NCBI GenBank assembly: GCA_021797355.1 | Contig: JAJZZX010000005.1 | Location: 1-64,000, forward strand | DNA length: 64,000 bases | Origin: Thermoplasmata archaeon | Lineage (GTDB): Archaea; Thermoplasmatota; Thermoplasmata; Thermoplasmatales; Thermoplasmataceae | Direction of reading: 5' to 3' | Shown: in pieces, positions 1 through 64,000 of the stretch | Layout: the number at the start of each line of letters is the position of its first letter | Numbering within the stretch: the first letter of the stretch is position 1 | Made by a program: the position numbers and the translations under genes | The notes under the pieces: model-generated | Databases searched by the model: none | What the model was told of the DNA's origin: nothing | Seen by the model: only the letters and a program-made list of their open reading frames with translations

Positions 1-2
1 CA

Positions 3-110
3 TATGATGCTGCAATTGGCCTTAAGGCAATTGCATACAATCTCATGATTGTGTCAAACATCAAAATGGGAAATAAGCCGAGGGAGATAATGAAAATCGT
101 CAGTTGTTAA
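3..110 (+). CDS. C-terminal fragment of a transposase-like protein (truncated by window edge)
   Basis: An open frame enters from the left edge and stops at TAA 108-110, leaving about 35 residues. The tail (GLKAIAYNLMIVSN, then a basic stretch) resembles the C-terminal helix of DDE transposases, where an AIAYNL-type motif is common. That is recall of a motif, not a search. A transposase at the edge of an accessory region would make sense. It could be any other gene whose body lies outside the window. Confidence 0.4.
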   Translation, partial: YDAAIGLKAIAYNLMIVSNIKMGNKPREIMKIVSC

Positions 111-218
111 ATTGTGAGACGCCCTAAAATAAGTAACTTAATCTGTATTAACCCTGAGAAATTAATGGCAATTACTCAACGTTTTCTTTATTTATCTATT
201 TGTATAAATGAAAGTAAA

Positions 219-227
219 ATTTATATT
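219..227 (+). promoter_or_regulatory. Probable TATA box for the AlbA_2-APAZ / Argonaute operon
   Basis: An AT-rich element (TTTATATT) lies in the gap 111-330, which otherwise shows no gene. A start site about 25 nt downstream would give a leader of roughly 80 nt before ATG 331, which has its own GGAG ribosome site. Inference from spacing only. Confidence 0.35.
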
Positions 228-330
228 AATGAAGTATTTGCTTTCCATAAGTGCGCAGTAAGTCGGTGAGATTTTGTACTCTAAGAAAGTGATAATTCCT
301 GAGGTCGACGTGGACCCTATTGGAGATATA

Positions 331-1695
331 ATGGTAGATTACTTGATTGCACTTGACAGAGAAGATGCATTCTTAGACTTTAAAGAAACTATAGACTTAG
401 GCCAAAACAACTTTCCAAAAATCGCAAAGGACATATTTGCTTTTTCAAATGTCGGATCAGGTTTCATTATCATAGGGTTTAGAGATACTAAAAATCAGAA
501 AAGAACGGGAAATGAGAGAAGACGGTCTTTCACACCTGTAGGACTGCACCAAGAATTTGAATTAGACCAAGCAGTTTTACAGGAAAAGTTCAACTCATTT
601 TCCAATTTCAAGATTGAATTATTGTATAGAGAATTTTTTAGAAAATTTGATGGGGAAAACTTGAGATTTGGCATAGTTTATATCCCACCATCCACAGCTA
701 TCCTTATTCCTACAAAAACTGGATATTATTTAGATTCAAATGAAAAGAGGAAGATAGCTTTTAGGGAGGGGGATATTTTTATACGTAGGGGGACCCAGAG
801 TATTCTTGCAACTGAGGAAGAGAAAGACTACATTAAAACTAGGGCAAAAAGGTCAGAATATCGTAATAGTGTTTTAACCGGCAAGCCAGATTATATTTCG
901 GAAAATATTTTTTCAAACTTATTCCAAGTTAGTTCTCTCCCCGAATTTATATTAGAGGTTTCAAAAAGAGAAGGGGAATTTAACGATCTCGATATATTAG
1001 AGTTTAAAAAGGCAAGATTGCCTTACAAATTGCATAACATGAAGCTTTACACATTTCATGATGAAGATTTCGTTCCTAGTCTATCTTCAGGGCTATTCAA
1101 TTCCATAAGAATAAGACACCTTAAGACATCGGCATGGATTGAAGATTCGCTAAATCAAAATCTTCTTAAAGAAATGCTGGAAAAAGAGCTCAGCTATTTT
1201 GCTAAAAATCTAGGCATATCTACAAATAGAACAAAAAGAAAAAATAGACTTTATTACCCAAGTAGATACAACTCAAGAACTGAGTGGTGGATAACAAGAT
1301 TCGGAAGGAATCAATCAGTTCTGGTGGCTTCTTTAATTTACTCACCGAAATCAGGCCGTAACCTCATGAAACATAAAGCCGTTGATTTCCAGTTTTTTTT
1401 TATGCAAGGTAAAGTATTTCTAAATCTTTTACCAACAATTATCCTAACCTCTGATGGCAAAAACGTCATAAATGATTTTGATGAGGGATACTTAATTACA
1501 AAGCAATTGTATCATAATCACAATTCCCAATACTTAAATTCAATGCTCTTCTGGGCACATAAATTATCAAATGGAAATGAGCAAATAAGTGTAATTCCGA
1601 ATAAGTTTACAATAGCTTCTAAACCAATACAATTAGAAATAGATGTAGGGATTGCGTGGGACAGACCTGTATCGGAATTAATGGAGGAATTTTAG
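331..1695 (+). CDS. AlbA_2 (Schlafen-type) domain fused to an APAZ-like domain; putative effector of a short Argonaute system
   Basis: Start: ATG 331 has GGAG at 322-325; an in-frame TTG at 274 (GGTGAG just upstream) would add 19 residues. Numbering here is from ATG 331. Residues about 10-170 form an AlbA_2 domain: DFKET (16-20), KDIFAFSNVGSGFIIIGFRD (33-52) and a closing GDIFIRRGTQS. E11, D16 and D52 fall where Schlafen nucleases keep their acidic residues (by-eye alignment). Residues about 171-454 look like APAZ: NRLYYPSRY, then HKAVDFQFF (348-356), PTIILTSDG and a Trp in MLFWAHKL. In known short Argonaute systems APAZ binds the Argonaute and carries a toxic N-terminal effector such as TIR, SIR2 or a nuclease. 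The Argonaute follows after 3 nt. Guide-triggered RNA or tRNA cleavage is inference. Confidence 0.8.
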   Translation: MVDYLIALDREDAFLDFKETIDLGQNNFPKIAKDIFAFSNVGSGFIIIGFRDTKNQKRTGNERRRSFTPVGLHQEFELDQAVLQEKFNSFSNFKIELLYREFFRKFDGENLRFGIVYIPPSTAILIPTKTGYYLDSNEKRKIAFREGDIFIRRGTQSILATEEEKDYIKTRAKRSEYRNSVLTGKPDYISENIFSNLFQVSSLPEFILEVSKREGEFNDLDILEFKKARLPYKLHNMKLYTFHDEDFVPSLSSGLFNSIRIRHLKTSAWIEDSLNQNLLKEMLEKELSYFAKNLGISTNRTKRKNRLYYPSRYNSRTEWWITRFGRNQSVLVASLIYSPKSGRNLMKHKAVDFQFFFMQGKVFLNLLPTIILTSDGKNVINDFDEGYLITKQLYHNHNSQYLNSMLFWAHKLSNGNEQISVIPNKFTIASKPIQLEIDVGIAWDRPVSELMEEF

Positions 1696-1698
1696 AAA

Positions 1699-3222
1699 AT
1701 GTTTAAGGCAGAATTTATTGACGAGCCTGACTTAGTGTTTGGTAATTCTAATGAAGAGAAGGATCCGAGAATTGGCATAATGTACCTAGGGCCATATTAC
1801 TATTCTTCACAAGATGGACCTGAACCTATGCGAGTTAAGGTAGGTATAGTCGGAGATATTCAGACAATAGAGAAAACAAAGGAACTCCTGAATTTAATGC
1901 ACAATGAGTTACAAAGCAGTGATCCTAATAAGTGGTTGCATCCTGACTTTCCAGGGTACAATAAAGAGACCAAAATTTCGTCTGAATTTATATTAGCCGA
2001 TGCTTGGAATAGCAAACTCGTTTCAAGTGAGGTAAATAGGATCACTACAATTGCAGATGTTAATGAAAGGATTACTTCTGCAGTTAATCTATTTAAGAAC
2101 GGGGTCAGTGCAATAGCAAGTGAAGATGACACCCCTGATGTGATAATATGTGCATTACCTCAACAGATTGAAGAATTCTGCGGGATTTCAATTAATACTA
2201 GGGGAGCAAAGCGCCCCAAATTTACTAATGCAGAAAAAGAAAAGGAAAAAATGAGATCTGAAGGTCAACGTTTCCTAGACACTTTCAATGAGGAAGAATT
2301 GCCCATCGAAGAACCGTATGATAAGGACTATGACTTCCGAAACGCTCTTAAAGGAAAAATTATGGAGTATGGAATTCCAATTCAACTACTAAAATGGTCG
2401 ACACTCACGGGGATCTTAGAGTATGATAGTTTCTCAAATAAAGCTACCCAAGATCCCGCCAGTTTTGCTTGGAATTTTACAATGGGACTTTATTATAAAG
2501 CAAGAGGAAAACCATGGCGATTAGCAAAGTTAAGGCAAGACACTTGCTATATCGGAGTATCATTTTACAAGAATAAACTAACGCCGAAGGAAAACATAGA
2601 GACATCCATGGCACAAGTATTTACGCATAATGGAGAAGGGATTGTATTACGAGGAACAGAAGTGGAAAGAGACGAATTTTCTTTTGAAACTCATATGACT
2701 GATAGTCAAGCGGAAAAATTGATTGGAGATTCAATCAAGAGATACACAGAAAAAGCGAACAGACTGCCATCCAGAGTTGTAATTCACAAAACGTCTCAAT
2801 ATTCTGAGGGTGAGATTAATGGCATAAAAAAAGTTGTAGGGAATGCTTACCTAGATTTGGTAGCTATCAAACGAAACCACAATTATAGGTTTATGAGGAC
2901 TGGTGACTACCCTATATTAAGGGGCACTATGATTTCATTGAGTGATACTTCTTTTCTTTTATTCACCAATGGCTATGTACCTAGGATAAGAACTTATGAA
3001 GGGCATAGAATACCCGTACCACTCTTTATCCAACACAATGGTGATAGTTCCCAGTCAGAATTATCAAAAGAGATACTCGGACTTACAAAGCTGAACTGGA
3101 ACACAACCAAATTTGCGACCCAAATGCCAATAACTTTGGAATTTGCTGATAAAGTAGGTGACATACTTTCTGAACTGCCTGAAGAATCAGTAATAAAGGA
3201 TCACTATAGATTCTACATGTGA
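1699..3222 (+). CDS. Short prokaryotic Argonaute (MID-PIWI), catalytically degenerate
   Basis: A 507-residue protein without an N or PAZ domain, the usual size of short pAgos. The MID region (about 100-260) includes GIPIQLLKWSTL (225-236), like the guide 5'-end pocket region of short pAgos. PIWI begins near 270 with WRLAKLRQDTCYIGVSFY and ends with GLTKLNWNTTKFATQMPITL (461-480), a typical PIWI C-terminus. The first catalytic Asp is replaced (YIGV, 284-287), and the RDG-type second Asp site reads HKT (363-365), so slicing is not expected. A GGAGGAA ribosome site overlaps the upstream stop, so the two genes are almost certainly co-translated. By family knowledge the pair would form a heterodimer using a small nucleic-acid guide to detect invaders; activity here is inferred. 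Confidence 0.9.
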   Translation: MFKAEFIDEPDLVFGNSNEEKDPRIGIMYLGPYYYSSQDGPEPMRVKVGIVGDIQTIEKTKELLNLMHNELQSSDPNKWLHPDFPGYNKETKISSEFILADAWNSKLVSSEVNRITTIADVNERITSAVNLFKNGVSAIASEDDTPDVIICALPQQIEEFCGISINTRGAKRPKFTNAEKEKEKMRSEGQRFLDTFNEEELPIEEPYDKDYDFRNALKGKIMEYGIPIQLLKWSTLTGILEYDSFSNKATQDPASFAWNFTMGLYYKARGKPWRLAKLRQDTCYIGVSFYKNKLTPKENIETSMAQVFTHNGEGIVLRGTEVERDEFSFETHMTDSQAEKLIGDSIKRYTEKANRLPSRVVIHKTSQYSEGEINGIKKVVGNAYLDLVAIKRNHNYRFMRTGDYPILRGTMISLSDTSFLLFTNGYVPRIRTYEGHRIPVPLFIQHNGDSSQSELSKEILGLTKLNWNTTKFATQMPITLEFADKVGDILSELPEESVIKDHYRFYM

Positions 3223-3362
3223 AGTTTCTATGAGGATTCATAATTCTAAATACCGTAATGATGCCTGCCTGTAGCCAAGAAATTAAATAAATCGAGTTTA
3301 TTGTATGATATCCTATATTATTGATATAGAAGTAGCCAAATCGTTGTGAGGATGAAAACTCA

Positions 3363-6239
3363 ATGGTAATTGAATTTAATAAGATTAAGGAATTGGTGAA
3401 CAGATTTAATGAATTAGAGGCTACGGGCGAATTCTCAAAATATACTGAAGCAGAAACTAAGACCAAATTCATTGAGCCCTTGTTTGAAGCACTGGGTTGG
3501 AACATTCGAGGGATTAAAAAGAGTGATGACCAAATCACCTTAGAAGAAAAAATTTCTAAGGGCAGAGTAGATTATGGATACTGGCTAAATGGTGTGCAGA
3601 AATTCTATCTTGAAGCTAAGAGTCTCAAAGAGACAGATATTTTGTTTGGAAAAGGCTATGATAAACAGGCCATAAATTACTCTTGGCTGAGTTCCTGCAG
3701 TTGGGCTGTTCTCACAAATTTCAGACAGCTTGCTGTGTATAACGCTGACAAGCCAGAAGGAGAGCATTTCTTTACAATACATGCCCATGATTTCTTGGAC
3801 AAAGATAAAGATAAACTTGAATTACTTAGCAAAGAGTCTTTTGAAAAAAATAGATTGAGCTATAAAGCTCAAGAATGGGGCAAAAGTCTCACCAAGGTTC
3901 CAGTAGATAAACAACTCCTTTCTGACCTCGTTGATTTCAGGGTTTTACTTAGCAAAGATATCGTAAAGAACAATCCTGGAAAGATAAGGAATGAAGAAGA
4001 GCTTGATGAAGCTGTTCAGAAGATTCTTGACCGGCTCATATTCATAAGAAACGCTGAAGACCGTGAACTAGAGCCAAACGAACTTCAATCTAATTTTAGG
4101 CAATGGGCAGCACAAGGAAAAGGCAACCTCTTAAGAAATATTAAGGAAGTTTACAAGAAGTACGATGCTACTTATAATAGCAAGTTATTTGAAGATAGCC
4201 CATATGAGAATTTAACAATAAGCAATGAAACCCTTGGAGAAGTGATACAGGGTCTTTACTCTCCTGACGGTTCATATACATACGATTTTTCAGTAATTAC
4301 ATCTGACACACTAGGGAGTATTTACGAGCAATATCTAGGCTATATCCTTAAGAAAACGCCTAAAATGGCCAAATTCTCTGAATCTAGGATCCACAGGAAA
4401 GAGCAAGGAATATATTACACTCCATCATACATTGTGGATTACATAGTCAAAAAGACCGTCGGGGAATACTTAAAGAAACATACGCCTGAGGAAATAAGGA
4501 AAGTTAGAATTTTAGATCCTGCTTGTGGTTCTGGTAGTTTTCTTTTACGGGCTTACCAAGAACTTGAGAATTACTGGGCTGAAAAAGAGGGCATAGCGAA
4601 TGCTAGATTAGACATAGAAGGCAAAGAACACTTCTATTCAAGAAAGGTTGAGATACTAAAAAATAATATATTTGGGGTAGACCTAGATAGCAAGGCTGTG
4701 GAAATAGCCCAATTGAATCTGCTCCTAAAGATTTCTGAAACCAAACAAAGACTGCCGATTTTAAGAACAAATATAAAGGTAGGGAACAGCCTAATTGATG
4801 ATCATTTGGTAACCGATAAGGCCTTTAGATGGGAAGAAGAATTTCCGGAAATCATGAAGAATGGAGGCTTCGACATAATTTTGGGGAATCCCCCCTATGT
4901 CAGATCCATATTATTGAAAGAAGACCCTCCAACTTGGGAATATTACAAATCACATTATGAAACGGCTTTTAAGGAGTTCGATATCTATCTTTGTTTTTTG
5001 GAAAAAGGCCACAGACTGTTAGCCAATAATGGTAAGTTAGGTTATATCATGCCTAACAAGTGGCTTCACGCAGGAATGGGAGAAAAAGCAAGAGAATTGT
5101 TTTCTAAAAACAAGTCAGTGGAAGCTATAGTCAATTTTGGTTCTTTTCAGGTATTTGGCAGTGCCACAAATTACACGATGTTAATATTTTTAAGAAATAA
5201 AGAGCAAAGCAAGGTAAATGTGCTGAACTACATAGGTCCTTTAGAGAATAAAGCAATAGGCGAGAGTTTTGGTGAAAAGAACATGTGGCAGTTGGGCACC
5301 TTAGATTATTCTAAGCTCGGAATAGAACCCTGGAATATTACTTCAGCCAGTTCGAATCCTAAAAGTATTCTAAATCTAATCTCCAAGTATCCTCAATTTG
5401 GTAGTCTTTTCTCATTATCACAAGGTACTGGAACTCGTGCAGATTCAGTTTTTTTCGTGCAAAGGATAGATGAAAACCAAAGATTTTACAAAATTTACTC
5501 AAAGCATTTAGATGGATATAGAGAGATCGAAAAGACCTATGTGCGCCCTTCACTAAAAGGGAAAGACATTGCCCAATACGAAATAAGAACTATTGACCAC
5601 CTCTTGATCTATCCATATTCCGGGAAAGAACTGTTAAGTCCTATCACTCTGAGAGAGAATAGTCCAGAACTGTGGAAATATCTTGTTGAATGTAGGGATG
5701 CTCTCGAGGAAAGAGAAAAGGGGCGATTCAAAGGTGAAGAATTCTATACTTACGGTAGACCCCAAAATCATGATTCTCTGCCTCTAAAGAAAATATTAGT
5801 ACCCGCAGTTGCCAATCATGCAGAAGCTGCTTGGGATTCAATAGGTTTCCATGTTATAGACTCTGTTTATTTTGTAAAGAAAAACCAGGAAACTAACCTT
5901 GCAGATGAATACATACTGGCAATCCTAAACAGTGATTTGCTAACGTATTTCTTAATGAAAACTTCTACTAATCTTAGGGGCGGATATTTCACGATGAAAT
6001 CTGCTTACGTTCACAGATTCCCCCTAAAAGTCAGTTTCAATACTGCTGAGGAAAAATCCTCTTACGAGAAAATAATAGAGCTAGTAAAGAGGATAATAGA
6101 ATTGAGGGCCCGTTACAAAACGGAGACAGAACTCGAAAAAATCAATGACTTTAAGGATAAGATTAACGAGCTGATATATGCATTATACGGACTCAGTTCT
6201 GAGGAAATTACACAAGTAAAAAAAGAGGTCATACCTTGA
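3363..6239 (+). CDS. Type IIG restriction-modification enzyme (nuclease, N6-adenine methyltransferase and specificity domains in one chain)
   Basis: The 958 residues carry an HsdR-like N-terminal nuclease domain with a PD-(D/E)XK signature (D70, E84, K86 in LEAK), a helical linker, and a gamma-class adenine methyltransferase with DPACGSGSF (385-393, SAM binding) and NPPY (509-512, catalysis). About 280 further residues resemble the TaqI/Eco57I target-recognition region. One chain would methylate and cleave the same site, so no separate subunits are needed. The nearest upstream ATG hits a stop at once, supporting ATG 3363. It follows the Argonaute pair by 140 nt on the same strand. Recognition site unknown. 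Confidence 0.88.
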   Translation: MVIEFNKIKELVNRFNELEATGEFSKYTEAETKTKFIEPLFEALGWNIRGIKKSDDQITLEEKISKGRVDYGYWLNGVQKFYLEAKSLKETDILFGKGYDKQAINYSWLSSCSWAVLTNFRQLAVYNADKPEGEHFFTIHAHDFLDKDKDKLELLSKESFEKNRLSYKAQEWGKSLTKVPVDKQLLSDLVDFRVLLSKDIVKNNPGKIRNEEELDEAVQKILDRLIFIRNAEDRELEPNELQSNFRQWAAQGKGNLLRNIKEVYKKYDATYNSKLFEDSPYENLTISNETLGEVIQGLYSPDGSYTYDFSVITSDTLGSIYEQYLGYILKKTPKMAKFSESRIHRKEQGIYYTPSYIVDYIVKKTVGEYLKKHTPEEIRKVRILDPACGSGSFLLRAYQELENYWAEKEGIANARLDIEGKEHFYSRKVEILKNNIFGVDLDSKAVEIAQLNLLLKISETKQRLPILRTNIKVGNSLIDDHLVTDKAFRWEEEFPEIMKNGGFDIILGNPPYVRSILLKEDPPTWEYYKSHYETAFKEFDIYLCFLEKGHRLLANNGKLGYIMPNKWLHAGMGEKARELFSKNKSVEAIVNFGSFQVFGSATNYTMLIFLRNKEQSKVNVLNYIGPLENKAIGESFGEKNMWQLGTLDYSKLGIEPWNITSASSNPKSILNLISKYPQFGSLFSLSQGTGTRADSVFFVQRIDENQRFYKIYSKHLDGYREIEKTYVRPSLKGKDIAQYEIRTIDHLLIYPYSGKELLSPITLRENSPELWKYLVECRDALEEREKGRFKGEEFYTYGRPQNHDSLPLKKILVPAVANHAEAAWDSIGFHVIDSVYFVKKNQETNLADEYILAILNSDLLTYFLMKTSTNLRGGYFTMKSAYVHRFPLKVSFNTAEEKSSYEKIIELVKRIIELRARYKTETELEKINDFKDKINELIYALYGLSSEEITQVKKEVIP

Positions 6240-6295
6240 ACTGCGTTACACCAAGTGTAATCTGAAAACGGCCTAAGGAAGTGATTCACATTGAA

Positions 6296-6754
6296 TTAAG
6301 ACCTATGGATGTCTATATCTATATTATCCTTGAACTCTAGTTTTTCTGTAGGCAGTGTCAACTTCATTTTGCGGATACTCGCTCCATTTAACGGGGGGAA
6401 TTCATGGTGCTCTCTTTGGTATCTTGAAATTAACTCGTGTTCAGTGATCTTTGCTCTGTCAGAGTCAGTTTCTTCCTTCCATAGAAACTCTGCTTCATGT
6501 CCCAAGTTAACAACAAAGTTCTTGACTTTTTGGTTAGTATATTGGGACGAGCCTGGGTGATTATAGCTATAGAAACGCTTCTTAAGGTTTTCAGTGCTAC
6601 CAATGTACAAAATATCTGTTTCACCCAATATTCTAGGGAATATTGTTCCTCCTTTTGTTCTCAACAAATAGACTCCTGGCTTTTGTGGGGCTTGGTTATA
6701 GGCCAGTTCAAAATCTGAAATGGACTTAAATTCTGGTAAATCTTTGGAATTCAT
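6296..6754 (-). CDS. GIY-YIG nuclease-domain protein
   Basis: 152 residues. GVY (27-29) and YIG (50-52) are separated as in the GIY-YIG fold, with the conserved Arg at 60 (LKKRF), a Glu in the ITEHELI helix and an Asn in the PPLNG segment. It is essentially a lone nuclease domain, without the DNA-binding tail of homing endonucleases or UvrC. It starts 2 nt after the stop of the PD-(D/E)XK gene, whose last codons supply a GAGGGAT ribosome site, so the two form an operon. It converges on the type IIG gene. A restriction or mobile-element role is likely, but the substrate cannot be read from sequence. Confidence 0.75.
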   Translation of the reverse strand: MNSKDLPEFKSISDFELAYNQAPQKPGVYLLRTKGGTIFPRILGETDILYIGSTENLKKRFYSYNHPGSSQYTNQKVKNFVVNLGHEAEFLWKEETDSDRAKITEHELISRYQREHHEFPPLNGASIRKMKLTLPTEKLEFKDNIDIDIHRS

Positions 6755-6756
6755 AT

Positions 6757-7263
6757 TTATCCCTCAAAATCCTTTTTGTTAAGGTAGGGCGATTCATGAA
6801 GAAGAGCATCGTGGATAATTTCCAGAAGCAGTGTATTTGGACGGTTTATATCATAAAACCACTTTCCTTCATCTCTGACTTCTTTTACTTTAGCAAATAA
6901 AGACCTTATGATTTGTGGATAAGTCACCAGATCATCAAAACCAACTTCCTTGCTATATCCTCTCATATCTTTATCTTTGTCATACATGTTCCAGCAGAAA
7001 AATACGAGTTTGAATTTACTCACGCCGTAATTGGCTAAAAGGAATTCTCCAATAGGACCTCTGTCGAACTTTAAAGCTATTTCTTCCATTTGTCTCTTAT
7101 TTGGATTTGAGGCCTTGACTTCTCCAATGATGGCATCTTTTTTAGGTGAAAACGCAAAAATATCAATTTCTTGTTTGGTTGAAAGTTTAAGATTGTTGTA
7201 AACAAGATAGCCTTCAGTTTCCAAATATTCCTTAACTAAAGATTCGTATAATGATGCAGGCAT
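6757..7263 (-). CDS. Restriction endonuclease-like (PD-(D/E)XK) protein
   Basis: 168 residues. The segment KQEIDIFAFSPKKDAIIGEV followed by KAS gives the ExD...ExK arrangement (E32, D34, E48, K50) of Mrr-like and archaeal Holliday-junction-resolvase-like nucleases. The N-terminal helix (YESLVKEYLETEGYLV) is typical of this fold. The C-terminal half is unrecognised. First gene of a two-gene minus-strand operon with the GIY-YIG protein. The pairing of two small nucleases next to a type IIG enzyme suggests a defence or DNA-processing role, which is inference. Confidence 0.65.
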   Translation of the reverse strand: MPASLYESLVKEYLETEGYLVYNNLKLSTKQEIDIFAFSPKKDAIIGEVKASNPNKRQMEEIALKFDRGPIGEFLLANYGVSKFKLVFFCWNMYDKDKDMRGYSKEVGFDDLVTYPQIIRSLFAKVKEVRDEGKWFYDINRPNTLLLEIIHDALLHESPYLNKKDFEG

Positions 7264-7524
7264 AAAATGGAAAGCAGTTTGCGCTTATAAATTATCTTCT
7301 GTATAATAAGTTGTTTTTGAAACTTCGTATCAATTCTTCCTCCAGCTTCATCCCATCCTTGTTTGGAACTAATCTCTGGCATTTGAGAGAATAATTGCCG
7401 TATCTAATTTATTACACTTCCAATAGTCTCTAACCACTGCCGTAGACACTAGAAAGGCAAAGAGAGTTGCCCTTGCTTTTAAAAAGGAAAAATTCCAAAG
7501 TCTAAAAAAAACTCCCTGTCATAC

Positions 7525-7887
7525 TTATTTCAAGACCTCATATGGTACTAAGTGGTACCAGATGTATTTAAGGTCTGTTTCCCCCTTTCTGCCAGGCATT
7601 AGCTTTGCGACCATAAGCATTATGTCATCCATTCTTGCATCGTCTGGCAAGTAGCAAGTTGCGAAGTTTGCCTTATTTATCTCCCATCCTTCTTTTTGAG
7701 AGTAATCTCCCCAAACCCAGCCTCTCCTGAAATTCTTGTACTCATCAATTTTCACTATTGCGCCATATATGGAGTAAAATCTCCCATCATCCCTGGCTTT
7801 GAGGAAGTCCTCACTCGTTCTAATGGGTGGATATCTAGACTGTTGTATTATCCATATTGGGTTGTCTGGTATCATTTCTTCTATCAT
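7525..7887 (-). CDS. Hypothetical protein, Trp/Tyr-rich
   Basis: 120 residues, no recognised family, no signal peptide and no membrane segment. It is rich in aromatic residues (RRGWVWGDYSQKEGW) and ends in a mixed C-terminus (KYIWYHLVPYEVLK). It stands alone on the minus strand between gaps of about 240-260 nt in which I see no gene. The composition looks like a folded small protein rather than a chance frame; no function can be assigned. Confidence 0.55.
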   Translation of the reverse strand: MIEEMIPDNPIWIIQQSRYPPIRTSEDFLKARDDGRFYSIYGAIVKIDEYKNFRRGWVWGDYSQKEGWEINKANFATCYLPDDARMDDIMLMVAKLMPGRKGETDLKYIWYHLVPYEVLK

Positions 7888-8127
7888 TTTATATTACCAA
7901 AATTACGATGCCAGCCTTTTATCTAAAAATATTTTAAGAATAGAATTGACACCCTAAATATAAGGGAATTTTTAACCTTGAGAATCATTGTATACATTAG
8001 TGGAAATGGTACATCATTAAAAATTGGCTCGAAAAACTGCCAAATTTTGTCTCAATCGATTTTCTAAAGGGTTTCCAACACATTTGTATTCCAAGAAGCT
8101 GGAAAATAGCAGTTCATGACATTAAAA

Positions 8128-8292
8128 CTAAATTATTTCATCATCTTCCTTTACTTCATGCGCCTTTACATTCTCTTTATTCTGGACTAGCCTCTTGCAT
8201 TTGAAACAATAATGGCCCACCTCTACACTTCTCAGTTTCCCCACGGCTCTGACCACTACCATTCGCTTTTTGCAAACCCTGCATCTCGCCAT
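8128..8292 (-). CDS. Small zinc-ribbon protein (54 aa)
   Basis: ATG at 8292 and TAG at 8128-8130 give 54 residues. It starts MARCRVCKKRM and carries two CxxC knuckles (C4/C7 and C29/C32, in HYCFKCKRL), so it should bind one zinc ion, followed by an acidic tail. It begins 1 nt after the stop of the upstream membrane-protein gene and closes a three-gene minus-strand operon. Tiny zinc ribbons like this are common in archaeal plasmids and viruses; DNA or RNA binding is inference. Confidence 0.6.
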   Translation of the reverse strand: MARCRVCKKRMVVVRAVGKLRSVEVGHYCFKCKRLVQNKENVKAHEVKEDDEII

Positions 8293-8293
8293 C

Positions 8294-8587
8294 TCAAACA
8301 CCTTCTAAATAGACTGGTACGATGAAAACATAAACTAGACCTATGGTGAAAAGAAAGACGGCAAGCAGAATGAGAAGATTTTTCATGAATGGGTTCAACA
8401 ACAGGATCACAGCAATAGCGACAATAAACCCAAACATGATGGCCAAAGACGATAAATCAGTATACAACCACGTATTCAGGAACAGATGGTACTTCACCAA
8501 ACCCTTCAGCACTAATATCCCAATAGCGGAACCTGATATGAGAAGAAGTCCGAACCTTGAAAGTGCATTCATTCTTCTTCCTTCCAA
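8294..8587 (-). CDS. Small membrane protein, about three transmembrane segments
   Basis: 97 residues with hydrophobic stretches near 12-26, 44-63 and 68-90 and short polar loops. Met6 (MNALSRF) is a possible alternative start. The 5' end overlaps the AbrB-like gene by 19 nt and the 3' end abuts the zinc-ribbon gene, so all three are probably co-transcribed. No family recognised. Its placement in an accessory region fits a plasmid or virus membrane protein, unproven. Confidence 0.55.
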   Translation of the reverse strand: MEGRRMNALSRFGLLLISGSAIGILVLKGLVKYHLFLNTWLYTDLSSLAIMFGFIVAIAVILLLNPFMKNLLILLAVFLFTIGLVYVFIVPVYLEGV

Positions 8588-8913
8588 GGAGTTTCTTCGT
8601 CGTAATTCCCGTTTAAAAATCTTTTGGAGGGTGATGGAAAATCACTGTCATCATTAAGGTTTGGAACCGTTAGTGGAGGTTGTGAATTTGAAAATGATTT
8701 CTTTTCTTTCTTTGGTATGCTATTATTCTGGATTGGCTTATACTTAATCTTTGCATGAGAATGTTTTACCACTTCTAGGACGAAATAGTCACCCTCCTTG
8801 ATGTCAAACATATCCCTGTAAAATTTTGGGATATATAGCTGACCCTGCCTGAACCTCGCTGACAGTTCTCTGCCTTCAATTTCTTCTGGCACATAAAATA
8901 AAAATATCGACAT
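8569..8913 (-). CDS. AbrB-like swapped-hairpin protein
   Basis: 114 residues. RFRQGQLYIPKFYRDMFDIK followed by EGDYFVLEVV matches the AbrB/SpoVT fold pattern (basic strand, 'IPK', short helix, Gly-Asp turn, strand), which dimerises to bind DNA. The rest is a polar, probably disordered tail rich in Ser, Pro and Asn, ending in acidic residues. ATG 8913 has no ribosome site, and TTTAAATA lies immediately upstream; a leaderless GTG at 8892, 26 nt from that element, is an alternative start. First gene of a three-gene operon; an inverted repeat at 8950-8968 may be its operator. Confidence 0.6.
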   Translation of the reverse strand: MSIFLFYVPEEIEGRELSARFRQGQLYIPKFYRDMFDIKEGDYFVLEVVKHSHAKIKYKPIQNNSIPKKEKKSFSNSQPPLTVPNLNDDSDFPSPSKRFLNGNYDEETPWKEEE

Positions 8914-8949
8914 ATTTAAATGTTTACATAGAGAGTTTACTGAAGTATC

Positions 8950-8968
8950 GTAAAATACACGATTTTAC
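8950..8968. repeat. Inverted repeat upstream of the AbrB-like gene
   Basis: GTAAAAT and ATTTTAC arms (7 bp, perfect) flank a 5-nt centre. It lies 37-55 nt upstream of the ATG of the AbrB-like gene. The position suits an operator, but an AT-rich 7-bp match can also arise by chance. Confidence 0.4.
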
Positions 8969-9532
8969 CTAGACTTATCGGTCAATACAGTTCATTCAAA
9001 GACAGATTGAGAGCCTTCTTTCCAAGTTAAGAATGTGCATCTCTGTTATATATAAATACAAATGCCTTCTTTATGGCCTTCTTATTGAGAAAATTGCAAA
9101 GCAGTCTATCCCAATGTTCTTCCAAATGATTTTCCTAGGAGCTCATGGTTGCATTTTGGAGAGGTAGGTTAATTGATTATATTTAAACATAAAATGAAAG
9201 CAAACCAGGATATTATATGAATTGTGAATAATTCAATCAGGTATTCACTGGCAGAAATAGGATGACATGTCTACTATCTACGTCTCTCTCTTGAAATTGA
9301 AGAGTCAACGACAGACGAATTCAAAACCTCATCGAATTGGCTGCTTCGCAGCCCTTGTAGTGGTTTAAAATGGAATATTTCATTTGTGGCTGACGAAAAA
9401 CAGTGAGAGTATAAATCTTCGAAAAATTTCTTTATGCAGCAATGGTTTTTATCGAATTTCTAGGTAATAATATATTATATACAACAGAGACAGAGGTAGA
9501 TAATATTGCTTAGAAGTCTAGACAAAATCTTT
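8969..9532. other. AT-rich gap of about 560 nt without a recognisable gene
   Basis: Contains several TATA-like strings (near 9049, 9177 and 9467-9482, the last partly palindromic) and only very short frames. No tRNA, rRNA or repeat array is visible. It separates the AbrB-like operon from the 3' end of the 524-residue gene, so it could hold an undetected non-coding RNA or replication site, but I see no direct support. Confidence 0.5.
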
Positions 9533-11107
9533 CTAATCAAATGATTTTTGGTCGAGATTTATACTCTCCGTTGAAAGTTGATCGAATAGGTCTAGATACG
9601 TTTTGCTCCAATAATTGAAAGTTGGATCTGCCACATAAACATTTCCAACGGTTATCACATTAGAAAGTGATTTTAGAGCCTTGACATATATCCTGCATAT
9701 TGATCTTTCCAATTCCTTATCCTTGAAAGTAATACCTCCACCTTTGAGAGAATGGTAATTCAATTTCTTCCCGCCGGATATCAACTGTATTGCCTGAAAG
9801 AGCTGGAAGTTTGTTCCGAACAATATTATGGCATTAGGGAAGAAATCAGAGCTGTAAAATGCGTCTTTTGAATTCATGATTGTGGTTCTATTCCATGGCT
9901 CTTTCGATAAGTAATTGACATAATAGTCAGTCATAACCGCATACACCAAATCTGATATGGGGATATCATCTGCAAATTTCCTCTTTCTGCCCTGGTTTAT
10001 GACATTTATGAAATCCAATCGTTGACTATCCTTCACATGTCCTAATGAGAGGTTTATGATGTTTTGCATTTCGCCTGACCTGTAATTTTTAAGCGTTTTG
10101 AAAAAGAAATTTAAACCTTCATTCAAAAGAAGTGCTATCTCTCCCTCACTCTGATCTGCTACAAACCTGACTAATTTGTTAATTTTCTTAAACACCAACA
10201 ACTGCTCCAGCAAGTTTAGCCTTTCCATCTTTGTGTTGGATATTTTGAAATTTGGAAGATAGTTGAAAGAAGGGATATGCTCAAAAATCGGCCCATCTAT
10301 GTATTCAAACCCATCCACTTGAGGGAGATAGGAGTGAGACAGGAATGCGTCCCTTGAATATATCTGGATTTTCTCATCCTGATTTAATCCTAAATTCAAG
10401 AGGTTTAACAATAATTCCTCCAGCGTTGAAGGAAGCTCTATTATGTTTTCATCAATTTCCTTGAACCACCTGAAGGGAAGCTTATCGCTGAATACCTGCC
10501 AGTAGCCATTTACCGGTTGGCTCCACATAACCCTGCTTAACTCTTCGGGCCTCTTCATATAGGTAGGGTTGGTGATAAAGTCATTTTGTCCATCTTCTCC
10601 TCTTTTGTAATACGCCTCATTCAACGCAAGATGGATGTTTTTGGCATATAGTGTTCGTGGGATATACGCAGCTTTGCTTATGGTGGTGATTAAAATAAAG
10701 AAATCCCGTGTCATCAGACCATGGTAATTCTCATTCTGAATAGTATAAGGGCATCGATGGTCTGCTTTTCCCATCATTTCAGGGTCAGGATGGTATTCCG
10801 CATGTATCTTTGACGTAAACTTCGAACCTCTAGCTTGGATTTTTTCCTGGATTTCATTGATTCGGTTACTCGTGCAAAGGCTGGAGATGGAGTCTGTATA
10901 ATATACGGTGTTGTGAGGATCCGTATCTTTTAGTTCATGAAGTGGAATGGCTTTAAGGTCAAGTTGAGTTTCGGCTATTTTAACTGCGCTGAGAATATCT
11001 TCATATCTAGGGTATGCAATAACCTGCCTTCTTGTGTTGTCAAATATAAACCCTACATAATACATTGCACCATCCTTCGCAAGGTCTATTATGGGGATTT
11101 TAGTCAC
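9533..11107 (-). CDS. Unknown 524-residue protein of the accessory region
   Basis: A long, convincing coding sequence without recognisable motifs: no Walker A, zinc site, membrane span or nuclease signature. It is mixed alpha/beta by composition, with a basic GRKRKF patch and a Gly-rich LKGGGITFKD segment near the C-terminus. The start overlaps the end of the 80-residue gene by 8 nt, so the pair is probably translationally coupled. The size and the position in an integrase-bearing region would fit a replication, packaging or defence protein of an integrated element, but nothing seen decides among these. Confidence 0.6.
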   Translation of the reverse strand: MTKIPIIDLAKDGAMYYVGFIFDNTRRQVIAYPRYEDILSAVKIAETQLDLKAIPLHELKDTDPHNTVYYTDSISSLCTSNRINEIQEKIQARGSKFTSKIHAEYHPDPEMMGKADHRCPYTIQNENYHGLMTRDFFILITTISKAAYIPRTLYAKNIHLALNEAYYKRGEDGQNDFITNPTYMKRPEELSRVMWSQPVNGYWQVFSDKLPFRWFKEIDENIIELPSTLEELLLNLLNLGLNQDEKIQIYSRDAFLSHSYLPQVDGFEYIDGPIFEHIPSFNYLPNFKISNTKMERLNLLEQLLVFKKINKLVRFVADQSEGEIALLLNEGLNFFFKTLKNYRSGEMQNIINLSLGHVKDSQRLDFINVINQGRKRKFADDIPISDLVYAVMTDYYVNYLSKEPWNRTTIMNSKDAFYSSDFFPNAIILFGTNFQLFQAIQLISGGKKLNYHSLKGGGITFKDKELERSICRIYVKALKSLSNVITVGNVYVADPTFNYWSKTYLDLFDQLSTESINLDQKSFD

Positions 11108-11342
11108 GGATTTCTACCTCCATGATGTATTTGGTGTATAATTTCCATCTTCTTTCTCTTCGCACCACAAAGATGTAGTCTCTATAAACTCTATCCACAT
11201 AGCAATCCATATTCCAGTGGCCGCATTTTCTTTCACCAGCATCAGGTCTATGATACACAATTAAGGCGTTGTGGCCTATTGCCTGTTTTAGAAATGCTTT
11301 CTTGATTGGTTTTTTACCTTGATGAAATATAGATTTAGTCAT
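11100..11342 (-). CDS. Small basic hypothetical protein coupled to the 524-residue gene
   Basis: 80 residues, strongly basic, with a lysine-rich N-terminus (HQGKKPIKKAFLKQAIGHNA) and a beta-like second half (CYVDRVYRDYIFVVRRERRW). C39 and C47 with neighbouring His residues do not make a complete zinc site. It precedes and overlaps the unknown 524-residue gene by 8 nt. The charge suggests nucleic-acid contact; no family assigned. Confidence 0.5.
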   Translation of the reverse strand: MTKSIFHQGKKPIKKAFLKQAIGHNALIVYHRPDAGERKCGHWNMDCYVDRVYRDYIFVVRRERRWKLYTKYIMEVEIRD

Positions 11343-11393
11343 TGATTACTCCTTGAGGTGTAGCTGCCAACTACTACCTCAATTATTTTTTAA

Positions 11394-11657
11394 TTACTCT
11401 TCTCCCTCCATCTCTTCCAGTAACTTCATGGCCTGGTGTATTCTTTGCCACCTTCTTTTGTGTGATTCACTCGTTTTTCTTTTGGTTTCTTCCGTAGGTT
11501 TTTGTTTTGAACCATACCCATTATGCTCTCTGTTCTTCCATGCTTCCTTCAACGAGTCTTTTAATTTTTGAGATGAAACGTGCCATTTATATGGAGAACG
11601 TGGCTTTCTTTTACCAATTCTCTCTTCAGAAGCAGTTGTTTTAATGCTTGATTCCAT
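11394..11657 (-). CDS. Stand-alone NUMOD3-like DNA-binding peptide
   Basis: 87 residues, highly basic. The core KPTEETKRKTSESHKRRW matches the NUMOD3 pattern (S/T-E-E-T-K-x-K-I-S-E-x-x-K-x-x-W) normally found as DNA-contacting modules next to GIY-YIG or HNH homing nucleases; an earlier segment (SSQKLKDSLKEAWKNRE) looks like a second, weaker copy. No nuclease domain is fused to it. The C-terminus is an acidic helix (QAMKLLEEMEGEE). It may be a remnant of a homing endonuclease or an orphan accessory protein. The match is by eye. Confidence 0.5.
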   Translation of the reverse strand: MESSIKTTASEERIGKRKPRSPYKWHVSSQKLKDSLKEAWKNREHNGYGSKQKPTEETKRKTSESHKRRWQRIHQAMKLLEEMEGEE

Positions 11658-12043
11658 AATTTAATATTACAATCTTGTTTTAATATTTTACTGTTTGAAT
11701 AATTTTCTTAACCCGCTAATGAACTAACTCTGCAATTAATGACCTGTAATGATTCTGGCACAGCAAAAGATTCTGAAAGTTACTGAGTAATTCCAAGTGC
11801 TGAGTAAATATTTCATATTGCTACTGGTCTCAACGTGTGACCATGAGCTCCTGGTAAAATCGTAGAGCTTGCTCTGAGGCTAGAATTACTAGATTTTCGG
11901 AAGATCACTTCGATGCAAAAATGAACATCTGGATCAACTGTTTTATTTTTCTTGGTCGACTCCTCGGAAAATAGCGATTCTTCTACTTGGTTCGCGCTAT
12001 GAGGTAAGAAAATGAAACAAAATGTAACTTATGTTATGTCTCT
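11658..12043. other. Gap of about 390 nt with no gene seen
   Basis: No frame with coding character, no RNA gene and no repeat is recognisable on either strand. The plus strand near 12000 has only a few short Met-starting frames that stop within ten codons. Confidence 0.5.
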
Positions 12044-12808
12044 CTATTTTGGAAATATCTTGATACCGTAACCTAAAACTTCGCCGTGAATATCGGCTCT
12101 CAGTAATGTCTTATATGGTGATGAAAAACTGCTCAAATTTCTATTGTATTCTGCTGAAAAGGCTGCAGCAACTAAGTCAGCAATTTGAATGAAATTGTTG
12201 TCATTATCATTCTGAAAAGTAAGATTGTCAATTATCTTTTTTATTGGTCGTCGAGTTGGGGTATTAAACTCAATTGTAACGGTTCCATCACCATTGTCAA
12301 TGACTGAGTACCCCTTAACTATTACTCCCTTTTCTAAAATCTCCTTATGCTCTTTCACAAGATTTTCAATTTCTTTGGATTTGTGAGCAGAATCATAAAT
12401 TATTGATCCATATGAGTCTTGATATGAGTCCAAGTGATATTCAAACCTTTCTACTAGAAAGCTATAGGATAGTTTAAACAATGTCTCCTTATCTTTTTTA
12501 TTCATCTTGGATTTATCTATCAAGGACACTACCAGCTGGATCCCATTATCAAGAATTTTATGATATTCATTGTTGAAATTATTCTTTTGAATAGAGGTTA
12601 GATTGTCCCATCTCTTGTCTCGTGAATGCCTGTGACGCCTCATATCTTTGAGATTAAAGGGCTTTTCTCCAAAATAACGTTTTTTCAGGTCATTCAATTG
12701 TCTATTTATTAGATGCCACCTATCATGCGGAACTATAACACCTGCCAATGTAATAAATTGGGCATTTTTGTCATAACTCTCGTCTATATATAAATTGAAT
12801 CCTGGCAC
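12044..12808 (-). CDS. DUF3800-family protein
   Basis: 254 residues. The N-terminus (LYIDESYD, then FITLAGVIVP) and the C-terminal NNFIQIADLVAAAFSAEYNR are hallmarks of DUF3800, whose conserved acidic residues (D9, E10 and the late Asp in IADL) suggest an RNase H-like metal site. The family is scattered across bacteria and archaea, often in mobile or defence-rich regions, with no settled biochemical role that I know of. It is a single gene with its own promoter region: the 30 nt upstream of ATG 12808 hold a TATATATAAAT-like string. Confidence 0.8.
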   Translation of the reverse strand: MPGFNLYIDESYDKNAQFITLAGVIVPHDRWHLINRQLNDLKKRYFGEKPFNLKDMRRHRHSRDKRWDNLTSIQKNNFNNEYHKILDNGIQLVVSLIDKSKMNKKDKETLFKLSYSFLVERFEYHLDSYQDSYGSIIYDSAHKSKEIENLVKEHKEILEKGVIVKGYSVIDNGDGTVTIEFNTPTRRPIKKIIDNLTFQNDNDNNFIQIADLVAAAFSAEYNRNLSSFSSPYKTLLRADIHGEVLGYGIKIFPK

Positions 12809-13068
12809 GCTGTTTCAATAATGATACATATATATAAATTGTCTCACAGAGTTTCACAGTTTATATTTCCGAACTTGGAATTTTGTAAAATTGTGTTCGA
12901 CTATCACCGTATGTAAATTTACTATTTTAAGTTAAATGCCGTACATTTATTGACGTATTTCCATTACGCAATCGGATATATGATTATTTTATTACTGGCT
13001 AATGAAATATAAGATGAAATTTTTTTTTAAATAAAACTTGTATCCTGCAAAAAACTGAATAATTTACT

Positions 13069-13395
13069 ATGTCCCTAATCTATACAATTATGGTGAATAA
13101 CCCCATTGAGAAAAAGCCAAAGGAGGTGTGGTTAGTCAGGTGTTCGCAAGGACACGAATTTTATACTGACTACCTGCCTGAGATAGTGAACAAGGAAACA
13201 GGGGACTTTGAGTGCTCCAAATGTGTAGCAGAAAAGAAAACAAGCTATATCAGTCTGATAAGTGAACCATGTGCAACTGGCAACTGTCTGGCTTGCCCTG
13301 ATAACGACTTACTAGAGTGCAGTTGTTTCTGCCATGAAGACCAAGATTACATTCTGCAACTGATAGCCGAGCTTGAGAAGGATGTGGAGTTCTAA
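13069..13395 (+). CDS. Cysteine-rich, probably zinc-binding hypothetical protein
   Basis: Up to 108 residues; ATG 13090 (MVNNPIEKK) is an equally likely start and drops seven residues. Cysteines occur as C..GHEF..., CSKC, then C-x4-C-x2-C and CSCFCH, enough for two zinc sites. The C-terminus is acidic. The stop codon overlaps the ATG of the next gene (TAATG), so it heads a three-gene plus-strand cassette. No family recognised. Confidence 0.5.
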   Translation: MSLIYTIMVNNPIEKKPKEVWLVRCSQGHEFYTDYLPEIVNKETGDFECSKCVAEKKTSYISLISEPCATGNCLACPDNDLLECSCFCHEDQDYILQLIAELEKDVEF

Positions 13396-13754
13396 TGAAT
13401 AGAAAGACTATAAAGAATATCCCTCCAAAACTCAAGAAAGCCTTTGACTGGATTGAAGAAAATCTGGAATACAGCCGGGTTTTCTTCCATGATGACCTGT
13501 ATGATGAGCCAACTATTGAAGAGATCGAATTACAGGAAATCCTTTGCGGAAAGATCAAAAATCCAAAGAAAGGATGGAGGCAACTTCTGCAACTCAGGTC
13601 GTTTTTCATGTTGGCTGTCGTAACGGAGGAGGGGGTAAAGGAGGGGCTATTAGTTCCAGATGGCGTGGACCCCGATGGACACACAAGATACAGATATGTA
13701 GGCGACAATGGAGAAAATAAAGGCGAAAATAGCAAGGGGTATGGTCTACAATGA
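13395..13754 (+). CDS. Hypothetical protein, middle gene of a three-gene cassette
   Basis: 119 residues. It starts with a basic helix (KTIKNIPPKLKKAFDWIEEN), has a hydrophobic helix (LLQLRSFFMLAVV) and a Gly/Asn-rich tail. It overlaps both neighbours by 1-4 nt, a strong sign of coupled translation. The arrangement (helical domain, then a short DPDGHTRYRYVG strand-like segment) resembles a small winged-helix protein, but this is a guess. Confidence 0.5.
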   Translation: MNRKTIKNIPPKLKKAFDWIEENLEYSRVFFHDDLYDEPTIEEIELQEILCGKIKNPKKGWRQLLQLRSFFMLAVVTEEGVKEGLLVPDGVDPDGHTRYRYVGDNGENKGENSKGYGLQ

Positions 13755-14035
13755 AAGATGCTTGGAAGATGCCAGAAATTAAACGAAGACAAATAGAAGT
13801 CTTGGCAGAAAACGACATGCAACAGAAGTGGAGAAATGCAACTGCAAGAATCTTCATGATGCTTGGAGACACACAAATTGTGCCACCAAAGTACTATGGA
13901 ACAATGATTAAGCAGAATTTGAAGATGACTGAGGATAGCGTATCCCACGGTTGGAGTTTCGATGATGCGGTTGATTCAGTAATAGCGAACATATTTCACG
14001 CAAAATACGGCCTATTCATAAAGGGGTTGAAATAA
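13751..14035 (+). CDS. Hypothetical helical protein, last gene of the cassette
   Basis: 94 residues, mostly helical, with no cysteine and no membrane segment. ATG 13751 overlaps the preceding stop by 4 nt (ATGA). The sequence (MPEIKRRQIEVLAENDMQQK) suggests a soluble helix bundle. No function assigned. Confidence 0.5.
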   Translation: MKDAWKMPEIKRRQIEVLAENDMQQKWRNATARIFMMLGDTQIVPPKYYGTMIKQNLKMTEDSVSHGWSFDDAVDSVIANIFHAKYGLFIKGLK

Positions 14036-14274
14036 TCCCATCAATGAATGAGGAAGAAATGTATGGACTACCGGAGAAACTCTGATACTATTATCTATGA
14101 ATATTTTACAATCCCTCCCTTATTTTTCTGACTGCTTGTAATATTTTTTATCATCAACCTGCCTGAAGATTAAATCTGAATAACCTTGTACTATCAGTGT
14201 TTGCCTTCAAGAAAATTTGATGAGGTAGCAATTCATTCAATACCAAAGAGAGTATAAATAATTGAAGAAGGAAG

Positions 14275-16155
14275 CTACGGAGTGATTATTGTTACATATT
14301 TTATGACAGTATCTCCAATTCCATCCTGGACAACAACTTTTAAAGTCGTCTTTGCCCCTGCGATGTAATCTTGAGTTAAAACAACATTCTTTTGTAATTC
14401 AGATGCATAGGGTTGATAATCCAAATTACCAGCATAGAAGTTAATGTAATAATATTCATTGAAACCGGGATAGTAAGAACTTACATTTGTTATATATGTT
14501 CCTCCGGTTATATTGGCATATATGTTCACTACATACGATCCATACTGTGGGGCCTCAGTATAAGCAAGTGTAAAGTTTAGTTTTGGATTTACCTTGATAT
14601 ACGAAGTAGTTGACTGAGACTGACCCAGTGAGTCTGTGACTGTAAATTCTATTGAAACCTTCCCAGAGTCCTCTATGAGGGCATTCACGTTCTGCAAGTT
14701 TGAATAGTATTTGCCGTTGATATACCACCCAAACGTGTATGGTCCAAATCCTGATCCCGAACCGGAGTAAGAATAACTTCCATTCAACTGGTCAGTCATA
14801 TTTGCATCAATCAGCGTTTTGCCAACTGATATTGAAGGATTTAACGAGTAGAAGTAAACGTTCACAGTGTTGCTTTGGGCATTCCATCCTCCTTTTAAAT
14901 CTTGCAGATATAATTTTATTGAATTATCACCTGTAACGAGGTCAAAACTAGACAAAGCCACATTAAACGACCCAGAAGTATATCCTGACGTCCCATCAAT
15001 CATATATTTAAAATCACCAGATCCACCGGTTATTTTTGCGCTAATAAAAGCATAATTTCCGTCAATCACATAGGTCTGTAGCGATGATATGTTGACAACA
15101 GGATCTGAATAAACTCTTACTGGGATAGAAGAGTTTTGAGAAAAACCGTTCGCATCTGTAACATTACAACTTACAACGTAATTACCGGGATATATAAACA
15201 CATAGTTTATTTGGGAGAGATCAAGATAGTTTGGGTCGATGGGAGTGTTATTTAGGTACCAATGGTAAGTGTATGGTATTACGCCTGTACTGTTGAGGCT
15301 GACCTGGAATAGAGCATCAAGACCTACATTAATAGTAAAAGGATTTAGCTGCGTAACAGGGTTGCCTTCATCATATGCAGAAATTATAGGTTTACCTAAA
15401 TCTCTTTCCACGGTTATTTCCTTATTTAGGGTGTAATGATAACCAAGTATATCTGTGATTATAACTAGAACTGAAATAGTGCCATTCAATATTGGTACAT
15501 ATGAAAGGGTGTTTCCAGTATTGCTTTCGTTCAAGGAAGAACCGGAATTAGAGATAACCCACGAAAGGTTATATGGTTTCATACCGCCACTAATAGATAC
15601 ACCCCATACTTCGCTCACACCAACTTCCCCGATTGTAGGTCCATTTAAATAAGCGATCATTCTAGGAATTACTGTAATGTTCAAAACTCTGGTAGCAGTA
15701 TAGGAGTTATAACCCAGTGAAAGAGAGTATCGATAGATTCCAGTTTCATTCACATAGGAGAAAGATATAGGAATTGTAGTGTTATAGTATCCTGATATCG
15801 TCTGGCTAAAGCCAGAATCAAATGGAGCATTGCCGTTGGGATCTGTTACAGACAAAGAAAGTACTGAAACCCCTGGCACATAAACCCTGATATGCATAAG
15901 GTCATCGTGTGGATTCGGTATTTCCACAGTCTTGTTGGTCACCGAGTACTGAGCTATGACAATCCCTGATGCATTATTTGAAGTTTTATTATTGGAACTT
16001 GTTGTGTTATTTGAATTAGTATTATTTGTTGTTGGAACTGGAACTAAAGTTCCGGGAGATTTCAAATTCTTATGGTCATTATGATAAACTAATCCAACTG
16101 TTAAGCCAGATGCCAGAACTGCTACTACAATCATTGCAGTTATTAGTTTGTGCAC
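14275..16155 (-). CDS. Membrane-anchored surface protein with PKD/Ig-like repeats
   Basis: 626 residues. An N-terminal hydrophobic segment (about 4-23) anchors or exports it; an Asn/Thr/Ser-rich linker follows (about 44-64), then several repeats of 80-100 residues with the PKD/Ig signature, for example YHWYLNNTPI followed by YPGNYVVSCNVTDANG, and FGWYINGKYYS followed by SIEFTVTDSLGQS. Many N-x-S/T sequons suggest heavy N-glycosylation outside the cell. There is no C-terminal anchor. A role in adhesion or the cell coat is family inference. It lies between unknown genes and the recombinase, alone on the minus strand. Confidence 0.75.
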   Translation of the reverse strand: MHKLITAMIVVAVLASGLTVGLVYHNDHKNLKSPGTLVPVPTTNNTNSNNTTSSNNKTSNNASGIVIAQYSVTNKTVEIPNPHDDLMHIRVYVPGVSVLSLSVTDPNGNAPFDSGFSQTISGYYNTTIPISFSYVNETGIYRYSLSLGYNSYTATRVLNITVIPRMIAYLNGPTIGEVGVSEVWGVSISGGMKPYNLSWVISNSGSSLNESNTGNTLSYVPILNGTISVLVIITDILGYHYTLNKEITVERDLGKPIISAYDEGNPVTQLNPFTINVGLDALFQVSLNSTGVIPYTYHWYLNNTPIDPNYLDLSQINYVFIYPGNYVVSCNVTDANGFSQNSSIPVRVYSDPVVNISSLQTYVIDGNYAFISAKITGGSGDFKYMIDGTSGYTSGSFNVALSSFDLVTGDNSIKLYLQDLKGGWNAQSNTVNVYFYSLNPSISVGKTLIDANMTDQLNGSYSYSGSGSGFGPYTFGWYINGKYYSNLQNVNALIEDSGKVSIEFTVTDSLGQSQSTTSYIKVNPKLNFTLAYTEAPQYGSYVVNIYANITGGTYITNVSSYYPGFNEYYYINFYAGNLDYQPYASELQKNVVLTQDYIAGAKTTLKVVVQDGIGDTVIKYVTIITP

Positions 16156-16335
16156 AAATGTATAGATTTTGTTTGATTAAATAAATTTCTATATCCAATG
16201 GTAAGTAAGAAAGCCTGTGCATGTAACATTAATTTACGTTCTTCATTGATTTTTAATCTCCAATGCTATGGATCATCTGATGGTTTAATCCTTACATTAG
16301 TTACCGGATCGGAATGAAGTTTAATATGAATATTT

Positions 16336-16563
16336 TCAGTATACACCCTTCGGATCCCAGAATTCTTTCATATTCTTTTTGAAGTCGTGATAGCATTTTT
16401 CAGAACATATATAGATATGATTGCCTCCCTTATATTCACGGCGTTCAGGTGTGCTCCAAGGGACTTCCTCTACCTCATCTAGAAATATCCTATATGCATT
16501 AACAGGTCTGAAGCGCTTAGCACATATTACACAATATACAAAATTAGAGTCCATAAAAATCAA
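16336..16563 (-). CDS. Small treble-clef zinc-finger protein
   Basis: 75 residues (MIFMDSNFVYCVICAKRF...). A CxxC knuckle (C11/C14) pairs with a late CxxxC (ICSEKCYHDFKK), the layout of TRASH/MYM-like treble clefs. Its ATG overlaps the recombinase stop by 4 nt, so it is co-translated with the integrase and may act with it, for example as a directionality or regulatory factor. That role is inference. Confidence 0.6.
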   Translation of the reverse strand: MIFMDSNFVYCVICAKRFRPVNAYRIFLDEVEEVPWSTPERREYKGGNHIYICSEKCYHDFKKNMKEFWDPKGVY

Positions 16564-17534
16564 ATTAGGATAACATCTTTTAATGTTTCCATTGCTGTTC
16601 CATACCAGTGGTCTGCCTGCTGTGTCTTAGCAAGATAGTTTGATGACCCAACAGTTGCAGGTGATCTTCCCTCATAGAAATCTGCTACACTTTCAGGAAC
16701 TCCTGCCATTATAACCTTATTATAGAACCACTTTCTAAAGTATTTGGGTGTTAATCCTGTCTTTATGCCAAACAATTTTGTGATGGCCTTTGCATCCACC
16801 TTGTAGAATCTTCTCACCTTATCAGCCACCTCAATCGGCATATAAACGTAGAAAGACCTCTTCTGACCACGATTGAAGTTAAGTGAATATCTTGCATATG
16901 AACCCTTTCTTGTGAGATTCTGAGGATCATATTCCAAAAGCATCTTGGACATTTCCGTTATTCTAACGCCACTGAATGCAAGAATTTGAAAGAGAAGCTT
17001 GTCCTTGTCATTAGTCAATTTCTCATAAGCCTCATTGATCTTCTCATCAGTCGGTACGTATGTGTCAGGCTTTGATTTCTTGACCTTGAGGACTTTCTTC
17101 AGATGGGTTGCATCTTCTGACGATAACTGCCTTGTCTCCTCAAGATATTTGATGTACAATCGAAGGGCTAGAATGGGGTATTTTGATGTTGTTTTCATTT
17201 TTGAAGTGTACTCTATGATGTTTTGAGGAGATGACAGAATCAGGCCATTAAAGTATTTCGTGAGGTACATCTCAAGGCTCTTGATATAATTCTTATCGTT
17301 TCTGTTAGAGATCAGCCATGCCTTGAAACCATCTGACATCTTTACTACAAGCTCTCTTGTTATCTTTCTTTCGTTGTTGGAAATCGTTGTAAGTTTCCCA
17401 TTCAAAAACTCATCAAGCTTGACATTCATCCACTTGGAAAGATTCAGCCCTTGCTGATTGGCTTTTTCAAGCAGGTCAATGCTAATTCTCACACTCGTGA
17501 TTTTAGTTTCTCCTTGCATGATAATTATTACCAT
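16560..17534 (-). CDS. Tyrosine recombinase (archaeal integrase) with N-terminal ribbon-helix-helix-like segment
   Basis: 324 residues. The C-terminal half has the archaeal integrase layout: R191 in AFSGVRITEM, then LTPKYFRKWF with R267, a GRSPATVGSS segment, and the nucleophile Tyr311 in ADHWY. The His usually preceding the conserved Tyr-Leu of box III is Ser/Asn here (SSNYLA), so activity may be altered. Residues 12-45 (VRISIDLLEKANQQGL, then NLSKWM) resemble a ribbon-helix-helix DNA-binding domain. Met6 (MQGETK) is an alternative start. It lies about 200 nt from a truncated tRNA-Leu gene, the kind of site such enzymes use. Confidence 0.85.
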   Translation of the reverse strand: MVIIIMQGETKITSVRISIDLLEKANQQGLNLSKWMNVKLDEFLNGKLTTISNNERKITRELVVKMSDGFKAWLISNRNDKNYIKSLEMYLTKYFNGLILSSPQNIIEYTSKMKTTSKYPILALRLYIKYLEETRQLSSEDATHLKKVLKVKKSKPDTYVPTDEKINEAYEKLTNDKDKLLFQILAFSGVRITEMSKMLLEYDPQNLTRKGSYARYSLNFNRGQKRSFYVYMPIEVADKVRRFYKVDAKAITKLFGIKTGLTPKYFRKWFYNKVIMAGVPESVADFYEGRSPATVGSSNYLAKTQQADHWYGTAMETLKDVILI

Positions 17535-17740
17535 GCAGTTTATAAACTTTGCTTTAAATACTCAACTAAATTTTTTCAGAAATAACATTGCTCTAAAAAG
17601 CCTATTTGACTATGTGAGAGAAAGACATTTTCAAAATTACTAAAAACAAAAAATTTACTCACTTTTCCAACTCTTTTCGATATTCCGTTGTTGGGTAATA
17701 ATCGTTGGACGAACCAGTCAGAAATGCATCCAGAAGTTAA

Positions 17741-17786
17741 TCGGACCCTAAATCCATCGCCTTTAACCTGGCTCGACAACCTCCGC
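17741..17786 (-). pseudogene. 5' fragment of a tRNA-Leu (UAG anticodon) gene, probable attachment-site scar
   Basis: Read on the minus strand from 17786: acceptor strand GCGGAGG, TT, D-arm GTCGAGCCAGGTTAAAGGC, and an anticodon stem-loop with loop TTTAGGG and anticodon TAG (17748-17750). The 3' side of the anticodon stem is already imperfect (TCCGA rather than TCCAT). No T-arm (GGTTCRA) and no 3' acceptor strand CCTCCGC follow, so the gene is cut. The recombinase gene starts 207 nt further in the same direction. A scar of integration or excision at a tRNA is the simplest reading. Confidence 0.55.
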
Positions 17787-17811
17787 AAAGGCATCCTACA
17801 TTTACGGAGAG

Positions 17812-17820
17812 TATATTAAA
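17812..17820 (-). promoter_or_regulatory. TATA box of the truncated tRNA-Leu gene
   Basis: TTTAATATA on the minus strand, centred about 30 nt upstream of the tRNA 5' end, the normal spacing for archaeal tRNA promoters. Its survival suggests the fragment is the original chromosomal 5' end rather than a random copy. Confidence 0.5.
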
Positions 17821-18242
17821 AGTATTCAAAACTAACGAGTAATGATGATAGACTTTCTCCAATTGTAAGCTCTCGGGTAACTGGTAATAATAATAGCCTC
17901 AAGGATCTTCAACATATAATTGCAAAGAACTGTAAATAAGGCTTGAAGAGAAATTTCGTGGAGCAGTATCGTATCGGAAGAATTGAAAAATCTGACTCCG
18001 CAATTTTTTTAGCAAATACATTAGTTTCAAGGGTTTGATCTATCTTTTCAGCGCTTGAAGGAATTTCACTGAGTATCTTCCTATTCTCATGAGTTATCTT
18101 ATGGACTTTATAACATAATGAGCATTTAGGGAGAGATGCGCCCCTACCTGTGGTGAAAAATAGATATTCTCACACCCGCACAATTTACCCGAAATATTTT
18201 TAATTTGATGGAGAATGCATTACCACAGGATGAGTGGGGATA
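17821..18242. other. Junction region without an intact gene
   Basis: About 420 nt between the tRNA fragment and the core-genome operon. On the minus strand one frame stays open for roughly 80 codons (about 18160 down to 17930; it includes KCSLCYKVHK and ends CSTKFLFKPYLQ) but has no convincing start, so it may be a decayed gene. A TATA-like string (ATATTTTTAA, near 18196) probably serves the downstream plus-strand operon. Confidence 0.4.
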
Positions 18243-18259
18243 ATCTTACGTCGTAAGAT
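18243..18259. promoter_or_regulatory. 17-bp palindrome, possible operator of the mevalonate operon
   Basis: ATCTTACG and CGTAAGAT, perfect 8-bp arms around a single T. It lies about 45 nt downstream of a TATA-like string and 30 nt upstream of the first small gene, where a bound regulator would block transcription. The regulator is not identifiable from the window. Confidence 0.5.
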
Positions 18260-18288
18260 GTTTCACCATTCGTCTGGAATGATTATAT

Positions 18289-18441
18289 ATGTTAGCCATA
18301 AAATTAAGGCTTATGATAGGCGGAATTGTGCTTCTCATTGTTGGAGGTACGTTGACCGGCATCAAGGGGTTCCACCCTTACTATCTGGTACTGTTTATAC
18401 TAGGCATTGTAATATTGGCTTACGGGCTCATCAGACCCTGA
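18289..18441 (+). CDS. Very small membrane protein (50 aa)
   Basis: ATG 18289 to TGA 18439-18441. Two hydrophobic helices (MIGGIVLLIVGGTLTGI and YLVLFILGIVILAYGLI) with a basic N-terminus and an HP turn: a helical hairpin. It is shorter than common gene-calling limits and overlaps a spurious longer frame. It is first in a tight plus-strand gene run leading into mevalonate enzymes. No family recognised. Confidence 0.55.
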   Translation: MLAIKLRLMIGGIVLLIVGGTLTGIKGFHPYYLVLFILGIVILAYGLIRP

Positions 18442-18479
18442 GGGCTTCATTCCCTGAAGGAATTGATGAAATAACGTTC

Positions 18480-18656
18480 ATGGCTGTTTCTGCCTTGAAA
18501 CTGCCCAAATTTAATGAAACAATTTACGATAGTGCTTCTAAAGATTCATGGGCCATGATTGAGAACAAACCATGCCAGAAATGCTGCGATGGCAAAAACC
18601 ATCAAGTAATATTGAAGCACTTCAGGTATAATGAATATGGATTTCAGAGAAAATGA
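18480..18656 (+). CDS. Small cysteine-containing protein (58 aa)
   Basis: The frame is open from 18234, but the upstream part reads like non-coding sequence and overlaps the membrane-protein gene, so ATG 18480 is the better start. Residues 32-36 (CQKCC) with nearby His could bind a metal. The 3' end overlaps the next gene by 26 nt. Function unknown; the real extent is uncertain. Confidence 0.4.
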   Translation: MAVSALKLPKFNETIYDSASKDSWAMIENKPCQKCCDGKNHQVILKHFRYNEYGFQRK

Positions 18657-19242
18657 GTTCAGTGCAGTGGATTCCCTGAATATCTCCAGGACGGCAATAA
18701 TACTCCTGAATCCTCAAGAGGGCTTATTCTCTAACATTTTCAGCAAACTTGAATTCTTGAATGCATTCGGGTACCTTAAATGGCTTTCCCACCAAACGGG
18801 AATCCCTGTCATCCAGGTAGATGTTATTCCAGGCATCAACAGGCTAGCAGATTATATAATTATGAAGGAGAGAAGATCTCTACAGAGAGTTGCCCCTAAA
18901 TCTGCTCTCGATAACGGCTTTGTTTCTAGATTTAATGAATTGGTCGGTGATCTCAAGAACAAACTGATAGCGGATTCGCAAGATATTTTCCATTCAAAGG
19001 CAGTGGAAAAGGAACTGCTCTCCGGAAAGTTTGATTTCTTTCTAATTGCTGGATTCCTTATTGACAGGGCTGTTTTGAGGGTTGCACTCTCGTCCTTGGA
19101 ACATGGAATTCTCCCCATAATTGTATCAGATGCCACATCAACATATTCCGAGAGAATTTATTATGAATGCCTGGACGTTATCTCTCAAAGCGCAGAGGTG
19201 ATCGATTCGAGGGATCTTATGAGGAGGTGGCCTGATCAGTGA
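18631..19242 (+). CDS. Isochorismatase-fold (cysteine hydrolase family) protein, probably catalytically inactive
   Basis: 203 residues (Met3 is an alternative start). The order of elements fits the isochorismatase fold: strand AIILLNPQEGLF, a helical middle, LIAGFLIDRAVLRVALSSLE, then PIIVSDATSTYSE. The family's catalytic Asp (normally in an 'IDMQ' strand) is Asn here (LLNPQ), and the nucleophilic Cys ('TDxCV') is Ala (IDRAV), so hydrolysis is unlikely. It overlaps the mevalonate kinase gene by 4 nt (GTGA) and carries that gene's GGAGG ribosome site near its own end. A regulatory or scaffold role for the isoprenoid operon is conceivable but unproven. Confidence 0.65.
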   Translation: MNMDFRENEFSAVDSLNISRTAIILLNPQEGLFSNIFSKLEFLNAFGYLKWLSHQTGIPVIQVDVIPGINRLADYIIMKERRSLQRVAPKSALDNGFVSRFNELVGDLKNKLIADSQDIFHSKAVEKELLSGKFDFFLIAGFLIDRAVLRVALSSLEHGILPIIVSDATSTYSERIYYECLDVISQSAEVIDSRDLMRRWPDQ

Positions 19243-19844
19243 CTGATGAAGGGAAAAAAGCCAGGATTATACTAATTGGCGGAATTCCTGGTGTTGGTAA
19301 AACCAGCATCTCTGGATACATTGCAAAGAAGCTTGGAATCGATATTGTCCTTTCAGCTGACTACCTGAGGGAATTCCTGAGGCCAGTATGCGGCCGGATA
19401 GAAATTCTGAAGAAGAGCGTTTATGATGCCTGGCAATTCTTTGGGGAGGAGAGCAGTGAGACTGTCAGGAAAGGATTCATTGAACAGGGGAGGATCATGA
19501 ATTCGGGAACAGACGCTGTCTTGAAGCGCGCAATAAACAACGGCGAATCACTCATTCTTGAGACACTGTATTTCCTGCCTTCACAACTCAGCCTGGATGT
19601 GTTGAGTGAAATAAAGGCTCTTTACATATACAGTGCGAACAGGGAGACCAATGCCATTAGGCTGCTTGAGAGGCAAAATTACACCCACTTCAATTCACCT
19701 GGCAAGAGGCTGGCAGATCAGCTGGACAGGTACAGGATAATGATGGAATACTCTCTCGAGGAGTGCAGGGCATTTGGAATCAGAACATTTGAGAACAGTG
19801 ATTACGCGATCACAAGAGAACAAATACTCGAATACGTTAGTTAG
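19239..19844 (+). CDS. P-loop kinase, probable mevalonate-3-phosphate 5-kinase
   Basis: 201 residues with Walker A GGIPGVGKTS (14-23) and an LSADYLRE segment as in 2-phosphoglycerate-kinase-like P-loop kinases. In Thermoplasma, mevalonate is phosphorylated first at O3 and then at O5 by a small kinase outside the GHMP family, before decarboxylation. Size, fold and direct linkage to a decarboxylase homologue make this the likely O5 kinase. The start is GTG 19239, with GAGGAGG ending 10 nt upstream, overlapping the previous stop. If the substrate call is wrong, it is still a small-molecule kinase of the same class. Confidence 0.65.
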   Translation: MTDEGKKARIILIGGIPGVGKTSISGYIAKKLGIDIVLSADYLREFLRPVCGRIEILKKSVYDAWQFFGEESSETVRKGFIEQGRIMNSGTDAVLKRAINNGESLILETLYFLPSQLSLDVLSEIKALYIYSANRETNAIRLLERQNYTHFNSPGKRLADQLDRYRIMMEYSLEECRAFGIRTFENSDYAITREQILEYVS

Positions 19845-19853
19845 GCGATAAGC

Positions 19854-20948
19854 GTGTCGGACCCCAGGGAAAGTGGATTGGACATATTTAGAAAGCTCGT
19901 GTCGCTGGGAATATGGCGAGATGTGCCACAGTCATCAGCTGCACTGGAGGATGGCAAGATAGGAGCTGGATTCGGCTTCCCCATAATCGGACTGGAAAAA
20001 TTCCTGGGCTATTTTGATCACCCCTTAAATATAGCCAACTTTCCCTCTATATCATTAACAACTGATTTCAGCAACGCTGTAGCATTCTGTAGATATACGG
20101 AGAAGCCGGCTTCTGATCTTGTAGCTCTCGACGGATCTACTGACAGAAAATATCAAGAGCGAGCCCATAAGGCACTGTCATTTTTCAAGAGCCTCTATGA
20201 TATACCTGGTTCGTTTCATTTCTACATTGTGAGAAGAAGAAAATACAGAAGCGCTAAGGGGCTTGGCGAATCCGCGTCGGTTGCTGCCGCGGTAGCCCGG
20301 TCAGTGGTAAACTGTGCCCTGGAGGGCAAGGCCTCAGAGAGTGATGTTCTTGTTTCCAGGCTTGCCAGGTTGGTTTCAGGTTCTGGCACAAGATCTGCAA
20401 CCGGCGGTGTTTCTCTCTGGCTTTCATACCCATATATTGTTGAAAGCAGATGCCATGCGATCAGGCTGCCCATAGAGCAGGGGAAGATTCATTACGGAAC
20501 ATTTCCTATTCCTTCAGAAATAGCCACTGACGATGCGCATAGGCTTGCAGAATCCTCCCCTTTTTATGGCCGGTGGATGATGGAGAAGTTTGACAGGATG
20601 ATAGAAGATATAGATTCGGGCTTTGATATCGATCTCCTGCTGAAACGGTCCCAGCAGGAAATGTTTACGCTAAATTCTGTAATCCTCTCTACCGGAAATT
20701 TCATACAGACCCCTTCCAGCCTAAGGATAATACAGGACCTGCTTGCATTTTCCAAGAGGAATGAGGGCCTCTATTTCACTGCCGATACCGGCCCAAGCAT
20801 AGTGCTCCTGAGCAGGGACAGGCACCTTATAGAGGAGTTCATTTCGGAACGTGAGGAAAAATTCCTTTGGGGCAACGTCCCGGGAAATCCGCCAGCTATG
20901 AAGGGCCTGGAAAGAGATGCCTTAGACTTTTTCAACAGAAATGGTTAA
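19854..20948 (+). CDS. GHMP-family decarboxylase, probable (R)-mevalonate 3,5-bisphosphate decarboxylase
   Basis: 364 residues, homologous to diphosphomevalonate decarboxylase. The decarboxylase triad appears retained: K49 (LEKFLGY, for the family's KYWGK), R180 in SGSGTRSATGG and D311 in TADTGPS; the phosphate loop is KGLGESAS (135-142). Thermoplasma mevalonate 3-kinase, a close relative, has lost this triad, so a decarboxylase is favoured. Adjacent to the O5 kinase, it would make isopentenyl phosphate, which isopentenyl phosphate kinase (not in this window) turns into IPP for archaeal lipids. GTG start 9 nt after the kinase stop. A classical diphosphomevalonate decarboxylase is the alternative. 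Confidence 0.7.
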   Translation: MSDPRESGLDIFRKLVSLGIWRDVPQSSAALEDGKIGAGFGFPIIGLEKFLGYFDHPLNIANFPSISLTTDFSNAVAFCRYTEKPASDLVALDGSTDRKYQERAHKALSFFKSLYDIPGSFHFYIVRRRKYRSAKGLGESASVAAAVARSVVNCALEGKASESDVLVSRLARLVSGSGTRSATGGVSLWLSYPYIVESRCHAIRLPIEQGKIHYGTFPIPSEIATDDAHRLAESSPFYGRWMMEKFDRMIEDIDSGFDIDLLLKRSQQEMFTLNSVILSTGNFIQTPSSLRIIQDLLAFSKRNEGLYFTADTGPSIVLLSRDRHLIEEFISEREEKFLWGNVPGNPPAMKGLERDALDFFNRNG

Positions 20949-21702
20949 TTCCAGAATTGCAATGGATACCAAGATGTTGGATATCCCTGCACTGAGGGAA
21001 AGTGTCTACAAGGACATCCCCAAGCTCTCTGAGATAAAGATGCTTGATGTTTCACAGATGTTTGGGATCAACTCGGTGGAGGATTTCAGCCCGGATGGGG
21101 ATAAGGAAGGCAAGAGCATATCCTGGCCGACAATATCACGTGCAGTCCTTCTAAGAGATGGTTACAGATGCAGGATATGCGGACGAGGTAACCTGACTCC
21201 CGTTGACAGTTCAAGTGCATATGATAAGGTGCATTTCGATCTAGAGGTTCATCACATCATACCAAGAAAGGACGGTGGATCCGACTCATTCAGAAACCTC
21301 ATAACTCTTTGCAGCAGCTGCCATCACTCCACCTTTTCCAACAGCTATTCAGGCATTCCGGTTAGGGAACAGCCCGATCTTTTTTCCTTTGAAAGAAGGG
21401 TCACCCTCATATTCCCGCCAGACTTTTCCTATTACCATGGAACGACAACAGTCCATGGGATTCTCAGGGATTACAGAAGAGTGTATGACCAGGAAAATCT
21501 CACATACACAATGATTCCTTATAGGGGAAGCAAGCAGCCAGTAACGGGAGCCAGGATTACAATTGAGGAATACAGGAAAGCTGTCTCTGAGATATCGTCT
21601 AGCGTGGAGATAAGCGATTACATAACCATGATGGTGCAGATAGCTGGAAGGGATGAGAAATGCAGATTCCTCCTGGACAGATCAGGGAGGATTCTTGCCT
21701 AG
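20941..21702 (+). CDS. HNH endonuclease-domain protein
   Basis: 253 residues. The HNH domain lies at about 66-130: RDGYRCRICGRGN (C77/C80), EVHHIIPRKDGG (H104/H105), FRNLITLCSSCHH (N119, C124/C127). The C-terminal about 120 residues are unrecognised. It overlaps the decarboxylase gene by 8 nt and so is the last gene of the isoprenoid operon, an odd place for a nuclease. HNH proteins of this kind may be restriction, repair or tRNA-linked enzymes; the substrate cannot be inferred. Its end overlaps the convergent FAD oxidoreductase by 4 nt. Confidence 0.75.
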   Translation: MVNSRIAMDTKMLDIPALRESVYKDIPKLSEIKMLDVSQMFGINSVEDFSPDGDKEGKSISWPTISRAVLLRDGYRCRICGRGNLTPVDSSSAYDKVHFDLEVHHIIPRKDGGSDSFRNLITLCSSCHHSTFSNSYSGIPVREQPDLFSFERRVTLIFPPDFSYYHGTTTVHGILRDYRRVYDQENLTYTMIPYRGSKQPVTGARITIEEYRKAVSEISSSVEISDYITMMVQIAGRDEKCRFLLDRSGRILA

Positions 21703-23015
21703 AGCACCATGCTTTCCATGCCCACATTCCTGCTGTGTATGCCAAGGTCTTCCACAGTAATTTCAGAGCCGTCGAATAGCTTAGCCTTCTCCTTGCCTGA
21801 ATAAAGTGATGCCACAACCCTTCCGATTGCATCTCCTTTAAGTATCCCGCTGCCGCTGGTTCCAGTTCCCACAATTATGTTAAGATCCCTGAAGATGTAC
21901 GGTGTTTTGTCAATTGTATTGTAAGAGTAGTAGCCAGCCCACATCCCTGTCACCTTCTGGTCCTTCAGTGCCGGAAAATAGCAGTTAATTACCTGCGCAA
22001 TGCCATAGTCAAAAAATTCTCTCTCCGGTTCAGGATTCTCAGTAAATGAAAAATCCCTGTTGTAGTCATCTGCTACACCTATCCACAGCGATCTGTATCT
22101 TGGCGCCGGCCTGATATATATTCCATTTTTTGGCAGAATTGTGAATGGCAGGACCCCGTCCGGATTTCTGCTCCACCCGAAGAGCATTTCCTCAACTGCT
22201 TTACCGCCAGTCTGGAATATCTGCCTTTTCTTTGGCCTGATGTGGCTGTCAATCCCTGTTGGGTCGAGAAGCCCGGTTGACCATATATCAGCAGCTGTTA
22301 TGAACTGGCTGGCTGCAAAATCTCCCCTGTTGGTTCTTATTGACCTGAGTGTCTTGTCCTGCCAGAGGAACGGTTCTCCAGGGTAATCGAGAGGATTTAC
22401 GGGCTCCAGATGATATTCAGCAACTGATGTTGAGAAGCTGAATTCCACTCCCTGGTCCACGCACTCCCGGTAGTAGTGTTCAGCCACGAGCTCTGGCTCG
22501 ATGATTCCGCAGTTTTTTCCAATGGCGGCCGATTCCACTTCCGGCAGCCCCATCATTGCCGCAGTTTCTTCATTTGGCTTGAGGTTAAGATATTGGTACG
22601 AGGAAATCTCATCCCTTTCCAGAAATTCTATCTTTGTCTTCCTGGAAAGCTCCTCAAGGGTCTGTTTCCTCGGATCGTCCTTTCCGAGAAGAAACATGTA
22701 GCCGACAGGATTCATCCCGAGGTCTTTCTTGCCGGATCCCTGCACGCTCCTATAGTAAGCTATTGTTGAAGATGACAGGCGGAAATTCACTTCCGAAGAG
22801 AAGAGGTCCCGGTATCCTGCAGCGCTCTTGGCAGTGTTTCCCTGCGCAAAAGTTGGAGCCCTGTCAACTACAAGAACAGTGGAATCAGGATTCTGGGCCT
22901 TGATATGGTATGCTGTTGAGAGGCCGACAATTCCAGCGCCAACTATGATGACATCGTATTTTGCAGAAGGCACGCTACGGTAAGCCTGAGAGGAATTATA
23001 AACTTCGTTGCCCAT
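21699..23015 (-). CDS. FAD-dependent oxidoreductase (DAO / glycine-sarcosine oxidase family)
   Basis: 438 residues from ATG 23015. The frame is open 50 codons further upstream but that part lies inside the cysteine synthase gene and reads as basic nonsense. Near the N-terminus, YDVIIVGAGIVGLSTAYHI is the FAD-binding Rossmann motif, with an acidic strand end (VVDRA). Near the C-terminus, GTGTSGSGILKGDAIG is the second FAD contact typical of the DAO family. The likely substrate is an amino acid or N-methylated amine, not fixed by sequence. It follows the cysteine synthase gene by 14 nt on the same strand. Confidence 0.75.
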   Translation of the reverse strand: MGNEVYNSSQAYRSVPSAKYDVIIVGAGIVGLSTAYHIKAQNPDSTVLVVDRAPTFAQGNTAKSAAGYRDLFSSEVNFRLSSSTIAYYRSVQGSGKKDLGMNPVGYMFLLGKDDPRKQTLEELSRKTKIEFLERDEISSYQYLNLKPNEETAAMMGLPEVESAAIGKNCGIIEPELVAEHYYRECVDQGVEFSFSTSVAEYHLEPVNPLDYPGEPFLWQDKTLRSIRTNRGDFAASQFITAADIWSTGLLDPTGIDSHIRPKKRQIFQTGGKAVEEMLFGWSRNPDGVLPFTILPKNGIYIRPAPRYRSLWIGVADDYNRDFSFTENPEPEREFFDYGIAQVINCYFPALKDQKVTGMWAGYYSYNTIDKTPYIFRDLNIIVGTGTSGSGILKGDAIGRVVASLYSGKEKAKLFDGSEITVEDLGIHSRNVGMESMVL

Positions 23016-23029
23016 TGCACGTGACCTGT

Positions 23030-23968
23030 TCAGCCTGAAAGGTGCCCGGCGTCCTCGAAGAGCTCTGTTGACAGGTACTTGTAACCGCCGTCTGGAAATA
23101 TCGTCACGATATTTTTGCCCTTCCCAAACCGTTCTGCGATTGAAAGTGAAAAGTGTAGGGCGCATGCAGAACTCATTCCAATGAAGAGCCCCTCTTCCCT
23201 GGCCGCCCTGCGTCCTGTCTCAAAGCAGAGAGCCCTTGTCATCTCATCTATCTCCACGAGTTCGTCGATGAGCTCAAGATGGACATTGCTCGATGGATTT
23301 GGTTCTGACGGGTTTCTGATCCCGTCAATCTTGACCCCTGGCTTAGGGGTGATACCAATTATCTTTATGGCAGGGTTGTACTGTTTCAGGCGCATTGCAA
23401 CTCCGGTGCTTGTCCCTCCGGTCCCCACTGTCATGACTGCTGCATCTATCCTCCCGTCCATCTGCCTTATTATTTCCTTTCCAGTTGTTATATAATGAGC
23501 ATATGGATTTGCTGGATCGTGAAACTGGTCCAGTGAGATGTATCTGTCCGGATTCTCCCTGATCATCTTCTCCTTCACCTCAATGGCACCAGCTGTCCCT
23601 TTTGATGCGGGCGTGAGGATGAGATCAGCACCATAGGCACTTATTATCTTGCGCCTCTCAAGGCTGGCCCCCTCGGACATGACTATTGCCACCCGGTATC
23701 CCTTGGCTGCACCCATCATTGCAAGTGCAATGCCAGTGTTTCCTGAGGTTGCCTCTATGATAACCTTGTTACGGTCAAGCCTGCCCGAGACCTCGGCAGC
23801 CTCAATCAGGGAAAGTGCAGCCCTGTCCTTGATGGAACCTCCTATGTTGTACCATTCAAGCTTTGCATAGACTGCAGCCCATTGTGGCTTAACCATCCTC
23901 CTAATCCTGAATAGTGGGGTTTCGCCTATTAGGTCAGTTATGGAATCTATTGGATGCCTGAACCGCAT
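23030..23968 (-). CDS. PLP-dependent cysteine synthase / cystathionine beta-synthase family enzyme
   Basis: 312 residues of fold-type II PLP enzyme. The Schiff-base Lys lies in GGSIKDRAA, the substrate loop is TSGNTG, the phosphate-binding Gly loop is GTGGTSTG, and the C-terminal Ser-containing motif is FPDGGYKY. It lacks CBS domains. It would make cysteine (or cystathionine) from an activated serine and sulfide. It is divergent from a thiosulfate sulfurtransferase gene, so this intergenic region may coordinate sulfur metabolism. Substrate (O-acetylserine, O-phosphoserine or serine) undetermined. Confidence 0.85.
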   Translation of the reverse strand: MRFRHPIDSITDLIGETPLFRIRRMVKPQWAAVYAKLEWYNIGGSIKDRAALSLIEAAEVSGRLDRNKVIIEATSGNTGIALAMMGAAKGYRVAIVMSEGASLERRKIISAYGADLILTPASKGTAGAIEVKEKMIRENPDRYISLDQFHDPANPYAHYITTGKEIIRQMDGRIDAAVMTVGTGGTSTGVAMRLKQYNPAIKIIGITPKPGVKIDGIRNPSEPNPSSNVHLELIDELVEIDEMTRALCFETGRRAAREEGLFIGMSSACALHFSLSIAERFGKGKNIVTIFPDGGYKYLSTELFEDAGHLSG

Positions 23969-24037
23969 GCTGAGGTATGGGTTATTCCAATATATCCTTT
24001 CAGCGGATTCCTGGTGTCAACCGGGCATATGGAACCG

Positions 24038-24045
24038 TTTATAAT
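24038..24045 (+). promoter_or_regulatory. TATA box of the sulfurtransferase gene
   Basis: TTTATAAT, centred 24 nt upstream of ATG 24065. The spacing implies a leaderless mRNA beginning at the ATG and decides the start among several upstream Met codons. Confidence 0.5.
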
Positions 24046-24064
24046 GGTGGATAGATACTGTTGT

Positions 24065-24907
24065 ATGGAATATGGCCAGATATTCGTCGATGCGTCATGG
24101 CTTAATGACAATATTGGCAAGAAAGATCTGGTTATCATAGACTGCCGCTATGATCTTATGGAACCTGAAAAGGCCAGAAGGCGGTATAGGGACGGGCACA
24201 TTCCCGGAGCCTTCAGGCTTGATATGGAAGAGGATCTGGCAGGGGAAGTTGGCCTTCACGGGGGAAGGCATCCATTCCCGGATCGTCACAAATTTGCGGA
24301 GAAGCTTATGAATGCTGGTGTGGGAGATGATACAACGGTGGTGGGCTATGACGACGATCTTTCCGGAGCTGCACGGCTCTGGTTCCTTCTCAGGTATTTC
24401 GGTCACCAGAAGGTCAGAATACTTGATGGTGGAATTGCATCATGGATCGAACGCGGATATAAGCTTACAACCCAGCCGCCTGTCGCCAGGCAGAGAGGTG
24501 TCCTTAATCTGACCCCTGGCCATGAACCCGTCGTGGACTCCTTTGAAATCGCCAGAAGACTGCCTGATATGAGGATTGTAGATTCAAGATCCAGGCCAAG
24601 ATATCTTGGGGAGTTTGAACCCATAGACAGAAAGGCAGGCCACATACCTGGGGCAAGAAACGTCGACTACCTTTCAGTGCAGGAAAGGCCGGGGAAACTG
24701 AAGCCCCCTGAAGAGCTTGTCCGCATATATTCCTCCCTTGGCAGAAATCCTGTTGTTTACTGCGGTTCCGGCGTAACGTCATGCGTGAATTATGTGGCAA
24801 TGAAATCAGTTGGCCTCGAACCCATACTTTACGCTGGAAGCTGGAGTGACTGGATTAGCTATGAAAATAATCCTGTGGCTTCCGGAGATGAAGAATCAGT
24901 TGCATAG
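24065..24907 (+). CDS. Thiosulfate sulfurtransferase (tandem rhodanese domains)
   Basis: 280 residues. Two rhodanese domains: an N-terminal structural one (VIIDCRYDL, GHIPGAFRLD) and a C-terminal catalytic one (IVDSRSRPRY, GHIPGARNVDY) with the active-site loop VVYCGSGVTS, Cys233. It moves sulfane sulfur from thiosulfate or a persulfide to an acceptor. The frame is open from 23954, but that extension crosses the divergent promoter; the TATA spacing supports ATG 24065 (ATG 24044 is an alternative). VAT follows 51 nt downstream. Confidence 0.88.
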   Translation: MEYGQIFVDASWLNDNIGKKDLVIIDCRYDLMEPEKARRRYRDGHIPGAFRLDMEEDLAGEVGLHGGRHPFPDRHKFAEKLMNAGVGDDTTVVGYDDDLSGAARLWFLLRYFGHQKVRILDGGIASWIERGYKLTTQPPVARQRGVLNLTPGHEPVVDSFEIARRLPDMRIVDSRSRPRYLGEFEPIDRKAGHIPGARNVDYLSVQERPGKLKPPEELVRIYSSLGRNPVVYCGSGVTSCVNYVAMKSVGLEPILYAGSWSDWISYENNPVASGDEESVA

Positions 24908-24958
24908 CCCGAAGCAGTGACTGGCAATTTTCAAATACTTATCAGGGAATACGGGGGT

Positions 24959-27196
24959 ATGGCTTACAGTGACGGCATCATACTAAGGGTTGCAGAAGCT
25001 AATTCAACGGATCCCGGAATGTCAAGAGTACGTCTCGATGAGGAATCGAGAATTGCACTTGGTGCCGAAATTGGAGACGTTGTTGAAATTGAGAAAGATA
25101 AGAAGACCGTTGGAAGGGTCTATCGTGCCAGGCCCGAAGATGAGAACAAGGGCATCGTGAGGATCGACAGCGTAATGCGTAACAACTGTGGAGCTTCTAT
25201 CGGAGACAAGGTAAAGGTAAGGAAGGTCCGAACGGAGGATGGAAAGAGGATTACTCTCGCCCCCATCATAAGGAAAGATCAGCGGCTCAAATTTGGTGAG
25301 GGGATTAACGAATTTGTGCAGAAGGCCCTCATCAGGAGGCCCATGTTAGAGGGCGACAACATTAGTGTTCCCGGCCTTACGCTAGCAGGGCATTCAGGCC
25401 TTCTTTTCAAAGTAATAAAGACCCAGCCGTCAAAGGTGCCGGTGGAAGTAGGCGAGGATACAAAGATCGAGATCAGGGAGGAGCCTGCTTCAGAGGTGCT
25501 GGAAGATGTTTCAAGGATAAGCTACGAGGACATTGGAGGCCTCTCCGACCAGCTTTCAAGGGTAAGGGAGATCATAGAGCTTCCCCTGAAGCACCCAGAG
25601 CTTTTCGAGAGGCTCGGGATACACCCGCCAAAAGGCGTTCTTTTGCATGGCCCCCCAGGTACTGGAAAGACGCTGATAGCCAGGGCAGTGGCAAACGAGG
25701 CTGGGGCCAACTTCTTCTCAATAAACGGCCCCGAAATCATGAGCAAGTATTACGGCCAGAGTGAGCAGAAGCTCAGGGAGATCTTTACGAAGGCCGAGGA
25801 ATCTGAGCCATCGATCATATTCATTGACGAAATAGATTCCATAGCTCCAAAGAGGGAGGAGGTACAGGGTGAGGTGGAGAGAAGGGTTGTGGCACAGCTT
25901 CTCACCCTGATGGACGGCATGAAGGAGAGGGGGCATGTCATAGTCATTGGCGCAACCAACAGGATTGATGCCATTGATCCAGCCCTCAGAAGGCCTGGAA
26001 GGTTTGACAGGGAAATAAACATAGGAGTTCCAGACAAGAAGGGCAGGAAGGAAATACTTTCCATCCACACAAGGGGGATGCCCCTTGGAATGGATGAGGA
26101 GAGGAAGAACCAGTTTCTTGATGAGATCGCGAACCTGACTTACGGATTCGTCGGTGCAGATCTGGCTGCACTTGCAAGGGAATCAGCAATGATTGCTCTC
26201 AGAAGATATCTTCCGGAGATAGACCTGGACAAGCCAATACCAACAGATATCCTTGAGAAAATGCAGGTCACGGAGGATGACTTCAGGGAGGCTCTCAAGT
26301 CCATTGAGCCCAGCAGTCTTCGCGAAGTCACAGTTGAAGTGCCAAGCGTAACCTGGGACGATATAGGCGGTCTTGAATCTGTAAAGAACGAGCTTAGGGA
26401 GACTGTCGAGCTTCCACTTTCCAAGCCTGAGGTCTTCAAGAGGCTTGGGATACGGGCTGCCAAGGGATTCCTGCTCTATGGCCCGCCAGGTGTAGGAAAG
26501 ACCCTTCTTGCCAAGGCTGTTGCCAACGAGAGCAATGCCAACTTCATTTCGGTCAAGGGACCCGAGGTTTTGAGCAAGTGGGTGGGAGAAAGCGAGAAGG
26601 CTGTCCGGGAGATATTCAAGAAGGCAAAGCAGGTTGCCCCGTCAATAGTTTTCCTGGACGAGATTGATTCCATAGCTCCCAGAAGAGGGTCCTATGGGGA
26701 TTCTGGAGTTACAGAAAGGATAGTGAACCAGCTCCTGACTTCCCTTGATGGAATTGAAGTGCTGCAGGGAGTTGTTGTCCTGGCCGCCACCAACAGGCCT
26801 GACATTATCGACTCCGGCCTCCTGAGGGCGGGAAGGTTCGATAAGATGATATACATTCCACCACCTGACACTGATTCCAGGCTGAAGATACTGCAGGTCC
26901 ATACAAAGAATATGCCTCTTGCCAAGGACGTAAACCTCAAGGAAATTGCACAGAAGACCGAAGGATATGTCGGCGCGGACCTGGAAAACCTTTGCAGAGA
27001 GGCCGGAATGATGGCTTACAGGAAGAATCCTGAGGCCACAGAGGTGAATCAGCAGAACTTCCTGGATGCACTCAAGAGCATAAGGCCATCCGTGGACGAG
27101 GAGGTCATAAAGTTCTACCAGAACCTTTCTGAACAGATGGGAAAAACAGTGAGGGAGAAGAGAAAGTCCCTGGAGGAGCAGGGTCTCTACCAGTGA
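24959..27196 (+). CDS. vat: VAT, VCP/p97-like AAA+ ATPase (CDC48 family)
   Basis: 745 residues, the same length as Thermoplasma acidophilum VAT as I remember it, and nearly collinear with it. The N-domain (1 to about 185, with double-psi barrel) starts [17 protein letters not shown]; two AAA modules follow, with GPPGTGKT and [11 protein letters not shown] in D1 and GPPGVGKT and [11 protein letters not shown] in D2, plus SRH arginines. It unfolds proteins for the 20S proteasome or acts as an unfoldase, driven by ATP. The frame is open from 24917, but ATG 24959 follows GGGGGT and matches the VAT N-terminus. A PRC-barrel gene follows after a 112-nt gap. Confidence 0.95.
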
Positions 27197-27308
27197 CCAT
27201 TCTTCTTTCAAGTTTCACTCCTAATTTATCACTTTACGGGAAATTTTCATTATATATCAAATTGCCCCGGAGATATACGCATAAAAAACTTAAACAAGGT
27301 CGCCATGA

Positions 27309-27590
27309 ATGTTAGATATGTCCATGAGGAAATTCTCTAGCGACCTCATAAAGAAATCAGTCATGACACTGGAAGGGGAACTTATAGGCACCGTGGACAA
27401 TATCGTCGTGGATACAGAAACAGGTGTTATAAAGAGTGTTCTTGTAACGCCATCCGGCACCAACAGGTATTCTGATTTCCCACTGGACAAGTCCGGTAGA
27501 TATATGATACCGCTGAAATCCATGCGTTCATTCAAGGATGTGTTTGTTGTAGATGTTGCCGGCGGACAGAAAATGAAAGCCTCACAGTGA
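27309..27590 (+). CDS. PRC-barrel domain protein
   Basis: 93 residues (ATG 27309; Met4 and Met6 are alternatives). The pattern VMTLEGELIGTVDNIVVDTE with SDFPLDKSGRYMIPLKSM is a single PRC-barrel, a small beta-barrel found in RNA-processing and photosynthetic proteins and widespread as a lone archaeal protein of unclear role. A TATA-like ATTATATATC lies at 27248-27257. The stop overlaps the GTG start of the nucleoside phosphorylase gene. Confidence 0.75.
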   Translation: MLDMSMRKFSSDLIKKSVMTLEGELIGTVDNIVVDTETGVIKSVLVTPSGTNRYSDFPLDKSGRYMIPLKSMRSFKDVFVVDVAGGQKMKASQ

Positions 27591-28369
27591 CAGATTTGGC
27601 CATGAAGAGGATAAACCCCGCTAGGTACCCGAAATACCGCATGAAATATGCGCTTGATCCGCTTTTTAAGGCCTCCGACTTTACCGGTAAAATGCCAAGG
27701 GCACCTGAGAATGTAATATTTGTATATTATCAGGCGCTTGCAGAGTCAATATCTGGCGCCCTGGGCCTTAGCCAAACAGAGGAACCTTATGGCAACAAGC
27801 TTATGGTGAGGAATTACACGGACGATTCCCGTTCGCTCTATGTGATGATGCCTGGGGCTGGAGCCTCAATGACAGCCACTGTTGCAGATGAACTACACAG
27901 CCTCGGGGCCAGAAATTTCCTGATTCTTGGAGCAGCTGGAAGCCTATCGGAAAGGGCAAAGATCAACGATGTGGTTCTTTGCAGCAAGGCGCTTAGAGAT
28001 GAGGGGGTCTCCTACCACCTGCTTCCCTCCGCACTCTATTCATATCCCAGCCCGGATCTGGTCTCCCATCTTAGGGCATCCATGAGGAAGGCTGGCATGA
28101 AGTTTCTGCTGGGGCCAACATGGACAGTGGAGTTCCCATATGCGGAGACCATCGATGAGGTGAGGGCTTACCGTAATGCAGGCATAATTACTGTTGAGAT
28201 GGAAGCGGCGGCACTTTTTGCCCTGGCAAAGGTAAGGCGGTTCAACTCAGCCGCTGTTTTTACAATATCTGACACACTCAGCGAAGATGGATGGTCGGGG
28301 ATGAGTGACATAACTGCCGGAATGGAGAAACTTACCGAAATTGCAAGAATCTTCAGGGTATTTCATTGA
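27587..28369 (+). CDS. Nucleoside phosphorylase (PNP/UDP family), probably uridine phosphorylase-like
   Basis: 260 residues. The family is seen in the Gly-rich phosphate-binding segments (MMPGAGASMTAT, LILGAAGSL) and the ribose/base motif VEMEAAALFALA, followed by ISDTLSED. It would split a nucleoside with phosphate into base and ribose-1-phosphate for salvage. GTG 27587 overlaps the previous stop by 4 nt; ATG 27602 is an alternative start. Purine or pyrimidine preference is not certain; the overall pattern leans to uridine phosphorylase. Confidence 0.8.
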   Translation: MTDLAMKRINPARYPKYRMKYALDPLFKASDFTGKMPRAPENVIFVYYQALAESISGALGLSQTEEPYGNKLMVRNYTDDSRSLYVMMPGAGASMTATVADELHSLGARNFLILGAAGSLSERAKINDVVLCSKALRDEGVSYHLLPSALYSYPSPDLVSHLRASMRKAGMKFLLGPTWTVEFPYAETIDEVRAYRNAGIITVEMEAAALFALAKVRRFNSAAVFTISDTLSEDGWSGMSDITAGMEKLTEIARIFRVFH

Positions 28370-28380
28370 TCATGCGGAGT

Positions 28381-29631
28381 CTACTGCTGCTGGGGAACAG
28401 TGGCCTTGGGCACGTAGCGAAGTATTCCAGCCAAACCGCCGAAAGCCTTCTGAAGGAGCTTTCCCTCATCGCTGTTTCCTGAAATGATTTCAACCTTTGC
28501 ACCGGAGGCCTCTGCCAGTTTGTAGAATACCTCCACAAGGTCTTCCTCGTGGTCAAGAATCATTGGCGTTGAGCATTTGTCGCATGGAATGTCACCCTCC
28601 GGCTTTGAAAAGACCTCCTTGATGTAGCCGCACGAAGGGCATTTGTAAGTGTACTTTATCTTGTTGAGGTCCTCTGAAATGAGCAGGAGGTCGAGTGCCT
28701 TCTGCTCCAGCGCACTCTTTATGGCCATTTCACCATAAACCCCGAGGCCGCCGTCGGACTTGCGTATCTCCATCATAAATCTGTTCATTAGATCCTTTTC
28801 CCTGGCAATCCGCATTTCCTTCATGGTCTCAGAAGCCTTTTCAACAAGCTCCCTGAGCCCGGTCTCGTCTGTATAGCCTATGTCCAGGAGGTCCTTGACC
28901 TTGTTCTTGATCTCGTTCCGAAGATAATCCCGCTCGAAGAAGTATTCCTTTGTTGCGCCAGGCCCGCCGATAAAAACTGCCTTTATGTCCTTAATGACGG
29001 GTATGAAGGCATTGTTTGCTATTTCCCCAACCTTCTTGAAAAATTCGTGAGCCGCGATTTCGATGAGCCTCTCATACCGTCGCGATGATTGTCCCCCTTG
29101 ATGATGCTTGCTGGGAACCAGTGATTGTTCATTTGCAACAACCTGAATGGTAGTTCCATTCAGGAAGCCAACTGTGGCCTCCTTCCTGTCTATTACAATC
29201 AGCCCGTATATCTCTTTCTCCACCAGAAACTGCTTGAGCTGCTCAAGATGGAAATATGAATCACAGGTGTACATGAAGGTCTGGATTGGCTCCGGAGGCT
29301 CAATAATCTTCACATACATTTCCGTCTGGTCACCTCTCGTTGCAACGTGGCCAACAAAAAAAACAAGGCCGTTCTCCGGGGGGAACCTGTATGATTTCAG
29401 CCTTGACATTATTGATTCTATGGCCGCAAGAACGTTTTTCCTAGTTGATTTAGACTTAATGTTTGAAGATGTGGAATATTCCTCTCGCAGATACTGTACA
29501 ACATCTGGTATCTGCTTCGTTGGAGGTATGTATAGCGATACAAGTTCTGTACCTCTGCCCTTGAGGTTCTCCAGTTCCTGGAGAGCCTTCTTGAACTCGT
29601 ATCGGCGTATCTGCATATCGTCTGTTGCCAT
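28381..29631 (-). CDS. prf1: Peptide chain release factor aRF1
   Basis: 416 residues of the eRF1/aRF1 family. The stop-codon-reading NIKS motif is at 57-60 ([12 protein letters not shown]) and the peptidyl-release GGQ at 179-181. Domain 3 contains a small zinc insert ([13 protein letters not shown] and CDKC). It recognises all three stop codons and triggers peptide release with aRF3/EF-like partners. ATG 29631 lies 25 nt from a TATA box shared with the divergent UMP kinase gene, so it is probably leaderless. Confidence 0.96.
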
Positions 29632-29652
29632 CCCTAAGAAAATTTATAATCG

Positions 29653-29660
29653 TATATAAC
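29653..29660. promoter_or_regulatory. Symmetrical TATA box between prf1 and pyrH
   Basis: TATATAAC read on plus, GTTATATA on minus. Its centre is 25 nt from the prf1 ATG and 23 nt from the pyrH ATG, so it could drive two leaderless transcripts in opposite directions. A second string, TTTATAAT (29643-29650), lies beside it and could serve pyrH alone. Confidence 0.45.
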
Positions 29661-29678
29661 CTTAATTGGCGTTTGTGC

Positions 29679-30356
29679 ATGGAATCCATAGTAATTTCGC
29701 TTGGTGGTTCAATAATCTCCACTGATGGGCTCAACCTTAACTTCATGGAAAACTTCGCCAGGGAACTGCAGGGCTTCGGAGGCGATTATAGATTTGGCAT
29801 CGTCGTGGGCGGCGGTTCCCTTGCAAGATCTTACATAAATGATTTGAGGAAGTATGGAGTCAATGATAACATTCTCGATGAGATCGGCATTAATGCCACA
29901 AGGATGAATGCGCTGGCACTCTCGTCTTTTTTTGCGGATTCAAATTCGAAGATACCGGTCACTGTAAACGATGCTGCTGAACTTGCAAGGATATACAGAT
30001 TCACGATCATGGGGGGGACTGAACCGGGGCACACTACAGATACTGTCTCAACGCTGCTGGCGGAAAGGATCAATGCCCGCATAATGATCAATGCAACATC
30101 TGTTGATGGTGTCTATACAGATGATCCCAAGAAGGTGAAGGGGGCAAGGAAGATTCCATCCTTGACCTATGACGAGGCAATTAATCTTGCACTGAGCAAG
30201 TCCGTTGGCGCTGGCCCTAACGTTTTCATGGACCTAACCGCCCTCAACATCGCCAAGCGTTCCAGAATAAGGCTGTACGTGACCAAGGGAACTGACCTTA
30301 GTGAATATAGGAGAATAATCACGACTGGGAGCACATCGGGCTCCATAATTGGGTGA
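29679..30356 (+). CDS. pyrH: UMP kinase (archaeal PyrH)
   Basis: 225 residues of the amino-acid kinase fold: [10 protein letters not shown] (ATP phosphate loop), [31 protein letters not shown] and [13 protein letters not shown], which match archaeal UMP kinases closely. It converts UMP to UDP with ATP in pyrimidine nucleotide synthesis. The frame is open from 29625, but ATG 29679 fits the family N-terminus and the TATA spacing. Isopentenyl phosphate kinase shares the fold, but the 'PGHTTD' segment is the UMP kinase type. Confidence 0.9.
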
Positions 30357-30357
30357 A

Positions 30358-31536
30358 TCAGAGAATAGTTTCCCTGAGGTCAGTCTTGACAACTGGAATG
30401 GCTATATCCCGACCATTCATCTCCTTGAACGCCTCCTTTATGGCGCTGGACAGTTCATCCATCTGCCTGTATTTTTCCTGAATGGACATTGGCAGCAGCT
30501 GTTCCCTTTCCGTAATTTCACTGTAGTTGGAATCCTCATTTTCCATTATTGGAGAGAGCAGTATGGTGTCTCCCTTCACAAGTGCCAGCTGTGAAATAAT
30601 ATTTGCAGTGGCTTCCACATGATCCTTGCTGAACTTTTTCCCGCCAATTCCGGCCATGACAACTATTGATACTGGGATCTTATGGTCCTTTATGTTATTT
30701 ATGAGGTTCATTGTCTCAGTTATGTTTATATGCTTGTTGAAAAGCCTAATGACGCGGTAGCTGCCACTCTCCAGGTAAACATATACACGATCAAGGCCAT
30801 TCTCGCCAAGGTCACGGTAATTTATCATGTTCTTCTTCTTAGGCGTGGTGAATACATCAAATGCTGTATAGACTGGCAGCCCCAGCTTCTGCTTTAAATG
30901 GGACAGAACCTCAAGGAGATACTTCTGGTCGATATCAAGCGCACTCACGTCGCCAAGGAATATGGATTTCCTTGAACTTAGGCCTCTGCCGTAGAATTTC
31001 AGCACATCCTCAATGTGAGAAAAGAACTGTTCCCTCTCCTTGACCGTATATTCCCTGCTTTCGTATCCCCTGCAGAGTGTGCATCTGTTCCAGCGGCACC
31101 CCGATGTTATCTCAAGGTACATAGATCCGGTTTGGTCCGGCGGGAGCACTGGAAACATGCTGTAAAGTGATTCGGCGGATTTTCCATCAGACTGTGCCCA
31201 CTGAACGGATCTGGATGATGCTGTCTTAATGAATTCCGATGCTTCAGGGGAAAGATTGCCACTGGCCGCTGCAGAGGTGAGGGCGTATGCCCTCCCAATA
31301 ATCTCGCTGGCCTCATTCCCGGGAAGTTCGCCAACAATCCGTATGTCACCGTCCCAGCCCAGCCTGAGCAGCCTGTTGCTAATGGACCTCCTGTATGTTA
31401 CGCCTGACTCAGTGTAATGAAGCAGTCTCCCCTCCAGGTCAAAGCTCGCAACCTGCGAACCCCCACGGGAGAGGATGGCAATTCCGTTTGAAATCTTCAC
31501 TTCCGGCACGTTCTGGGCATCACCTGTCATGGTCAT
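30358..31536 (-). CDS. Radical SAM protein
   Basis: 392 residues. The iron-sulfur motif is SGCRWNRCTLC, that is Cx4Cx2C (C147, C152, C155), seen in a subgroup related to HemN/Elp3-like enzymes rather than the canonical Cx3Cx2C. An N-terminal about 135-residue domain precedes it; the TIM barrel continues with SIFLGDVSALD and RVYVYLESGSYRVIRLFNK. It uses a 4Fe-4S cluster to cleave SAM to a radical; the substrate is unknown. Convergent with pyrH, 1 nt between the stops. Confidence 0.8.
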   Translation of the reverse strand: MTMTGDAQNVPEVKISNGIAILSRGGSQVASFDLEGRLLHYTESGVTYRRSISNRLLRLGWDGDIRIVGELPGNEASEIIGRAYALTSAAASGNLSPEASEFIKTASSRSVQWAQSDGKSAESLYSMFPVLPPDQTGSMYLEITSGCRWNRCTLCRGYESREYTVKEREQFFSHIEDVLKFYGRGLSSRKSIFLGDVSALDIDQKYLLEVLSHLKQKLGLPVYTAFDVFTTPKKKNMINYRDLGENGLDRVYVYLESGSYRVIRLFNKHINITETMNLINNIKDHKIPVSIVVMAGIGGKKFSKDHVEATANIISQLALVKGDTILLSPIMENEDSNYSEITEREQLLPMSIQEKYRQMDELSSAIKEAFKEMNGRDIAIPVVKTDLRETIL

Positions 31537-31610
31537 CTAACTCTGCCTGGTATAGCCGAAAATATGCATAAACCTCTCGTATCAAGAGATGATGGATTGT
31601 GGCACCATTG

Positions 31611-32405
31611 TTATTCCCTTATCTCCTTCTCTGACACGTAATATGTCATCAGCAGCAGTGCAGCAGCCAGGATGGCGAGGCCGCTAAGCCAGATGCCTAT
31701 GCTGTGCATCTGGGATGCGGAAAGTGTGCCATTAATCACAACTGTCCTGATGGTTTCAGCACTCCATGACACGGGATTGTATTTGGCGGCATTGCTTAGC
31801 CAGCCCGCCATGAGCCCCGGAGGAAACATGGCATAGCTTACGAAAAGAAGGGGAAGGTTTACCAGGTTGATGATGCCAAATATTGTGTCTGGCCTTGTGA
31901 CCCTGACAGCAATGGCTGTGAATATGGACGTAAAGATTAGCGCTACCAGCAGGACAGCCGCTATGAGTATGAGGCCGTCGAGCACAGTAAAGCCATGCTT
32001 GAATTCCAGGCCGTCTGGTATGAGCAGCGCTGCCAGGATAAGTATGCCCACCTGGACAAGAATCCTTGCGCTTGAGGCAAATATCTTGGAGAACACTATT
32101 GAGCTCCTCCTTATGGGAGCTATGAGGAATCTTCCCAGAACGCCCAGCCTCCTGTCAAATATTAGATTGACACCTGAGAAAAGTGCAGTAAACAGCCCTA
32201 TTATTGTGAGGACCCCTCCAAGGATGTATGTTATGTAGTTGGGGGCGCCATCGAGAAGCTGCGGGCCAAAAGCTGCAATCTTGCTGAAGGCACTTCCAAA
32301 AAGTGCGAGCCAGAAGAAAGGCTGGATCAGGCCGGTCAACAGGGAGACTGGGTTCCTGTACCATTTTTTAAGTTCCCTGGATGTCAGTGGGCCCAGTCCG
32401 CTCAT
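31611..32405 (-). CDS. ABC-2 type transporter permease
   Basis: 264 residues, with six predicted membrane segments and the ABC-2 hallmark before the last helices (FVSYAMFPPGLMAGWLSN, then YNPVSWSAETIR). The N-terminus (TSRELKKWYRNPVSLL) is the usual amphipathic entry of DrrB-like permeases. It overlaps the ATPase gene by 4 nt and is the last gene of a padR-ATPase-permease operon. Likely an exporter of drugs, lipids or another hydrophobic compound; substrate unknown. Confidence 0.85.
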   Translation of the reverse strand: MSGLGPLTSRELKKWYRNPVSLLTGLIQPFFWLALFGSAFSKIAAFGPQLLDGAPNYITYILGGVLTIIGLFTALFSGVNLIFDRRLGVLGRFLIAPIRRSSIVFSKIFASSARILVQVGILILAALLIPDGLEFKHGFTVLDGLILIAAVLLVALIFTSIFTAIAVRVTRPDTIFGIINLVNLPLLFVSYAMFPPGLMAGWLSNAAKYNPVSWSAETIRTVVINGTLSASQMHSIGIWLSGLAILAAALLLMTYYVSEKEIRE

Positions 32406-33400
32406 CTTCTCAGCCTCCGCATGTTCATCATTGTCTGCCGCATGTCGGCTGGTTCCTCCTCCCTTATTTCCTTTCCAGTATATTCTAGGAAGACATCATC
32501 GAGCGATGGTTTCTGGACAGTCAGCCTGGTAACCGATAATGAATTATCTGAAACAAACCTGATAAGCTTTGGAAGTTCCTCATCAGAGTTCTGGACCTTG
32601 AGGCGTACCGTCTTTGGCCCATTCTCCTTGGCCTCAATTGCACCTGGATACTTCATGATTGTTGCTGCGTCCTCATCTGTTTTCATTGCCACTATGATTA
32701 TATCACCCTTCAGGTTTGATTTGAGTTCATCTGAGGTTCCCGTAGCCAGTACCTTCCCGTGGTCAATTATGGATATCCTGTTGGCAAGGGCATCAACCTC
32801 CTCAAGATAGTGGCTTGTAAGAATTATGGTTACATCCAGTTTTTCCTGTATCTCCCTTACGTATTTCCACATCTGCGTCCTAGTAGTGACGTCAAGCCCA
32901 AGGGTAGGCTCATCAAGGAAGAGTATCTTTGGATCATGGACAAGACCAGCAATCAGTTCCAGCCTTTTCCTCATTCCTCCAGAATACTGCCTGACTAGAC
33001 GGTTCTTAACGTCCTCAAGGTTGACCATCCTGAGGAGCTTATGGATTCTTTCCTCAGCTTCCGCATTTGGCACATCATAAAATCTGGATACCATCTTCAG
33101 GTTTTCATATCCTGAAAGGTCCTCATCGGTGGTCAGATCCTGCGGAACAACCCCTATGGACTTCCTTACCTCAAGGCTCTGCTTTACTATGTCGTATCCG
33201 TTCACTATGGCAGTGCCAGATGTCGGAGATATCCTTGTTACAAGGAGGTTTATTGTTGTAGTCTTTCCCGCACCGTTTGGCCCAAGAAGCCCATAGACCT
33301 CGCCTTCCTCTATCTCTATGTTCAGGTTATCCAGTGCCTTGACCTTCCCGCCATATATTTTGGTAAGATTCTTTGTCTGTATAATTGCAGCCATATTCAT
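32402..33400 (-). CDS. ABC transporter ATP-binding protein (DrrA-like)
   Basis: 332 residues. Walker A GPNGAGKTT, Q-loop VVPQDLTTDE, signature YSGGMRKRLE, Walker B KILFLDEPTLGLD and switch His in LTSHYLEEVD are all present. The C-terminal about 90 residues are the extra domain of daunorubicin-type exporters. ATG overlaps the padR stop by 4 nt and its own stop overlaps the permease ATG by 4 nt, so the three are translated together. Confidence 0.92.
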   Translation of the reverse strand: MNMAAIIQTKNLTKIYGGKVKALDNLNIEIEEGEVYGLLGPNGAGKTTTINLLVTRISPTSGTAIVNGYDIVKQSLEVRKSIGVVPQDLTTDEDLSGYENLKMVSRFYDVPNAEAEERIHKLLRMVNLEDVKNRLVRQYSGGMRKRLELIAGLVHDPKILFLDEPTLGLDVTTRTQMWKYVREIQEKLDVTIILTSHYLEEVDALANRISIIDHGKVLATGTSDELKSNLKGDIIIVAMKTDEDAATIMKYPGAIEAKENGPKTVRLKVQNSDEELPKLIRFVSDNSLSVTRLTVQKPSLDDVFLEYTGKEIREEEPADMRQTMMNMRRLRR

Positions 33401-33882
33401 TTGCCTCCATGCATTCTTTCAAGCAATTTATCAAGCCTTTCCTGCACGCTCTCAATTCTCTTGAGGAACGGAAGGGCATTATCTGTCTCCTCCTCAAGAT
33501 ATGTTATGTAGCCTTCAAGGTCTGAGACTATCCTCTCAACATTCCAGTTCGATTCTGACTGGCCTGCATCAATGCCAACCTCTGATCGACCCTCAGGAGT
33601 CAGTTCATACCTCAGGTCGCTCCTCCTCCTTATGAGGTTCTCCCTCTCTAATGTACTCAGGAGAGGATAGATGGTGCCAGGAGATGGGCGCCACCAACCC
33701 ATGGTCTGCTTCTGAATCTCATCCATTATTTCCGCACCTTTCATTGGGGAATTGTTCAGGAGCCACAGGACATAATAACGCATGCCGCCGTATCTCCTGA
33801 AGGATCTGACAAAACTGAACTCTGCCATGCCTGGACCGGCGTTTTTACGGTCTCCCATCCGTCCAACCCTTTCATCCGGCAT
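33397..33882 (-). CDS. PadR-family transcriptional regulator
   Basis: 161 residues. The winged helix runs from about 33 (MRYYVLWLLNNSPMKGAEIMD) through WRPSPGTIYPLLSTLEREN to YELTPEGRSE, the PadR signature, followed by a C-terminal dimerisation helix that includes YITYLEEETDNALPFL. It probably represses its own operon with the ABC exporter until a ligand binds. ATG 33882 lies directly beside an 18-bp palindrome and 32 nt from a TATA box, so the operator covers the transcription start. Confidence 0.88.
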   Translation of the reverse strand: MPDERVGRMGDRKNAGPGMAEFSFVRSFRRYGGMRYYVLWLLNNSPMKGAEIMDEIQKQTMGWWRPSPGTIYPLLSTLERENLIRRRSDLRYELTPEGRSEVGIDAGQSESNWNVERIVSDLEGYITYLEEETDNALPFLKRIESVQERLDKLLERMHGGK

Positions 33883-33883
33883 T

Positions 33884-33901
33884 GATATCGAATCCGATAT
33901 C
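33884..33901. promoter_or_regulatory. PadR operator (18-bp palindrome) with upstream TATA box
   Basis: GATATCG - AATC - CGATATC, perfect 7-bp arms. TTTAAATA on the minus strand lies at 33911-33918, so the palindrome sits between the TATA box and the padR ATG, where a bound dimer would stop polymerase loading or escape. Autoregulation is inferred from position. Confidence 0.7.
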
Positions 33902-33983
33902 GGAAATGAATATTTAAACTCTCATAAACATGAAATTGATGAAATTAAAAAAATGGATATTCACCTGATGCTTCAGACAGGCA

Positions 33984-34493
33984 TCACTGCATTGTGAAGC
34001 CAACCGAAGGAGTGAATATTTTCGCGTTTAAATTCAAATCCTGGTTCAGGTTGAAGTCTATTACGATTTCTGTCGTTGAATGAGCGCTAACGGTGAAAGG
34101 ATGATTTATGAAGGCGAATGGCGCCTGTAGGCTGAATGATATATTGGCTCCGAGAATTTCCACAGTCACCTTTGTTATGTAGAGCCTTATCATTGTATAA
34201 GTGCCTGCATGCAAAGATATGTTTGACAGGAGGGAAGCGTTGGTGGCCGTGAGGCCCAGTATGTTCACCGTCTGTGTGGTAAGTGAATAGTTCTGCCATC
34301 CACTGCTGTTGCTGTGCAGAGCAACAGAGCTGAAAGTGATGTACACCGCAGATACGTTTCCAGAAACTGGAGCGTCTGCCACCGCTATTGCCATATTTCC
34401 GGAGTTGCTAGCCGAATTGTAGTATGAATAGCCAAAATATCCGCCAGCTATTATGACTACTGCAAGTATTATTCCCACATACGCTTTTTTCAT
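33984..34493 (-). CDS. Membrane-anchored DUF4382-like extracytoplasmic protein
   Basis: 169 residues. The N-terminus has a signal-anchor helix (AYVGIILAVVIIAGGYFGYS). The rest follows the DUF4382 pattern: AIAVADAPVSGNVSAVYITF, a Trp in GWQNYSL, then LHAGTYTMIRLYITKV, a beta-sandwich thought to bind carbohydrate or ligands outside the cell. Function unknown. A short promoter region separates it from the APC permease downstream on the same strand. Confidence 0.65.
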   Translation of the reverse strand: MKKAYVGIILAVVIIAGGYFGYSYYNSASNSGNMAIAVADAPVSGNVSAVYITFSSVALHSNSSGWQNYSLTTQTVNILGLTATNASLLSNISLHAGTYTMIRLYITKVTVEILGANISFSLQAPFAFINHPFTVSAHSTTEIVIDFNLNQDLNLNAKIFTPSVGFTMQ

Positions 34494-34575
34494 GGTATCG
34501 AATTATCAGGCATCGTAATAAGTCATTTCTGGTACAATTTTACTTTCTTGATAATTTATTGCTAAATAAAAAAAA

Positions 34576-36117
34576 TCATAGGGAAAAATCCCCTATGAGC
34601 TCAAGTTTTTCTTTTTTCTTTAATGAGATATATGCCGTGATGCCGATTACCACAAGCACCCAGATCATGGCGCCATATATGCCGTAAATATACGGCGCAC
34701 TCAGATCAAAGTATACAGCAACTACTATGGCGAAGACCAGCGTCACAGTGGATATGCCAGGAATGATAACATGCTTGAATACGTTTACCTTCTTTCCGCT
34801 CCTCTTAAGGAACCTGTATAGTGATGTGTTCGTAAGAATGTGTATCATATAGGAAATAGGGCTTTCCAGAATGAGGAGGAACAGAGACGCATAGGTTAGG
34901 GCGCTGAATGGGTCATTGGGATACAGCCCCTCGAATATTAGGCCAGTTGCAATAACTACTACAAGCGAAATCGAAGCAACCAGCAGTATTGCAAATTTTG
35001 GAACGCCTGTCCTGTGATCGATGTCAGAGATGCTTTTGTGTATAACATTCTCCCTGGACATGGAGAACAATACCCTGCTGGCATTTGTTCCAAGAGATAC
35101 TGTGGCGGTGAAGTAGGAGTTAGCCACAAGAATTATCATGAGGATCATGAGAAGTGGGCTGAGTATGCCGAAATCATGCTGATATATGAGGAGGACCGGA
35201 TATGCTGTTGATGATGTGGTTCCGAAACTTGACATGTTCAGGTGTCCCCACGCAATGACCTGGGCATAGGCTGCCAGTATTATGGTGACGCCAAGTATGG
35301 CTATTGTGGTTATGATGGCCAGGGGGACATTTCTCTTGGGCCTGCTTGTTTCTTCCGCAATAGGAAGGGCACCGCCTATGCCGACGAATGTGCCAATGGC
35401 ATAGATCATCATGGTGCTTACCAGAAGAGGATCATTGCCCACGGGTGAAGCCGTGAATGGAGCTGGACTGAGATTATTATGGTAAATGAAAAGCAGTGCA
35501 ATTGAAGTAACAATGAAGAATGAAACCTCAATTATGATGGCGTAGAAAACATATCTCAGGGATGGCTTTATGCCTGCGTATATGAGGCCTGTGACAAAGG
35601 CAGTGAACACTACCACCACAGGTATCCACAAATAGTTGGCAAATGGCAACGATACGCCAAGCTCCGGCAGTATCCCATATATGAAGCCTATGAACCCGAG
35701 AATGCCAAATCCAGTGAAGCTCAGCATCTGATAAGTGACGTGGGATATTGCAGTAAAATAACCGGCTGAGCTGCCAAGGCCTCGCGTTACAAATGTGTAA
35801 TATCCCCCAGAGCTTGAAATCTCCTTGGAGAATTCATACATTGAAAAACTCATCAGTCCGTACACCACAAGCGACAGGAGCAAAACTAGCGGTATGGCAA
35901 ATGCCCCGTTCGGGTAGGCACTTCCATAGGTAAAATACATCAGAGCCGCGGTGGATGTGACATACAGAACAATCGTCCCTGCAGGAGCGTTTAAAGCTAC
36001 AGCCTGTGAAACAGCGTGCCTCAGGCCGAGCTGATCATGCTTCAAGTGCTTCAGAACCGTACCAGTCTCTTGCACTTTTAGGTTGATGTTTGCTGGATAT
36101 TTGAAAGTATGTTTCAA
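34576..36117 (-). CDS. APC-family amino acid permease
   Basis: 513 residues with about 12 hydrophobic segments. The first helix pair starts AVALNAPAGTIVLYVTSTAA, the APC helix-1 substrate loop, and EETSRPKRNVPLAII in the middle is the conserved cytoplasmic loop of this superfamily. Likely proton-coupled amino acid uptake, useful for a peptidolytic heterotroph; substrate not resolved. Met1 (ATG 36117) starts a roughly 30-residue cytoplasmic N-terminus. Confidence 0.85.
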   Translation of the reverse strand: MKHTFKYPANINLKVQETGTVLKHLKHDQLGLRHAVSQAVALNAPAGTIVLYVTSTAALMYFTYGSAYPNGAFAIPLVLLLSLVVYGLMSFSMYEFSKEISSSGGYYTFVTRGLGSSAGYFTAISHVTYQMLSFTGFGILGFIGFIYGILPELGVSLPFANYLWIPVVVVFTAFVTGLIYAGIKPSLRYVFYAIIIEVSFFIVTSIALLFIYHNNLSPAPFTASPVGNDPLLVSTMMIYAIGTFVGIGGALPIAEETSRPKRNVPLAIITTIAILGVTIILAAYAQVIAWGHLNMSSFGTTSSTAYPVLLIYQHDFGILSPLLMILMIILVANSYFTATVSLGTNASRVLFSMSRENVIHKSISDIDHRTGVPKFAILLVASISLVVVIATGLIFEGLYPNDPFSALTYASLFLLILESPISYMIHILTNTSLYRFLKRSGKKVNVFKHVIIPGISTVTLVFAIVVAVYFDLSAPYIYGIYGAMIWVLVVIGITAYISLKKKEKLELIGDFSL

Positions 36118-36339
36118 CCCAACATAATATTGATCTCATGATATTTTATTTAGATAGATCAGCCGTTTCCTTATCAGAACCTGAAAACAGGTCATTTTTG
36201 TGAACATGGCAGAGCTATACAACTGTCAATAAACTGGAGAGAATTTGCGGTTTTCGCAAATAGTTATGTCAGACATTATCTCCACGAATTATTATCCTAC
36301 GCTGGAAAAACCTTAACTAATTGAATTGAATGATAATAT

Positions 36340-37323
36340 ATGCCTGTGGCAAGAGATAATTACGGCAGACCTGTTTTGAGCATGCGCATACAGGTGAACA
36401 CGACTTGCAATTTCAAGTGTTTTTTCTGCCACATGGAGGGGACCGGTATCCATTCAGAATTCATGTCAGCTGATGAGATCGAGAGGATCATAATTACTGC
36501 CCACAAATGGGGGGTCAACAAGATCAAGTTTACAGGTGGGGAGCCCACGCTGAGGCGAGATATTGTTGATCTGGTCAGGAGGGCAAGGAAGCATGTCTCA
36601 GGCAATATCTCAATGACGACAAACGGCGTAATGCTCCCCAAACTGGCCTTAGACCTGAAGAAGGCGGGGTTGGACAGGGTAAACATCTCAATGCATTCCA
36701 TAGACAGTGAAAAGTTCCAGTTCATCACAGGAGTGGATGCCCTTGATACGGTGATAGATGGCATCAGGGCTGCCCACGACGCAGGCCTCTCGCCGATCAA
36801 GGTAAATTTTGTAGTTCTTAAGGGTCTGAATGTTGACCAGATTCCTGATATGATTAGGCTCGCTTCCAAAGAAAAATTTGTCCTGCAGCTCATTGAGTTT
36901 GAGACTACAAGGGAGATGGAGGACAGTCCCGAATATCTAAGGTATCATATGCCACTTGACACCATAGAGGAGGATGTTGCCGGCAGATCCATCAGGGTAG
37001 AATTTAACGATCTGCACCACAGGCCAAAATATCTCGTGCCTGTTGATGGGGGATTCGCCGAAGTTGAGTTTGTCAAGCCAATGAGGAACTCTGAATTCTG
37101 CAACCACTGCACGAGGATAAGACTGACATCCACGGGGATGCTCAAGCCATGCCTGATGAGGGGGGACAACTACAGGAACATAATTTCCAGCATCAGGGCC
37201 GGTTCTTCTCAGGAAGAACTGGACAGCATCTATTTGTCTTCTGTCAAGGATCGGGAGCCTTACTGGAAGGAGGAGGATGAAGTTGCGCGTGAAAGTAAGG
37301 TATTTCGGATCAGCAAAGGATGA
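36340..37323 (+). CDS. moaA: GTP 3',8-cyclase MoaA (molybdopterin biosynthesis)
   Basis: 327 residues. The radical SAM cluster motif CNFKCFFC (C23, C27, C30), KFTGGEPTLRRD, and a C-terminal second 4Fe-4S site (FCNHCTRIRLTSTGMLKPCL) define MoaA. It rearranges GTP to 3',8-cyclo-GTP, the first Moco step. The C-terminal GG of bacterial MoaA is not evident. moaD starts inside its 3' end (47-nt overlap). Confidence 0.93.
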   Translation: MPVARDNYGRPVLSMRIQVNTTCNFKCFFCHMEGTGIHSEFMSADEIERIIITAHKWGVNKIKFTGGEPTLRRDIVDLVRRARKHVSGNISMTTNGVMLPKLALDLKKAGLDRVNISMHSIDSEKFQFITGVDALDTVIDGIRAAHDAGLSPIKVNFVVLKGLNVDQIPDMIRLASKEKFVLQLIEFETTREMEDSPEYLRYHMPLDTIEEDVAGRSIRVEFNDLHHRPKYLVPVDGGFAEVEFVKPMRNSEFCNHCTRIRLTSTGMLKPCLMRGDNYRNIISSIRAGSSQEELDSIYLSSVKDREPYWKEEDEVARESKVFRISKG

Positions 37324-37528
37324 CGCCGGAACTGACAGGGAGGAAATTGATCTCTCCGTCAGCGCCAGCCTGGTTGATTTCAAGCACGCACTTTATGAGG
37401 AACACCCGGCTCTGAAGGCTAGGTCAGGAAATTTGCTCTTCGCAGTGAACCAGTCATACAGTAACGACGCGATAAAACTCTCCGAAGGGGACGAGATAGC
37501 TGTCTTCCCTGTGGTTAGCGGTGGCTGA
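37277..37528 (+). CDS. moaD: Molybdopterin synthase small subunit MoaD
   Basis: 83 residues, ubiquitin-like fold, ending in the essential Gly-Gly (FPVVSGG) that is adenylated by MoeB and thiocarboxylated to donate sulfur to cPMP. GGAGGAGG lies directly before ATG 37277 inside moaA. Its partners MoaE and MoeB are encoded further along the locus. Confidence 0.92.
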   Translation: MKLRVKVRYFGSAKDDAGTDREEIDLSVSASLVDFKHALYEEHPALKARSGNLLFAVNQSYSNDAIKLSEGDEIAVFPVVSGG

Positions 37529-37533
37529 ATAAT

Positions 37534-38376
37534 TTAGCGGGGAAAGTCTATCCTCATTATGTTTGTATATGCATTGAATCGTCCTTCCCTGACAAAGCAT
37601 GCGAGCGTTATTCCTAATGACTCGCAGAGGTCCACTGCAAGGCTCGATGGGGCGGACACTGCGCTTACAATTGGTATTCCTGCCACGGCTGCCTTCTGTA
37701 CTATCTCAAACCCTGACCTTCCGCTAACCTGCAATATGCCTTCTCCCATTGGAACATTGTTGAGAATGCAATATCCTATAACCTTGTCCACAGCATTATG
37801 CCTTCCCACGTCCTCGGCAGCCACGACCAGCTCCCCATCCGGACGGAAGAGCCCAGCAGCATGAAGGCCACCAGTTTCGCTGAAAATATACTGGTTATGC
37901 CGGAGCTTCTCCGGCAATGAAGTCAGTACCTCTGGCTTCACCCTAACTCCAGACCTTATGATCCGGCCTGATCTTATGAAGACCTCGTTAATGCTCCCCT
38001 TTCCGCAGACACCGCACGACGAGTTCACAAGCCTGGCACCATATTCTAAAGCCGGAGCCGGGCCATTTTCCTCGGATATTTGCACCGTGATTGTATTTCC
38101 CGTTGCATGTTGGCCGCCACTTCCACCAGATATTTTACTGATCCAACCTCCGGATTTGAGTATCCCCTCCGTGTAAAGGTATCCTGCGGCAAGCCAATCA
38201 TCGTGAACCGGAGTTCGCATAAGTATTCCAGCCGGTTTCTCCTGTCCTCCGCCTATACGGAACCTGACTTCCAGAGGCTCTTCCACTGCCAGCACATCAG
38301 TTTCCTCAACCATAGGCGTCTTTGGATACCTTATTGCCGGGCGCCTCACAGTTCCTGACGCAGATATGCTGTTCAC
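37534..38376 (-). CDS. fdhD: Formate dehydrogenase accessory sulfurtransferase FdhD
   Basis: 280 residues. The catalytic loop SSCGVCGKGSINE holds the two cysteines that carry sulfur from a cysteine desulfurase to the Mo-bis-MGD cofactor, and AAEDVGRHNAVDKVIG is the family's second signature. FdhA is not active without this sulfur. It overlaps the DUF1641 gene by 4 nt, in an fdhA-DUF1641-fdhD operon, and is convergent with moaD. Confidence 0.93.
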   Translation of the reverse strand: MNSISASGTVRRPAIRYPKTPMVEETDVLAVEEPLEVRFRIGGGQEKPAGILMRTPVHDDWLAAGYLYTEGILKSGGWISKISGGSGGQHATGNTITVQISEENGPAPALEYGARLVNSSCGVCGKGSINEVFIRSGRIIRSGVRVKPEVLTSLPEKLRHNQYIFSETGGLHAAGLFRPDGELVVAAEDVGRHNAVDKVIGYCILNNVPMGEGILQVSGRSGFEIVQKAAVAGIPIVSAVSAPSSLAVDLCESLGITLACFVREGRFNAYTNIMRIDFPR

Positions 38377-38846
38377 TTCTTCTCTCTCGAGGTGAATCCC
38401 TTCGCTAGGCTAAGCATTACCCTGAGGCCGGCACTCACATCCGGGTCCTTCAGCTGTGAGTTAATTTTCAGCAGTCCAAGCGGACCTTCTTCCCTGAAAT
38501 GGTCAGCCGACTGTATGGACTCTGCGGCATTCTCCATGAATCCCCTGATTTTGTCGGGATTAACCCTGCTCAGTAATGTGTAAACACTCAAAAGGTTTCT
38601 GAGAAACCTCATATTAGGATCCCTGGTAGCTTCCTCAACAAGCACCTCGGCAGCATCCTCTCTCCTTTCCATTATTGCCTTCAGGAATTCAAGAATGCCT
38701 GATCTGCGGGCAACGGAAACGAGTTCCAGGACAGCCGAAATGTCTTCTGCGTGGCGGGCCAGTTGTCTTAGCGTTTCCTCGGAAATATCTGAACCGGGCT
38801 TTTCCTCTGTCTCGACATGCTCAATCATTTTTGCCATACTCATCAC
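38373..38846 (-). CDS. DUF1641 protein, formate dehydrogenase-associated
   Basis: 157 residues, mainly helical, acidic N-terminus, with the pattern ARRSGILEFLKAIMERRED followed by MRFLRNLLSVYTLLSRVNPD that typifies DUF1641 proteins encoded next to FdhF-like dehydrogenases. The exact role is unknown; a structural or electron-transfer partner is assumed from constant linkage. It overlaps both fdhA and fdhD by 4 nt. Met4 is an alternative start. Confidence 0.75.
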   Translation of the reverse strand: MMSMAKMIEHVETEEKPGSDISEETLRQLARHAEDISAVLELVSVARRSGILEFLKAIMERREDAAEVLVEEATRDPNMRFLRNLLSVYTLLSRVNPDKIRGFMENAAESIQSADHFREEGPLGLLKINSQLKDPDVSAGLRVMLSLAKGFTSREKK

Positions 38847-41794
38847 TCCGTTGTAAGTTTGACATAGTCATTCCTTGCCCACTTCTTCTCGACCTGTACC
38901 CCAATTTGCGGATTTGGGGTGGCGTTCCTTGGATTTGTCTTCGGAAGCGGCGAAGGCCCTTTCTTGCCCTCTATCTTCTCTATCTTAACGGGTAGCTCCT
39001 TGTAGGCAGGCGTGTGGGCGGTAGCATCCATATACCTGCTTGTAAGCCTGTTTATTGCAGATTCACCAGATGAATTCATTGGCATGTAAAGCTCCTTGCC
39101 TGAGACCCTGTCAGAAACTAGGACACTCACCTTTGCGCTTCCCCATCTGGAAACAACCCTAACCATGTCGCCTGTTTCAAGGCCCCTTTCTTTTGCAAGT
39201 TCTGGTGACACCTCCAGGAAGGTATTTGGAACCTTTTCCTTAATTCCTGGCGACTTGTAAGTCTCGTTGCCCTCATGGAAGTGCTCCATTAGGCGGCCGT
39301 TGTTAAGATGCAGGTCGAATTCCTCATCAAGTGCAAGCGGAGGCGTGTATTTGACTGGATAGAGCCTTGCCCTTCCATCTGGGAAATGGAATTCCTTCTC
39401 GTACAGAAATGGAGAATCGGTGCCGTCCGGACTTACCGGCCACTGCTGGCTGTTGAATCCCTCAAGCTTGTCGTACCTGACACCTGAGAATATTGGGCTC
39501 AGCGAGGCAGCTTCCTTCATTATGTCCTCCGGATGCCGGTAATTCCAGGAAGCGCCAAGCCTGTTGGCAATATCCTGCACTATTTCCCAGTCTGCCCTCG
39601 TACCCTCCAGCGGCTCCATCACCTTGTAGATGCGCTGTATCCTCCTTTCCGTGTTAACGAAAGAACCCTCCTTCTCAAGGCTAGCAGAGGCGGGAAGGAC
39701 AACGTCAGCAAATTTAGCCGTTTCAGAGAGGAACAGGTCTTCCACCACAAGGAAATCAAGGCTCTCAAGCTGCTTCTCTATGAAATTAGAATCCGAACCA
39801 GTTTCAAGGAGTTCCTCCCCGATTACATACATAGCTTTCACCTTGCCGTCCCTGACACCTTCAAGGCACGTGTTGTTGTCAAATCCAGGCTTGTCTGGAA
39901 TCTTGCAGTGCCAGGCAGATTCGAACTTCCTTCTTACATCAGGATCAGCAACAGGCTGATATCCAGGGAGATAGGCATTCATGGCACCAAAATCACTTGC
40001 TCCCTGCACATTGTTATGCCCCCTGAGAGGATAAGCGCCAGTTCCCCGGCGACCGTAATTACCAGTTACTAGAAGAAGATTTGAAATTGCAGTCGATGTG
40101 TCGCTGCCCATCTGGTGCTGTGTCACACCCATTGCCCACAGTATCACAACTTTGCTGGACTGATGTATCATTTCCGCTACACGTATCAGTGTATTCCTGT
40201 CTATCCCTGTCGTCTTTTCAGCAAATTCAAGAGTGAATGGCTCAAGGCTCTTCCTGTACTCATCAAATCCGTTGACTCTCTGCGCAATGAAGTCCTCCGC
40301 CTCCCATCCCTGATCAATTATATATTTAGTCACCGCGCTAAGCCATACAAGATCAGTTCCAGGTACGGGATGCAGGAAAATGTCTGCTCTCCTTGCCATT
40401 TCATGTTGCCTTATATCTGACACTATTAGCTTCTGGCCATTCAGCTTGTGGGCCCTCTTGACCCTTGTTGCCAGCACTGGATGTGACTCTGCAGTGTTAG
40501 TTCCAACGCCTATTACAAGGTCTGCCATATATATGTCAGATATGGATCCGGCATCACCTCCATAGCCAACAGTCCTCCAGAGGCCAGTGGTAGCAGGAGC
40601 CTGGCAAAACCTGGAACTGTTGTCGACATTGTTTGTGCCAAATACCTGCCTTGCAAGTTTCTGAACAAGGAATGCCTCTTCGTTGGTCCCCTTTGAGGAG
40701 GCAATGAACTCAATGGCGTCCCCTCCATATTTCTCCTTGATATCCCACAGGCGTTTCGCCACCGTGTCAAGGGCTTCCTGCCATGTTGCCTTCCTGAACC
40801 TGTCACCTTCCCTGATCAGGGGTGATGTCAGCCTTTCACCGCTATTGACGAAGTCCCATCCGAATTTCCCCTTTATGCAAGTTGATATTCCATTTGCAGG
40901 AGATTCCGGCATTGGCTGAACCTTCAGTATCTCCCTCCCCCTTGTCCACATTTCGAATGAGCAGCCAACGCCGCAGTAAGTACAGACTGTCTTGGTTTTC
41001 TTTATTCTGCTTTTCCTCAGCCTTGATTCAACGTTGCTTATTGCCATGACAGGAGACATGGTCAGTTCCGGCTCAACTGCCTTAACCGCCTCTATCATTC
41101 TCTCCTTGGTTCTCTTTTCTATTCCAGTAAGGAAGCCTGCCTTCCCGATCATCGTCTTCTCCATAAGTGCGTTGACAGGGCAGACGGTAACACAGTGACC
41201 GCATGATACGCATGACGAATCATTTATGGGAACGTCCTTGTCCCATATCACCCTGGGCCTGTCCCTGCTCCAGTCTATGCTAAGCGTTTCATTGACTTGC
41301 ACATCCTGGCAAGCTTCCACACATCGGCCGCATAGAATGCACTGATTGGGGTCGTAGACATAGAAAGGATTGCTGTCATCTACGGGATACGGCTTTGGCT
41401 CGTAAGGATACTTCTGTACCGCTATTCCAAGATCGTGGACTGTGTTGTGGAGGGCGCAGTCGCCATTATTGTTGTCGCATACAGTGCAATAAAGATCATG
41501 GTTATGCAGTATCCTCTGGGTAGCCTCCACCTGAAGATCCTTTACCCTGGTGGAATCATATACTATGGTCATGCGGTCTTCTACTGGCGTAGAACATGAT
41601 CTTACCATCTTCCCATTGGCCTCAACAATGCAGGTGTCACATGTCTTTATGGGGCCAAGATTTGGCTGATAGCAAACATGTGGAATGTCTATGCCCTGGG
41701 CCATGAGTGCCTGAAGTATGGTTTGCCCGCTAATGGCAGAATATTCCTTTTCCCCGGATCTGAACTTAATTTTTTCTCCAACCAAAACGATCAT
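38843..41794 (-). CDS. fdhA: Formate dehydrogenase catalytic subunit, multi-cluster FdhA/FdhF type
   Basis: About 983 residues from ATG 41794; an in-frame TTG at 41857 would add 21, and the start is uncertain because AGAGGA touches the ATG. Domains in order: 2Fe-2S domain (Cys near 41, 52, 55, 67), a His-Cys3 4Fe-4S site (about 98-113), two ferredoxin-like 4Fe-4S clusters (CILCGRC and CVSCGHC), then the MopB core with CTYCGVGC. NNVDNSSRFCQAP places Cys (about 397), not Sec, at the Mo ligand. It oxidises formate to CO2 and passes electrons through four N-terminal clusters. No beta subunit is nearby. Confidence 0.9.
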   Translation of the reverse strand: MIVLVGEKIKFRSGEKEYSAISGQTILQALMAQGIDIPHVCYQPNLGPIKTCDTCIVEANGKMVRSCSTPVEDRMTIVYDSTRVKDLQVEATQRILHNHDLYCTVCDNNNGDCALHNTVHDLGIAVQKYPYEPKPYPVDDSNPFYVYDPNQCILCGRCVEACQDVQVNETLSIDWSRDRPRVIWDKDVPINDSSCVSCGHCVTVCPVNALMEKTMIGKAGFLTGIEKRTKERMIEAVKAVEPELTMSPVMAISNVESRLRKSRIKKTKTVCTYCGVGCSFEMWTRGREILKVQPMPESPANGISTCIKGKFGWDFVNSGERLTSPLIREGDRFRKATWQEALDTVAKRLWDIKEKYGGDAIEFIASSKGTNEEAFLVQKLARQVFGTNNVDNSSRFCQAPATTGLWRTVGYGGDAGSISDIYMADLVIGVGTNTAESHPVLATRVKRAHKLNGQKLIVSDIRQHEMARRADIFLHPVPGTDLVWLSAVTKYIIDQGWEAEDFIAQRVNGFDEYRKSLEPFTLEFAEKTTGIDRNTLIRVAEMIHQSSKVVILWAMGVTQHQMGSDTSTAISNLLLVTGNYGRRGTGAYPLRGHNNVQGASDFGAMNAYLPGYQPVADPDVRRKFESAWHCKIPDKPGFDNNTCLEGVRDGKVKAMYVIGEELLETGSDSNFIEKQLESLDFLVVEDLFLSETAKFADVVLPASASLEKEGSFVNTERRIQRIYKVMEPLEGTRADWEIVQDIANRLGASWNYRHPEDIMKEAASLSPIFSGVRYDKLEGFNSQQWPVSPDGTDSPFLYEKEFHFPDGRARLYPVKYTPPLALDEEFDLHLNNGRLMEHFHEGNETYKSPGIKEKVPNTFLEVSPELAKERGLETGDMVRVVSRWGSAKVSVLVSDRVSGKELYMPMNSSGESAINRLTSRYMDATAHTPAYKELPVKIEKIEGKKGPSPLPKTNPRNATPNPQIGVQVEKKWARNDYVKLTTE

Positions 41795-41978
41795 TCCTCT
41801 GAACAGATTCTCCCGGCCGCTGCCTTGGATGAGCGGATCGGAATGCAGTTTTAACAATGGTTAAAGATATTTAACCGTTTTTACACTATTATGCTATAGC
41901 ATAGTTAATAAACCAGATAACTACTGAGTAACCAGGTGAGGCTGCAAAGCTTTAATCAGGGTGTGGAATATTTCATCC

Positions 41979-42386
41979 ATGTTAGTAAGAATTCAGGAGG
42001 AACCCATTGATTTCCAGCAGCTCATCAATTCGATGAGAAATGTTGAGGCAGGTGCCATAGTCACGTTCCTTGGTACTGTCAGGAACACATCCGGCAGCAT
42101 TCCCGTAACAGGGCTCTACTACGAGAGCTATGCGGAAATGGCGGAAAAGAGCATAAAGGGAATCATGGATGAGGCAATTTTCAGGTTCTCCGTAATTGAT
42201 GTGTCAGTAATACACAGGATAGGCCATTTGGGGCTCATGGAAGATTCAGTTGCTGTCTGCGTATCTGCTCCTCACAGGAAAGATGCTTTCCATGCCTGCG
42301 AATTTGTCATTGACAGAATAAAGGAAACTGCCCCAATTTGGAAAAAAGATCTGGGTGTGGATGGAAAGGAAATATGGAGGGACTGA
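41979..42386 (+). CDS. moaE: Molybdopterin synthase large subunit MoaE
   Basis: 135 residues from ATG 41979 (ATG-like codon at 41961 would add six). GAIVTFLGTVRN, YYESYAEMAE, VIHRIGHLGL, APHRKDAF and PIWKKD are MoaE landmarks, including the catalytic Lys in the last. With MoaD it inserts two sulfurs into cPMP to give molybdopterin. It is divergent from fdhA and convergent with the frameshifted transporter gene. Confidence 0.93.
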   Translation: MLVRIQEEPIDFQQLINSMRNVEAGAIVTFLGTVRNTSGSIPVTGLYYESYAEMAEKSIKGIMDEAIFRFSVIDVSVIHRIGHLGLMEDSVAVCVSAPHRKDAFHACEFVIDRIKETAPIWKKDLGVDGKEIWRD

Positions 42387-42397
42387 CCTTAACACCA

Positions 42398-42974
42398 TCA
42401 GAGTGGAAGGTGCATCCCAAGGGCGAATGTTGTCACTGCAGCAAACATCAGGTACATCAGCCATGTTCCAGTGACAAGGTGGAAGAAACCCTTTATCCTG
42501 GTCCACTGGGCAGATTTCAGCAGGCTGGCCGGTATATCCGATATGTAGACGAGCATAAGCAGGACAAACAGTATTCCCACAGGCACATCCCCTGCCTTGA
42601 AAAAGACGAATGCTCCTGTGATGCTGATCCAGAGAAACGCAATGGCCATATAGCCGTCAACCTGCGGATCGCCCTGAACATACTTGTTTATACCCAAGGC
42701 AAACCAGTGAACTCCATATGCGGTAAAGGCCGTTGCAGCCATGTAGAGAACAGGGCTCGCCTGGAAGGCGTTTGAAGATGGTCAGTCCCAGGAAAAGATA
42801 TGTGCCAGTCAGGAACTGCATGAAGCCTGGCATCCAGATGCCCCACTGTCCCAAAACCTTGCTGACCTTTTCGTTAGCTTCTCTTGGGATTCTGAAAAAT
42901 TCCCATCCCCCATAAACGTAGTATCCAGTGCCCAGACCGAAAAATCCTATGGCAAGCGGTGGAAGTGGACTCAT
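42398..42974 (-). pseudogene. Frameshifted acetate uptake transporter-like gene (AceTr / GPR1-FUN34-YaaH family)
   Basis: Two frames make up one gene. The first (from 42974) reads PLAIGFFGLGTGYYVYGG and GLTIF, then leaves homology; the second resumes with NAFQASPVLYMAATAFTAYG and ends at 42398 after about five membrane helices. Removing one A from the AAA at about 42773 joins them as GLTIFNAFQASP. The combined length (about 190 residues) is normal for this family of acetate/succinate channels. It may be a real pseudogene, a sequencing error in the A-run, or programmed frameshifting. Its position in a formate dehydrogenase locus hints at organic acid transport. Confidence 0.65.
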
Positions 42975-43147
42975 TTTTATCAGAGTCAGAACCTGCCTAC
43001 AGTATATTAATTTTTGTAACCATCGGCGGTTAGCTGATTTCCTGGATGCCGCCTAATAGCGTATTTTCTGTTAAATAATTATCAAATGATATTCGTTATA
43101 TGCTGCCATTCGTGTTTGAGACCGCGCTAATGCCATTAATGCGGATT

Positions 43148-43708
43148 CTATTCCTCATGTTCATACTGGGAACCTTGTCCACTTTCTGCTCCCTGCAATG
43201 ATATTATGCGTAGGGCCTTTTTGTAGTCGTCCATTGTATTGATGTTGAAGAATGCAAGGGGACTGAAGAGCCCAGCGTCAATAAATCTTGCTCCAGCTGA
43301 AAGTATCATTGATTCAAGGTTCCTGCCGGGTTCAAGAGTGCCTGAATAAATTGCGAACAATGGTTCCAGCTGGCCGTTTAAATGCCTGGGAACTGTGGTG
43401 ACCCCCTTGAAATTTGAGATCAGCGTCAAGATATCCTCTACCTCAAATAATGGCATGTCTCCCCCCACAAGAATGAATTTGCCGTAGAGCTTGGAAAGGG
43501 AAGAAAGTAGCTGCATTATATTTTCAGAACTGTCTTTCACATGTGGTACTGGAAGGTCGATCCTGGAATAGACTTCAACATTGCACAGACTGGACAGTCT
43601 TTCCGTGACAGTTTCGATCAGTGTCTTGCTGCCTATCTTTAGCAGATGCTTTCCTGGCAGCCTCTGGGACATCTTGACCGGAACGATTGCTGTGAATTTT
43701 TCTGGCAA
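43148..43708 (-). CDS. mobA: Molybdenum cofactor guanylyltransferase (MobA-like nucleotidyltransferase)
   Basis: 186 residues. The N-terminal nucleotide loop reads AIVPVKMSQRLPGKHLL, the metal-binding strand VGGDMPLFEVEDI, and the C-terminus FFNINTMDDYKKAL, the MobA ending. It would attach GMP from GTP to molybdopterin to build MGD for FdhA. The N-terminus also resembles CMP-sugar synthetases, but context favours MobA. TTG start; a TATA-like GGTATAAATT (plus strand 43730-43739) 27 nt away suggests a leaderless mRNA. Confidence 0.75.
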   Translation of the reverse strand: MPEKFTAIVPVKMSQRLPGKHLLKIGSKTLIETVTERLSSLCNVEVYSRIDLPVPHVKDSSENIMQLLSSLSKLYGKFILVGGDMPLFEVEDILTLISNFKGVTTVPRHLNGQLEPLFAIYSGTLEPGRNLESMILSAGARFIDAGLFSPLAFFNINTMDDYKKALRIISLQGAESGQGSQYEHEE

Positions 43709-43778
43709 CGAGCTTAAAGGGCACCATCGGTATAAATTGTTTCAGATACCTAGAATGGGAATATAACTGAGACAGTTA

Positions 43779-44249
43779 ATGTATTATGAACCCATATCAA
43801 TTACAGGTTGCACTGCCATGATAAACATTTCAGAGAAGGGCATTGTGAGGCGTTATGCAAGGGCTTCAGGGTCCATAAAGCTTAAGCCGGATACCATAGG
43901 TCTCATCAGGAATGGCCAGATAAAGAAGGGTGATGTGCCATCATCAGCAAGAATTGCTGGGATCATGGGCGCAAAGGAGGCATGGATGAGGCTCCCTTAT
44001 TGCCACCAGATACCCATAGAATCGGTTGATTTTTCCATGGACCTAATGGAAGAAGATGTCAAGGTGACGTGTTCAGTTATTGCATACTGGAAGACCGGGG
44101 TAGAAATGGACGCCTTGAGCTGCGTGGCGTCGGCACTCCTCACTGTCTGGGACATGGTGAAGTACCTGGAGAAGGATGAGACGGGAAACTACCCTTCAAC
44201 CAGAATCCATGACATAATTGTTGAGGAGAAGGAGAAAGGTGGACGGTGA
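43779..44249 (+). CDS. moaC: Cyclic pyranopterin monophosphate synthase MoaC
   Basis: 156 residues. INISEKGIVRRYARASG, LPYCHQIPIESVDF and TGVEMDALSCVASALLTVWDM are MoaC signatures and include the active-site His and Asp/Lys region. It turns the MoaA product into cPMP. The first 13 residues align in length with the extension of E. coli MoaC, so ATG 43779 is kept; ATG 43818 is the alternative. moaB starts within its last codons. Confidence 0.93.
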   Translation: MYYEPISITGCTAMINISEKGIVRRYARASGSIKLKPDTIGLIRNGQIKKGDVPSSARIAGIMGAKEAWMRLPYCHQIPIESVDFSMDLMEEDVKVTCSVIAYWKTGVEMDALSCVASALLTVWDMVKYLEKDETGNYPSTRIHDIIVEEKEKGGR

Positions 44250-44730
44250 TCACAGAATTGCAAATTTTTCGGCAAAGTTTGCCGTCATAACCTGCAGCAG
44301 CACTAGGAAGCCCGAGAATGATGTTTCCGGGAATGGGATTGTTGCCGAGGTCACCAAGGCCGGGCACTCTGTTCCAGTGTATGCGGTGGTCAACGATGAC
44401 GTGGCAGAGATACGGCATGCCATAAAAGAAGCCCTGAAGAAGTGTGATGCTGCCATCATTACAGGCGGCACGGGAATCACAAGCAGGGACGTTACTTTAG
44501 AGGCAGTTTCCCCCATTGCAGAATATGAGATGTCTGGTTTTGGCCATCTCTTTTCCCAGATATCGTTCCGGGAAATAGGGACGTCAGCAGTAATGTCAAG
44601 ATCGACTGCATACATAGTGGACAGGAAGCCTGTCTTCTGCCTTCCGGGTTCTCCCGCCGGCTCATTGCTGGGTGTCAGGGAAATCATTCTCAAGCAGATT
44701 GATCATATCATTCACGAGCTGAGAAGATAG
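44239..44730 (+). CDS. moaB: Molybdopterin adenylyltransferase MoaB/MogA family
   Basis: 163 residues from GTG 44239, preceded by GGAGAAGGAG and overlapping moaC by 11 nt; a TTG at 44218 is less likely. IITGGTGITSRDVTLEAV and FCLPGSPAGSLLGV are the MoaB/MogA substrate-binding motifs. It adenylates molybdopterin ahead of metal insertion by MoeA. It is followed without a gap by moeA. Confidence 0.92.
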   Translation: MDGDHRIANFSAKFAVITCSSTRKPENDVSGNGIVAEVTKAGHSVPVYAVVNDDVAEIRHAIKEALKKCDAAIITGGTGITSRDVTLEAVSPIAEYEMSGFGHLFSQISFREIGTSAVMSRSTAYIVDRKPVFCLPGSPAGSLLGVREIILKQIDHIIHELRR

Positions 44731-45963
44731 ATGGCTGACGAAATCAGGCATAAGATGTCAAAATTCAGGTCGCTCCTGTCGTTTGAGGAGGCTGCCAGGC
44801 TAATTCATGATGAGAGATGGTACGTCCCCGCAACTGAAGCGCTGCCAGTGCAGGATTGTATGGGCCGCATCCTGGCCAGTGATGTGCGGGCACTCCGCCC
44901 ATATCCAAGTGCCAACAGGAGTCTTGTAGACGGCTATGCAGTTGCATCTTCTGCCCTTTCTGGCTGCTCCCCTTCGGATCCGGTCAGGCTGCCAGTTTCC
45001 GGGCTGAGTGCGGCGGGGTCCCCTGAAGGAGGTAAATTTGATCCCACTCAATGTGTTGAAATCTATACTGGCTCACTTATGCCAGCTGGCACCGATGCGG
45101 TGGTCCCCGCTGAGGATGCTGTGAGAAGAATGGGCTTTATTGAGGTATTTTCCCCAATTAAGGCCGGATCAAATGTTGCATTTATGGGTGAGGATTTGCA
45201 GCAGGGGCAAACCCTGGCCAGGGCGGGGGAGAGAATCAGCCAGTGGCATATTGGAGGTTTCTTGGCATCAGGCATCTCTCAGGTTACCGTTTACTCCAGG
45301 ATTGAAATTGCAATCATACCAACCGGCAATGAACTTTTTCCTGAATCTCCTGATTATATTGCCAATTCCACATCCCATGTGATAGGGTCAATGATTCATG
45401 GAGGTTGGTCGTCCATAATTCAGGTCCCCCCTGTACATGATACCGTGGAAGATGTCGCAGATGCGGTCTCCAGGCATTCTACATCTGGCATCATAATAAT
45501 AACGGGTGGCTCCAGTCTGGGTGGAAGGGACAATGTTCCGGAGGCGATGAAAACCCTAGATTCAAGAGTGATTTTTGGAGGAGTCAGAACAAGGCCTGGC
45601 AGGACCACAGCACTCTATTCCCTTCACAGCAAGCCTGTCATTTCTGTTTCCGGCTTCCCCTATGCAGGATCAATAATGGCAGACATTATTCTTGAATTGA
45701 TTCTTGGAAAGACAATTGGCTTCAGAAGCTTTCGCAACACAATTGCACTGCCCCTTGGTATTGATCTGACAGTGAAGGCGGGTTACACCAGCTTCATCCC
45801 TGGGAAGGTGGAGCGGAGGGAAGAGGGCAGTGTTGTCATTCCCGTCTTGGGCGGCAGGGGAAAGAGAATGAGTTCACTGATCCAATCTCACGGACTCATT
45901 GTGATTCCTGAAGGAAAGGAAGGGCTCAAGGCCGGTGAGCCCGTAGAGTTCAGGCAGTGGTGA
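44731..45963 (+). CDS. moeA: Molybdopterin molybdotransferase MoeA (paralogue 1)
   Basis: 410 residues, the normal MoeA length. NRSLVDGYAVAS, IYTGSLMPAGTDAVVPAED, IIPTGNEL and IITGGSSLGGRDNVPEAM mark domains I to III; VSGFPYAGSIMADIILEL corresponds to the active-site Pro-Gly loop, here GFPYAG rather than GNPV. It inserts molybdate into adenylated molybdopterin. It starts 1 nt after moaB and is followed after 5 nt by a second MoeA. Confidence 0.9.
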   Translation: MADEIRHKMSKFRSLLSFEEAARLIHDERWYVPATEALPVQDCMGRILASDVRALRPYPSANRSLVDGYAVASSALSGCSPSDPVRLPVSGLSAAGSPEGGKFDPTQCVEIYTGSLMPAGTDAVVPAEDAVRRMGFIEVFSPIKAGSNVAFMGEDLQQGQTLARAGERISQWHIGGFLASGISQVTVYSRIEIAIIPTGNELFPESPDYIANSTSHVIGSMIHGGWSSIIQVPPVHDTVEDVADAVSRHSTSGIIIITGGSSLGGRDNVPEAMKTLDSRVIFGGVRTRPGRTTALYSLHSKPVISVSGFPYAGSIMADIILELILGKTIGFRSFRNTIALPLGIDLTVKAGYTSFIPGKVERREEGSVVIPVLGGRGKRMSSLIQSHGLIVIPEGKEGLKAGEPVEFRQW

Positions 45964-45968
45964 TTTAG

Positions 45969-47765
45969 ATGAAAAGCGTATACAGAAATCTGGTTTCATT
46001 CCAAAAGGCGATTGAACTTGTAAACGAAATGATGTCTCCGGTTGCAGCGTGGGAGAAAGTCAGCCTCAGCCAGGCATCAGGGCGAATATCATACATTGAT
46101 GTTGTGAGCAGAATGTCAATTCCCCCTTTCAACCGGTCCACAATGGACGGGTATGCTGTCCGGGCTGAAGATCTCTTAATCCAGACTGGGGGAAAACCTG
46201 CAAGGCTCCGCGTTACCGGGAGTGTCTCCATTGGCGAGATTCCCAATGGCAGGATAAACTCCGGAGAATGCATGCGGATTTCCACCGGGGCTATTCTGCC
46301 GGAAGGATCAGATGCTGTGGTCAGGATAGAAGATACCAGGGAAGATGGTTCATTTGTTAGCATACTGGAAGGTGTAGGGACTGGGGAAAACATTGCTGAG
46401 TCCGGAAGCGATTCCGCAGAGGGATCGCTGATAATTTCCAGGGGCCACGTTGTGCAACCGCATGAGGTGGCAGTCCTAGCATCGCTTGGAATCTCAGAAC
46501 TGCAGGTATTCAGGAAGCTGAAGATCTCCGTCATATCAACTGGCAACGAGTTGATTCCAGCCGGAAGCCCCTACACTCCTGGCAAGGTATACGATTCAAA
46601 CTCCCATATGGTTTTCTCGACGCTATCTGCCTTCAACTTTCTTGATACTAAAAATGAAGGGCTGGTACCGGACGATTGGAACAGGCTTCATACCGCGATT
46701 AAATCAAGCCTTGAGGGATCAGACATGGTCATATTGTCCGGCGGAAGTTCGGCCGGTGAGGCGGATCTCGTTTATAGAATCATAGGGAATATGGAACCGG
46801 GAATAATATTCCATGGGGTACTTGCAAAACCCGGCCTTCCAACGGTCTTTGGAATGAATGGCTCAAAGGCTGTGATTGGGCTTCCCGGCTTTCCCGTGTC
46901 AGCGGCAATGATTCTTAGGTCAATATTCCTTCCCGGAATAATAAGGATGGCTGGAGGGAACTACCATGGCGAAATGCTCACGACCAGTCTCGGGGCCAGG
47001 CTGAACCTGGAAATAGGGAAGCAGAATCTGATTCCTGCCAGGCTTGGATCGTCGGCAGTCTATCCGGTTACTGGCCTTTCCGGTTCCATCAGCAGATTTC
47101 TGGAGACTACCGGGTACCTGTCCCTTCCCGGAACCTCAAAATTCCTCGAGGAGGGGAGCAAGGTCAACTACATCCCATGGCCAGGAAACTTTTGGCAGCA
47201 GAATATGCAGTTGATCGGAACCATAGACTCGCTTAACATTACTGCCATACGGGATGCACTTCCAGAAACGCTGCTGTCATACGGAGAGCCTGAAACCGCC
47301 CTTTCCATGTTGCGTTACAATGATGCCAGCAACGTAATTCTGAGGGTCTCAGGCCAGGAATCTGACATTCCGCAAATCATTGGTATCCAAAATGAAGAAA
47401 AGATGGTTGCATTTCTTGTGGCGGGATATCATATTGCAGTCAAGTATGGCGACAATTACCTGAAGATCGATGAACTGGATAAGCTCCCTGAATCAGTGAA
47501 GATACTCGGGCCGCCACTGAAGTCCCTTGATCGCATCATGGGCAAGAGCCAGGAGGAGAAGAATTTTCTATCCAGTCTTCGGAGGAACCTGACAAGATAT
47601 TATACCGGAAACTCGCAGGCAGACGTAAAGATAGAGATAGGGAATGGGGACGATGGCAGCCATTCTGTAATGAGCTTTCATGATGTTATAGTGTCAAGGG
47701 AGACTGGTAACAACATCCTGGAACAGTTACAGAAGAAATTTACGCAAATAAGGAAGCGCGCATGA
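45969..47765 (+). CDS. MoeA paralogue 2 with a C-terminal extension of about 190 residues
   Basis: 598 residues. Positions 1 to about 400 are a full MoeA (NRSTMDGYAVRAED, ISTGAILPEGSDAVVRIED, VISTGNELIPAG, ILSGGSSAGEADLVY, GLPGFPVSAAMILR). The extra tail has the rough order of the periplasmic-binding-protein-like domain fused to MoeA in many archaea (LIGTIDSLNI, then VAFLVAGYHIAVKYGDNYLK, then DELDKLP), but it is diverged. By family knowledge one paralogue may handle tungsten and the other molybdenum, or this one may bind the oxyanion. It overlaps mobB by 4 nt. Confidence 0.85.
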   Translation: MKSVYRNLVSFQKAIELVNEMMSPVAAWEKVSLSQASGRISYIDVVSRMSIPPFNRSTMDGYAVRAEDLLIQTGGKPARLRVTGSVSIGEIPNGRINSGECMRISTGAILPEGSDAVVRIEDTREDGSFVSILEGVGTGENIAESGSDSAEGSLIISRGHVVQPHEVAVLASLGISELQVFRKLKISVISTGNELIPAGSPYTPGKVYDSNSHMVFSTLSAFNFLDTKNEGLVPDDWNRLHTAIKSSLEGSDMVILSGGSSAGEADLVYRIIGNMEPGIIFHGVLAKPGLPTVFGMNGSKAVIGLPGFPVSAAMILRSIFLPGIIRMAGGNYHGEMLTTSLGARLNLEIGKQNLIPARLGSSAVYPVTGLSGSISRFLETTGYLSLPGTSKFLEEGSKVNYIPWPGNFWQQNMQLIGTIDSLNITAIRDALPETLLSYGEPETALSMLRYNDASNVILRVSGQESDIPQIIGIQNEEKMVAFLVAGYHIAVKYGDNYLKIDELDKLPESVKILGPPLKSLDRIMGKSQEEKNFLSSLRRNLTRYYTGNSQADVKIEIGNGDDGSHSVMSFHDVIVSRETGNNILEQLQKKFTQIRKRA

Positions 47766-48244
47766 AGTCAGTGGCAGTTCAGGGGAAGAGCGGGGCAGGC
47801 AAGACGACCCTTTCAAGGGCACTTATAACATTTCTCGGGCGGCAGGGATGGAGAATATCATACATAAAGAGCATTCCCCATGACGATGCTTCCTTCGAAA
47901 CTGAGGGTAAGGATACTGAATTGGCAATGAATTCGGGGGCAATGCTGTCAGCCGGCGTAACGCCAAGCAAGGCATTCTTCACCCTTAGAGGTCACCATGA
48001 TCTGAGGGAGGTGATGATCCTTGCAGAGAAGTGGAGTGATGTGTGCATCCTGGAAGGGTTTCACAGTGACATTCAAACCATCCTTCCTGACGTCATCATA
48101 AACATTTCACCTGCGACCGCAGATTCATCAGGCACGGTGCGTGTTGCCTGCGGAAGCCTTCATTCCTCCTTCACAATGGAACAGGACATGGATGGTATCC
48201 TAAAGTTCGTCCTTGAATGCCTTATGGATGCCATGTCAAAGTGA
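47762..48244 (+). CDS. mobB: Molybdopterin-guanine dinucleotide biosynthesis protein MobB
   Basis: 160 residues. Walker A QGKSGAGKTTLSRAL and the MobB landmark YIKSIPHDDASFETEGKDT followed by ELAMNSGA are present. It is a GTP-binding helper of MobA in MGD assembly. ATG 47762 overlaps the preceding stop (ATGA). Its end overlaps the convergent moeB by 9 nt. Confidence 0.88.
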   Translation: MKSVAVQGKSGAGKTTLSRALITFLGRQGWRISYIKSIPHDDASFETEGKDTELAMNSGAMLSAGVTPSKAFFTLRGHHDLREVMILAEKWSDVCILEGFHSDIQTILPDVIINISPATADSSGTVRVACGSLHSSFTMEQDMDGILKFVLECLMDAMSK

Positions 48245-48967
48245 TGAACAGGCAGGGCATGAGGGGTTTCTCTTAATCTCAATCCTGCTGAATTCCTGAT
48301 TCCAAGGGTCGAGCATAAGGAGGTCACCGCTTGGTTCTTTTCCCGATATTATCTGAACTGCAATGGACCATGCCAGGGAGCCTGCCATAATGGGCGATGA
48401 TGCCAGGACTCCGAACTCCTGGCAGGAAGGCCCGTCGACATGGTTTTCCTTGAGAAAGCAGGACAGACATGAGGTCTTGCCTGGAATGATCGCCTTTACC
48501 TGGGCAACAGTTCCCACTGATGATGAAAACACCCATGGTATCCTGTTAAGGACGCAGAAACTGTTGATGATGCGCCTGGCAGAGAAGTTATCCGTTCCGT
48601 CCATGATTATATCCCATCCGGAAAGCAGTTCCGTAGCGTTCTCTTTGCCCAGATTTATGGGCCATGAATCTATCCTCACCTCAGGATTTACACTCCTTAG
48701 AGCTTCTGCAGCGGCATCTGCCTTGTTCTTTCCAAGATCGTTCATGCCGAATAGAATCTGCCTGTGAAGATTTGTAACATCAACTCTGTCTCCGTCGACC
48801 AAGCCGAGCCTGCCGACTCCAGCCCTGGCAAACAGATCCGCAATTGGTGACCCTATACCACCCATGCCAACAACAAGAACCGATGCTGCCCTGATCTTCA
48901 GTGACCCTTCCTGGCCGATTTCACCTAGCGCCATCTGTCTCGCATACCTCAGGCCCAAGCCAAACAT
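48236..48967 (-). CDS. moeB: E1-like adenylyltransferase MoeB/ThiF family
   Basis: 243 residues from ATG 48967 (ATG 48994 would add nine). RYARQMALGEIGQEG, VLVVGMGGIGSPIADLFARAG, NLHRQILF, MDGTDNFSARR and two CxxC zinc pairs (SCLSC and SCPAC) define the family. It activates the C-terminal Gly of MoaD (and possibly other ubiquitin-like proteins) for sulfur transfer. The end of the moa/moe locus fits the role. Divergent from the dehydrogenase gene, with a shared TATA element. Confidence 0.9.
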   Translation of the reverse strand: MFGLGLRYARQMALGEIGQEGSLKIRAASVLVVGMGGIGSPIADLFARAGVGRLGLVDGDRVDVTNLHRQILFGMNDLGKNKADAAAEALRSVNPEVRIDSWPINLGKENATELLSGWDIIMDGTDNFSARRIINSFCVLNRIPWVFSSSVGTVAQVKAIIPGKTSCLSCFLKENHVDGPSCQEFGVLASSPIMAGSLAWSIAVQIISGKEPSGDLLMLDPWNQEFSRIEIKRNPSCPACSSL

Positions 48968-48993
48968 AGCATGGTGTAATGCCCACAAGACCA

Positions 48994-49000
48994 TTTATAT
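48994..49000. promoter_or_regulatory. TATA box between moeB and the MDR dehydrogenase
   Basis: TTTATAT on the plus strand, ATATAAA on the minus strand. Its centre is 24 nt from ATG 49021 and about 30 nt from ATG 48967, so one element may serve two leaderless genes. Confidence 0.45.
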
Positions 49001-49020
49001 TTCCTGAAAATACGTATTGC

Positions 49021-50037
49021 ATGAAGGCAGCATTCCTTACTGAAATAAAGAAACCACTTGTCATACAGGAATATGATCCGCCGCAGCCGACGGGAAATCA
49101 GGTCCTGATCAGGCAGTCTCTTACGGGAATATGTTTCCGGGATGTCCTTACAAGAGATGGGTTCATGCCTCGGGTGAAGATTCCCATAATACCCGGGCAC
49201 GAGATATCTGGAAGAATTGTGGCTGTAGGCCCAGACGTGAAGGGTTTCAATATCAATGAAAAGGTGGCAAGCCTCATATACACTCCATGCGGCAAATGCG
49301 AATTCTGCCTCAGGGGAGATGAAAATCTGTGCCCAAACAAGATTACTTTTGGGGAGGGGGTGAACGGAGGATATACCCGGGATGTAATTGCAAACGAAAA
49401 CTCCCTGGTACATGTTCCTGACGATGTGGCAGATGCAGATGCTTCCCTGGCTGCCTGTGTTACTGGGATGCTCTACAACGCATTGGTACGCGTAGGAAAG
49501 CTTCAGGCTGGGGAACGCGTCCTCATATCCGGTGCCGGAGGTGGTGTGGGAGTTCATGCGGTTGAGCTTGCAAAGGCACTGGGGGCCTTTGTTGTGGCAG
49601 AGACATCGTCAAAATGGAAGGAGGAAATTTTGTACAAAATGGGCGCAGATATTGTAGTCAGCGGCGAAGGATTTGACAGGACAGTTAAGGAGAAGACCGG
49701 TGACGGGGTTCACCTTGCCCTAGAGGGAGTTGGTCTGCCAACCTTTGACAGGAGCCTCCGGAGCCTAAGGACGGGCGGCAGGATGGTGGTGATTGGCAAC
49801 GTTGATCCTTCACCAGTGCCACTCCCTCTTGGAATCATAATTCTTAAGGGCAACTCAATACATGGAAGCATCAGCTCAACCAGGGAAGACATGAGGAAAG
49901 TTCTTGAAATGACCTCACAGGGAAAGATTAGAGCCGTGATTCACGAAAAAATTGCTCTTGAGGATGTAAATAAGGCATACGGCGAAATGAAGGAGAAGAA
50001 ATCCGTGGGGCGCATCATGATCGATCTGTCCAGATAA
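49021..50037 (+). CDS. Zinc-type medium-chain dehydrogenase, acryloyl-CoA reductase-like
   Basis: 338 residues from ATG 49021; the open frame starts 42 nt earlier, but the TATA spacing and family N-terminus (MKAAFLTEI) support this ATG. GHEISG and the structural zinc lobe CGKCEFCLRGDENLC are present, and GAGGGVGVHAVELAKALGA binds NAD(P)H. ACVTGMLYNALVR and VVIGNVDPSPVPLPLG resemble the acryloyl-CoA reductases of Sulfolobales, which use NADPH. A role in acyl-CoA or alcohol metabolism is likely; the substrate is not proven. Confidence 0.8.
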   Translation: MKAAFLTEIKKPLVIQEYDPPQPTGNQVLIRQSLTGICFRDVLTRDGFMPRVKIPIIPGHEISGRIVAVGPDVKGFNINEKVASLIYTPCGKCEFCLRGDENLCPNKITFGEGVNGGYTRDVIANENSLVHVPDDVADADASLAACVTGMLYNALVRVGKLQAGERVLISGAGGGVGVHAVELAKALGAFVVAETSSKWKEEILYKMGADIVVSGEGFDRTVKEKTGDGVHLALEGVGLPTFDRSLRSLRTGGRMVVIGNVDPSPVPLPLGIIILKGNSIHGSISSTREDMRKVLEMTSQGKIRAVIHEKIALEDVNKAYGEMKEKKSVGRIMIDLSR

Positions 50038-50091
50038 ATCCATTTCCACCTGTTCGGCAACAGATATATATGGTTCAGTCCATAGCCTTTC

Positions 50092-50715
50092 GTGTATATT
50101 CCAAAGGAGTTTCTCATATCTGACAGGCAGGTGATCCTGGATTTTATCAGGAAGAATGGCTTTGGGCTGCTGGTTACCAGTGGTGAATACCCTGAGGCAT
50201 CCCATATCCCCATGATAGTTGTAGATGATGATCCCATACGAATCTGGGGACATCTTGCTGTTGGAAACCAGCAACTATCGGGGCTCAACGGGGCAAAAGT
50301 CCTGCTTGTCTTTGGTGGCCCGCATGCATATATATCACCCACTTGGTATGCAGTTCCCGGCCAGGTGCCAACCTGGAATTATGCAACTGTCCATGCATAT
50401 GGCATTGCGAAGCTCTCAAGCCGGAGGGAAACTACGGAGATGCTTGAGAAAATGGTCGCGTTCTTTGAAGAAAAATCCCCGCTTTCCGGAAGGATGAGGG
50501 AAGAAAAATACCAGGACATTATGTCAGGGATCGTCGGATTTCATGTTGACGTGGTATCCGTCCAGGGAAAATTTAAGATGAGCCAGAACCATAGCGTGGA
50601 GGACAGAATTGGCGTAATAAAACACCTGAAGGGCAGCAGTGATCCATATGAAAGGGAGGTCGCTGAAATGGTAAGGCAGACCATACCACAAAATGGTGCC
50701 AACAAAGATTTTTAA
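50092..50715 (+). CDS. PaiB-family FMN-binding protein
   Basis: 207 residues. MYIPKEFLISDRQVILDFI, GFGLLVTSGEYPEASHIP, GHLAVGNQQ, GPHAYISPTWY and VPTWNYATVHAYG are PaiB/FMN-binding split-barrel signatures. Bacterial PaiB was described as a regulator; biochemically these proteins look like flavin or heme binders. GTG start, 25 nt after GATATATA (50063-50070), hence probably leaderless. No obvious partner gene. Confidence 0.8.
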   Translation: MYIPKEFLISDRQVILDFIRKNGFGLLVTSGEYPEASHIPMIVVDDDPIRIWGHLAVGNQQLSGLNGAKVLLVFGGPHAYISPTWYAVPGQVPTWNYATVHAYGIAKLSSRRETTEMLEKMVAFFEEKSPLSGRMREEKYQDIMSGIVGFHVDVVSVQGKFKMSQNHSVEDRIGVIKHLKGSSDPYEREVAEMVRQTIPQNGANKDF

Positions 50716-50749
50716 TTGTTGTTGGGTTCCGGTTGCAGGGTAATTTTAT

Positions 50750-50908
50750 ATGCAGGAGCTTATATGTAACATTGAATTTGATCAGGAAGACGGTGAATAC
50801 GTCGCTAAGCTCAGGACTGAGATGGGCGGACTCAGAGAATATACGGGAGTGACATTTGAGGAGGTCCTGAACCAGGTTATGATTGAGCTTCAGGAAGAAT
50901 TTTCCTGA
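50750..50908 (+). CDS. Small acidic hypothetical protein (52 aa)
   Basis: ATG 50750 to TGA 50906-50908: MQELICNIEFDQEDGEYVAK and an acidic C-terminus (FEEVLNQVMIELQEEFS). Beta-beta-beta-alpha composition is reminiscent of HicB-like or other tiny mixed folds. TAATTTTATATG overlaps the start, so transcription would have to begin upstream. Its coding character looks real; function unknown. Confidence 0.5.
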   Translation: MQELICNIEFDQEDGEYVAKLRTEMGGLREYTGVTFEEVLNQVMIELQEEFS

Positions 50909-50959
50909 TCAGAATTATTGTACCAGAAATTTTTATTTATCGAACATGATAGTCTTTCA

Positions 50960-51931
50960 TTGCAAAAGACAATTCTGGCTGCCGCAATTGTGTTTATGCT
51001 GCTGCTTCCGGCAGTATCATTAGCCGATACGGAAGATGGCATGAATCCCTACTTGAGTGTAGGCAGGGCACCAGCAATTGAGATAAACCTTACTCATTCT
51101 GATTTTAACTTGTCCTTTGCAGGCGCAATCCTTCATATGGATAGGCATAACTATTCTGCTAAGTTTGCCTCCCAGAAATGGGTTTTCGCAACAAGAAACA
51201 GCACCACAGTTGAATATTCAGCCCTGGTGAAGTTCGTGCCGATGCATGAATTTGAGGGCGGTTTTCCGCCAATTGGTGAAGGTAACTCAACCGAGGATAA
51301 CGCAATGGCAGGGATGCCAAATGTATCCATTCCAGGTGCAATCATGCCCGTACAGGCTGAATTCGACATACTGTTCACCAGGGCTGGGATGACGCTTCTC
51401 TCCGCCAATGGAAGCAGAATAAATACCACTGGGATAGCAATCACGATAGATGTCAGTTCATCGCAGATAAGCGGTGATGGGTATCTTGAGGTTATACAGT
51501 TTCTTGGAGCAAACATTGATCACAGCTTCTGGCCTTTTCACGATTTCCACGGGTACGCTTCAGGAGAAAGGGAAAAAGAGGATCATGGTGTGTCAGTCAG
51601 GGAGGGAAACTTCTCTGCGTACTATATCTGGAATAATACATATTCACTCAACAGCAAGCTGCTCTCAATGGCAAATTCCACTTATACAGGCGATGGGATC
51701 ACAGTGGTAATGTTCAGGTATAATTTCACGGGTGGCCTGCAGGAACTCTCCCAGGATCCATATTTCACAGTCCCAGACTTCAATGTCTTCCAGGGAAAAT
51801 TCATTGACCAGGGCATACAGACCGCCAGGGATTTCCTCATTGCGCATGCTGAACTATTCTCAGCGGGAATAGCCTCAGGAATGGTCTTCCTTGGGATTCC
51901 GTATGGAATATACAGAAGGAGAAGGCTATGA
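50960..51931 (+). CDS. Secreted, C-terminally anchored hypothetical protein
   Basis: About 323 residues from TTG 50960 (an earlier TTG at 50918 would add 14). A classical signal peptide (TILAAAIVFMLLLPAVSLAD) is followed by a large beta-rich ectodomain with several N-x-S/T sites and a C-terminal helix (LFSAGIASGMVFLGIPYGIY) capped by RRRRL, so the protein sits outside on the membrane. TTTTTATTTATC at about 50930-50942 is near -25 from TTG 50960, supporting a leaderless TTG. No family recognised. The 3' end overlaps the convergent winged-helix gene by 6 nt. Confidence 0.6.
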   Translation: MQKTILAAAIVFMLLLPAVSLADTEDGMNPYLSVGRAPAIEINLTHSDFNLSFAGAILHMDRHNYSAKFASQKWVFATRNSTTVEYSALVKFVPMHEFEGGFPPIGEGNSTEDNAMAGMPNVSIPGAIMPVQAEFDILFTRAGMTLLSANGSRINTTGIAITIDVSSSQISGDGYLEVIQFLGANIDHSFWPFHDFHGYASGEREKEDHGVSVREGNFSAYYIWNNTYSLNSKLLSMANSTYTGDGITVVMFRYNFTGGLQELSQDPYFTVPDFNVFQGKFIDQGIQTARDFLIAHAELFSAGIASGMVFLGIPYGIYRRRRL

Positions 51932-52438
51932 GGAATCCAGTATTGAAATTATGTTTGATGTCAGCATGTCAAGGAAGCTCTCCCTGAATGCATTAAGTGT
52001 CTGCTTTATTGATGACGGGTCGGTTAGCTCATAGTATCTGATGCCCGATTCCACCGATGATCGCAAGACGTTTTCCCTGACCATATCATCCAGCAGCTGA
52101 AACTTCCTCTCCCTTACCGGTTTTCTTCCTTTTGTAAGGCTTCCCTCAGGCAGCTTTCCTTTCTGGAGAAGCAGCAATATTATCTCCCTGCCTGCCGGGT
52201 TGCGAAGGAAGAAGATAACCCTCCTCTGTATAAGCCCGGTGCCTTCACTGGTGAAGTACCTCCTTATCTTCCCGTCTTCCCGGGAGTGTATCTTTTCAAG
52301 CCTTTCGAGCTGATAAAGATGGTATTCTATCTGCCCTACTGCTGCCCCTGTGCGGCGCTGAATTTCCCTGAAATGAATTCCAGGGTTTGACCTGATCACA
52401 TCAAGGATCACATCCCTCAGGGACAACTCTTCGGCCAA
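51926..52438 (-). CDS. Winged-helix transcriptional regulator
   Basis: 170 residues with two wHTH modules: LRDVILDVIRSNPGIHFREI, QRRTGAAVGQIEYHLYQLER and the wing REDGKIRRYFTSEG, then a second, shorter one (AGREIILLLLQKGKLPEGSL). This layout is common in archaeal two-wHTH membrane-linked regulators. It is 3 nt downstream of a small membrane protein gene and opposite a secreted protein, so the three probably form a functional unit. DNA target unknown. Confidence 0.75.
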   Translation of the reverse strand: MAEELSLRDVILDVIRSNPGIHFREIQRRTGAAVGQIEYHLYQLERLEKIHSREDGKIRRYFTSEGTGLIQRRVIFFLRNPAGREIILLLLQKGKLPEGSLTKGRKPVRERKFQLLDDMVRENVLRSSVESGIRYYELTDPSSIKQTLNAFRESFLDMLTSNIISILDSS

Positions 52439-52441
52439 TGT

Positions 52442-52711
52442 TCAACTACCTCTTACGGCTCCAAAATAGAAAATAAGGAGAATTGCCACATCTGAAAAAA
52501 GGAACATTTCATTCATAGTGAATGGAAGCTGGAAAAAGATAAAACCTGTTATTGTGTATATGAGTGAATCTGCCAGCAGGATCACAAACACGGCAATAAG
52601 GAAACCAAAGATCCGAACATGTGTCCTGGAATATGCCCTGACACTGACTGCAAGTATAAATATGGAAAGAACCACAGCCAGTCCTGACAGGTAAAATGAA
52701 ATGTCCAGCAT
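52442..52711 (-). CDS. Small membrane protein with three transmembrane helices
   Basis: 89 residues: helices at about 5-24, 33-56 and 66-86, short loops. It directly precedes the winged-helix gene (3 nt). A pairing of small membrane protein and wHTH regulator is seen in several archaea and suggests membrane signalling, which is inference. No family assigned. Confidence 0.6.
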   Translation of the reverse strand: MLDISFYLSGLAVVLSIFILAVSVRAYSRTHVRIFGFLIAVFVILLADSLIYTITGFIFFQLPFTMNEMFLFSDVAILLIFYFGAVRGS

Positions 52712-52759
52712 CTGCTGAATAACACTAATAAATTTATAAAACTTGCAGCCGTGATAACG

Positions 52760-55700
52760 TCAGGAATACGAAACTGCAAATCCGAGTTCGTTGAGTTCTC
52801 TCTTCATCTTTTCCCGGTACGATCTGTCGCCAACTATCTTTGTCATGGTTACTGATCTGGCAGATTTCCTTGCGGAAAAACCTGAAACAATCCTTCCATT
52901 CTCCACCATGAGGAACATGTTTGTGGACTTTACCTGCGCCTTTACGAAATCCTGGAAATAGAGCAGTATTATGTCCTTTGGAATTATCATCCTCGTCCCC
53001 GACACGGAATGTTTCCATCTCCTGAGGGCAGCTGCGACATATATGAGCCGGCCTGTTCCTGGAATGATGGATTTCACAATCCTGCCACTCTTGATCATTG
53101 ATGATGCAACCCTGTGGAATGTATCAGTGTCTGTGTCCCCGGTAACCAGCAGATAACGTTCTGTGTCAAAGAATCCAAAATTCCTGGCCAGTGTTTTGAG
53201 TATGGCCTCAACTGCTTCCTGCTTCCTGTATCGCTCCTGAACAAAGACGTATCTCCTGTCCGCATCCCTTGCGATCAGGCCAAGGCGGAACAGCTCCATG
53301 ATTGCCGCCTTCACCCCGAAGAACTCCCTCCTCAGGTGAATCATGATTTCACTCTCGGTTGCGCCTCCCAGTTCCATAATTGCATGCAGCACGCGTTGCT
53401 CTGTTTCGTTAAGAGGCCTGGATCTTATTGCCCTGTACAGCGACACTGTGTCTAGGGTTCCGTACGCCTGGATGCCGTATGGACCACTGAAGAGGAAGAG
53501 GAGCCTTGACTGAAAATAGTTATGCAGCATTACGTTCTTCAGGCCAAGATATGCAGCCTCAACCTCATTCCTGATTCCAAGATGGTATTCCTTGATGGTC
53601 TCAAAAACCACAGTTCCCTCGATCCTCTGCGCATGATCAACTGAATATGCAAAGAGATCATCTTCTGTTATGTCGAGAATCTCTGCGTCCCCGAGAATTA
53701 GTGACTTGCCTGACTGCCTGAAGCCATGTGCCTCCGCTACCTCCATGATCCCAACCTGCGGATCTTCCACCAGGATAATCTCTGTGCCCGAGAACCTTGA
53801 ATAGTTTTCAATTGAAGATACTAGATCATTTGCATTTTCAAGGGGTCCTGAAATGTTGTTGACAACGAGAACCTCCCCGTTTGCCTTCATTGAAAGGCTT
53901 GCCGCCTCATTTCCATTCTCAACGAATATCCAGTTGTAGTCAATCTCCCTGAGATATTTCTTTCCAAGGTACATTTCCAGCGGATCCTGCACAGGCACAA
54001 GCACTGCCCTCCCTGAGATGCCGGTTGGAGCCCTGCCATAATACATGTCGTTCCTGATGTATCTTCCCCTAATTCCTGCCATTGCCAGGGGAGCTTCAGC
54101 GTCAAACCAGAATGTCCTGCCGATTTCTTGGCGCGATATTGGGCCGAAGTGATCCAGCAGATCTGTGATGGCCCTGCCCTGATCAATTGAATTATCTGTT
54201 CCGAAGAGGATGCACGGTTTTCCCCGCTTATCCCGGGAGATCACCAGACGGAATTCCAGGTTCTTCAGTATCTGCCTTACAATCTTTGACATCTGCCCCG
54301 TCCTGGCCGCAATGTCGTCTTCATCAGCATGCCCTTCTTTTATGAGCGATATTATTGCTTCCTCCTCTTTCGATGGTTGCTCGAATCTCAGAGAGTGGAG
54401 ATCCTCAGCCAGCCACCTGGCAAGATAACTGTATTTTCCCCTGATGAAGCGCCCTGAAACTATGTAGTCAGCCTCTTCCAACTGCCTGGCAAGATCCTCT
54501 GCTGCAACGTCGAGCCTGGCCATAATATTTTCTGGCCCGTACGCATAGCCGTATAATTCGAAATATTCCTTGAGGCTTGAAACGTGCGAAGAAAACCTCA
54601 TAACCCTTGCCTGGAGATCAGTCGCTTCGCCCTTGCCCAGAAGATTGTCAAGATCCTGCTTTATTATGTACTGTTTTGCAAACACAGGTGTGACGTAATC
54701 GTATACGATGCTTCCGGACTTAAGCAGATCATCCAGTGCAGGCTGCATTATGGAACTAGCCACTGGAAGCCTTATGGATAGCTCATCCAGGGTGAGGGGG
54801 CCAAGGCTTCCAAGGGTAAGCAGAATACACCTGTGAATTGCCTCTGCAGTGGATATGTCCTCCAGGTATAGATCATTGACAGAATAGACTATTATACCGT
54901 CGCGGAGATGCCTCCTTACCATGTAGGATGATTCAAGCCTGTTAAGATCTTCCTTAAGCCTTTCATCGGTAAAGCCTGTTTCTTTCTTCAGTTCATTAAA
55001 TGTCAGATCATGGCAGTGATCAAGCAGCACCGAAAGTTCCTGGTCTATCTGGATCTCAGACTGGAAAAGCTTCCTTATGGAAGGATAATTATCAATGTGG
55101 GTCCAGACTGTCCCCCGAATGTAAGCTGAAACTATTATATCATTGTTGATAAGATCCTCGTTCAGATCGGATACAGCAACATCCGCATAGGGGTAAGGGC
55201 TGTTAACCCTGTTCCTGAAGGGATCAATCCAGAGGAAAAGCCTTGCAGCTGCCTCGTATGATGCTGAATCAGTGATCCTTGGAATCTTAGACCTGAAATA
55301 CTGGTCAACTTCCTGCTGGTCCTGTATGAGGAAGTGCATTTCCTGCGATCCGTATACCTTGTCCAGTATCCTGCTCTGCAGCTCTTTCAGCAGTTTTGAC
55401 CTGTCTTCCATGAGAACCATGTCTGATACTCCAGCCAGTATCAGACCGTAGGAAAAGGGGCTAGTTTCCTGCCGGTAATCCAGAACAGTATAATTTCCGG
55501 CCAGGATAACATTTCTTGTATATTCCTCGGCCCTCGGAACATCCATCATGTCATTCATGATTTCATGGTACGTTTCCTTGATGACCGGAAAATTTCCCAT
55601 CTGTTCAAGTGTCTTGAGAAGTTTGTCGCTTCTCAGCTGCTGCCTTACAACGGAGATATCATAACCCTTGTATTTCCTCAGCACCATCAGGGAACGCGCA

Positions 55701-57901
55701 GCACAGTGTCTGAAGCGCTGCTTGAAGACCTCGGTATTGGAAACGCTTCTCCGGATCGTTTCCTGGAAATTTTCTCCCTTCAGCAGGCTGACCGCCTCCC
55801 TTATGGGGATCTTCTTCTCATAAGTCAGCATGAAACCATCGTCAGTTACAGTTATCCTGGTGTTGACTGAATAGTGGTTTGATATTGTAAGCGCATATGC
55901 CCGGGATAGTGCGTCGTTAACCCGCCTCCCCAGTGGGATGTGGAAAATCATGTTGAAAAGGCCTGCATTGTCCCTGTACCCTTCCACCAGAAGATGATCC
56001 TCAGTGGGAATTCCGAACTTGCTCTGCGTCTTGATGTATGATATCAGGCTTTCTGCGCCATATTCATCAACCCGGTAAAATTCCATGAGCCACTGCTTAA
56101 CATCCTGACCGCTTTCTATTCTCCTAAGTGCTTCCTTCCTGAATTCCCCTATAAGAACGCCAAGATCATAGCTTCTTGGGAGCATCTCTCCAGTCCAAGA
56201 CGGCACTGTTGGCCTCATTCCAGTTGCATCCTTGACGTATACTCGATTACGGCTGGATTTCACAAACATATATGTCTTGGCACCAAGAACGAAAATATCC
56301 CCCTGCTTCAGCCTCTCCACGAACTTGTCGCTTAACTGGCCAAGATGACGCCCCTTCTCGTTTATCACCTTGTAGTCAGCTTCTTCTGGAATGGTTCCAA
56401 CGTTCATGAAGTATATCATTCTTGAGCTTTTCTTCTTCCCGAACGTACCCTGTTCCTCATCATACCAGATCTTTGAATAGATGACGTTATCCTCGATCTT
56501 TCCTGATAAATAATTAACTACGCCCATAAAGTCTTCCCGGCTCAAGGTATGGAAACTGTAGGAATTCCTGACCAGCCTGTAAGCCTCCTCTATGGTCCAC
56601 ACCTTCTCTATTGCCATGCCAACCACTGCCTGGGAAAGGACGTCAAGGGAATTTGTAGGCACAACCACCCGGTCTATTTCCCTGTCATATGCTGCCTTCG
56701 TAAGAACAGCACACTCCATGAGGTCGTCCAGATCAAAGACCAAAAACCTTCCCTTGGAAAGATCGTTTATGCCGTGCCCTGATCTACCGATACGCTGTAA
56801 CCCCTTGGAAACCGATTTAGGACTTCCTATCTGGACAACCAGGTCGATATAGCCTATGTCAATGCCCAGCTCAAGGGATGTGGATGTTATGACACACTTG
56901 AGCTCGCCGTTCTTGAGCTTGTTCTCCACTTCCAGCCTTGTTTCCTTGCCAAGTGAAGAATGATGCGCTTCTATACTCTCCACGCCTCTTGCCTTTAGTC
57001 TCATGGCCACGTGCTCAGTTCCGCTCCTTGTGTTGGTGAACACCAGGGTTGTCTTATGCTCGTTTATCATGTTTACGAGAATGTCGTACATCCTCTCGTT
57101 GGCAACTTCATAACTTGTCTTTGTCAGATCACGAACAGGGGTTATTGTTTTGAGGTCGAGGAACTTTTTTGTGTCAACGTCCACAATGGAAAATTTCCTC
57201 GGTTCTTCCCCGTCGTAGCCACAGAGGTAAGTAGCAATGAGATCTAGAGGAGCCTGGGTTGCAGAAAGGCCGATTCTTATGAAGTCCCTGTTCACTGCCG
57301 CAAGCCTCTCAATGTTTACGGAAAGCAATGAACCCCGCTTCGTGGCAGAGACTTCATGAATTTCATCAATTATGAGATACCTGAGGTCCTGAAGCTTTTC
57401 TCGAAATTTTGGTGCTGAAAGTGTCAGTGAGAAGGATTCAGGTGTTGTTATGAGTATGTGCGGCGGTTTGCGCAGCATCTTCTGTCGCTCATTCTGTGTT
57501 GTGTCGCCAGACCTGACTCCTACCCTTATCCTTGGAGGCTCCACACCCTGCTGTGAAGCCACCTTGTAAATTTCCTCAAGCGGTGAGTTGAGGTTCTTGT
57601 TGATATCATTGGCAAGAGCCTTAAGTGGGCTGATGTAGAGGCAATATATCCTGTCTTCAAGCTTTCCTTCTCTTGCCAGCCCGAAAAGCTCGTTTATGAC
57701 GGCAAGGAAGCCTGTAAGCGTCTTGCCGGTGCCAGTGGGGCTGGAAACCAGGACATTCTGCCTGTTATGTATGAGCGGGATTGCCCTTCTCTGTGGATCA
57801 GTAAGGCCACTGTATTTTCCGTTAAACCACATGGAAATAAGTGGATCGAGAAAGGGAAGGTGATCCTCCACCCTGAACTCACTTGCAGTGTCTTGCTCCA
57901 T
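52760..57901 (-). CDS. Very large Lhr-type superfamily 2 helicase
   Basis: 1713 residues from ATG 57901; the open frame starts 63 nt earlier, but a TATA-like TTAAATATTC about 32 nt upstream supports this ATG. N-terminal Lhr core: SSPTGTGKTLTG (53-64), a DEIHE box, SAT motif and QRIGRSGHG in the second RecA domain, followed by the Lhr WH and domain 4. Archaeal Lhr proteins usually end near 900 residues; about 800 more follow here with repeated winged-helix-like segments (such as LTLDELSIRLP and GPISRQEIGRTFW). Likely 3'-5' translocase in DNA repair or replication restart; the C-terminal part is undefined. Confidence 0.85.
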   Translation of the reverse strand: MEQDTASEFRVEDHLPFLDPLISMWFNGKYSGLTDPQRRAIPLIHNRQNVLVSSPTGTGKTLTGFLAVINELFGLAREGKLEDRIYCLYISPLKALANDINKNLNSPLEEIYKVASQQGVEPPRIRVGVRSGDTTQNERQKMLRKPPHILITTPESFSLTLSAPKFREKLQDLRYLIIDEIHEVSATKRGSLLSVNIERLAAVNRDFIRIGLSATQAPLDLIATYLCGYDGEEPRKFSIVDVDTKKFLDLKTITPVRDLTKTSYEVANERMYDILVNMINEHKTTLVFTNTRSGTEHVAMRLKARGVESIEAHHSSLGKETRLEVENKLKNGELKCVITSTSLELGIDIGYIDLVVQIGSPKSVSKGLQRIGRSGHGINDLSKGRFLVFDLDDLMECAVLTKAAYDREIDRVVVPTNSLDVLSQAVVGMAIEKVWTIEEAYRLVRNSYSFHTLSREDFMGVVNYLSGKIEDNVIYSKIWYDEEQGTFGKKKSSRMIYFMNVGTIPEEADYKVINEKGRHLGQLSDKFVERLKQGDIFVLGAKTYMFVKSSRNRVYVKDATGMRPTVPSWTGEMLPRSYDLGVLIGEFRKEALRRIESGQDVKQWLMEFYRVDEYGAESLISYIKTQSKFGIPTEDHLLVEGYRDNAGLFNMIFHIPLGRRVNDALSRAYALTISNHYSVNTRITVTDDGFMLTYEKKIPIREAVSLLKGENFQETIRRSVSNTEVFKQRFRHCAARSLMVLRKYKGYDISVVRQQLRSDKLLKTLEQMGNFPVIKETYHEIMNDMMDVPRAEEYTRNVILAGNYTVLDYRQETSPFSYGLILAGVSDMVLMEDRSKLLKELQSRILDKVYGSQEMHFLIQDQQEVDQYFRSKIPRITDSASYEAAARLFLWIDPFRNRVNSPYPYADVAVSDLNEDLINNDIIVSAYIRGTVWTHIDNYPSIRKLFQSEIQIDQELSVLLDHCHDLTFNELKKETGFTDERLKEDLNRLESSYMVRRHLRDGIIVYSVNDLYLEDISTAEAIHRCILLTLGSLGPLTLDELSIRLPVASSIMQPALDDLLKSGSIVYDYVTPVFAKQYIIKQDLDNLLGKGEATDLQARVMRFSSHVSSLKEYFELYGYAYGPENIMARLDVAAEDLARQLEEADYIVSGRFIRGKYSYLARWLAEDLHSLRFEQPSKEEEAIISLIKEGHADEDDIAARTGQMSKIVRQILKNLEFRLVISRDKRGKPCILFGTDNSIDQGRAITDLLDHFGPISRQEIGRTFWFDAEAPLAMAGIRGRYIRNDMYYGRAPTGISGRAVLVPVQDPLEMYLGKKYLREIDYNWIFVENGNEAASLSMKANGEVLVVNNISGPLENANDLVSSIENYSRFSGTEIILVEDPQVGIMEVAEAHGFRQSGKSLILGDAEILDITEDDLFAYSVDHAQRIEGTVVFETIKEYHLGIRNEVEAAYLGLKNVMLHNYFQSRLLFLFSGPYGIQAYGTLDTVSLYRAIRSRPLNETEQRVLHAIMELGGATESEIMIHLRREFFGVKAAIMELFRLGLIARDADRRYVFVQERYRKQEAVEAILKTLARNFGFFDTERYLLVTGDTDTDTFHRVASSMIKSGRIVKSIIPGTGRLIYVAAALRRWKHSVSGTRMIIPKDIILLYFQDFVKAQVKSTNMFLMVENGRIVSGFSARKSARSVTMTKIVGDRSYREKMKRELNELGFAVSYS

Positions 57902-58021
57902 TTTATCTAACTTTGTACGGAGTTGGAAAGAATATTTAACATCTTCTACAGATGGCACTGACATTAGGCTTTAATTTTTTGACCCAATCTAATGGATTTA
58001 ACCTCTCCTGGATCAATACGC

Positions 58022-59122
58022 TCAAATGCCCGTCCTTTCCCTGGCTTCTGCTGACATCTTCCTTGACAGGTTTTCAAGCGTTGAATCATGTAAAGTCGTG
58101 CCACGAAGGAGTTCCGAAAAGTATTCTATGGCGCGATCATAATCTGCAACGTTTACCGGTTTTGGAACTCCGTCCTTTCCCCCAAGGGCAAAGGAAAACT
58201 TCACAGGATCAGTGAATGACGGCGGATCTCCGTAGACTATTTCTGAAAGATATGAAAGAGCCCTGATTGTGGATTTCCCCACTCCCTGCATAAAAGCCAG
58301 CTCCTGGAAATCAGTGGGCTGGTACTCATATATCTGCCTCAACCTTTCCCAGTTAATTCTATAATCCATCCTCAGAACGGGCTCATTTAGGTTGAAACTA
58401 TCCAGCGTCCTCTGTGAACCGCTCTGCAGAATGTGCCTGTATCTTAGTGGGTTGTCCCTAGCCATCTCCAGCATTCCATCACGGTTCCGGGAGCTTCTGG
58501 AAGTAGAAAGATTCAGAGGCCTATGGGCCACAAAAGTTGATGAAATTCCGTTTCTGCCGTCATTGAGGAAATCAAGCGATGACCTGTGAAGCCAGTGGTA
58601 CCTTCTGGCCATTCTCTGTTCGGCATTCATTCCCTGCTGAACAATCGCCCACTTTCCCGAATGATCCAGGATCAAGAACTGCATGTACAGATCAAATCCA
58701 TCCTGCAGGAGGTTCTGGTCAACCTTTGCTATTCTTCTGGCATCCTCTTTTATCTTGTGTGCCTTGGATTCAGAGATTATTCCTCGTGATACAAGAAGCT
58801 CAAATTCACCTGATATTTCTGAAATATGTGCACCTTTTCCTCCCAGTATGAAGACACCTGGATCAGCACGTTTCCAGAAGTATTCTTTGAGAGCTCCCAG
58901 AGTGGCTGTTGTTGTACCACTTGAATTCCAGTCAAAACCTATGGCAAGTGAGAGTGAATGGAACCAGAATGGATCTGAAAGTTTCTCAAGGTAATCACTG
59001 ACGCCGAATCTTTCAATGATAAGATCGGACATTATTCCGCCAAGTTTTACCATCCTTCTGTAGAGGTACTCTGGAGGGTGGCCGTAGTGGAGAGGGAGTA
59101 CAGCCGATCCTTTCTTTTCCAA
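58022..59122 (-). CDS. DUF763 family protein
   Basis: 366 residues. VLPLHYGHPPEYLYRRMVKL, DWNSSGTTTATLGALKEYFW and FQELAFMQGVGKSTIRALSY are typical of DUF763, a prokaryotic family of unknown function; the last segment resembles a helix-hairpin-helix DNA-binding motif. TTG start at 59122, at the expected family N-terminus. It is next to the Lhr helicase on the same strand, which would fit a DNA-repair role. Confidence 0.85.
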   Translation of the reverse strand: MEKKGSAVLPLHYGHPPEYLYRRMVKLGGIMSDLIIERFGVSDYLEKLSDPFWFHSLSLAIGFDWNSSGTTTATLGALKEYFWKRADPGVFILGGKGAHISEISGEFELLVSRGIISESKAHKIKEDARRIAKVDQNLLQDGFDLYMQFLILDHSGKWAIVQQGMNAEQRMARRYHWLHRSSLDFLNDGRNGISSTFVAHRPLNLSTSRSSRNRDGMLEMARDNPLRYRHILQSGSQRTLDSFNLNEPVLRMDYRINWERLRQIYEYQPTDFQELAFMQGVGKSTIRALSYLSEIVYGDPPSFTDPVKFSFALGGKDGVPKPVNVADYDRAIEYFSELLRGTTLHDSTLENLSRKMSAEARERTGI

Positions 59123-59165
59123 TACTGATGAAGGGCAATCTGAAATTTAAGACTTGCCCAGATCG

Positions 59166-60374
59166 TCAATGTTCTGAAAGGCTCAATTCCTTTCCGGCTA
59201 GAAACACGCGCTTTTTGTTCCTTATTTCCCTGATATCATTGGCTGGATTCCCCTCGACCAATACAATATCTGCCTGTTTGCCTTCTTCTATCGTACCTGC
59301 CTGGATTCCTATTTTCCTTGCATTTCCTGTTGAGCTCATCAGTGCCTGTAACGGTGTAAGTCCGCCAATTTCAGCAAGAAGTATGAGCTCATTCCAGTTT
59401 GTGCCTATGTCAATGTCTGTTCCCGTCTCAAACCCAAGGTCAGTGCCAGCCAAAATGTTTATTCCATACTCTGCCGCCTTTGGCAGTATCTTTCCAATAC
59501 CATCCCTTACTGCCTTTATCTTTTCCAGTCCCCAGCTGCTAACGCCAAGTTTTTGCCCATGTTTCACAAGAAGCTCCTGTATTGATATGGTTGGCGTTAG
59601 GGACACACCTCTCTCTGCCATTTCCCTCAATGTCCCATCCTGAGCGAGCGTACCGTGTTCAATTGACTTTACTCCAGCCTGTACTGCATTCCTGATTCCC
59701 TGATCTCCATGAGCGTGAGCAGCAACATACTTACCGGCCTTCCTAGCCTCGTTAACAATAGCTGCCAGTTCCTCCGGCGTGAACTGTTCCTGGTCAGGCC
59801 TGTCCCTCTCAGAGAGAACACCGCCAGTGGAAAAGACCTTTATGAAGTCAGCTCCAGTCCTAAGTACTCGGCGTGCAGCGGATATGCATTGATCCTTTCC
59901 GTCACATATCTCCGACATACCTCGATCTTGGTTCCAGTGAAAAGGTATTGAATGGGCCACTTCACCATGTCCAAAAGACTGGCTGAGAGGTTTTCCAGCT
60001 GCCAAGATGTTTGGACCGACAATGGTACCTGACTTTATGGCTTCTCTGAGATAAATTGAATTCTCCTCACCACAATCGCGGACAGTGGTAAAACCGGCCT
60101 TTAGCAACTTTATCATCCAGGTGGATGCTCTTAAGAGTCTTGTCCTGGCATCCTTTGTCAGGTATTCTGCGACAAGATTCCCGGTTGTACTGCCACTGAG
60201 ATGAATATGAGAATCAACCATTCCGGGCATTACAAAATAATCTCTTGCATCCAGTCTGTCAGATCCGACAATATTTTTTTCCAATTTAGCTACCCTGCCA
60301 TTCCTTATTTCTAGATCGACATTCTCCAGTATTTTGGTACCGTCGAAAAACATACCGCAGTGAATAATTGACAC
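59166..60374 (-). CDS. Amidohydrolase family metal-dependent hydrolase (imidazolonepropionase/prolidase-like)
   Basis: 402 residues, TIM-barrel amidohydrolase with a composite beta-sandwich. HxH in MVDSHIHLSG, the carboxylated-Lys candidate in DFIKVFSTGG, His residues in YVAAHAHGD and SIEHGTL, and the catalytic Asp in LAGTDLGF are all in order. It probably hydrolyses a cyclic amide or dipeptide; the substrate is not clear. GTG start with TTATAATG-like TATA 26 nt upstream (plus strand 60395-60404), hence leaderless. Confidence 0.82.
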   Translation of the reverse strand: MSIIHCGMFFDGTKILENVDLEIRNGRVAKLEKNIVGSDRLDARDYFVMPGMVDSHIHLSGSTTGNLVAEYLTKDARTRLLRASTWMIKLLKAGFTTVRDCGEENSIYLREAIKSGTIVGPNILAAGKPLSQSFGHGEVAHSIPFHWNQDRGMSEICDGKDQCISAARRVLRTGADFIKVFSTGGVLSERDRPDQEQFTPEELAAIVNEARKAGKYVAAHAHGDQGIRNAVQAGVKSIEHGTLAQDGTLREMAERGVSLTPTISIQELLVKHGQKLGVSSWGLEKIKAVRDGIGKILPKAAEYGINILAGTDLGFETGTDIDIGTNWNELILLAEIGGLTPLQALMSSTGNARKIGIQAGTIEEGKQADIVLVEGNPANDIREIRNKKRVFLAGKELSLSEH

Positions 60375-60602
60375 AAATGTTTAACCAATCTGTACATTAT
60401 AAAGATTTACATTTATAATTATTAAAATATGTTGGCAAACTGTAGCTTTTTGTAAATTTTATGCATTAAGCCACTAAATTTTGCAAATTTGGCGAAATAT
60501 TGTTTTAATATGCTAAAAGGAATGAAATTTTCTCCAAATTATTCAAGATGACAACGTAATTTGAGAGGCCTTCCTAGAAAGATTTATTTAGTATGGTAGT
60601 GT

Positions 60603-61847
60603 ATGAGACTTGTGGACACGGAACAGACTGTAATAAAGGAAGCAAATACCATTGGTGGTTTGCTTAAGGTTGTTATTCCCATAGCCCTAGGAATGTTTCT
60701 GGTTGGTTTTGATGCCAATCTGTTTTTCTTTGGTGGCACTTTTATCCTAAAGACCATCAAGGTGAATCAGATACTGCTCGGTATCGCAGGGTCTGGGTTT
60801 GCTGCCGGAATAGCAATATTCAGCGTTATAGGTGGTTACATATTTGACAAGATCACAACTAGGAATGGCATCATAATATCTCTGGCCATCATATCTATAT
60901 TCTCTGCTCTTACTGGGTTCGTCACAAACCAGTATGAACTCGTAATATACAGATTCCTTGTAGGATTCGGCACGGGAATGATACAGCCTGAGATCATAGC
61001 ATTCCTTGGTGACATAAGGCCGGAGAGGAGGCAGACCATAATCGCCTCTGAGGGGATAGCGTTCGGACTTGGGCTTTTTGTTGCGCCTTACATCTATGCA
61101 GCATACTCTACGCCAAGCACCTTTGACATCCCATTCATAATAGCTGGGATTAGCGGTGCGGCCCTCATAGGTGCTGTAGTTGCCCTGGTTCCTTCGAAAT
61201 ACAAGCTGTATCAGAGACCGCAGAAAGGTATGCTTGAGGTGCTGAACCCGTCCTTAATATTGATATCGCTGTCATTTTTCGTTTTTGGAATAGCGTTCTT
61301 TGCCTTTGAAAGCTACTATACAAACTATCTCACATTTTACGGTTTTTCTGAATCAAGCGCATCTCTGGTCTTTTCTTTCTTTGGCCTAGCTCTTCTGGTT
61401 GCAACACTTCCGGCTGGCATAATGGGTGATATGTTCAACAGGAAACTAGTGATTCTGTCAGCAAGCGCAGTAATGATGGTGGCGTCGGTTGTGCTTTTTA
61501 TCCTGTCTCCAGTGTTTGGCATAGCTGCACTTGGCACAGTACTATTCGGCGCAGGATATGGGATGTATGGCAACGTAAACGCATTTGCACAAGATTCTGT
61601 TGAGGATGCTTGGAGAGGATCTGCGGTTGGCTTTATGTTCCTGATATTCAACATCGGCACAATAATAGGTTCCCCACTAATGGGAGTCGCAATTGCCAAG
61701 TTCGGCTACCATCTGGCCGGCATTTACGTCATCTTCATTCCGCTGATAGTCAGCCTCGCTCTTGTCGCTGCCACTCCTAATGTAAGAAGAGCCTTGTTGC
61801 AGGAAGATATGAAAGAGAAGCTGGTACCGGGTGAAAGCAACGAGTAA
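60603..61847 (+). CDS. Major facilitator superfamily transporter
   Basis: 414 residues, 12 hydrophobic helices. FLVGFGTGMIQPEIIAFLGD, GDIRPERRQ and, in the second half, GIMGDMFNRKLV fit the loop motifs of MFS sugar/acid carriers. It overlaps the M20 hydrolase gene by 17 nt, so it likely imports or exports the substrate or product of that enzyme, such as an N-acyl amino acid. Substrate unproven. Confidence 0.88.
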   Translation: MRLVDTEQTVIKEANTIGGLLKVVIPIALGMFLVGFDANLFFFGGTFILKTIKVNQILLGIAGSGFAAGIAIFSVIGGYIFDKITTRNGIIISLAIISIFSALTGFVTNQYELVIYRFLVGFGTGMIQPEIIAFLGDIRPERRQTIIASEGIAFGLGLFVAPYIYAAYSTPSTFDIPFIIAGISGAALIGAVVALVPSKYKLYQRPQKGMLEVLNPSLILISLSFFVFGIAFFAFESYYTNYLTFYGFSESSASLVFSFFGLALLVATLPAGIMGDMFNRKLVILSASAVMMVASVVLFILSPVFGIAALGTVLFGAGYGMYGNVNAFAQDSVEDAWRGSAVGFMFLIFNIGTIIGSPLMGVAIAKFGYHLAGIYVIFIPLIVSLALVAATPNVRRALLQEDMKEKLVPGESNE

Positions 61848-63012
61848 GGATGATGGGGGAGGTAACCTTTCAGAATATGTTGTCGCATTGAGAAGGGAGT
61901 TCCACAGGAACGCGGAGTTGAGTTTCAAAGAATTCAACACTTCCAAAATTATTTTTGATGAACTAAGAAAACTTGGTCTCAAGCCAGTTCAAATTGCAGG
62001 GACTGGGGTTTACGCCGATATAAATGGCAGATTGCCCGGAAAAACCGTTGCATTAAGAGCTGATATAGACGCCCTGCCGCTGAATGAAAATTCAGGTGAT
62101 GAATTTGCATCCAGGAATCCAGGTGCCATGCATGCCTGCGGCCACGACGGGCACATTGCCATGCTGCTCGGTGTAGCCAGGAAATTCATGTCTGATCCAT
62201 CTTTCCCCGGGAGGATTAGACTGCTGTTTCAGCCTGCAGAGGAGGCTCCTCCTGGAGGCGCCATAAAGATGATTGAGGAGGGGGCCCTGAAGGACGTCGA
62301 TTATATTCTTGGGCAGCATGTTATTTCCACCCTGCCCTCAGGAACCATAGGTATCAACTATGATTACGGAGCGGCCATATCAGACGAGTTCTTCATAAAG
62401 ATATCAGGTCCGGGAGGCCATGGTTCAAGACCGCATGAGACTTCAGATGTTGTATACGTCACTTCATTATTCATAGTTTCATCACAAGCACTAATTTCCA
62501 GGATGACCGATCAGACGCAGCCGTCGGTTCTGACTTTTGGTACCATAAAAGCCGGCGACAGATTCAACATAATAGCTTCCAACGCGGAGATAAGCGGAAC
62601 TGTTAGAACATACAGCAAAGAGGTAAGGGACAGGATACGTTCCGGCATGAAAAATTTACTGGAAAGTATCTGCAGGGTACACGGTTCGGAGTTCAGTTTT
62701 CATTATGAAGAAGGTTACCCAGCTCTGCTTAACGATCAAAAGGTCGCCTCAGTTGTTGACAGGGTTGCCAAGTCAGTTGTTGGAAAGGAGAATGTGGTCT
62801 ATCCATCGCCCACTATGGGTGGGGAGGACTTTTCCAGATTTCTCGAAGTTGTTCCCGGGGCATTTTTCAGGTTGGGTGTAGGGAATGCACAGATGGGCAT
62901 CAATGCACCTCAGCACAGTCCAAGGTATAGGATGGATGAAAGCGCCTTAGTACTTGGAGTCAACGTCATGTATGGGGCAGCGCTGGAGCTTTTATTGCAC
63001 GGAACAGATTAA
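61831..63012 (+). CDS. M20-family amidohydrolase (N-acyl-amino acid / IAA-amino acid hydrolase-like)
   Basis: 393 residues. ALRADIDALPLNENSG, MHACGHDGHIAMLLG, LFQPAEEAPPGGA and, near the end, PTMGGEDFSRFLEVVPGAFF provide the metal ligands (His, Asp, Glu) of the M20D subfamily; SGPGGHGSRPHETSD belongs to the dimerisation domain. It removes an acyl group from an amino acid or related amide. GTG start inside the transporter gene. Confidence 0.88.
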   Translation: MKATSKDDGGGNLSEYVVALRREFHRNAELSFKEFNTSKIIFDELRKLGLKPVQIAGTGVYADINGRLPGKTVALRADIDALPLNENSGDEFASRNPGAMHACGHDGHIAMLLGVARKFMSDPSFPGRIRLLFQPAEEAPPGGAIKMIEEGALKDVDYILGQHVISTLPSGTIGINYDYGAAISDEFFIKISGPGGHGSRPHETSDVVYVTSLFIVSSQALISRMTDQTQPSVLTFGTIKAGDRFNIIASNAEISGTVRTYSKEVRDRIRSGMKNLLESICRVHGSEFSFHYEEGYPALLNDQKVASVVDRVAKSVVGKENVVYPSPTMGGEDFSRFLEVVPGAFFRLGVGNAQMGINAPQHSPRYRMDESALVLGVNVMYGAALELLLHGTD

Positions 63013-63161
63013 TGCCATCATATGTCTTTGAGCCCTAACTGTTGGTTGAATATTTCTGCAAAAACATTAATTGCCAAAACAGGACGACAGGAGGGTAGAT
63101 GCCAGCCAGTGAAAACCGGAATGATGTAAGAATTCAATAGCATCTGTTATATCAACATAAT

Positions 63162-64000
63162 ATGTCGATTGATGTTGCAGTTATTCCGGGAGATGGAATA
63201 GGAAAAGAAGTAATGGAACAGGGGTTGAAAGTGCTGGAAGCCGTGGAGGAAATGGAGAACGTGAAATTCAAATTCTCTGAGTTTCCTTGGGGTTGTGAAT
63301 ATTACCTCAAAAACAATGAGATGATGCCACATGATGGCCTCAAGCAGCTTTCCGCCTTTGATTCGATTCTTATGGGTGCAGTAGGATATCCGGGTGTGCC
63401 TGACCATGTATCACTGTGGGGGCTCCTTTTGCCAATAAGAAGGGGTTTTGACCAGTACATAAACTTGCGGCCATCAAGATTGCTGCGTGGCTTCATATCT
63501 CCTCTTGCTGATAAGAAACCTGGAAGCTTCAATTTTGACATAGTGAGGGAGAACACTGAGGGGGAATATTCCAATATGGGGGGCATACTCAGGGAAGGTA
63601 CCAATGAAGAGATAGCAGTACAGAATTCCATCTTTACACACAAGGGTACAGAGAGAGTCATAAGATATGCATTTAAGCTTGCCATTGAACGATCCAGAAT
63701 ATCCGGTAAAACACCATATGTAGCCGGAGCAACAAAATCAAACGGAATAAACTACACCATGCCTTTCTGGGACAGAATTTTCAGAGGCGTTGCATCCGAG
63801 TTTCCTGAAGTCAGGACGAACCTCTTCCACATTGATGCCCTTGCAGCATATCTAGTAACAAAGCCTGAGACCTTTGACGTTATAGTGGGTTCCAATCTCT
63901 TCGGTGACATTCTATCAGATATTGGGGGCGCCATTTCTGGAGGAATCGGTGTGAGCCCTTCTGCGAACTTGAATCCGGAAGGGAAGTATCCATCCCTATT
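63162..64000 (+). CDS. Tartrate/D-malate dehydrogenase-like beta-decarboxylating dehydrogenase (5' part, truncated by window end)
   Basis: 279 codons are visible; the gene runs off the right edge. VAVIPGDGIGKEVMEQG, then FDQYINLRPSRLLRG and SPLADK, are typical of the tartrate/D-malate branch of the isocitrate/isopropylmalate dehydrogenase family, and FDIVRENTEGEY, KSNG and SNLFGDILSD give the Mg/NAD sites. It would oxidise and decarboxylate a hydroxy-dicarboxylic acid with NAD. Isopropylmalate dehydrogenase is less likely because of the NLRPSRLL segment. Its start lies 150 nt after the M20 gene. Confidence 0.8.
   Translation, partial: MSIDVAVIPGDGIGKEVMEQGLKVLEAVEEMENVKFKFSEFPWGCEYYLKNNEMMPHDGLKQLSAFDSILMGAVGYPGVPDHVSLWGLLLPIRRGFDQYINLRPSRLLRGFISPLADKKPGSFNFDIVRENTEGEYSNMGGILREGTNEEIAVQNSIFTHKGTERVIRYAFKLAIERSRISGKTPYVAGATKSNGINYTMPFWDRIFRGVASEFPEVRTNLFHIDALAAYLVTKPETFDVIVGSNLFGDILSDIGGAISGGIGVSPSANLNPEGKYPSL

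Follow-up and report, generated by a model that had tools for sequence, protein, structure and literature searches.

A conserved gene cluster with two predicted consecutive enzymes of the Thermoplasma-type mevalonate route in an uncultured member of the Thermoplasmataceae

Gene content of the locus

The window analysed was a stretch of 64,000 nucleotides of a Thermoplasmata archaeon (assembly GCA_021797355.1, contig JAJZZX010000005.1, positions 1 to 64,000 of the forward strand). Within it lies a conserved cluster at 18631-21702, bordered by a convergent gene:

18631..19242, + strand: isochorismatase-fold protein gene, 203 aa; first gene of the conserved cluster (PF00857, AlphaFold2, Foldseek)
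19239..19844, + strand: putative mevalonate-3-phosphate 5-kinase gene, 201 aa, GTG start, TAG stop (NF008996 equivalog)
19845..19853, + strand: gap of 9 nt between the kinase stop and the decarboxylase start, from sequence
19854..20948, + strand: putative mevalonate 3,5-bisphosphate (bisphosphomevalonate) decarboxylase gene, 364 aa, GTG start, GHMP fold (NF040847, PDB 7t71)
20941..21702, + strand: HNH-domain protein gene, 253 aa; last gene of the cluster (PF01844)
21699..23165, - strand: FAD-dependent oxidoreductase-like gene, convergent; a conserved neighbour outside the operon (opposite strand)

The isochorismatase-like open reading frame (ORF) overlaps that of the kinase by 4 nt and the decarboxylase ORF overlaps that of the HNH protein by 8 nt, while the spacing of 9 nt between kinase and decarboxylase given in the first-pass annotation is that seen in the sequence. 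The same annotation placed the start of the operon at 18289, where an ORF of 50 codons encodes a small membrane protein. Searches with tblastn detected no recognisable counterpart of this ORF in relatives, hence it was rejected as an operon member and the conserved cluster is taken to begin at 18631. No tRNA was found at the upstream integrase region. The description of the locus as an isoprenoid operon holds insofar as two of the three route-specific enzymes are clustered, but the mevalonate 3-kinase is encoded elsewhere, and the cluster also includes the isochorismatase-fold and HNH genes.

Assignment of the kinase and decarboxylase

The enzymes of the Thermoplasma-type (variant III) route are the mevalonate 3-kinase Ta1305, the mevalonate-3-phosphate 5-kinase Ta0762 and the mevalonate 3,5-bisphosphate decarboxylase (MBD) Ta0893. 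The kinase at 19239-19844 passes the cut-off of the mevalonate-3-phosphate 5-kinase equivalog model NF008996 (258.5 bits, cut-off 250), with 2-phosphoglycerate kinase the second-best model at 92 bits. Its Walker A motif reads GGIPGVGKTS, of which the core GG-PGVGK-S is invariant in 24 homologues, and the P-loop kinase core is intact. Assignment as a P-loop mevalonate-3-phosphate 5-kinase related to 2-phosphoglycerate kinase is therefore supported at the level of sequence.

The decarboxylase at 19854-20948 scores 401.9 bits against the MBD model NF040847; the models for phosphomevalonate and diphosphomevalonate decarboxylase give 60.8 and 46.3. The MBD score is below the NCBIfam cut-off of 560, as is the score of a same-genus relative (404.5), whereas the proteins of Picrophilus (562), Ferroplasma (602.7) and Thermoplasma (629.7) pass it. 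The cut-off appears to be narrow, because even a near-identical counterpart of the Picrophilus MBD of known structure reaches no more than 562. That structure, 7t71, is the top PDB sequence match (E = 5e-69, 39% identity) and also the nearest to the predicted fold (TM 0.91/0.95, rmsd 1.6). The Asp/Lys/Arg decarboxylation triad corresponds to Lys49, Arg180 and Asp311, the three residues already noted as retained in this GHMP homologue; an alignment of 25 homologues shows no exception at Lys49 or Asp311, and Arg180 is missing only in two diverged Thermoplasma paralogues. Glu139, found in 25/25 aligned family sequences, stands at a phosphate-loop (ATP-phosphate) Ser of GHMP mevalonate diphosphate decarboxylase, a correspondence that concerns the phosphate-loop position only. 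MBD has been described as lacking ATP-binding residues and not needing ATP, with two adenine-binding positions named (PMC5177888). Family models and the solved structure of the family thus support a predicted mevalonate 3,5-bisphosphate decarboxylase.

The remainder of the mevalonate route

The search for a separate mevalonate 3-kinase that the first-pass annotation had proposed identified a single, unlinked gene (G000:C4:411932-412927). Its product matches PDB 4rkp, which is Ta1305, with E = 2e-74, and scores 396.7 bits against NF040848, below the cut-off of 440. An isopentenyl phosphate kinase (233.9 bits, cut-off 120) is encoded beside a type 2 isomerase gene on another contig (G000:C9). 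No AcnX/phosphomevalonate dehydratase was detected and no GHMP protein reached the mevalonate 5-kinase cut-off, absences that are not absolute because the assembly is 95.6% complete; of the four proteins with a PF00288 domain, one is a homoserine kinase, one a shikimate kinase and two are HddA-like sugar kinases. From mevalonate onwards the Thermoplasma-type route thus appears to be complete: the genome encodes the 3-kinase, the isopentenyl phosphate kinase and the isomerase away from the cluster and lacks the dehydratase. These remaining pathway genes lend further backing to both predicted enzyme assignments. The resemblance to the Thermoplasma-type route hence covers the same three enzymes, the isopentenyl phosphate kinase step, the lack of the dehydratase and membership of a family of extreme acidophiles.

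Conservation of gene order

The kinase and decarboxylase genes lie side by side in 15 of the 19 sampled genera of the Thermoplasmataceae, one of them Picrophilus; genera without this adjacency include Thermoplasma, Ferroplasma and Cuniculiplasma. In most genomes the pair lies on the same strand with a 9-nt gap or an overlap. Such recurrence within one family implies that the adjacency is not due to chance, and also that it is a common arrangement in the family rather than special to this genome. In Thermoplasma the two genes are 474 kb apart (G027) or, in Thermoplasma sp. FL (G009), on different contigs. The earlier statement that they are not adjacent in Thermoplasma is consequently right for that genus but incomplete, the pair being adjacent in most of the family. 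A literature search outside the two 2014 discovery papers found no published account of the linkage, and no priority is claimed.

The family-wide order is isochorismatase-like gene, kinase, decarboxylase, HNH gene. The locus of Picrophilus likewise has the kinase directly upstream of the decarboxylase, but differs from the present one in an 8-nt gene overlap in place of the 9-nt gap, and in having no isochorismatase-fold or HNH gene alongside. Strong matches to the full set of three route enzymes are confined to the family of this genome, with AcnX found instead in 23/24 genomes from other families of the order. The FAD oxidoreductase-like gene is kept with a frequency similar to that of the kinase-decarboxylase pair. 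As this neighbour is convergent and not co-transcribed, conserved order within the family says little about function on its own, and its use as functional proof was ruled out.

Outside the family, Micrarchaeota cluster the kinase and decarboxylase with a mevalonate 3-kinase-like gene, the other neighbours having gone. The route genes of Ca. Micrarchaeum strain A_DKE are reported to have been acquired from Thermoplasmatales (PMC8975820). In this strain, as here, kinase and decarboxylase are adjacent; unlike here, a mevalonate 3-kinase-like gene is part of the cluster and no isochorismatase-fold gene was found in the genome. At L102 the mevalonate 3-kinase-like gene lies between the kinase and decarboxylase, such that the label 'apart' given to it on the quick, midpoint-rooted tree is misleading. 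The linked order was probably ancestral, with several later losses that include those in the cultured Thermoplasma, Ferroplasma and Cuniculiplasma, and is again present in Micrarchaeota.

The isochorismatase-fold and HNH proteins

The product of 18631-19242 matches PF00857 (E = 6e-7), and its AlphaFold2 model (pLDDT 92) matches cysteine hydrolases and isochorismatases in Foldseek (E down to 4e-9). Despite sharing a predicted fold with isochorismatase-like hydrolases such as YcaC, PhzD and biuret hydrolase, it differs from them in its active site: Asn27 replaces the catalytic Asp in 25/25 homologues, and the nucleophile column is never Cys. The conserved Lys of the Asp-Lys-Cys triad was not found in the expected stretch, these positions being set by sequence motif rather than superposition. 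The invariant polar residues are Asn27, Lys39, Glu41, Asp192 and Arg194. The gene adjoins the kinase in 14/19 genera, and has remained by it in Thermoplasma and g12 although the decarboxylase there has moved away. Nearly every genome of the family has a strong homologue, including those in which the gene is unlinked (Picrophilus, Ferroplasma, E-plasma). Three Micrarchaeota genomes searched contained none, and a fourth gave a weak generic match.

The HNH protein matches PF01844 (E = 5.5e-12), with a CxxC-HH-N-CxxCH motif invariant in 16 homologues, and most of the relatives carrying its gene have it next to the decarboxylase. A place for this gene in the pathway is not supported, since it is missing from many family genomes that bear the route and has diverged homologues in another family that lacks the route.

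Interpretation

The cluster at 18631-21702 is, with high confidence, most likely a single transcription unit whose two middle genes specify enzymes for successive steps of the Thermoplasma-type route. Mevalonate 3-phosphate would be supplied by the separately encoded mevalonate 3-kinase and phosphorylated at O5 by the kinase; the decarboxylase would then convert mevalonate 3,5-bisphosphate to isopentenyl phosphate, removing CO2 and the 3-phosphate without ATP, and isopentenyl phosphate kinase and type 2 isomerase would complete the conversion to IPP and DMAPP. We infer the substrates, the co-transcription and the co-regulation, the last from gene spacing only. Within the family the isochorismatase-fold and HNH genes accompany the pair, but any role for them in the pathway is hypothetical.

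The enzymes themselves might be read differently, with the decarboxylase acting on mevalonate 5-phosphate (or 5-diphosphate) in an ATP-dependent manner, and the kinase being of the 2-phosphoglycerate type and unrelated to isoprenoids. The GHMP fold and catalytic triad are indeed common to diphosphomevalonate decarboxylases, the strict NCBIfam cut-off is not reached and the kinase is distantly akin to 2-phosphoglycerate kinase. This reading is nevertheless highly improbable given the wide separation of the MBD score from those of the rival families, the location of Glu139 in the ATP-phosphate loop, the score of the kinase above its own cut-off, and a genome that has a mevalonate 3-kinase while nothing in it reaches the mevalonate 5-kinase cut-off.

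The remaining alternatives concern what the linkage means. That the pair belongs to a conserved chromosome block without regulatory meaning is suggested by conservation extending past the operon to the convergent gene, and by several lineages having split the pair while retaining the route; it is nonetheless doubtful, as the genes are so closely spaced on one strand in most genomes, and as Micrarchaeota retain the linkage after losing the other neighbours and gaining the mevalonate 3-kinase-like gene. Conversely, all four genes could form one pathway module, with the isochorismatase-fold (perhaps also the HNH) protein regulating or scaffolding both enzymes or handling a side product. The overlapping genes, the position of the isochorismatase-fold gene beside the kinase and its near family-wide retention even when unlinked are in keeping with such a module, which is still unlikely: Micrarchaeota cluster the route genes with no clear isochorismatase-fold gene in the four genomes searched, many genomes of the family lack the HNH gene, the convergent gene is kept as often, and restriction to the family may reflect a single evolutionary event.

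The preferred reading, of two consecutive route enzymes within one transcription unit, would extend the acidophile-specific mevalonate route, an unusual known route to membrane lipids, to this uncultured genus. The pathway itself is already established; the only new lead is the pseudo-isochorismatase, kept nearly family-wide and encoded here beside the kinase. It is a long shot, and one that can be tested, that this protein has a so far unrecognised part in isoprenoid synthesis in the family, for instance a regulator or partner of mevalonate-3-phosphate 5-kinase.

Identity of the enzymes

The proposal of the first-pass annotation that the two adjacent ORFs encode a mevalonate-3-phosphate 5-kinase and a bisphosphomevalonate decarboxylase is supported by family models, by the match of the decarboxylase to 7t71 in both sequence and fold, and by the rest of the route in the genome. 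The kinase passes the NCBIfam equivalog model for mevalonate-3-phosphate 5-kinase (258.5 bits, cut-off 250), with 2-phosphoglycerate kinase the second-best family at 92 bits. With the bisphosphomevalonate decarboxylase model the decarboxylase reaches 401.9 bits, compared with 60.8 and 46.3 bits for the rival phosphomevalonate and diphosphomevalonate decarboxylase models; it falls short of the curated cut-off, 560 bits, a threshold that the Picrophilus protein exceeds by only 2 bits. Its top PDB match is 7t71, the Picrophilus torridus mevalonate 3,5-bisphosphate decarboxylase (E = 4.8e-69), also the structure nearest to an AlphaFold2 model built from 25 homologues (pLDDT 94.9; TM 0.91/0.95, rmsd 1.6 Å), and the next family in the fold comparison reaches a TM of 0.72.

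The sequence does contain the Lys49, Arg180 and Asp311 previously claimed; Lys49 and Asp311 are invariant among 25 homologues, and Arg180 is present in 23. In every one of the 25 sequences, Glu139 stands in place of a Ser in the GHMP phosphate loop, a substitution that appears in keeping with the published description of this enzyme as lacking ATP-binding residues and not needing ATP (PMC5177888). The genus Thermoplasma has a second, diverged and unlinked decarboxylase paralogue (L071 5953-7032 in genome G027, L069 5914-6996 in G009), with the catalytic Arg changed to Lys or Ala.

A search for a separate mevalonate 3-kinase, suggested as a check on the assignment, found one in the window's own genome (G000:C4:411932-412927). 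Its nearest solved structure is Ta1305 (E = 2.1e-74), and it scores 396.7 bits with the mevalonate 3-kinase model (cut-off 440). Going by its motifs (YPTIGIILLGG, VTGGSNV), Leu and Thr occupy the places of the decarboxylation Lys and Asp, as would be expected for a kinase without decarboxylation. PF00288 picked out four further GHMP proteins, all below the mevalonate kinase cut-off: a homoserine kinase, a shikimate kinase and two HddA-like kinases. AcnX, the phosphomevalonate dehydratase large subunit, was not found in this genome. An isopentenyl phosphate kinase is present on contig C9 (233.9 bits, cut-off 120); its gene and that for type 2 isopentenyl diphosphate isomerase overlap by 4 nt (L142 389-2298), a further instance of linkage between late-step genes.

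Distribution of the two routes

The Thermoplasma-type mevalonate route is already known. Among 61 genomes searched, only those of the window's own family, Thermoplasmataceae, gave strong matches to its three enzymes; in five other families of the order, 23 of the 24 genomes instead gave strong AcnX scores. The family boundary is a clean swap between mutually exclusive routes, in agreement with the published distribution (PMC5177888, PMC11052028).

Organisation and conservation of the cluster

The kinase and decarboxylase ORFs lie where the first-pass annotation placed them, 9 nt apart. Its start for the cluster, 18289, does not hold: because the ORF there is not conserved, the cluster proper is 18631-21702.

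18631-19242: isochorismatase-fold protein, overlapping the kinase ORF by 4 nt
19239-19844: kinase
19854-20948: decarboxylase
20941-21702: HNH protein, overlapping the decarboxylase ORF by 8 nt

About 33 bases at 17800-17833, near a tyrosine-recombinase-like ORF (16560-17534), are shared (88-91%) with two relatives, at sites that precede their cluster on its upstream side (L050 5125-5158, L047 3880-3911).

Linkage of the pair is the usual arrangement in the family, being found in 15 of 19 genera. These include Picrophilus (L057), whose decarboxylase is almost identical to 7t71. The genes are indeed apart in Thermoplasma (g6: G009, matching Thermoplasma sp. FL, and G027), as the first-pass annotation stated, and also in g10 (G029, matching Ferroplasma acidarmanus Fer1), g12 and g18; the surroundings of the decarboxylase in the Cuniculiplasma record yielded no kinase gene. 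In a quick tree, the label linked or apart requires 5 changes, compared with 18 in shuffles, which fits ancestral linkage lost a few times. We infer that the pair is co-transcribed and co-regulated, and that both enzymes use their predicted substrates.

None of the Thermoplasmatota stretches around the pair yielded a mevalonate 3-kinase. A relative adjoins the pair in seven Micrarchaeota- or Marsarchaeota-labelled records, in varying gene order and with no isochorismatase-fold gene in the cluster.

L138 4350-7065: 3-kinase-like gene, kinase and decarboxylase, complete Ca. Micrarchaeum A_DKE chromosome
L090, L102, L118, L120, L130, L139: other records with this cluster

The 3-kinase-like proteins of these records are diverged, the two tested scoring 123 to 135 bits against the cut-off of 440, so a mevalonate 3-kinase function is less sure for the group. 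The Micrarchaeota route genes are described as acquired from Thermoplasmatales (PMC8975820); the parts of that account consulted make no mention of clustering.

The isochorismatase-fold gene and the kinase gene are neighbours in 14 of 19 genera. In all 25 sequences the catalytic Asp is Asn, and none has the nucleophile Cys; the protein is possibly a pseudoenzyme. Strong homologues (E < 1e-40) occur in nearly all genomes of the family, unlinked cases included, and the rest of the order gives only weak generic matches. Of four Micrarchaeota genomes with the route, three lack it and the fourth has a weak match only. G024 carries a second copy followed by a partial kinase match (G024:C159:9752-10542) as well as another kinase copy, possibly reflecting contamination of that assembly. 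Metal-site residues are retained in the HNH protein, which is missing from many genomes of the family. Because a convergent FAD-oxidoreductase gene is kept at the locus about as often, gene order alone, within the family, is not enough to establish function. The single lead of value at the bench is the putative pseudo-isochorismatase found family-wide.
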